From the NCBI GenBank assembly GCA_947472705.1, contig CANJDA010000003.1, forward strand, positions 1 to 32,611: DNA of 32,611 nt. Reading direction: 5' to 3'. A model generated the notes under the pieces. That model was not told the origin of the DNA and searched no databases. It was given only the letters and a program-made list of their open reading frames with translations. Both the position numbers and the translations under genes were made by a program. Below, one piece after another: positions 1 to 32,611 of the stretch (position 1 is its first letter; every line of letters starts with the position of its first letter). The DNA comes from Flavobacteriaceae bacterium. Lineage in GTDB: Bacteria > Bacteroidota > Bacteroidia > Flavobacteriales > Flavobacteriaceae.

Positions 1-321
1 AAGCATGCCCAACTCTAACTTAGCTTCTTCACTCATCAAATCTTTGCTCCAAGGGGGATCGAAGGTGATTTCAACTTCACAAGACTTTACAGTATATATT
101 TTGGTGATTTTTTCTTCCACTTCTCTAGGTAATGTCTCCGCCACAGGACAATTTGGGGAAGTCAAAGTCATCAACACTTTTACTTCATTGTCCTCATTTA
201 TCATCACGTCGTATATTAAGCCTAATTCGTAAATATCCACAGGAATTTCAGGGTCATAAATACCTTTTAAGGTTTTGACCACATTTTCACCTAAGTTGAT
301 ATCATCTTTAAATTCTTCCAT
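1..321 (-). CDS. DUF59 / SufT-like (MIP18 family) iron-sulfur assembly protein, 3' end truncated by window edge
   Basis: Manual minus-strand translation: MEEFKDDINLGENVVKTLKGIYDPEIPVDIYELGLIYDVMINEDNEVKVLMTLTSPNCPVAETLPREVEEKI...; DPEIPVDIYELGLIY and LTSPNCP motifs; adjacent to sufE. Absent from the ORF track because it runs off the window. Confidence 0.9.
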   Translation of the reverse strand, partial: MEEFKDDINLGENVVKTLKGIYDPEIPVDIYELGLIYDVMINEDNEVKVLMTLTSPNCPVAETLPREVEEKITKIYTVKSCEVEITFDPPWSKDLMSEEAKLELGML

Positions 322-327
322 CTTTTT

Positions 328-747
328 TTAATTTTTTGAATTAAATGCCAAAGCATACATTTTTAATTTTTTAATCATCGAAACCAAACCGTTGGCACGA
401 GTTGGTGATAAGTGTTCTTTTAACCCTATTTCGTCAATAAAATTAGTATTGGCATCCAAAATATCAGAAGCTTTTTGATTGGAAAAAGCCCGTATCAATA
501 TGGCAATTATTCCTTTGGTTAAAATTGCGTCACTATCGGCAGTGAAGATTATTTTATCACCCTGTTGCTCGGCATGTAACCATACTTTTGACTGACATCC
601 TGTTATAATATTGTCTTCTGTTTTATATTGTTCATCAATTAAAGGCAAGCCCTTACCTAAGTCGATAATATACTCGTAGCGTTGCATCCAATCGTCAAAC
701 ATTGAAAACTCATCAACAATTTCGTTTTGTAATTCTTGTATAGTCAT
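328..747 (-). CDS. sufE: SufE cysteine desulfuration protein
   Basis: 139 aa; YIIDLGKGLP...ITGCQSKVWL with the conserved Cys; located in the suf cluster. Confidence 0.92.
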   Translation of the reverse strand: MTIQELQNEIVDEFSMFDDWMQRYEYIIDLGKGLPLIDEQYKTEDNIITGCQSKVWLHAEQQGDKIIFTADSDAILTKGIIAILIRAFSNQKASDILDANTNFIDEIGLKEHLSPTRANGLVSMIKKLKMYALAFNSKN

Positions 748-1184
748 TATTCTTTTTCTTTGGCAAAGGAAACTATTTTGTTTACCAGTTTTTCTATTTC
801 GACTGGTGGGAATCCGTGATCAAAAGCAACCGTTTCATAGTCTTTGTTTTGGTAATGTATTTTTAAATTGGCTATAGCGGCGCCATCATAAAATCGTTTC
901 TGAGTTGGGTCTTTTAATGTAGCCAATTCATCTAAATTAATTTTTTGAAAATCACTAACCAATTCCTTCCAATCTGCATCTGAAATAGTCATTTCTTGTG
1001 GAGTTTCGACAGCGTTTCTATCTCTTGAAATGATAGCTTTTTTATTAGTAATAATAATTTTTTGGAAAAATCCTCGGGTGTTGGCCACATATTGTATGGT
1101 TGTATTTGTCATATCATTTTGGGCTTCATTACTACAACTTTTTCCTAAGAATATCGCTAGTAAAATCATCGAAATTGCTTTCAT
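747..1184 (-). CDS. Putative lipoprotein/secreted protein of unknown function encoded between sufS and sufE
   Basis: 145 aa ORF with hydrophobic N-terminus followed by Cys (MKAISMILLAIFLGKSCSN); stop overlaps the sufE ATG by 1 nt (TAATG arrangement). Confidence 0.75.
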   Translation of the reverse strand: MKAISMILLAIFLGKSCSNEAQNDMTNTTIQYVANTRGFFQKIIITNKKAIISRDRNAVETPQEMTISDADWKELVSDFQKINLDELATLKDPTQKRFYDGAAIANLKIHYQNKDYETVAFDHGFPPVEIEKLVNKIVSFAKEKE

Positions 1185-1194
1185 TTTTTTATTT

Positions 1195-2409
1195 TTAAGA
1201 TAACATTATTTTGGCTTTTTTAACGGCATCAACCATTAAATCAATTTCCTCTTTGGTATTATAAAAGGCAAAACTAGCTCTAATGGTTCCTGGGATTTTA
1301 TAGAAATCCATTATTGGTTGAGCGCAATGATGTCCTGTTCTAACAGCAATTCCCAATTTATCGATTATCGTGCCAATGTCATAGGGGTGGATACCGTCAA
1401 TATTAAACGAAATTACAGAAGTTTTCGCTGTCGCTGTACCATAAATTTTCAAACCTTCTATTTCCAATAATTTTTCGGTGGCGTATGCTAATAATTCATT
1501 CTCATAATTCGCAATGTTTTCGAATCCTACTTCATTTAAATAATCAATTGCCGTTCCTAATACAATTCCGCCTTCAATGTTAGGAGTTCCAGCTTCAAAT
1601 TTATGTGGTAAATCTGCATACGTAGTTTTTTCAAAAGTTACCGTAGCTATCATTTCACCTCCGCCTTGATACGGTGGTAATTTGCGAAGCCAATCTTCTT
1701 TTCCATATAAAATTCCAACTCCAGTTGGACCACAAATTTTATGGCCTGAGAAAACATAAAAATCACAATCTAAATCTTGAACATCGGGTCTTAAATGTGG
1801 CGTTGCCTGTGCTCCGTCTATCAAAATGGCTGCACCAACTTCGTGGGCTTTGTCAATCATATACTTAATAGGGTTTATCGTCCCTAATGCGTTAGAAATA
1901 TGATTTACAGTTACCATTTTGGTCTTAGTAGAAATTAATTTATCAAACTCTGACATTATTAATTCGCCAGCATCATTCATTGGAATAACTTTAAGTATAG
2001 CACCTGTTCTTTCGCAAAGCATTTGCCAAGGCACTATATTACTGTGGTGCTCTAAAGCCGAAACCAAAACCTCATCGCCTTCTTTCATTAGTGAAGCAAA
2101 ACCATTTGCTACAACGTTAATAGCGTGTGTAGTTCCCGAGGTGAAAATGACTTCGTGAGGGTGTTTTGCATTAATATGATTCTGAATTTTACCACGAGAA
2201 ATCTCATAGGCATCAGTAGCATTTTGACTTAAAGTATGAACACCTCGATGAATGTTTGCATTAATCTCTTGGTAATATTGGGATATTGCATCAATAACCA
2301 CTTGAGGTTTTTGTGAAGTAGCGCCATTATCAAAATAGACGAGTGGTCTCCCATTGATTTTTTGAGAAAGTATTGGAAAATCAGCTCTGATTTTTTGGGT
2401 GTCTAACAT
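1195..2409 (-). CDS. sufS: Cysteine desulfurase SufS
   Basis: 404 aa; YFDNGATSQKP, SALEHHSNIVPW, FSGHKICGPTGVG (PLP lysine), RTGHHCAQP active-site Cys loop. Confidence 0.96.
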   Translation of the reverse strand: MLDTQKIRADFPILSQKINGRPLVYFDNGATSQKPQVVIDAISQYYQEINANIHRGVHTLSQNATDAYEISRGKIQNHINAKHPHEVIFTSGTTHAINVVANGFASLMKEGDEVLVSALEHHSNIVPWQMLCERTGAILKVIPMNDAGELIMSEFDKLISTKTKMVTVNHISNALGTINPIKYMIDKAHEVGAAILIDGAQATPHLRPDVQDLDCDFYVFSGHKICGPTGVGILYGKEDWLRKLPPYQGGGEMIATVTFEKTTYADLPHKFEAGTPNIEGGIVLGTAIDYLNEVGFENIANYENELLAYATEKLLEIEGLKIYGTATAKTSVISFNIDGIHPYDIGTIIDKLGIAVRTGHHCAQPIMDFYKIPGTIRASFAFYNTKEEIDLMVDAVKKAKIMLS

Positions 2410-2435
2410 GGTATTATTTAGAAAAATTCTAAATA

Positions 2436-2470
2436 CAAAAGTAATAAAATTGGAACGGTTAATTTATCAA
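2436..2470 (-). promoter_or_regulatory. Candidate Bacteroidota-type promoter upstream of sufS
   Basis: Minus strand TACTTTTG (2436-2443; TAnnTTTG) with TTG at 2468-2470, spacer 24 nt (slightly long); sufS ATG at 2409. Confidence 0.45.
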
Positions 2471-2519
2471 ACACTTGATAATAATTACTTAATTTTTTGC
2501 TCAGTAAAGAAAGGTTCTT

Positions 2520-3683
2520 TTAAAAACTTTCTCCAGAGCCACCCCCACTAAAACCGCCGCCACCAAAAGGCATTTTGCTTTCGTTTATAACTGGTTTAGT
2601 GCTGATTTGGGAATTAATAATTAATGCTTGAGCATTTAGCAACAAATTGCTGTTTGAATCTCTATCAGGTTTGAAGGTAATTCCTGTTTCTTTATTTTGC
2701 AGTTTTTTTATGGAAAAAAACGATATCGCAAACAACAATAAACCTGCCAAAACTAAAGCAGTTTCAAGAGGCATTAAACTATAATAAAAACGAATCGTGA
2801 AAAAGGAGTAACCAAGTGTAAGCAAACCTATAGTTAAAAAGATTCTGTCTTTTCTTTGTAAACCAAAATAAATATACATTAGCGGAATTAGAAACGTTAA
2901 GCCATAAAACAAAAATGCCAATGGAATATCATGCCCTTTTGTAACTACTACTCCCATCAAGCTTTCTGATAGTTCGCGAACCACCATATAATTTACCGAA
3001 GCATAGCCAAGCACTAAACTGAAAATTTTAATAAGTTGTAATGCATTGTCATAAATAAAGTAGTTTGATTTCAAATGCATTCGCTTATAAAAAGCATAAA
3101 TAAATATAGCTAATGTTAATCCAATAAAGGGGAGAAAAATAGTGCTAATGATTTTGTAATCCGTTATAAGAGTAAAGAAAAAACCAACTAATCCAATGCA
3201 GCTAAGCAACGCTGAAATTGTATTTACATAACGAATACAGCTAAAAAGAGCAATCACAAATAAAACGGCGTAAACCACTGTTGACGATTCAAATGAAATG
3301 CCAATAGCTATACAAAATGTTGCTTGCCAAGCCAATACAAAAGCATCGTCTAAACCATGACCATGGTATAAGTTCTTTGCAAAAACTTCACTCCCTACAA
3401 GTCCTATCATTGCATATAAATAAATCAGAACTTCATAATGAGTAGTAACAAGGTTACCGAAAAGTAAAGCCAAAAAGCCCGCCACTGATGAACACAAAAA
3501 AAGGCCCAATAAGAAAAACCCAAAACGGATAAAAATGTTACTTGATTGGAGTTTTGGCAATTCATAAATAACCCCATTCAATTGTTCTTTTGAAATGAAT
3601 TTCATTTTGAACAATCGCTTGGCTTCATTAATAAGAAGACCATTTTCTAACTTCTCTTTACTGTATGCCTGCATGTTTTTCAT
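2520..3683 (-). CDS. Multi-pass membrane protein, DUF2157-like, Gly/Ser-rich C-terminus
   Basis: 387 aa; soluble N-terminal segment then many TM helices; C-terminus MPFGGGGFSGGGSGESF. Confidence 0.7.
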   Translation of the reverse strand: MKNMQAYSKEKLENGLLINEAKRLFKMKFISKEQLNGVIYELPKLQSSNIFIRFGFFLLGLFLCSSVAGFLALLFGNLVTTHYEVLIYLYAMIGLVGSEVFAKNLYHGHGLDDAFVLAWQATFCIAIGISFESSTVVYAVLFVIALFSCIRYVNTISALLSCIGLVGFFFTLITDYKIISTIFLPFIGLTLAIFIYAFYKRMHLKSNYFIYDNALQLIKIFSLVLGYASVNYMVVRELSESLMGVVVTKGHDIPLAFLFYGLTFLIPLMYIYFGLQRKDRIFLTIGLLTLGYSFFTIRFYYSLMPLETALVLAGLLLFAISFFSIKKLQNKETGITFKPDRDSNSNLLLNAQALIINSQISTKPVINESKMPFGGGGFSGGGSGESF

Positions 3684-4653
3684 TATTAAATTTTCGAATA
3701 CATTTTATAAACAAATAAATAGACCCAAAAACATAAAACGGTAAAAGATAGATTATCAGTTCAATGATATTAGGAGTGTCTAACAAACCTATGATTCTTC
3801 CCAAAAAGATATTAAAACCAACATATCCATAGAGTAGCGTTAAAACCAATAAGAAGGTTGAAAGAATTTGATGGCTTACTTTATAAAAATAATAAAACGC
3901 TAATACCATAATAAATATAAACAAATACCAATATCTTTCTAAAAGCCCCGCTATACAACAAATTCCAATTAGATTCAAAGCGAAAGTGGCGTACACTATG
4001 TAGAAATGTTTTTTAAATTTTTCTCTTATAGTATATTCCATAATTAGAATTAAAACGGCTCCCAGTGCCAATCCATAATAACTCAATTGTGGATTTGAAT
4101 AGACTTCGTTTTGCAATAAAGTTTGGGGTGTTATGGTGATTCCTATAAAAGTTGCCAAAGCGGTAATAGCAATAGAAAGCACACTTTTATTATCAAAATA
4201 ATAGGCCACACCAAAACACAAAACTGCCAAAAATAAAGAAACAAGTCCATAATCTTTTCCAAAAACAGCAAATTGATATTGAACATAACCAATAAAAATA
4301 CAGGCCAAAATACTTCCAGTCAAAACCAAATAATCATACATAGGATTGTCAAATAAGAATTCCTCTTTTGAGAAACCTTTAGCTTTTTTGAAACTGAAAT
4401 AAAAAGAAAGCAACATCAATACAAAATTGGCCGACAAGATGGCGAGATGCCCAATACTGTCTATGTTTTTGTATACAAATATTCCAACGCCACTAGTAAA
4501 AAGCAATACCGATACATACACGAAAAAAAGCAATTCGCTGTTAAGAGAAAAAATCCCAAGCTGTCTATACTGCTTGATTTCGTTATGTTGCTCTGAAGTG
4601 ACAAAGCCCTTTGAGGCTAAACGTTCAGTGAAATATTCTTCTTGTTTTTCCAA
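3658..4653 (-). CDS. Multi-pass membrane protein, DUF2157-like; probable TTG start
   Basis: 331 aa; MEKQEEYFTERLASKGFVTSEQHNEIKQYRQLGIFSLNSELLFFVYVSVLLF then multiple TM helices; overlaps the next gene by 26 nt; the codon at 4653 is TTG. Confidence 0.72.
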   Translation of the reverse strand: MEKQEEYFTERLASKGFVTSEQHNEIKQYRQLGIFSLNSELLFFVYVSVLLFTSGVGIFVYKNIDSIGHLAILSANFVLMLLSFYFSFKKAKGFSKEEFLFDNPMYDYLVLTGSILACIFIGYVQYQFAVFGKDYGLVSLFLAVLCFGVAYYFDNKSVLSIAITALATFIGITITPQTLLQNEVYSNPQLSYYGLALGAVLILIMEYTIREKFKKHFYIVYATFALNLIGICCIAGLLERYWYLFIFIMVLAFYYFYKVSHQILSTFLLVLTLLYGYVGFNIFLGRIIGLLDTPNIIELIIYLLPFYVFGSIYLFIKCIRKFNNEKHAGIQ

Positions 4654-4676
4654 CAGTACTGTATTATGATGAGAAC

Positions 4677-4706
4677 CAAATATATACAGAAAATCCGGTA
4701 ATTCAA
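4677..4706 (-). promoter_or_regulatory. Bacteroidota-type promoter (TTG-N19-TATATTTG) for the DUF2157-like pair
   Basis: Minus strand TTG (4704-4706), 19-nt spacer, TATATTTG (4677-4684); start codon of the 331-aa ORF is 23 nt downstream. Confidence 0.7.
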
Positions 4707-4733
4707 AAAACCAATGTTAAAGTACGCTTGTAA

Positions 4734-5279
4734 TTATAAGAAAGTATAGGTGAATCCGATATTAAGTGTGGTTGCTGAAACACCGTCAGGGAAATTAAAC
4801 CCATGATTGTTGATTTCAATGAAGTAAGTTTCTATGTTTTCTTTATCGGTAACATTGGCAAACCCAAGAGTATATTTTCTCAAAAAACCATGATAGTTTT
4901 CGGGACCTATCTGAAAACTTTTCCCATAGCCAAAAGACAGTATCAATTTGCTTTTAGCATCTATTCCGAGTGCTACCTTACTATTAAGATACACTGGAAG
5001 TATCCCTGTGTCATGCCTAAAATTACCTTCTATTCCTGAATGTATTCCTATAAACAAACTACCTTCATCGTTGTGAATCCCTAGACCACCTCTAAAGCTA
5101 AGACCTCCAATAGAAAAGACATGTGTGTTGTTTTCAGTATCCTTTACAAAAAAAGAAGTAATGCCTCCAACTTCTCCTTCGTAATAAAAATACTTTTTGA
5201 AAAATTGTGCCTGCAGTATTTGCATGCCAAATAAGACAAACACAAGTACCAAAAAAGGTTTCTTTAAGAATCTTTTCAA
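4734..5279 (-). CDS. Putative small outer-membrane beta-barrel-like protein
   Basis: 181 aa with signal peptide (LVLVFVLFGMQILQAQ), alternating beta-strand pattern, C-terminal ...LNIGFTYTFL typical of Bacteroidota outer-membrane proteins. Confidence 0.65.
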   Translation of the reverse strand: MKRFLKKPFLVLVFVLFGMQILQAQFFKKYFYYEGEVGGITSFFVKDTENNTHVFSIGGLSFRGGLGIHNDEGSLFIGIHSGIEGNFRHDTGILPVYLNSKVALGIDAKSKLILSFGYGKSFQIGPENYHGFLRKYTLGFANVTDKENIETYFIEINNHGFNFPDGVSATTLNIGFTYTFL

Positions 5280-5296
5280 GAGGCTGAATTTTACTT

Positions 5297-6613
5297 TTAT
5301 AAATTAAAGCCTAAATTCACCCCAAGCTTGGTAGCAATAATCTTAGTGATTCGTTTTTTTAATTCTGGGATTTTGATGCTTTCAATTACTTCATTAGAAA
5401 AGGCATACATCAATAACGCTTTGGCTTCTTTTTTTGGAATCCCACGGGATTGCATATAAAACATAGCGGTTTCGTCCAATTGCCCGATGGTGCAACCGTG
5501 AGAACATTTTACGTCATCGGCAAAGATTTCCAATTGGGGCTTCGCATTAATTGTCGCTTTATCGCCAAGTAAAATATTGTTATTTTGTTGGAAAGCATCT
5601 GTTTTTTGCGCTTCTTTTTCCACATAAATTTTACCGTTGAAAACACCTGTAGAACTGTCGGACAAAATGGTTTTGTAGTTTTGATGGCTTTCACAATTGG
5701 GCGTGGCATGATTAACCAAAGTAAAATGATCTACATGTTGCTTATCGCCAATGATTGTAATTCCTTTTAAGGTAGAATCAATTCTTTCGCCAAAATGATA
5801 GAAATTCAGGTTGTTCCTAGTGATATTACCACCAAAAGAAAAAGTGTGAACCGAAACTCGGCTTTCTTGTTTTTGGGAAATATAAGTGTTATCAATCAGA
5901 TTCGCCGATTGCAAATCGTTTTGAATTTTATAATAATCAACGATGGCGCGTTTTTGTGCAAAAATCTCAGTAACCGAATTCGTCAGCACCGGATTTTCGT
6001 TTAACGATTGATGGCGTTCGATAATTTGAACGTGAGCATTTTCACCAACGATTACCAAATTACGAGGTTGCACCATAAGCGCATCTTCTTTTCCGGTAGA
6101 GAAGTAAATGATTTCAATGGGTTTCTCCACCACTTTGCTTTTCGGGATGTTGATGTAAGCTCCTTCATTGGCGAAAGCCGTATTTAATGTCGTTAAGCTT
6201 TCTTCTTTGCTGGCAATTTTATTGAAATATTCATCTACCACCATTTTGTATTTTGGCTTATTCAATGCCGATGACATCAAGCAAACATCCAAACCGTCAT
6301 GTGTAGTTGCCGATAAAAACGAAGAGAATTTTCCGTCTACAAAAATTACTTTATGGGTATCAATTTCGTGCAAGAAATATTTTTTAACCTCAGCAAATTC
6401 GATGGCATTTTCGTGTTTTGGGAAAACCGAATAATCGTTTTTCAGAATAGCATTCAGCGAAGTATATTTCCAAGCTTCCTCTTTTTTGGTTGGGAAACCT
6501 TTATTTTCAAAGTTTTTTATGGCCGAAGTACGCACATCGTGCAATTCCGAATGCACATCAATTTGTTCTTCGAAAGCCATAAAAGACGAGATTAATTTTT
6601 CTTTCAATTCCAT
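5297..6613 (-). CDS. sufD: Fe-S cluster assembly protein SufD
   Basis: 438 aa; KKEEAWKYTS N-terminal motif, KCSHGCTIGQLDE...YMQSRGIPKKEAKALLMYAF C-terminal signature. Confidence 0.95.
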   Translation of the reverse strand: MELKEKLISSFMAFEEQIDVHSELHDVRTSAIKNFENKGFPTKKEEAWKYTSLNAILKNDYSVFPKHENAIEFAEVKKYFLHEIDTHKVIFVDGKFSSFLSATTHDGLDVCLMSSALNKPKYKMVVDEYFNKIASKEESLTTLNTAFANEGAYINIPKSKVVEKPIEIIYFSTGKEDALMVQPRNLVIVGENAHVQIIERHQSLNENPVLTNSVTEIFAQKRAIVDYYKIQNDLQSANLIDNTYISQKQESRVSVHTFSFGGNITRNNLNFYHFGERIDSTLKGITIIGDKQHVDHFTLVNHATPNCESHQNYKTILSDSSTGVFNGKIYVEKEAQKTDAFQQNNNILLGDKATINAKPQLEIFADDVKCSHGCTIGQLDETAMFYMQSRGIPKKEAKALLMYAFSNEVIESIKIPELKKRITKIIATKLGVNLGFNL

Positions 6614-7365
6614 TATGCTTCTTGCTCTTGTTTAATCCAGTCGTACCCTTTTTCTTCCAATTCAAGCGCTAATGAAGCGTCACCCGATTTTACAATTTTT
6701 CCGTCTATTAAAACATGAACAAAATCAGGAATGATATAATCTAACAAACGTTGGTAGTGCGTGATGACTAATACGGCATTGTTTTCGTTTTTAAGTCTGT
6801 TAACCCCGTTAGCCACAATGCGTAGAGCATCAATATCTAAGCCCGAATCCGTTTCGTCGAGGATAGCCAGTTTTGGTTCCAACATGGCCATTTGAAAGAT
6901 TTCGTTACGTTTCTTTTCTCCTCCCGAAAAACCTTCATTCAACGAACGAGATAAAAACTTTCGATCGATTTCTAATAACTCTGATTTCTCTCGAATTAAT
7001 TTCAACATTTCATTCGCTGGCATTTCTTCTTTTCCATTGGCTTTACGACTTTCATTTATAGCTGTCTTCATAAAATTAGTCACCGAAACTCCTGGAATTT
7101 CAACCGGATATTGGAATGAAAGGAAAACCCCTTTATGTGCTCTTTCTTCGGGAGCCAATTCGGAAATATCTTCGTCTTCCAAAAGGATTTCACCTTCAGT
7201 TACCGTGTAGTTTTCATTTCCGGCAATAATGGAAGAAAGTGTGCTTTTTCCAGCACCGTTAGGTCCCATGATAGCGTGTACTTCTCCAGCTTGAATTTCA
7301 AGGTTGATGCCTTTTAATATTTCTTTGTCTTCAACAGAAGCGTGTAAATTTGTTATTTTTAACAT
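6613..7365 (-). CDS. sufC: Fe-S cluster assembly ATPase SufC
   Basis: 250 aa ABC ATPase; Walker [10 protein letters not shown], signature [10 protein letters not shown], Walker [17 protein letters not shown]. Confidence 0.97.
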
Positions 7366-7515
7366 GATTTGATGATTTGAAAATTTGAAAATTTGATGAT
7401 GTTGCTTCGCCGTATTTTCAAATCTAACTTTCTATATTATTGTTTTTAAATTATTAATCTTAAGCCAACTTGAAATCATTTTCAAATCTTCAAATTGACA
7501 CATTTTCAAATTAAC
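7366..7515. repeat. Imperfect inverted repeat / TTTGAAAATTTGA-motif cluster in the sufB-sufC spacer
   Basis: Left arm gatttgatgatttgaaaatttgaaaatttgatgatg (7366-7401); inverted copies attttcaaatct (~7414) and tcattttcaaatcttcaaattgacacattttcaaatta (~7478-7514). Confidence 0.6.
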
Positions 7516-8959
7516 CCACTGAACCTTCAAGCGAAATTTCTAATAGTTTTTGCGCTTCTACAGCAAACTCCATTGGCAACTTGTTCAATACCTCTTTGCT
7601 AAAACCGTTTACGATTAAAGCAATAGCTTTTTCTGTTGGGATACCACGTTGGTTGCAATAGAACACTTGGTCTTCTCCAATTTTAGAAGTGGTGGCTTCG
7701 TGTTCCACTTTGGCAGATGAATTTTTGCTTTCTATATAAGGAAATGTGTGCGCTCCACAATTATTACCCATCAACAACGAATCGCATTGCGAAAAGTTAC
7801 GGGCATTTTCTGCTCTGGAGCCTATTTGTACCAAACCTCTATAGCTATTTTGTGATTTTCCTGCAGAAATACCTTTGGAAATAATTGTCGACCTGGTGTT
7901 TTTCCCCAAATGAATCATCTTCGTACCAGTATCAGCTTGTTGGAAATTATTAGTCACTGCAATTGAATAAAATTCTCCAATAGAATTGTCACCTTTTAAA
8001 ATAACAGAAGGATATTTCCATGTAATCGCAGAACCTGTTTCTACCTGTGTCCAAGATATTTTGGCATTTTTCTCGCAGAAACCTCTTTTGGTTACGAAGT
8101 TGAAAACACCTCCTTTGCCTTCTTTATTCCCTGGATACCAGTTTTGAACGGTAGAATATTTGATTTCGGCATCGTCTAAAGCAATCAGCTCAACAACTGC
8201 AGCGTGTAATTGGTTTTCATCACGGCTTGGCGCAGTACATCCTTCCAAATAAGAAACATAACTGCCTTCATCAGCAATCAAAAGTGTTCTTTCAAATTGC
8301 CCCGTTCCAGCTTGATTGATACGGAAATAGGTAGATAATTCCATCGGGCAACGAACGCCTTTTGGGATATAACAGAAACTTCCATCAGAGAAAACGGCTG
8401 AGTTTAAAGCGGCATAAAAATTATCCTTCTGCGGCACAACCGTTCCTAAATATTTTTGAACCAAATCTGGGTATTCTCGAATGGCTTCTGAAATACTCAT
8501 GAAGATGATTCCTTTTTCTGCTAATGTTTTTTTGAATGTAGTTGCAACAGAAACCGAATCTACTACAATGTCCATTGCAACATTATTCATCATTTTTTGT
8601 TCATCGATAGAAATTCCTAACTTTTTATACATAGCCAGGAGTTCAGGATCAACATCATCTAATGTTTTGTTTGGATCAGCTTTTTTAGGTGCCGAATAAT
8701 AGGATATGGCTTGAAAGTCGGGTTTTTCATACTGTACATTGGCCCACTCTGGCTCAATCATTTCCTGCCAGGCACGAAAAGCTTCGATTCTCCATTCAGT
8801 CATCCATAGTGGCTCTTCTTTTTTTAAAGAAATAGCGCGAACAATATCTTCATTTAGCCCAATAGGAAAAGTTTCCGAGTCTAAATCGGTATAGAATCCG
8901 TATTCGTATTCTTTGTTTTCGAGTTCAATTTTTAAATCGTCTTCGGTGTATTTTGACAT
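7511..8959 (-). CDS. sufB: Fe-S cluster assembly protein SufB
   Basis: 482 aa; [58 protein letters not shown]. Confidence 0.97.
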
Positions 8960-8975
8960 TTTGTTTGTTTAAATA

Positions 8976-9305
8976 TTATAATGAAAACGACTCTCCGCAA
9001 CCACAAGTTCTAGATGCGTTAGGATTGTTAAATACAAATCCTTTTCCGTTCAATCCTCCCGAAAACTCTAAAACAGTTCCGGCTAGGTATAAAAATGATT
9101 TTTTTTCTACGGCAATTTTCACATGATTGTCTTCAAAAACTTTGTCGTTTTCGCCAAGTTCTTTATCGAATTTTAATTCATAAGACAACCCCGAACAACC
9201 GCCGCTTTTTACCCCCACACGAACGTAGTCTTTGGCTGCATCGAAACCGTCATCTTTCATCATGTCTATGATTTTTTTGCTTGCTGTATCAGATACTTTA
9301 ATCAT
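8976..9305 (-). CDS. sufA: SufA/IscA (HesB-family) Fe-S assembly scaffold
   Basis: 109 aa; GGCSGLSYELKF and C-terminal TCGCGESFSL. Confidence 0.92.
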   Translation of the reverse strand: MIKVSDTASKKIIDMMKDDGFDAAKDYVRVGVKSGGCSGLSYELKFDKELGENDKVFEDNHVKIAVEKKSFLYLAGTVLEFSGGLNGKGFVFNNPNASRTCGCGESFSL

Positions 9306-9335
9306 GGCTTATTTTAATTTTGTCTAAATAACAGG

Positions 9336-9343
9336 CAAAGTTA
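9336..9343 (-). promoter_or_regulatory. Candidate -7 element of the suf operon promoter
   Basis: Minus strand TAACTTTG (TAnnTTTG) about 31 nt upstream of the sufA ATG; no clear TTG -33 element. Confidence 0.5.
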
Positions 9344-9475
9344 ACACAAATATCTTTTTTTTACACATCTATGCGCATTTTTATAATTAATTTAAGAATA
9401 GAAAAAAACGATTTAAGCTCCTAAAGGGCAAAGGATTTTTAGTAATTTGCAACAATTTTTAAATCCAAAAAAGCT

Positions 9476-10336
9476 ATGAAAATTTACCCAATAGAAGCAG
9501 GAAATTTTAAACTCGATGGCGGAGCTATGTTTGGTGTAGTACCTAAAACTATTTGGAACAAAACCAATCCTGCTGATGAAAACAACTTAATTGACATTGC
9601 TGCTAGATGCATGCTAATTGAAGATGGAAACCGATTAATCCTTATAGACACCGGTATGGGTAACAAACAATCAGAGAAATTTTTTGGGTATTATTCACTC
9701 TGGGGAACGCATTCTTTGGATGGCTCTTTGGCAAAATATGGTTTTCATCGAGATGATGTAACGGATGTTTTTATGACTCATTTGCATTTTGACCATTGTG
9801 GTGGAAGTGTGAATTGGAATGCTACTAAAACAGGTTACGAAGTGGCTTTTAATAATGCGAAGTTTTGGACAAATGCAAACCACTGGGAATGGGCAACAAA
9901 ACCCAATGCTCGAGAAAAAGCGTCTTTTCTTTCTGAAAATATTTTACCGATGCAAGAAAGTGGACAATTAAATTTTATAAAAAACCCTGAAGGTGATTTT
10001 GGGGCTTCAGAAGAAATGGGATTTGGTATTTTTTATGTGGATGGTCATACTGAAAAAATGATGTTGCCTCATATTCAATATCAAAACAAAACCGTTGTTT
10101 TTTGTGCCGATTTGATTCCGACTGCTGGTCACTTGCCTTTGCCTTATGTCATGGGTTATGACACGAGACCCCTTTTGACTTTGCCTGAAAAAGCAAAATT
10201 TTTGCAAACTGCTGTCGAAAAGAACTATTATCTTTGGCTCGAACACGATGCGCACAATCAAATTGTTACTTTGGAAAATACAGAAAAAGGCATTCGTTTA
10301 AAAGATGTTTTCCGCTGTGAAGATTTCTTAAGTTAG
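9476..10336 (+). CDS. MBL-fold metallo-hydrolase
   Basis: 286 aa; MTHLHFDHCGGS (HxHxDH), LIDTGMGNK, DGHTEKMMLPHI. Confidence 0.92.
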   Translation: MKIYPIEAGNFKLDGGAMFGVVPKTIWNKTNPADENNLIDIAARCMLIEDGNRLILIDTGMGNKQSEKFFGYYSLWGTHSLDGSLAKYGFHRDDVTDVFMTHLHFDHCGGSVNWNATKTGYEVAFNNAKFWTNANHWEWATKPNAREKASFLSENILPMQESGQLNFIKNPEGDFGASEEMGFGIFYVDGHTEKMMLPHIQYQNKTVVFCADLIPTAGHLPLPYVMGYDTRPLLTLPEKAKFLQTAVEKNYYLWLEHDAHNQIVTLENTEKGIRLKDVFRCEDFLS

Positions 10337-10402
10337 TGTTAATCATATCTTCAATGCAACAAAACTATTTATTTTTACACCAATTCCATAAATTTAAAAG
10401 AA

Positions 10403-11980
10403 ATGAAATTTATAAAAATCTTTGTACTGTCACTATTTTCATTGACAATGACGGCTCAAACGGCTGACAAATCTTTAGCCAAAAAAGGAGCACTAACCGA
10501 ACAACAATTACAACGCTGGAGTCACCTAGACCTAGTAAAAGATTCCATTCCTGGAATGAGTATTGATAAGGCTTATAATGAATTATTAAAAGGCAAAAAA
10601 AGCACTAAAGTTATTGTGGGAGTAATTGATTCTGGGGTTGATATTGACCATGCTGATTTGAAGGGAAAAATTTGGACAAATACCAAAGAAATTGCCGGAA
10701 ATGGCATTGACGATGATAAAAATGGATATATAGATGATGTGCATGGTTGGAATTTTTTGGGCGAATCCAACAACGAAAACCTAGAATTGGTTAGAATGAT
10801 AAAAAAAGCAGATGACGGTTCGGAAGTTTATAAAGCTGCATTGGCAGATTATGATAAGAAAAACGAGAAAATGCTGAAAGAAAAATTTCAAGTTGATTTC
10901 ATTGTAGCAGCCGATAAAAACGTACGCGAATACTTGAAAAAAGAAGATTATACTGCCGAAGATGTAAATGCTATTAACACAACCGATAAAAAAATCTATC
11001 AAAGCAAAATGGTAATGTTATCTATGATAGAACAAGCAGGCCCTGGATTTAGAGATGAAATAAATGAATACAAAGAATACATCTATGATCAAGCAAACTA
11101 CAATTTAAACAAAGAATTTGACGGTAGAAAATTAGTTGGTGACAATCCAGAAGATCTTAAAGATAAGAAATATGGCAACAATGTGGTGTATTCCAAAGAC
11201 CGTAAAGATTCTTTACACGGAACACACGTTGCGGGGATTATTGCTCAAGTAAGAGATAATGGCATTGGCGGAGATGGAGTAGCTAATAATGTTGAAATCC
11301 TTCCTGTAAGAGCGGTACCCAATGGAGATGAATATGATAAAGACATTGCTTTAGCAATTCGTTATGCTGTTGATAATGGCGCCAAAGTGATTAATGGAAG
11401 TTTTGGAAAAGACTATTCTCCTCAAAAAGAATGGGTGTGGGATGCCATGAAATATGCTGAAAGCAAAGATGTATTGTTGGTTTTTGCTGCTGGAAATGAT
11501 GGCAAAAACATTGATGTAGAACCAAGTTTTCCAGCTGATACAAAAGATAAAAAGATAGAAATCACAAAAAACGTCATAACCATTGGAGCATTAGACAATC
11601 AATTTGGCGAAAATATGATTGCTGATTTTTCAAACTATGGTCAAAAAAATGTAGACATTTTTTCGCCAGGTGTAAAAATATATGCTACTGTTCCTGATAA
11701 CAAATTTAAATACGAACAAGGAACCTCTATGGCATCACCAAATGCCGCAGGTGTGGCCGCTTTAATTCGTTCTTATTACCCAAATTTAAAAGCCGCTCAA
11801 GTAAAACAAATTATTATGCAATCTGGAACTGCTGTTAATTTTGATGTAGTGGTAGGGAAAGATGCTGAGAAAATGCCATTCTCTAAAACATGTGTTTCGG
11901 GTAAAATAGTCAATGCCTACAATGCTTTGAAAATGGCAGACGAAATGTCAAAAAAGACTCAAAAAAGTCCTAAATTATAA
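10403..11980 (+). CDS. S8 family (subtilisin-like) serine peptidase, secreted
   Basis: 525 aa with signal peptide; catalytic D (GVIDSGVDIDH), H (LHGTHVAGI), S (GTSMASPNAAG). Confidence 0.95.
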   Translation: MKFIKIFVLSLFSLTMTAQTADKSLAKKGALTEQQLQRWSHLDLVKDSIPGMSIDKAYNELLKGKKSTKVIVGVIDSGVDIDHADLKGKIWTNTKEIAGNGIDDDKNGYIDDVHGWNFLGESNNENLELVRMIKKADDGSEVYKAALADYDKKNEKMLKEKFQVDFIVAADKNVREYLKKEDYTAEDVNAINTTDKKIYQSKMVMLSMIEQAGPGFRDEINEYKEYIYDQANYNLNKEFDGRKLVGDNPEDLKDKKYGNNVVYSKDRKDSLHGTHVAGIIAQVRDNGIGGDGVANNVEILPVRAVPNGDEYDKDIALAIRYAVDNGAKVINGSFGKDYSPQKEWVWDAMKYAESKDVLLVFAAGNDGKNIDVEPSFPADTKDKKIEITKNVITIGALDNQFGENMIADFSNYGQKNVDIFSPGVKIYATVPDNKFKYEQGTSMASPNAAGVAALIRSYYPNLKAAQVKQIIMQSGTAVNFDVVVGKDAEKMPFSKTCVSGKIVNAYNALKMADEMSKKTQKSPKL

Positions 11981-11988
11981 TCCAAATC

Positions 11989-12011
11989 AGGAAGGCTCGC
12001 CTTCCTTTTTT
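11989..12011 (+). terminator. Rho-independent terminator after the S8 peptidase gene
   Basis: aggaagg-ctcg-ccttcctttttt: 6-7 bp stem followed by a T6 tract. Confidence 0.8.
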
Positions 12012-12023
12012 ATTTAGTCGCCT

Positions 12024-13901
12024 ATGAAAAATTATTTTTTATTTAGCTTTATTTTCCTAAGTGTTTCTGGAGTTTTTGCCCAATCAAATAGTTATTGGCA
12101 GCAACATGTTGATTATAAAATGAATGTGACTATGGATGTCAAAACCTATCAATATAAGGGAAAACAAGAATTGGTATATACCAATAATTCACCTGATACC
12201 TTGCGCCGAGTATTTTATCATTTATACAATAATGCTTTCCAGCCAGGTAGTGAAATGGATGTTCGTTTACAAAATATTCCCGACCCAGATTCACGCATGG
12301 TAGACAAAGTAAAAACCGCTGATGGGAAAGAAGTGAAAGAAAGTCGCATTGCTAAATTAAAGCCAAATGAAATAGGCTACTTGAAAATTTCCAACCTTAA
12401 ACAAGATGGCGTTTCGGCAAAAGCCAATGAAGTTGGAACCGTCCTTGAAGTTGATTTAGCACAACCCATTCTTCCAGGGAAATCAACACTTTTAACATTG
12501 GATTTTGACGGTCAAGTGCCAGTACAAATTCGTCGTTCGGGTCGTAATAACAAAGAAGGGGTGGAACTATCCATGTCGCAATGGTATCCAAAAATAGCAG
12601 AATTTGATTTTGAAGGATGGCATGCTGATCCTTATATAGCTAGAGAATTTCATGGTGTTTGGGGCAATTTTGATGTTGCCATTACTATTGATAAAAACTA
12701 TGTGCTAGGTGGTAGTGGTTATTTGCAAAACAAAAATGAAATAGGTCATGGCTATCAAGACAATGGTGTGTTAGTTACCATACTGAAGAAACAAAAAACA
12801 CTCACTTGGCATTTCATTGCGCCTAATGTACATGACTTTACTTGGGCTGCTGATAAAAATTATATCCATGATGTAGTGCCTACCAATTTTGGGACAACAT
12901 TACACTTCTTATACAAAAACAACCCAGCCATAATTGACAATTGGAAAAAAGCAGAGCCACAAACCGTAAGGCTGATGCAATATTACAATACCATTGTTGG
13001 TAAATATCCCTATGATCAATATTCTATAATTCAAGGAGGTGATGGTGGAATGGAGTATGCCATGTGTACCTTGATTTTGGGCGAAGGTACTTATGATGGA
13101 CTAGTAGGAGTAATTGCTCACGAAATGGGACACTCTTGGTTTCAACATGTGTTAGCATCAAATGAAAGTGAGCACCCATGGATGGATGAAGGCTTTACTT
13201 CATTCATAGAAGATTTAGGAATAAATGAACTCTCAGAAAAAAAATCAACAAACCCTTTTTCGGGTTCATATAAAAGCTATATCAGCATGGCTAACTCAGG
13301 AAAAGAACAACCTTTGTCGACACATGGGGATCGTTATGATTATAACCAAGTTTATAGTATTTGTTCGTATAGTAAAGGAGAAGTTTTTTTAGCACAAATG
13401 ATTTATTTGATAGGAAAAGAAAACTTAATGAAAACCCTAAAACGTTATTACGCCGAATATAAATTTAAACATCCAACTCCAAACGATATTTTACGTACCG
13501 CTGAACGTATTTCGGGCGCCAATTTAGGTTGGTATTTAACAGATTGGACCCAGACAACCAACACTATTGATTATGGTATCAAAGATGTGACTGCCAATGA
13601 TAAAGCTACCAAAATAACTTTAGAAAGAATAGGTAGAACACCAATGCCTATCGATATTTTGGTTGAGTATACTGATGGCTCCAAAGAAAGTTTCTACATT
13701 CCACTTCGCATGATGAGTTTTGAAAAAGAAAATCAAAATCCTGAAATTAAAAGAACTTTACTTTCCGACTGGGCTTGGGCTTATCCAACATACACATTTG
13801 ATATTAGTAGACCAAAATCTTTCATCAAAAAAATCACCATTGACCCAAGTGGTCTAATGGCAGATGTAAAGTCTGGAAATAATGTTTTTGAAGTGAAATA
13901 A
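12024..13901 (+). CDS. M1-like (gluzincin) metallopeptidase, secreted
   Basis: 625 aa with signal peptide; HEMGH-X18-E zinc motif (HEMGHSWFQHVLASNESEHPWMDEGF) and GGMEYAM resembling GxMEN. Confidence 0.92.
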   Translation: MKNYFLFSFIFLSVSGVFAQSNSYWQQHVDYKMNVTMDVKTYQYKGKQELVYTNNSPDTLRRVFYHLYNNAFQPGSEMDVRLQNIPDPDSRMVDKVKTADGKEVKESRIAKLKPNEIGYLKISNLKQDGVSAKANEVGTVLEVDLAQPILPGKSTLLTLDFDGQVPVQIRRSGRNNKEGVELSMSQWYPKIAEFDFEGWHADPYIAREFHGVWGNFDVAITIDKNYVLGGSGYLQNKNEIGHGYQDNGVLVTILKKQKTLTWHFIAPNVHDFTWAADKNYIHDVVPTNFGTTLHFLYKNNPAIIDNWKKAEPQTVRLMQYYNTIVGKYPYDQYSIIQGGDGGMEYAMCTLILGEGTYDGLVGVIAHEMGHSWFQHVLASNESEHPWMDEGFTSFIEDLGINELSEKKSTNPFSGSYKSYISMANSGKEQPLSTHGDRYDYNQVYSICSYSKGEVFLAQMIYLIGKENLMKTLKRYYAEYKFKHPTPNDILRTAERISGANLGWYLTDWTQTTNTIDYGIKDVTANDKATKITLERIGRTPMPIDILVEYTDGSKESFYIPLRMMSFEKENQNPEIKRTLLSDWAWAYPTYTFDISRPKSFIKKITIDPSGLMADVKSGNNVFEVK

Positions 13902-13973
13902 CAAAATAACAGCCTATTTGTTGTCCATTTTATTTGAAATAGAATTTGTAGTTTTACAGAAATATTTTTTACT

Positions 13974-14387
13974 ATGAAGAGTATAAAAATCCTAATGTTT
14001 TTGCTTGTCTTTGGGTTGAGTATTCAAAAAAGTGATGCGCAACCTATTCGCTTCAAAACTAGTAGTGTTAGTTTTACGGATAAAAATAATGATGGTACTT
14101 GGAATGAGTGGTCTGATTTTGTTGATGCCAATGTTTTGATAACATTAGACGCAAAAAAAGATTTGATTACCGTTAATTCGGCCGAAGTGCAATCTTTTAA
14201 AATTAGTGCTTATGGCGAAATTGAAGATACTGCAGAAGTAAATATTGTTCCTTTTGAATGTGTCGACAATAAGTTTTCTAAATGTAAAATTTTTATCATC
14301 ACTAAGAAAACCGAAAACAATCGAATGCAGATTTACATCAATTACAACGAAGTAAAATTTGTTTATAACGTCTACAACGAAAAATAA
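13974..14387 (+). CDS. Hypothetical secreted protein
   Basis: 137 aa, N-terminal signal peptide (ILMFLLVFGLSIQKSDAQ); no recognised domain. Confidence 0.7.
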   Translation: MKSIKILMFLLVFGLSIQKSDAQPIRFKTSSVSFTDKNNDGTWNEWSDFVDANVLITLDAKKDLITVNSAEVQSFKISAYGEIEDTAEVNIVPFECVDNKFSKCKIFIITKKTENNRMQIYINYNEVKFVYNVYNEK

Positions 14388-14390
14388 TTC

Positions 14391-14780
14391 ATGGATAATT
14401 CCTATCCAATAGCAGAAAAACTCAAAAGTAAAAAAATCATAGATTTGTTATTCTCCGAAGGAAATTCGGTGAGTAAATATCCTTTGCGATTGGTTTATGT
14501 TCAACACGATTTTGATGAAAATATTGGAATTAAAATTGGCGTTTCGGTTTCTAAAAAATATTTTAAAAATGCTGTAGACCGTAATTATTTCAAACGCGTT
14601 TTAAGAGAATGTTATCGATTGAACAAATCCATTTTATTGGATAATCTTGAGGCAAAATATTGTTGTATGTTTTTCTATCAAACCAAAGAAAGATTGACCT
14701 ATGCCGAAATCAATGAAAAGACTATAAAGCTTTTTGAAAAATTTCGCAAACAGCTTGAAGAAGAAAAAAATGTTAACTAA
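14391..14780 (+). CDS. rnpA: Ribonuclease P protein component
   Basis: 129 aa; KIGVSVSKKYFKNAVDRNYFKRVLRECYRL matches the RNase P protein RNR signature. Confidence 0.93.
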   Translation: MDNSYPIAEKLKSKKIIDLLFSEGNSVSKYPLRLVYVQHDFDENIGIKIGVSVSKKYFKNAVDRNYFKRVLRECYRLNKSILLDNLEAKYCCMFFYQTKERLTYAEINEKTIKLFEKFRKQLEEEKNVN

Positions 14781-14843
14781 AAACGAAACCTAATTCATTT
14801 GATGTAAATTAGTATATTCGTTAACCTGTTTAAAGAAAAAGCC

Positions 14844-16481
14844 ATGTTTTCAAAAATTAAAAAAAGATATTTCATCCCTATAACATTGAGTGTTTTTCTC
14901 TTTATTGGGGTAAGTTTTAAAGATGATTTTTTCGAAATTTCTAAACAAATCGAAATCTTCACTACTCTGTTTAAAACTATAAATCAAAATTATGTAGATG
15001 AAACCAATCCGGCAGAATTGATGGATAAAGCCATCAAAAGTATGTTGGCCGATTTAGATCCTTATACCAACTATTTCAACGAACAAGATGTTATTAAATT
15101 TAAAATCAATAACACCGGTGAATATACAGGAATAGGTGCTTTGATTACGCGTAAAGATGACAAACTAATCATTAAGGAACCCTATAAAGGCTATCCTGCA
15201 GATAAAGCGGGCTTGAAAGCTGGGGATGAAATTATTCAAATAGGCGATATACGTTTGGCTGATTTTAAAGACGATGCCTCCCAATTGATGAAAGGAGCTA
15301 AAAACACCAAAATTGACATCAAATATTTACGACAAGGCAAACCTTTGAGCACTCAATTAATTTTGGATGAAGTTGATGTAAAAGCCGTTCCTTTTTATGG
15401 AAAAATTGATGATAAAACAGGCTATATAGTATTGTCTCAATTTAATGCCAAAGCCTTTTCTGACACTAAAGAGGCTTTGGAAAAATTAAAAGATGACGGC
15501 GTTACCCAAATTGTTTTAGACTTGCGTGGAAACCCTGGTGGTTTGTTAAACGAAGCTGTAAATATTTGTGGATTATTTGTGCCAAAAGGAGAAACGATTG
15601 TTACCACTAAATCGAAAAACTCTAAATTCAACAACACCAATAAAACAAGCAGAGACCCAATTGATACTGAAATTCCATTGGCCATAATTGTAGATGGTAA
15701 AAGTGCTTCGGCTTCAGAAATTGTTTCGGGGGCATTGCAGGATTTAGACCGAGCAGTAATTATTGGCAGTAGAAGTTACGGGAAAGGATTGGTACAACGC
15801 CCCTTTGATATGGTTTATAATACGCAGGTGAAAGTTACAATAGCTAAATATTACACCCCTTCGGGCAGATGTATTCAAGCGTTAGATTATGCTCACAAAG
15901 ACAAAAATGGTAAAGCTATCCGAACTGATGCCAAAAATTACAATGCATTCCAAACCAAAAAAGGAAGAACGGTATATGATGGTGGCGGTATTTTACCAGA
16001 TGTAGTTTTAGAAAACACAAAGACAAGTGCTATTGCTGAGGCATTACAAAAAAATGATGCCATTTTTAATTATGCCACCTATTATTATTATAAAAACCCA
16101 ACATTAGGCGATAATACACCAACAATTACTGATGCCGACATTGTCGATTTTAAAGCCTTTATCAAAAGAGAGAAAATTGCTTTTGACACCGAAACCGAAG
16201 TGGCTTTAAAAAACACTTTAGAAAAAGCTCAGAAAGAAAATATAGATGAAGCTATAACTGCCGAATACAAACTGCTTTTAGCTTCCATTGAAAAAAGCGA
16301 AGAAACATTGATTGATAAAAATAAATCTGAAATAAAAAATTTACTATTGGATGAAATTATCAAAAGATATCAATACAAAGAAGGGCTTTATAAATATTAC
16401 ATCAAAAATAACTTTGAAATAAAAAAAGCGGTTGAAATTTTAAAAGATAAAGCAGGATATAATAAGATTTTAAAGAATTAA
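14844..16481 (+). CDS. S41 family C-terminal processing peptidase with PDZ domain
   Basis: 545 aa; PDZ GYPADKAGLKAGDEIIQIGD; catalytic DGKSASASEIVSGALQD...GSRSYGKGLVQ. Confidence 0.95.
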   Translation: MFSKIKKRYFIPITLSVFLFIGVSFKDDFFEISKQIEIFTTLFKTINQNYVDETNPAELMDKAIKSMLADLDPYTNYFNEQDVIKFKINNTGEYTGIGALITRKDDKLIIKEPYKGYPADKAGLKAGDEIIQIGDIRLADFKDDASQLMKGAKNTKIDIKYLRQGKPLSTQLILDEVDVKAVPFYGKIDDKTGYIVLSQFNAKAFSDTKEALEKLKDDGVTQIVLDLRGNPGGLLNEAVNICGLFVPKGETIVTTKSKNSKFNNTNKTSRDPIDTEIPLAIIVDGKSASASEIVSGALQDLDRAVIIGSRSYGKGLVQRPFDMVYNTQVKVTIAKYYTPSGRCIQALDYAHKDKNGKAIRTDAKNYNAFQTKKGRTVYDGGGILPDVVLENTKTSAIAEALQKNDAIFNYATYYYYKNPTLGDNTPTITDADIVDFKAFIKREKIAFDTETEVALKNTLEKAQKENIDEAITAEYKLLLASIEKSEETLIDKNKSEIKNLLLDEIIKRYQYKEGLYKYYIKNNFEIKKAVEILKDKAGYNKILKN

Positions 16482-16482
16482 T

Positions 16483-17298
16483 ATGAAGTTATTAAAATAC
16501 GTGCCTTTATTCTTATTTTGGGGAATTGTTCAGGCTCAAGAAGAAGTAGTTCACTCCGTTTATTTTGACTTTGACAAATTTGCTTTGAACGACAAACAAG
16601 TGAATGATGCGGTTGATTTTATAAAAAAAACCGATTCTACACGAATTGAAACTATACAGATTTTTGGTTATACTGATGATGTTGGGAAAGAAGCTTATAA
16701 TTATAAACTTTCAACAAAACGGGCGAATGCTATTCAGAACAAATTCATAGAAAAGGGCATCAAAAGTAAAATTATTGTTACCATTGAAGGCAAAGGACGT
16801 ATTTTGATTGACGATGACATCTTAGAAAATCTTCCCGAAAAAAGGTCTAAAAACCGACGCGTGGATGTGGTTTTAAATTTAAAACCTTTGCCAAAAATTG
16901 AAATCCCAGGATTTTATAATACCATCCAAAAACACCACATTATTGGCGACCACATTTATTTAGATAATGTTTTATTTGAAAGAGGGAGTAGTAAATTGAC
17001 TTTTAAAACCAAAACAGAGCTTGATAAAATTGCCCGATTATTACAGAAATATAAAAATTTGGAATTTGAAATTCAAGGGCATGTTTGTTGCACGCCGCCT
17101 TATCAAAAAGAAGCTATTGATTTAGATACAAAAAAGCGTCAATTATCTGTCAATAGGGCTCAATCTGTTTATAAATATTTAATTCTGAAGAAAATTGCCA
17201 AAGAACGTATGACTTTCAAAGGCTACGGAAATACTGTTCCTTTGGGCAAGGGTGCCGAATATGACCGAAGAGTTGAGTTGGTGATTTCTAAAATTTAA
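16483..17298 (+). CDS. OmpA-family protein with two tandem OmpA_C-like domains
   Basis: 271 aa; first domain VYFDFDKFALND...GYTDDVGKEAYNYKLSTKRANAI; second VLFERGSSKLTFKTKTELDKIA...LSVNRAQSVYKYL...RRVELVI. Confidence 0.85.
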   Translation: MKLLKYVPLFLFWGIVQAQEEVVHSVYFDFDKFALNDKQVNDAVDFIKKTDSTRIETIQIFGYTDDVGKEAYNYKLSTKRANAIQNKFIEKGIKSKIIVTIEGKGRILIDDDILENLPEKRSKNRRVDVVLNLKPLPKIEIPGFYNTIQKHHIIGDHIYLDNVLFERGSSKLTFKTKTELDKIARLLQKYKNLEFEIQGHVCCTPPYQKEAIDLDTKKRQLSVNRAQSVYKYLILKKIAKERMTFKGYGNTVPLGKGAEYDRRVELVISKI

Positions 17299-17745
17299 TC
17301 AGCCGCGTTTCATTTCTATATGCGGGATATCATCTTCGAGATACATTTCGCTGGTTTGAATAAAACCGTGACTTTCATAGAATTTCTTTAAATACAATTG
17401 GGCCGAGATAGTAATCTTAGTAGCATCAAGTTGTGATTTCATAAAATAAATGGCTTCTCTCATCAAGATGTGCCCCAATTTTTTATCTCTGTAACTAGGC
17501 TTTACCACTACACGACCAATTGATGCTTGATCAAAATAATCATTGGGTTTAAACAAGCGAGCGTAGGCAACTATATGTCCACTATCTTCACCTAACAGGT
17601 GTAATGCTTTTTGATCTTTACCATCAATGTCTTGATAAACGCAATTTTGCTCAACCACAAAGACTTCACTTCGTAATTGTAGCAAATTATAAATCTCACT
17701 AACAGAAAGTGTCTCAAATCGCTTTATTTTCCATTCTAAATTCAT
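17299..17745 (-). CDS. GNAT family N-acetyltransferase (ElaA-like)
   Basis: 148 aa; LLQLRSEVFVVEQNCVYQDIDGKDQKALHLLG, IGRVVVKPSYRDKKLGHILM. Confidence 0.88.
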   Translation of the reverse strand: MNLEWKIKRFETLSVSEIYNLLQLRSEVFVVEQNCVYQDIDGKDQKALHLLGEDSGHIVAYARLFKPNDYFDQASIGRVVVKPSYRDKKLGHILMREAIYFMKSQLDATKITISAQLYLKKFYESHGFIQTSEMYLEDDIPHIEMKRG

Positions 17746-17751
17746 GCTTGT

Positions 17752-18723
17752 TTATTTTTTTATTTTAATTGATTTGATGATGGCTTCTAATTCAAACATT
17801 AAATCTCTTTTTTCTTTAGATGGTGCATAGCAAAATCCTTCAAGAACAAGAATTCGTTTGTTTTGTTTGTCAAAAATTGCATAGTTTATAAAAGGTCCTG
17901 ACATAAAATCGTTTTTCATTTGCCAAGTCCCTTTAGTTTCAAAAGTTTTATCTCCTGCTAAGTTTATTTTTGAAAAATAGGGAGAATAAGCTTCTTCGGT
18001 AACCATTACTGTTCCTTTATCTGAACCATGGATAAATCGATTACCTATAGAATCTCTGGTTTGAATAATATCTTTCACAGCATATTTTGGCCTAATACTT
18101 TTCCATGGGATTTCATAAATTATGATGCTGGTGTTGCCTCCTGTGATTTCGCTTTTGAGCCAAATGAAATTTTTACGACGCATCACATAGTCGTATTTCT
18201 TTGGGATTATCAAATCAACACCAAATTTCTTTTGAATTTTTTTAGTATTTAACAAAGAGTCTTTAAAGGTTTTTTGTTCTTGCGTTATCTCAGTGGTACG
18301 CATTTTTTGAATAATTTCAGGCGTATGGGTTTCTAAAATTTCGAGTATTTCAAAAGCGGTTTTGCCAGAAATGTGTATTGCGTTTTGAGGTGAGGCAAAT
18401 TCGTTTTCTTTGATTTCAAATTTGTTTTCAATGTCTTTCTTAATGATGATGATATTGCGGCTATCAGTAGAATAGCCTTCAAAAAGTTTTACGGGATATT
18501 GATTAATACTAAACAATGGCTCTTCTTGTGGCAAGCCTAATACTGGTGAAGCAAATTTATTTCGTATACTGTCACCTACTTCACCACTCCAAAGCTGGTC
18601 GTCTATGATTACTGAAATAGTGTTTATGGCTGCGGCAGATTCGTCAGGGAATTTATTTTTTCTATATGAGCAAGAACTCATAATAAACGAAACTGAAAGC
18701 CATAAAAAAAGGGTTTTATTCAT
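17752..18723 (-). CDS. DUF4837-family lipoprotein (start reassigned to internal ATG at 18723)
   Basis: MNKTLFLWLSVSFIMSSCSYRKN is a clean lipoprotein signal; the ORF-track start 6 codons upstream (18741) adds MGFISV. Confidence 0.78.
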   Translation of the reverse strand: MNKTLFLWLSVSFIMSSCSYRKNKFPDESAAAINTISVIIDDQLWSGEVGDSIRNKFASPVLGLPQEEPLFSINQYPVKLFEGYSTDSRNIIIIKKDIENKFEIKENEFASPQNAIHISGKTAFEILEILETHTPEIIQKMRTTEITQEQKTFKDSLLNTKKIQKKFGVDLIIPKKYDYVMRRKNFIWLKSEITGGNTSIIIYEIPWKSIRPKYAVKDIIQTRDSIGNRFIHGSDKGTVMVTEEAYSPYFSKINLAGDKTFETKGTWQMKNDFMSGPFINYAIFDKQNKRILVLEGFCYAPSKEKRDLMFELEAIIKSIKIKK

Positions 18724-18739
18724 AACAGAAATAAAACCC
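18704..18739 (-). terminator. Intrinsic terminator downstream of the LysM/SLT gene; overlaps the DUF4837 start
   Basis: Minus strand GGGTTTTATT-TCTGTTATG-AATAAAACCC-TTTTTTT: perfect 10-bp stem, 9-nt loop, T7. Confidence 0.75.
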
Positions 18740-18761
18740 AAATTTATAGAAGATTTTCGGA

Positions 18762-21011
18762 TTAACCGTTAATTTTTAACTTCATGCCTGGTTTTAAACT
18801 TTCGTTTTTAATACCGTTCCATTTTTTAATATCAGAAGCAGTTACATTATATTTTTTAGCAATGCTGAATAAAGAGTCGCCTTTTTTCACATAATATAAT
18901 TTTACTTCGTCTCTTTCGTTAGCTGTTAAGCTTTCTTTTTTAGAAGATTTTGGTTCGTTAATGGCTACTTCTTTTTTAGAAACGGTTAGTGATGTTCCCA
19001 CTTTAATGTTGTTATCTTCAAGTCCGTTCCATTCTTTAATATCATCGATGCTACTGTTGAACTTGTGTGCAATGCTTCCAATGTTATCGCCTTTTTTAAC
19101 TTTATATTCTACGATTTTAGTCTCTGTTTTTGGTTCATCTGCTTTGGTTGTTTCTTCATTATTGGCCAATGCTATTTTAGAGCCTAATTGCACATTCAAG
19201 TCTTCAAGGTTGTTCCATTTTTTTAAATCTTCTAAACTAACATTGAATTTTTTTGCGATACTAAATAAGTTATCCCCCTTTTGTACTTGATAATAATCTT
19301 TTGGGTTTTGTGCTTCGTTATTATCTGTATCGTTTGAGGCAATACTAGTTTCAACTTTAGAATCTAAAGGTTGTTTTCCTTTCACTTCTTTTCTAACAAT
19401 TGAAACTACTTTTTCGTTTTTGATAATTTTTAAATTGGCTCCTAAAGCAATATTATTGCCTTTGATGTGGTTCCATTTTTTTACTTCAGCTACTGTCACT
19501 CCGTATTTATCAGATATCTCACCTAAGTTATCTCCTTTTTTAACTTTATGGAATTTGATTACATCTTTAAATGAAATCACTTTTTCTTCTTTGAAAACTT
19601 TAGCTGTATTTGAAGCTAAAGCTGAAGTTTCTTTCACAGAAATTATATCTGGTTTTACCACTTTTTTATCATTAGAGGCTATAGCTTCTACTGTATAAAT
19701 TTTTAGTTTTTTTCCAACAGGAGCTTTACTACTTCTAAGATGGTTCCATTTTTTTAAATCGGACATGGCTATACCATATTGAGATGAAATCTCACTTAGG
19801 CTATCTCCTCTCCTCACTCGGTGATATTTCAATCTTGATTTTGTAGTGCTAATAGAATCTCTTGAGGCCAACATGCTTTCATAGGGTCTTTCTCTTCGGC
19901 TTTCTTCGTATTGTACATAAGCATAAATCTTATCTTCATTCGAAGTAAACACTGCTATTTTATCTATTGGCAATCTTAAAAAATGATCTTCTCCAGTTAT
20001 AAAAGGAATAACTTCTCTTTTGTATGATGGATTTAAGAATTGTAATTCTGCTACTGGAACATCCAATAATTGTGAAATTTGTTTGAATGTCATTGTGTTT
20101 TTGATCATTATCGTGTCTGTTGCGAAATGATTTGCAATGGCTTTATCAGGCTGAATACCGTGCTCTTTGTGGTATTCGAAAATATACATGGTTGCTAAGA
20201 ATGCTGGTAAATATCCTTGAGTTTCTTTTGGTAAATATTTTCTAATATTCCAATAATTTTGTTGTCCTCCAGAGCGTCTTATAGCTTTTGCTACATTACC
20301 TGGTCCTGAGTTGTAGGATGCTAATACTAAATCCCAATCACCAAATATTTTGTACATGTTGTTCATGTATTGGGTAGCAGCATTACTTGATTTTAATGGG
20401 TCGTTTCTGTCATCAACATAGGTGTTGATGTTAAGATTGTATTGTTTTCCCGTTTGGTACATAAACTGCCATAAACCTGTAGCGCCTACTCTGGAAACTG
20501 CTCTAGGGTTTAAGGCCGATTCTACTACCGATAAATATTTTATTTCTAAGGGAATATTTTGTGAGGCTAAAGACTCTTCAAACATTGGGAAATAAAACTG
20601 TGAAATTCCCATTAAGCGTTCGAAAGTTCTTTTTCTGTTTTTTAAAAATGACTTGATTACGTTTTCTAGGCCTTGATTGTATTCAATGTTGAAGGGCGAT
20701 TTCTCGTCCATTTTCTTAAGTCTTTCTTTTAAAAGCGCTGTTGGTAATTCATAGTCTACTTTTTCATCTACATTGATGTTTTTAATATCAAGAGATAATT
20801 CGTCATACAAATCCAAGCTGGCTAATTCTTTCATCCAAAGGCTATCAATACAAGAAGCTATTTTGTCGTGAACAAAAGTGGCTTTGATAGAATCTAAGAC
20901 TTGTTTATTTGATAAATCTTTTTTGAACGGTGCAATACTTAGGTCGTCTTGTGCAAAAATTGCCGTAGATGCCAATAGTAGGGCTAACGTTATTATTTTT
21001 TTAATATTCAT
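18762..21011 (-). CDS. MltD-like lytic transglycosylase with five LysM domains
   Basis: 749 aa; signal peptide; SLT domain (LSVVESALNPRAVSRVGATGLWQFMYQTG); five LysM copies (RRGDSLSEIS.., KKGDNLGEIS.., QKGDNLFSIA.., KKGDNIGSIA.., KKGDSLFSIA..). Confidence 0.95.
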   Translation of the reverse strand: MNIKKIITLALLLASTAIFAQDDLSIAPFKKDLSNKQVLDSIKATFVHDKIASCIDSLWMKELASLDLYDELSLDIKNINVDEKVDYELPTALLKERLKKMDEKSPFNIEYNQGLENVIKSFLKNRKRTFERLMGISQFYFPMFEESLASQNIPLEIKYLSVVESALNPRAVSRVGATGLWQFMYQTGKQYNLNINTYVDDRNDPLKSSNAATQYMNNMYKIFGDWDLVLASYNSGPGNVAKAIRRSGGQQNYWNIRKYLPKETQGYLPAFLATMYIFEYHKEHGIQPDKAIANHFATDTIMIKNTMTFKQISQLLDVPVAELQFLNPSYKREVIPFITGEDHFLRLPIDKIAVFTSNEDKIYAYVQYEESRRERPYESMLASRDSISTTKSRLKYHRVRRGDSLSEISSQYGIAMSDLKKWNHLRSSKAPVGKKLKIYTVEAIASNDKKVVKPDIISVKETSALASNTAKVFKEEKVISFKDVIKFHKVKKGDNLGEISDKYGVTVAEVKKWNHIKGNNIALGANLKIIKNEKVVSIVRKEVKGKQPLDSKVETSIASNDTDNNEAQNPKDYYQVQKGDNLFSIAKKFNVSLEDLKKWNNLEDLNVQLGSKIALANNEETTKADEPKTETKIVEYKVKKGDNIGSIAHKFNSSIDDIKEWNGLEDNNIKVGTSLTVSKKEVAINEPKSSKKESLTANERDEVKLYYVKKGDSLFSIAKKYNVTASDIKKWNGIKNESLKPGMKLKING
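18765..19826 (-). repeat. Five LysM-encoding repeats
   Basis: Recurring ttccattttttaa / ccttttttaac-type sequence on the plus strand, encoding the KKWN and KKGD motifs of each LysM unit. Confidence 0.85.
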
Positions 21012-21047
21012 ATATTTTGGTATAATTGGTATTTGTCAAATTTTTGG

Positions 21048-21088
21048 GTTGTAAACCTTACTTGTTTACAACGTAAATACTTGTATTT
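21048..21088. promoter_or_regulatory. Two adjacent dyad-symmetric elements between pgk and the LysM/SLT gene
   Basis: GTTGTAAAC-CTTACTT-GTTTACAAC (21048-21072, perfect 9-bp arms) followed by AAATAC-TT-GTATTT (21075-21088). Confidence 0.55.
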
Positions 21089-21107
21089 TATTATGTTGCT
21101 TATAAAA

Positions 21108-22295
21108 TTAATTCATAATAGCTGCAATTCCTGGAAGTACTCTTCCTTCTAACATTTCTAACATGGCGCCACCGCCGGTAGATACATAACTCATTTTATC
21201 TTCTAATCCGAATTGTTTTACTGCTGCTACCGAATCTCCACCTCCTACTAGTGAGAATGTGCCATTTGCTGTAGCTTCGGCTATATAATTTCCTAAGGCA
21301 ATTGTTCCTTTTGCAAAGTTTTCCATTTCAAAAACACCTAGGGGGCCGTTCCAAAGAATGGTTTTTGAGGCCATGATTACTTCTTTGAAATTTTCCAAAG
21401 ATTTTGGTCCGGCATCTAATCCTTGCCAACCTTCCGGGATTTCACGAACATCAACTATTTGTGTATTGGCATCATTTGAAAAGGCATCAGCTGCAATTAC
21501 ATCAACAGGGATGTGAATTTGAACGTTTTTTTGTTTGGCTAAGCGCAAAATTTCTAATGCTAATTCTTGTTTATCATCTTCACAGATTGAATTTCCAATT
21601 TTTCCTCCTAACGCTTTTACAAAAGTGAATGTCATTCCGCCACCAATAATCATGTGGTCTACTTTGTCTAAAATGTTTTCGATAACTGTGATTTTAGAAG
21701 ATACTTTTGAACCTCCTAGTACTGCAGTTACTGGTTTTACCGAGTTATTTAATACACGGTTTAAGCTTTCTATTTCTTTAGCTAAAAGTAATCCGAAACA
21801 TTTGTTGTTCTCGAAAAACTTAGCGATTATGGTTGTAGATGCATGGGCTCTGTGAGCTGTTCCGAAAGCATCGTTTACATATATATCTCCAAGTGATGCT
21901 AATTCTTTGGCGAAATTTTCATCACCTGCTTCTTCTTCTTTGTAAAAACGAAGGTTTTCTAAAAGTAAAACTTCGCCTTGCTTTAAGTTTAGGGCTGCTT
22001 TTTGAGCTATATCCCCTCTACAATCGGGGGCAAATTGAACTGTTATTCCTAAAACTTCTGAGCATTTTGCTGCTATATGTCTTAGTGAAAACTGGTCTTC
22101 TTTTCCTTTGGGTCTCCCTAGATGTGACATCAAAATTACACTTCCTCCTTCGGCTAAAATGGCATCAATGGTGGGCTTTGCGGCTTCAATTCGAGTAGCA
22201 TCGGTCACGTTGAAATTTTCGTCTAAAGGAACGTTAAAGTCTACGCGAATAATGGCTTTTTTTCCATTGAAATTAAAATCCTGAAGTGTTTTCAT
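21108..22295 (-). CDS. pgk: Phosphoglycerate kinase
   Basis: 395 aa; [49 protein letters not shown]. Confidence 0.98.
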
Positions 22296-22323
22296 TTGGC
22301 TTTATGGTGTGTTTGAATCTCTG

Positions 22324-22331
22324 CAAATATA
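22324..22331 (-). promoter_or_regulatory. Candidate -7 element for pgk
   Basis: Minus strand TATATTTG 28 nt upstream of the pgk ATG; no TTG at the expected -33 spacing. Confidence 0.45.
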
Positions 22332-22448
22332 GTAAAATATAATTTCATCGGTCTTTTTTGTGCTTTTATCGATGATTTTTAAGAAAATTTTAAGGTTTAT
22401 CGAATTAATTTTCAATTGATTACAAAAGAAAGGTGGTTGTTTTGCTTT

Positions 22449-22805
22449 TTATTGTTTTGGGTTATTTAGTTCATCTATGTAATTGTTTATTTGTTGGATT
22501 TTTTCGAAGGGAAGTTGTTTTATTTTTTGGGTTATGGTTTGACTAGCCTTTTTTTGTATTAGTTTATGCATCGGATGTTCATCGGGAGTATTGCTATTTT
22601 TATCGGGAATCCAAACAAAAAGATCATCTATGGTACAATGGAGTTGGAGACATATTTTTTCAAGGTATTTAAATGGGATGCTCTTGACATTGTTGTTTAA
22701 TAATCGGCTAGCTGTGTAATACGGTATTTCGCATTGATGAAGAAATTTATTAGTATTTTCAATGCCTTTGCTTTGTAATGCCTGTTGGAGGTTTAGTTTT
22801 AACAT
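22449..22805 (-). CDS. XRE/Cro-type helix-turn-helix transcriptional regulator
   Basis: 118 aa; CEIPYYTASRLLNNNVKSIPFKYLEKICLQLHCTIDDLFVW. Confidence 0.85.
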   Translation of the reverse strand: MLKLNLQQALQSKGIENTNKFLHQCEIPYYTASRLLNNNVKSIPFKYLEKICLQLHCTIDDLFVWIPDKNSNTPDEHPMHKLIQKKASQTITQKIKQLPFEKIQQINNYIDELNNPKQ

Positions 22806-23050
22806 TTTACTATTTCTTTTAAGGATATACTTGTTTTGGTTTTTGCAAAAACTGTTCCATTTTTAATATGGCTTATTTCGTATTGACTAACATCTGTTTT
22901 ATATATTGATTTGTAGGTTTCGTATTGTGATTTGCTTTTGATGTTTTGTGTAAAAGAGGTTTTGATATTTGCAATATTTATTTCGATTTATGCAAAACAG
23001 GTAATGGTTTGAGTCTGGAGGTTATATTTCAGATAGCAAAATATTTCTTC

Positions 23051-23058
23051 TATATTTG
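23051..23058 (+). promoter_or_regulatory. Candidate -7 element for holB
   Basis: TATATTTG ending 4 nt before the ATG at 23063; no TTG at -33 spacing. Confidence 0.4.
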
Positions 23059-23062
23059 CTTT

Positions 23063-24214
23063 ATGCAGTTTTCTGAAATACTTGGACAGGATTATATTAA
23101 AAACCATTTGGTTAAGAGTGCTTTAGCGGGTAGGATTCCGCATGCACAATTGTTTATTGGGCCAGAAGGTTGTGGTACTTTAGCAATGGCTGTGGCTTAT
23201 GCTCAGTTTGTGTTGTGTAACAATGTGGGTACAGAAAATAGTGGCGGGAATGAGAGTTGTAACTTAAAATTTCAATCGCTTTCGCATCCTGATTTGCATT
23301 TTGTATATCCTAATGTAGCTAATGAGGATGTGAAATCTAAACCAAAGAGTGCTGATTTTATAATGGATTGGCGAGAGTTTTTGATGGCGAATCCTTATGG
23401 GGGTTTGTTTGATTGGTATAAGCATTTGGGTGTTCAGAATAAGCAAGGAGAAATTCGGGTAGATGATGCGCAGGATATTTTGAAGTCATTGGCGCTTAAA
23501 TCGTATGAGGGAGGTTATAAAATTATGATTGTTTGGATGGCGGATAAGCTTAATATTGCTGCTTCGAATAAATTATTGAAGCTATTAGAAGAGCCACCTG
23601 AAAAGACTTTGTTTCTTTTGATTTCGGAAAATGAAGAAGACATTATACAAACGATACGATCGCGTTGTCAAGTATTGCATTTTGGGGCATTACCCGAAGC
23701 AGTAATTGCAAAAGCGATGCGAGAAAAGTATTTTTTGGATGAGGCATCAGCAGTAAAAGTGGCACATCAGGCGCAAGGAAATTATAATAAGGCTTTGCAT
23801 ATTTTGAATAATGACACGGATGATTTACCATTTGAAAAATGGTTTGTGGATTGGGTTAGAGCGGCTTTTAGAGCAAAGGGAAATGCGGCAGCGATACAGG
23901 ATTTAATATTATGGAGTGAAGAAATTGCCGGTTTGGGGCGAGAAGGACAAAAGCAGTTTCTAAATTATTGTATCATGATGTTTCGACAAGCATTATTGAT
24001 GAATTATGGAACTGGAAAATTGGTTTATTTTGAGCCTAGTGTTGAGAAATTTCGATTAGAAAATTTTGCTCCTTTTGTAAATGGTGCAAACATAAATGGT
24101 ATTTTTAAAGAGCTTTCGGATGCTATTTACCATATTGAAAGGAATGGAAATGCTAAAATTATTTTGACTGATTTATCTATAAAACTTACGCGTTTAATTC
24201 ATAAAAATGAATAG
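23063..24214 (+). CDS. holB: DNA polymerase III subunit delta' (start reassigned from 22946)
   Basis: 383 aa from MQFSEILGQDYIKNHLVKSALAGRIPHAQLFIGPEGCGT; SNKLLKLLEEPPEKTLFLLI...TIRSRCQ; the 39 aa upstream in the ORF track do not resemble the family. Confidence 0.92.
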   Translation: MQFSEILGQDYIKNHLVKSALAGRIPHAQLFIGPEGCGTLAMAVAYAQFVLCNNVGTENSGGNESCNLKFQSLSHPDLHFVYPNVANEDVKSKPKSADFIMDWREFLMANPYGGLFDWYKHLGVQNKQGEIRVDDAQDILKSLALKSYEGGYKIMIVWMADKLNIAASNKLLKLLEEPPEKTLFLLISENEEDIIQTIRSRCQVLHFGALPEAVIAKAMREKYFLDEASAVKVAHQAQGNYNKALHILNNDTDDLPFEKWFVDWVRAAFRAKGNAAAIQDLILWSEEIAGLGREGQKQFLNYCIMMFRQALLMNYGTGKLVYFEPSVEKFRLENFAPFVNGANINGIFKELSDAIYHIERNGNAKIILTDLSIKLTRLIHKNE

Positions 24215-24216
24215 AT

Positions 24217-24600
24217 ATGAATAATACAGCTTCAATATTAGTGCTTGTTTTTTTGGCTGTTACCTTTATACAATCGGCCTATGATAAGGTTTTTGGTTGG
24301 CAGGAGAATGTGGATTGGCTTAAAGGACATTTTGCAAAGACAGTATTAAAAGATTTTGTCCCAATGGCTTTGATTATATTGGTTGTTTTGGAATTGATAA
24401 CAGGCGTTTTGACTCTAGCTGGTTGTGTTGAATTACTAGTGAATGGTGGTAGAACTTTTGGTTTTTATGGTGCTGTTTTTTCTAGTATTACATTGATATT
24501 GATGCTTTTAGGCCAGCGATTGGCTAAGGATTATGATGGTGCACGAACTGTTGCCATTTATTTTATTCCTTCTATATTGGCTGTATTTTGGTTGAGTTAA
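24217..24600 (+). CDS. DoxX-like membrane protein
   Basis: 127 aa, four hydrophobic helices; FIQSAYDKVFGWQ...GARTVAIYFIPSILAVFWLS. Confidence 0.75.
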   Translation: MNNTASILVLVFLAVTFIQSAYDKVFGWQENVDWLKGHFAKTVLKDFVPMALIILVVLELITGVLTLAGCVELLVNGGRTFGFYGAVFSSITLILMLLGQRLAKDYDGARTVAIYFIPSILAVFWLS

Positions 24601-24615
24601 ATCAGTCTACTTCAT

Positions 24616-24649
24616 AAAAAAAGCCTCGTAAATATCGAGGCTTTTTTTT
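24616..24649. terminator. Bidirectional intrinsic terminator between convergent DoxX and OmpH genes
   Basis: aaaaaaagcctcg-taaatat-cgaggctttttttt; stem usable on both strands with A/T tails. Confidence 0.88.
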
Positions 24650-24667
24650 AGGATTGACTAAGAGAGA

Positions 24668-25219
24668 CTATTTCTTTTCTTCTTTTTTATCAGATGATTT
24701 GTATTTATCGTTGATTAATTTTATGACTTCTTTGGTGATGTCATAGTTATCTTTAGCGTATAAAATACTTTGAGCATCGCCCGTTCCGTATATATAATCA
24801 TAGCCTTTTTCTTTACCATAATCTTTGATGACTTTTTTATAAACTTTTACCAAAGTATCCATTTCAACACTGCTTTCTTGTTGTAATTGTTGTAGCATAG
24901 CTTGTTGAGCATAATTTAGTTTTTGCTCTCGGTCTTGAAGTTCAGCACCTTTTTGTTGTGCCCAAGCTTGACCGTTTTTCATAGCATCTTGTTTAAAGCT
25001 TGCTGCTTCAGATTTGAAACGATTTACTTCAGCTTCTAACTGATTGCCCATTACTTTGGATTTGTCTTTGTATTTAGCTTCGATATCTTTTGCTTCTGTA
25101 GATTCTTCCATCAATTTTGACGTATCAATGTAAGCCGTTTTGAATTCTTTTGCAGGAGTAGTTTTATTACATGAAATAATTAAAATTACTAATGCAAAAA
25201 GGATGATTGTTTTTTTCAT
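24668..25219 (-). CDS. OmpH/Skp-family periplasmic chaperone-like lipoprotein
   Basis: 183 aa; lipobox-like LVILIISCNK; AYIDTSKLMEESTEAKDIEAKYK..., coiled-coil Q/E/K-rich middle, YDITKEVIKLIND end. Confidence 0.85.
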   Translation of the reverse strand: MKKTIILFALVILIISCNKTTPAKEFKTAYIDTSKLMEESTEAKDIEAKYKDKSKVMGNQLEAEVNRFKSEAASFKQDAMKNGQAWAQQKGAELQDREQKLNYAQQAMLQQLQQESSVEMDTLVKVYKKVIKDYGKEKGYDYIYGTGDAQSILYAKDNYDITKEVIKLINDKYKSSDKKEEKK

Positions 25220-25247
25220 TTATAAAAGGATAAAATTGTTTTGGTTT

Positions 25248-25255
25248 CAAAAGTA
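25248..25255 (-). promoter_or_regulatory. Candidate -7 element for the OmpH gene
   Basis: Minus strand TACTTTTG (TAnnTTTG) 28 nt upstream of the ATG. Confidence 0.4.
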
Positions 25256-25465
25256 TAAAAATAATTTACGATAATCTAAAGTTAGAAAAACAGCCCCATA
25301 CTCTTTTTTTATTAAATAGTCAATAATTATAATTGGATTAAATGCTATAATTAATAACTATAATGATTAACTTGAAATAAAGGCTTTTTATGGACTTTCT
25401 CGTTTTAGACGTCTATTAACTTATTTAGGTGGGTTTAAATTAATTTTAGGTCTTTTAAATGCTTT

Positions 25466-26311
25466 TTAGGCATTTTTAATTACATAAATATGTGATGAAT
25501 ATTCATTTGTTCGTTTTCCATTGATATTGGACTTCCAGCCTACAAAAAATGCTTTAATAAAATTCATTTTACCTGTTTTGTATTTTTCGGAAAGTAAGCT
25601 TACATAAAAGCTATCGAATTTCATAGGGAGAGTATTGACTAATTTCAATTCTTTATTCTTGAATATTTTTTCGATACTTGTTTTGGAGAAGTGCCAAATA
25701 TGTCTTGGAACATCATAAGCGGCCCAAAATTTACCGTAAAAATTGGCATCAAAAGATTTAAAATTAGGAACCGCAATTATAATTGTTCCTGAAGGTTTTA
25801 GTAATCTTTTTAATTCGGTGATGTATTCTTCTAAATTTGGGACATGTTCTAAAACATGCCACATAGTTATTACGTCAAAGGAATTGTTCTCTAATGAATT
25901 AAAACTATCGGCAAAAGTTACTCCTTTGTTAATGGCGCTATTTTTGGCTTTTTCATTGGGTTCTATTCCTACTATTTGCCAGCCTGCTTGCTTTGCCACT
26001 ACTAAAAAGTCACCCGTTCCTGCTCCTATATCTAAAAGTTTCCCTTTTGGAGATTGCTGATTGATTAGCTTTAGTTTGTTTTTTAAAGCTATTCCTTTTA
26101 TAAATTGGTATCCTTTTTCAAATAAGGATCGTTTACCATCTGTATGCGAAATATAGTCATCGCTTTCATAATAACTTGGTAAATTCTCTGGACTTGGTTT
26201 AGGAAACGTAATCAATAAATCATATTCTGGATTATGATGCAATTCGAAAATTTCTTTTGAAACAGAATAATCTCTAACTTTTTGATAAAAAATATTGTTT
26301 TGGAAAATCAT
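25466..26311 (-). CDS. Class I SAM-dependent methyltransferase
   Basis: 281 aa; LLDIGAGTGDFL, IVGIEPNEKA, FDVITMWHVLEHVPNLEEYITELKRLLKPSGTIIIAVPN. Confidence 0.92.
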   Translation of the reverse strand: MIFQNNIFYQKVRDYSVSKEIFELHHNPEYDLLITFPKPSPENLPSYYESDDYISHTDGKRSLFEKGYQFIKGIALKNKLKLINQQSPKGKLLDIGAGTGDFLVVAKQAGWQIVGIEPNEKAKNSAINKGVTFADSFNSLENNSFDVITMWHVLEHVPNLEEYITELKRLLKPSGTIIIAVPNFKSFDANFYGKFWAAYDVPRHIWHFSKTSIEKIFKNKELKLVNTLPMKFDSFYVSLLSEKYKTGKMNFIKAFFVGWKSNINGKRTNEYSSHIYVIKNA

Positions 26312-26337
26312 ATAAAAGCTGTATTGGTAAGACTTGA

Positions 26338-26345
26338 CAAAGATA
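26338..26345 (-). promoter_or_regulatory. Candidate -7 element for the methyltransferase gene
   Basis: Minus strand TATCTTTG (TAnnTTTG) 26 nt upstream of the ATG; abuts the parS-like site. Confidence 0.45.
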
Positions 26346-26360
26346 GTTTCACGTGGAACG
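26345..26360. promoter_or_regulatory. parS: parS-like ParB-binding site (second copy)
   Basis: AGTTTCACGTGGAACG: 14/16 identity to TGTTTCACGTGGAACA (reverse complement of canonical TGTTCCACGTGAAACA); the 14-bp core GTTTCACGTGGAAC is intact. Confidence 0.85.
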
Positions 26361-26365
26361 TAAAA

Positions 26366-28237
26366 TTATCTTCCCATATAAATTAATAAAACCGAAACAT
26401 CTGCGGGTGATACTCCGCTAATTCTTGAGGCTTGTGAAATGGTTACTGGGCGAATGGAAGAAAGTTTTTGCTTGGCTTCAATTGACATGGATTTAATTTT
26501 ATTATAATCGAAATTCTCCGGGATTTTGATATCTTCTAATCGGATTAATTTTTCGGCATTATTTCTCTCTTTTTCGATATATCCTGAATATTTCACTTGA
26601 ATTTCGGCTTGTTCTATAATTTCTTTATCTAAATCGTTTTCATTTATATACTGTTGCACTTTTTCGAATTTAAGAATGTCTTCTAATTCAATTTGCGGTC
26701 TAGAGAACACTTTAAACATCTTATCTGTTTGAATCATGGGTGCACTTTCTTTTTCAACTAAAATAGGATTGGCTTCTTCTTGAGTAACACTTGTTTCTTT
26801 GAAAAAATTTACCATTTTTTCGCTTTCATTAAACTTATATTCCATTCTTTTTAATCTCTTTTCAGAGACAAGTCCAATTTCATAAGCCTTAGCAGTTAAG
26901 CGGAAATCTGCATTGTCTTGGCGCAATAAGGTTCTGTATTCAGCACGAGAGGTAAACATTCGGTAAGGCTCTTCTGTTCCTTTTGTGATTAAATCATCAA
27001 TTAAAACGCCTATATAAGCTTCGTCACGACGTAAAATTAATGGCTGTTGTTTATTTACTTTTAAAGCGGCGTTTATACCTGCCATTAATCCTTGTGAAGC
27101 GGCTTCTTCGTATCCTGTAGTGCCGTTAATTTGCCCAGCAAAATATAAGCCTTCAACTAATTTAGTTTCTAAAGTATGTTTTAACTGTGTAGGCGGAAAA
27201 TAATCATATTCTATAGCGTATCCTGGCCGAAAGAATTTTACTTTCTCAAACCCTTCTACAGAGCGTAAAGCTTTAAATTGAATGTCTTCAGGTAAAGAAG
27301 TTGAGAAGCCATTAACGTATACTTCTACTGTGTCCCATCCTTCAGGTTCAACAAATAATTGATGTCTTTCTTTATCGGCAAAACGGTTTATTTTATCTTC
27401 AATAGACGGGCAATATCTTGGTCCAATACTTTTAATTCGTCCGTTGAACATTGGAGAACGATCAAATCCTTCACGTAGTATATTGTGTACTTCGTTTGAA
27501 GTATAGGTCATATGACACAATTTTTGGTGTGTCAAAGGTTTAGTTTCATCCGAATAAGAGAACTTATCTGGAACTAGATCACCAGGCTCCTCTCTCATTT
27601 TAGAATAATCTAATGAACGTCCATCAACTCTAGGCGGTGTACCTGTTTTCATTCTCCCTGATTCAAAACCTGCTTTTATTAAATCTTCAGTAATTCCATA
27701 TGCAGCGCTTTCTCCTGCTCTTCCCCCACCAAATTGTTTGTCACCAATATGAATTAAGCCGTTAAGAAAAGTGCCATTAGTTAGTACTACTGTTTTTGCT
27801 TTAATTTCAATTCCCAAAGAAGTTATTACTCCTTCAATTTTATTATTGGTAATTAATAAACCTTTCACCATTTCTTGATAGAAATCAAGATTAGGTGTGC
27901 GTTCTAACATTAATCTCCATTCTTCAGAAAAGCGCATACGATCTGATTGTACCCTTGGCGACCACATGGCTGGGCCTTTAGACTTGTTAAGCATTTTGAA
28001 CTGTACGGCTGTTTTATCAGAAACGATTCCAGAATACCCACCCAAAGCATCTATTTCTCGAACAATTTGCCCTTTTGCTATACCCCCCATTGCGGGGTTA
28101 CATGACATTTGAGCAATATTTTGAAGACTCATAGTAACCAATAAGGTTGAGCAACCCATGTTGGCTGAAGCTGCCGCTGCTTCACAGCCAGCATGTCCAG
28201 CTCCTACTACTATTGTATCGTACTTTTCTAAAAACAT
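26366..28237 (-). CDS. mnmG: tRNA uridine-5-carboxymethylaminomethyl modification enzyme MnmG (GidA)
   Basis: 623 aa; DTIVVGAGHAGCEAAAASANMG, NPAMGGIAKGQIVREIDALGG, TPPRVDGRSLDYS, RAEYRTLLRQDNADFRLT. Confidence 0.98.
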   Translation of the reverse strand: MFLEKYDTIVVGAGHAGCEAAAASANMGCSTLLVTMSLQNIAQMSCNPAMGGIAKGQIVREIDALGGYSGIVSDKTAVQFKMLNKSKGPAMWSPRVQSDRMRFSEEWRLMLERTPNLDFYQEMVKGLLITNNKIEGVITSLGIEIKAKTVVLTNGTFLNGLIHIGDKQFGGGRAGESAAYGITEDLIKAGFESGRMKTGTPPRVDGRSLDYSKMREEPGDLVPDKFSYSDETKPLTHQKLCHMTYTSNEVHNILREGFDRSPMFNGRIKSIGPRYCPSIEDKINRFADKERHQLFVEPEGWDTVEVYVNGFSTSLPEDIQFKALRSVEGFEKVKFFRPGYAIEYDYFPPTQLKHTLETKLVEGLYFAGQINGTTGYEEAASQGLMAGINAALKVNKQQPLILRRDEAYIGVLIDDLITKGTEEPYRMFTSRAEYRTLLRQDNADFRLTAKAYEIGLVSEKRLKRMEYKFNESEKMVNFFKETSVTQEEANPILVEKESAPMIQTDKMFKVFSRPQIELEDILKFEKVQQYINENDLDKEIIEQAEIQVKYSGYIEKERNNAEKLIRLEDIKIPENFDYNKIKSMSIEAKQKLSSIRPVTISQASRISGVSPADVSVLLIYMGR

Positions 28238-28239
28238 CT

Positions 28240-28662
28240 TTATTTTTGTTTCACGTGGAACATCTTCATTTTTTCTTCTTCTTTTCCTCGCATTATTAAC
28301 TCGTCGCTCTCGCTTTTATCTTTATATCCACAGTAGTGTAGTATTCCGTGAACCATCACTCTTTTTAACTCTTCTTCAAAAGAAACCTTAAATTCTTCCG
28401 CATTTTCAAGTACTCTTTCAATAGAAATGAATATATCTCCGTGTAATTCGTTTCCTATAGAATAATCAAAACTGATAATATCAGTTAGTGTATCATGATT
28501 GAGATATTGTTGGTTTAATCCTAACAAATAATCATCGTCACAGAAGATATAATTAATTTCGCCTTCATTCTTTTTTTCAGATTCAATAACATTGGAAAGC
28601 CAATCTGAAAAAACAGATTCGTGTTCTAAAATGAAATCAGATTCGTAATTAAAACTAATCAT
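28240..28662 (-). CDS. ybeY: Endoribonuclease YbeY (start reassigned to internal ATG at 28662)
   Basis: 140 aa from MISFNYESDFILEHE; HGILHYCGYKDKSESDE zinc motif; ORF-track start lies further inside the DUF4175 gene. Confidence 0.92.
   Translation of the reverse strand: MISFNYESDFILEHESVFSDWLSNVIESEKKNEGEINYIFCDDDYLLGLNQQYLNHDTLTDIISFDYSIGNELHGDIFISIERVLENAEEFKVSFEEELKRVMVHGILHYCGYKDKSESDELIMRGKEEEKMKMFHVKQK
28247..28262. promoter_or_regulatory. parS: parS centromere site (canonical ParB-binding sequence) inside the 3' end of ybeY
   Basis: TGTTTCACGTGGAACA on plus = TGTTCCACGTGAAACA on minus, 16/16 match to the canonical parS sequence; encodes M-F-H-V-K-Q of the YbeY C-terminus. Confidence 0.92.
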
Positions 28663-31600
28663 TGGATTTAAAATATTCTTGGACCTTTTGGTCAAAATTG
28701 GAGCGCAAAGGTAAACTTTGTCTGTTTAAAATTTCAATGCTATTCAAATATTCTTGAAGTTTGGTAGGCAAAGCATTCACATTGTTATTGAATTCCTTTT
28801 TATTAGTTTCTGATTGACGCTTTTTGTCTTCTCCCTGTTGTTGGATTGCTTTTTGTAATTTTAATAATTCATATTTTACATTTAAAATCTTTTGCATGGT
28901 TTCATTATTAAAACCCTTGTTAAGCAATTGCTTCTCAATTTGTTTCATTTGATCAAGCGCATTTTGCCCATTACCTCCAACACCTTGTTTGTTAAGTTCT
29001 TTTTCTAAAGCTTCTCGAAGTTGTTGTTGTTCTTTGTATATCTCCATGATAGCTTTAGCATCACCTTCTCCATCTTGCCCTTGTTCACCTCCTTTTTGTT
29101 CACCTTGGCCTTGCCCCGAGCTACCTCCCTTTTGCCCTTTATTTCCTTTGTTTCCTTGCTGTCCATCACCAGGTTTCTCGCCCTGTTGTCCTTGTTGCCC
29201 TTCTCCGGGTTTGTCCCCAGGTTTTTCTCCAGGTTTCTCACCTTTTTTCATTCCCTTCTTCATTTTATCACCTAAACCTTCCTGCTTCTTAATAATGTCT
29301 GGAAGTTGCATTCCTTCCCCTTGTCCTGGTTTTGGTTTTCCTTTTCCTTGTCCCTGCATTTGCATTTCCATTTGCATTCCCGTGAGAATGTCACTTAGCA
29401 TATCAGCCAATTTATTGGAAGCTGAAACAGCATACTGTTGGTGCGAATTTCCTTTTGGAACATTGGCTTCGACTAATGTTTCTATTGCTTTATCAACGTT
29501 GTATTGCACATTCCCGATTTCTTTTGTGATATCTTCTGCAATCTTTGGATTACGCAATGACATAGCAAATAAACTATCATCTACGTGTTTGAATTGTTGT
29601 TTTAAATCTTGTTGGACTTTTAAGTTTTTATTGAAAGATGGAGCACCTCGATTCAGGTTTTTGAACTGCTTCATCACATCTTCTTGTGAGAATGAATAAG
29701 CTAAAAGATTATCTAAAATTTGACGCAACATAGCCACATCTTCTTCCATTTGCTCTTCTTCACCAGATTGCATTTGTTCTTGCATTTGTTGGCTCATTTG
29801 CTTCATTTTTTTGGAAGCACTTTTTTGTTTTGGCTTTGCTTTAGCTTTTTGTTGTTTCTGCAATTGGTCTTTAGCATCCTTTAAATCTTCATCAATGCTT
29901 TTCTCCTTTTCATCGGTTTTTGGCAAATCCATAGGAGCTTTTAACTCTTTATTTTCTTTTTCTAAATCATTCAGTTCTTCTTGGAGTTTATCAAAATCTT
30001 TGTTTATTTCTTCTTGTTTTTCTGCATTATTTTCATCTGTTTTCTCAGATAGCTGATCTTGTTTTTCGGACAACTTGTTTAATTTATCGGCAATTTGTTC
30101 TGCCTTTTTCTCAACATAGTAACGTTTGGTTAATTCGACTAGTTGTTCCAAACTCTTGGTTTGATTTTTACTAGCTTGTTGGAATTTCTCCATCTTCTCA
30201 AATAACTCTTCTTTGCTTATTTTATCATTTAGCTTTTTGAGTTCATCCAACAATTTTTTATTTTTTTCTAAATCTTCTTTGGTTTTTTCTAAACGTTCTT
30301 GAAGCTGATCTTTCTTTTCGTCTTTTTTATCTGATTTGAATTTTTCAAGATTGTCTTTCATTTTCTCCGAGAACTCTTTCATCAACTCATCTTGTTGTTT
30401 TTGTCGTTGCAGAAAATCATCAATTTTTTGCTGATCTTTAAATTCTAAATTATCTTTTTCTTTACCCATTTTTTGGAGTTTTTCCATCTCAGATAATTGT
30501 TTGTCTTGGGCTTTTAACGATTTAGACAAAGAGTTAATATTTTGATTTTGTTGCTGCAGCATTTGGTCTTCTTTCTCTGCCTCAGTGGCAATTCTATTGC
30601 TAAAAACAGATGATTTTGTGCTTTTGAAATTATGAATAGCATCGTTATCAAAAATCTCAAAGTAGTATTCATATGAAACACCTTCTTCTACAGGAAGGTT
30701 ACTTGGAAATGAAAACACAAACTGATCGTAAACATCTTTTTTAACAGCAATAGGGGCGCGTTTAGCTGTAGTTGGCTTGTCTTTAGGGTAATAAATAATA
30801 AGTAGCTTAGACAAACCATAATCATCGGACACCTGCCCTAATACAAAGTTCTTATTTACTTTCAGACTATCAGGTGCATTGTCGACTGTTATGGTTGGGA
30901 ATTGGTCTTTGATAACTGAAATCTGATAATTCAGTTTTTCATAATTCTGAACCTTTGCATTTGATGTCAGGATTTGGTAATCTGTATTTTGCAAAATACT
31001 TTTTGACAAAGAGAATATGTTATCTGCTTTGGTAAATTTAAAATGATTATTGTCATTTACCCAGTCTACTTTTTGAGTAGCAAGAGTGTTCATCCTCCAG
31101 GTAACTTTAGTTCCTTCTGGGATAATGGCGTTCCCTGTTCCTTTAATAATTTCTGATTTCTTATTGAGGTAGCCTGGAAAATTCAACACCATTTCAAAAT
31201 TAGCGATAGAGGGCACAGTAACTACTTTTAATTCATAATTGTGAGACGAAATGTCGTTAGCTTCTATATGAAATTCTATGTCTTCAGCGGGCTTCGGAAT
31301 GACAAACTCAAATTCTCCTGCCTTGTTAATTTCCATAAAATAACTTTCATTGCCAATAAAAATCATAGCATTTTCAGGAACAACATTACCTACAGATTTC
31401 ACTTTTAAAAGAAAGTCCTTGTTCTGTTCGGTTTGTAAATTGTTATTCAACACAACAAATTCAAAGGGTGCTGGAGGCAAAAATTGTTGTTTAAAATGCA
31501 CTACCCTATTTAAACTCTGGGAAAGTATATCGCTTTTTCCAGAAATCATGAAAAACAAAAAGAACAATATCGGGATAACTGCCAAAGGCAAATATTTTTT

Positions 31601-32047
31601 GTTTTTGGTTAAATTAATAGCATTACTGAAAGGAATTGGTTGCAAAGCGCTTGCCTTTTGATCTATAGAAGCTAATAATAATTCTGATTTATTTTGGTCT
31701 TGTGATAATTGTAAAAAGTTGGTCAACTTATCGCCCACTTCACTAAAATGATTCCCAATAATTGCTGATGCTTGATTATATTCTATTCCTTTTTGTAATT
31801 TGAATAGCTTGAAAATGGGAAATAAAATAAAACGCAATAATAGAAAAAGCTCTACGGCAATAAAGACCGTAAAAAGAATGGTTCTAGCAGTTGGCTTTAG
31901 CCAAAGGAAATATTCAACAAAAATCGTGAAGATAAAATACAAAAGCCCAAGCCCAACAAAGAAAATGGTTCCTCTAACTAGCTCATTGGTATAAAATTTC
32001 TTAATAAACTGTTCGAGTTTATTGTAAATAATGCTTTGATTTTCCAA
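28655..32047 (-). CDS. DUF4175-family large membrane protein with coiled-coil and low-complexity regions
   Basis: 1130 aa; N-terminal TM helices (TIFFVGLGLLYFIFTIFVEYFLWL, YLPLAVIPILFFLFFMISG), long K/E/Q coiled-coil, Gly/Lys/Gln/Pro-rich tract, conserved tail. Confidence 0.85.
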   Translation of the reverse strand: MENQSIIYNKLEQFIKKFYTNELVRGTIFFVGLGLLYFIFTIFVEYFLWLKPTARTILFTVFIAVELFLLLRFILFPIFKLFKLQKGIEYNQASAIIGNHFSEVGDKLTNFLQLSQDQNKSELLLASIDQKASALQPIPFSNAINLTKNKKYLPLAVIPILFFLFFMISGKSDILSQSLNRVVHFKQQFLPPAPFEFVVLNNNLQTEQNKDFLLKVKSVGNVVPENAMIFIGNESYFMEINKAGEFEFVIPKPAEDIEFHIEANDISSHNYELKVVTVPSIANFEMVLNFPGYLNKKSEIIKGTGNAIIPEGTKVTWRMNTLATQKVDWVNDNNHFKFTKADNIFSLSKSILQNTDYQILTSNAKVQNYEKLNYQISVIKDQFPTITVDNAPDSLKVNKNFVLGQVSDDYGLSKLLIIYYPKDKPTTAKRAPIAVKKDVYDQFVFSFPSNLPVEEGVSYEYYFEIFDNDAIHNFKSTKSSVFSNRIATEAEKEDQMLQQQNQNINSLSKSLKAQDKQLSEMEKLQKMGKEKDNLEFKDQQKIDDFLQRQKQQDELMKEFSEKMKDNLEKFKSDKKDEKKDQLQERLEKTKEDLEKNKKLLDELKKLNDKISKEELFEKMEKFQQASKNQTKSLEQLVELTKRYYVEKKAEQIADKLNKLSEKQDQLSEKTDENNAEKQEEINKDFDKLQEELNDLEKENKELKAPMDLPKTDEKEKSIDEDLKDAKDQLQKQQKAKAKPKQKSASKKMKQMSQQMQEQMQSGEEEQMEEDVAMLRQILDNLLAYSFSQEDVMKQFKNLNRGAPSFNKNLKVQQDLKQQFKHVDDSLFAMSLRNPKIAEDITKEIGNVQYNVDKAIETLVEANVPKGNSHQQYAVSASNKLADMLSDILTGMQMEMQMQGQGKGKPKPGQGEGMQLPDIIKKQEGLGDKMKKGMKKGEKPGEKPGDKPGEGQQGQQGEKPGDGQQGNKGNKGQKGGSSGQGQGEQKGGEQGQDGEGDAKAIMEIYKEQQQLREALEKELNKQGVGGNGQNALDQMKQIEKQLLNKGFNNETMQKILNVKYELLKLQKAIQQQGEDKKRQSETNKKEFNNNVNALPTKLQEYLNSIEILNRQSLPLRSNFDQKVQEYFKSND

Positions 32048-32154
32048 AATGGTTACTCCTTTATTTTTAACCGATAAATGTACAATTTTTACTGAATACC
32101 CAAGCGTTAAAAAAATGCCAAAGAAAATTCAATAAATACTGCCCAATTAAATTT

Positions 32155-32162
32155 TATCTTTG
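32155..32162 (+). promoter_or_regulatory. Candidate -7 element for gltX
   Basis: TATCTTTG 18 nt upstream of the gltX ATG. Confidence 0.45.
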
Positions 32163-32180
32163 CGCTAAATTTTAAGAAAA

Positions 32181-32611
32181 ATGTCGAGACCTGTTAGAGT
32201 TCGTTTTGCTCCTAGTCCAACCGGACCGTTACATATTGGTGGTGTTCGTACTGCCCTATTTAATTATTTATTTGCCAAAAAACATAATGGTGTTTTTTAT
32301 TTACGAATAGAAGATACAGATCAAAATCGTTTTGTTCCTGGTGCTGAAGCTTACATCTTTGAAGCCTTGGAATGGTTAGGAATTGCGCCAAGCGAAACCG
32401 TGGGGAAGAATGAAAAATATGGTCCTTACCGTCAATCGGAAAGAAAGTCTTTGTATAAACAATATGCAGATCAATTGGTAAATTCGGGTTGGGCCTACTA
32501 TGCTTTTGACACGGCTGAAGCATTAGATATGCATAGAAAACAGCTTGAAACTGAAGGAAAAACTTTTATTTACAATTGGCACAATCGTGAAAAACTAGAT
32601 ACTTCTTTAGT
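32181..32611 (+). CDS. gltX: Glutamyl-tRNA synthetase, N-terminal part (truncated by window edge)
   Basis: Manual translation [72 protein letters not shown]...; HIGH-type motif. Missing from the ORF track because it runs off the window. Confidence 0.97.

Follow-up and report, generated by a model that had tools for sequence, protein, structure and literature searches.

Candidate chromosomal parS sites at both ends of mnmG in Flavobacteria

A palindrome that matches the ParB-binding site parS lies in the last codons of ybeY in a Flavobacterium, next to the start of mnmG. The question raised by this locus is whether the palindrome is a chromosomal centromere site, and whether such a site has written itself into the C terminus of a protein. 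We analyzed the window, that is, the whole 32,611-nucleotide stretch of DNA, together with its source assembly (Flavobacterium, 2.2 Mb in 236 contigs, 83% complete) and with sampled relatives.

Two parS matches at the ends of mnmG

The initial annotation had described TGTTTCACGTGGAACA as the exact reverse complement of the parS 16-mer, located within the end of ybeY and 9 bp 5' of the mnmG start. Direct sequence comparison bore out the match, since site 1 agrees with the parS consensus TGTTYCACGTGRAACA at 16 of 16 bp, and the coordinates bore out the position, with 9 bases (28238 to 28246) between the site and the mnmG ATG at 28237. However, site 1 is not a single hidden site. A second copy, AGTTTCACGTGGAACG, had been overlooked on the other side of mnmG, where it starts 5 bases beyond the stop codon (Table 1). 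Site 2 is exact across the 14-bp core, which is identical in the two copies, and only the outer bases differ; the base differences that define parS were taken from PMC7383237. The gene is therefore bracketed by a pair of sites with a core-to-core distance of 1,902 bp.

Table 1. Features of the mnmG locus in the window
Feature	Position	Strand	Sequence or evidence	Context
mnmG/gidA (tRNA-modifying enzyme)	26366..28237	-	Pfam GIDA 6.1e-161	
ybeY (endoribonuclease)	28240..28662	-	Pfam YbeY 2.5e-30; ORF; tail comparison	
parS site 1 (candidate)	28247..28262	.	TGTTTCACGTGGAACA on +	within last ybeY codons, 5' of mnmG
parS site 2 (candidate)	26345..26360	.	AGTTTCACGTGGAACG on +	3' of mnmG

On the minus strand, the 3' end of ybeY reads ATG AAG ATG TTC CAC GTG AAA CAA AAA TAA (M-K-M-F-H-V-K-Q-K-stop), and the residues F-H-V-K-Q are encoded by codons that include parS. 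The gene probably starts at the ATG at 28662, rather than at the mechanically called TTG at 28695.

Across the whole assembly, GTTYCACGTGRAAC was found twice, both matches being the mnmG pair about 1.9 kb apart, while base composition predicts about 0.018 copies in 2.2 Mb and the reversed motif, used as a control, gave no match in the same assembly. These counts rule out a chance origin.

Conservation of the pair among relatives

We then searched for the 14-mer in related genomes. Of 121 sampled genomes of Flavobacteriaceae, 120 carried it, usually in exactly two copies, and the pairs listed in this family sample were usually spaced by about 1.9 to 2.1 kb. The phylum sample gave matches in 277 of 299 genomes, mostly two per genome, and the other Flavobacterium genomes of that sample held 3 to 10 copies each. 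Arrays of up to 8 parS copies lie 5' of mnmG at four Flavobacterium loci (L035, L037, L039 and L144); copy number therefore varies inside the genus.

For the mnmG locus itself, the window was compared with 80 loci from named genomes. Among these 81 loci, which share descent and are not independent trials, parS was found on both sides of mnmG in 70, upstream only in 8, downstream only in 2 and on neither side in 1. Within the 1.06 Mb of sequence covered, 172 of 192 motif copies were no more than 200 bp away from the nearer end of mnmG; the median distance was 16 bases to the ATG for upstream copies and 9 bases from the stop codon for downstream ones. The CACGTG core of parS was present in all sites counted, and sequence conservation fell steeply beyond the core, the flanks being poorly conserved. 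In more distant families, the sites were mostly still beside mnmG, often with at least two copies upstream near ybeY, and one sampled distant family had no site within about 1.5 kb of mnmG.

The exact 14-mer was absent from 22 of the 299 phylum genomes, all of which encode a ParB_N protein. Three genomes with a ParB_N protein (G344, G237 and G300) had no 14-mer even when one mismatch was allowed; their sites may have diverged or may lie in unassembled sequence. At several loci (L065, L083, L085 to L087 and L035) and in phylum genomes such as G198, G259, G303 and G314, CACATG/CATGTG replaces CACGTG, often in paired sites, which suggests that these variants are tolerated by ParB or co-evolve with it. 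Kordia is among the carriers of the CACATG variant.

ParB, ParA and the replication origin

A ParB_N protein was found in every family and phylum genome tested, including those without the exact 14-mer, and parA and parB were adjacent in both relatives for which the full locus was read. Specificity for parS has been tied to ParB residues of the R173/G201 type (Jalal et al. 2020, PMC7383237). Among eight chromosomal ParBs inspected, a pattern search recovered the parS-type GK-x-R and N motif in six (the ParBs of L114 and L266 fell outside this first search pattern) and the GH-x-RA motif in all eight. Judged by these motifs, the ParB of the clade carries the parS-reading residues.

The source assembly itself gave a different picture. 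The ParB_N search found no chromosomal ParB in this 83%-complete assembly, and the ParA search gave only weak, partial matches and no close ParA. The sole ParB_N match (G000:C224; L003/L268) was rejected as the cognate ParB: the protein has at least 528 residues, is cut by the contig end and is without the parS-type helix motif. It probably comes from a mobile element. The initial annotation had named the lack of a ParB in the genome as something that would refute its proposal. A ParB_N match was present in 50 of 50 sampled genus genomes of at least 90% completeness, which suggests assembly incompleteness rather than a true loss.

Proximity to the replication origin had also been suggested. 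In four complete relatives, GC skew was sampled and fitted without reference to parS. The skew origin was at 2.28 to 2.76 Mb in Polaribacter BM10 (pair at about 2.45 Mb), at 0.36 to 0.52 Mb in G060 (pair at 0.36 Mb) and at 0.94 to 1.04 Mb in G023 (pair at 0.998 Mb), so that the pair was on or near the origin in three of the four. In the fourth, G079, the pair (1.006 Mb) was about 0.25 Mb off the skew origin (1.22 to 1.36 Mb). In contiguous 400-kb stretches, the distance between the pair and the local skew minimum came to about 13 kb for BM10 and about 45 kb for G060. No clusters of the DnaA-box-like TTATMCACA were found near the skew minimum, and coding-strand bias did not clearly indicate an origin at parS for three of the four genomes. 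By GC skew, the suggestion of origin proximity is supported in three of the four relatives.

The position relative to parAB was another matter. In complete relatives, dnaA and parB are each roughly 0.8 to 1.3 Mb from the mnmG pair, and the parB-parS distance, obtained by subtracting positions by hand, was roughly 0.8 to 1.2 Mb in G060, G023, G079, G121, G325, G290, G239 and G224. With parB that far off in all eight, these Flavobacteriaceae show no linkage of parAB to parS. In the window, rnpA (14391-14780, plus strand; Ribonuclease P protein, 5.8e-19) lies about 12 kb from mnmG. In many bacteria rnpA and mnmG are part of the gene set adjoining oriC, and their nearness here is possibly a remnant of an origin gene cluster.

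Like the chromosomal parS of Bacillus subtilis, Caulobacter and Pseudomonas, the sites follow a 16-bp palindrome, occur in few copies and, as seen from the relatives, go together with an origin-region location and a ParB. Unlike the ParABS systems of those bacteria, the flavobacterial pair brackets mnmG and has parB and dnaA at a great distance, and the parB-parS distance in complete relatives departs from the usual linkage. According to passages of PMC10197239, gut-bacterial origins do not always coincide with dnaA and are marked, separately from dnaA, by parS clusters; Bacteroides caecimuris and Muribaculum are among the bacteria concerned. The Flavobacteria resemble these bacteria in that parS, not always dnaA, serves as the origin marker. 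The origins in those passages were partly defined from parS clusters, whereas here the skew was fitted independently of parS; the same passages contain no description of the mnmG bracket.

Probable segregation sites, their alternatives and the YbeY tail

Very probably, this Flavobacterium has its chromosomal parS sites in the two palindromes, at which ParB would load in the origin region. The consensus match, the copy number, the bracketing of mnmG, the conservation and the position at or near the GC-skew origin of three of the four complete relatives all count for it. Counting against it are the failure to find the organism's own chromosomal ParB or a close ParA, the offset in G079, the distance between parB and parS and the 22 phylum genomes without the exact 14-mer. 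By established ParABS biology, ParB dimers, as CTPase clamps, would load at both sites and slide across the flanking DNA, mnmG included, and ParA would move the partition complex, which would make the origin region the first to segregate. As for the choice of mnmG, the sites may go back to an ancestral origin cluster and have remained in the narrow gaps beside an ever-present gene while dnaA and parAB moved away.

The paired sites could also form a functional unit in which ParB clamps cover mnmG and couple expression of this tRNA-modifying enzyme to the segregation or copy number of the origin. Such a coupling would then explain why Flavobacteria have retained the bracket on either side of the gene. 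We regard this as unlikely. Distinctly less likely still is that the sites are primarily operators that a CACGTG-binding protein, ParB or a different one, uses to repress or insulate mnmG, with segregation secondary. The occurrence of sites at both mnmG ends over a large clade would fit such a role, and ParB spreading can reduce the expression of neighboring genes in other bacteria. However, several loci outside Flavobacteriaceae have both sites upstream of mnmG and one other family, as described above, has none nearby, and bracketing is therefore dispensable; the location in the origin region, moreover, points to segregation first. Slightly less probable again is that the palindromes act not as DNA sites but at the RNA level, as hairpins of the mnmG mRNA that serve in processing, translation control or termination. 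A perfect palindrome is able to fold into a hairpin, and the sites occupy both ends of mnmG, with the upstream copy falling in the ribosome-binding region. A hairpin would be weakened by the pair-breaking variant GTTCCACGTGAAAC, which creates a C-A mismatch, yet this variant was as frequent as the G-U-compatible ones upstream (9 versus 9) and more frequent downstream (22 versus 9), and on these asymmetric-variant counts the hairpin reading was rejected. Both sites of the window are the mismatching version in the mnmG sense, no Rfam family matched, and a motif with two copies genome-wide and a core equal to parS also argues for a DNA site.

Whether the protein or the DNA site has dictated the ybeY codons was addressed by comparing YbeY homologues. 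The site is inside the 3' end of ybeY in 40 of the 78 loci with a readable ybeY. In 38 of these 40, YbeY ends in [M/L]FHV[E/K] with a few residues after it, encoded by parS; at the other two (L101 and L104) the site is read in another frame and gives VSRET and VPRET. None of the 38 loci without an exact parS inside ybeY has the FHV tail. In 36 of them the exact site is located 3' of the ybeY stop codon, and the remaining two (L065 and L083) combine an FHMEQ tail with the site variant GTTCCACATGGAAC, which has CACATG. Because the form of the tail tracks the position and the variant of the site, the YbeY tail follows the DNA site, not the reverse. The proposal that parS shaped the YbeY C terminus, with the tail occurring only where parS lies inside the gene, was thus supported. 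It is hardly credible that FHV[E/K] is a functional tail whose codons are kept for the sake of the protein, with an incidental match to parS. The shared frame of the in-gene sites is what would favor it, but a single ancestral overlap explains that frame, the palindrome is kept outside ybeY where YbeY lacks FHV, the two frame-shifted loci encode other residues and the second copy beyond mnmG encodes nothing. The tail is best read, from these comparisons, as a passive by-product of parS: the sites of 14 to 16 bp would occupy the narrow gene boundaries around mnmG, and one that falls before the ybeY stop would be translated as a tail that other YbeYs do without. Since the motif is best explained as a centromere read as codons, FHV[E/K] should not be taken as enzymology.

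In Flavobacteria, the parS pair is an inexpensive marker by which the origin region can be recognized from sequence; because dnaA and parAB are distant, origin calls based on dnaA would mislead. The role of site position also becomes testable in this clade, since parS has no linkage to parAB there and yet stays at one gene. The site type itself is known, and the novelty of its conserved place and of the YbeY imprint appears modest; we found no description of the mnmG bracket or the imprint in the open-access literature, although subscription journals may have one. In Pseudomonas aeruginosa PAO1, 9 of 10 parS sites are inside coding sequences (PMC4368675). As in PAO1, a centromere-type site is here read as codons; unlike in PAO1, it supplies the C terminus of YbeY at roughly half of the loci, and the reading frame is mostly the same.
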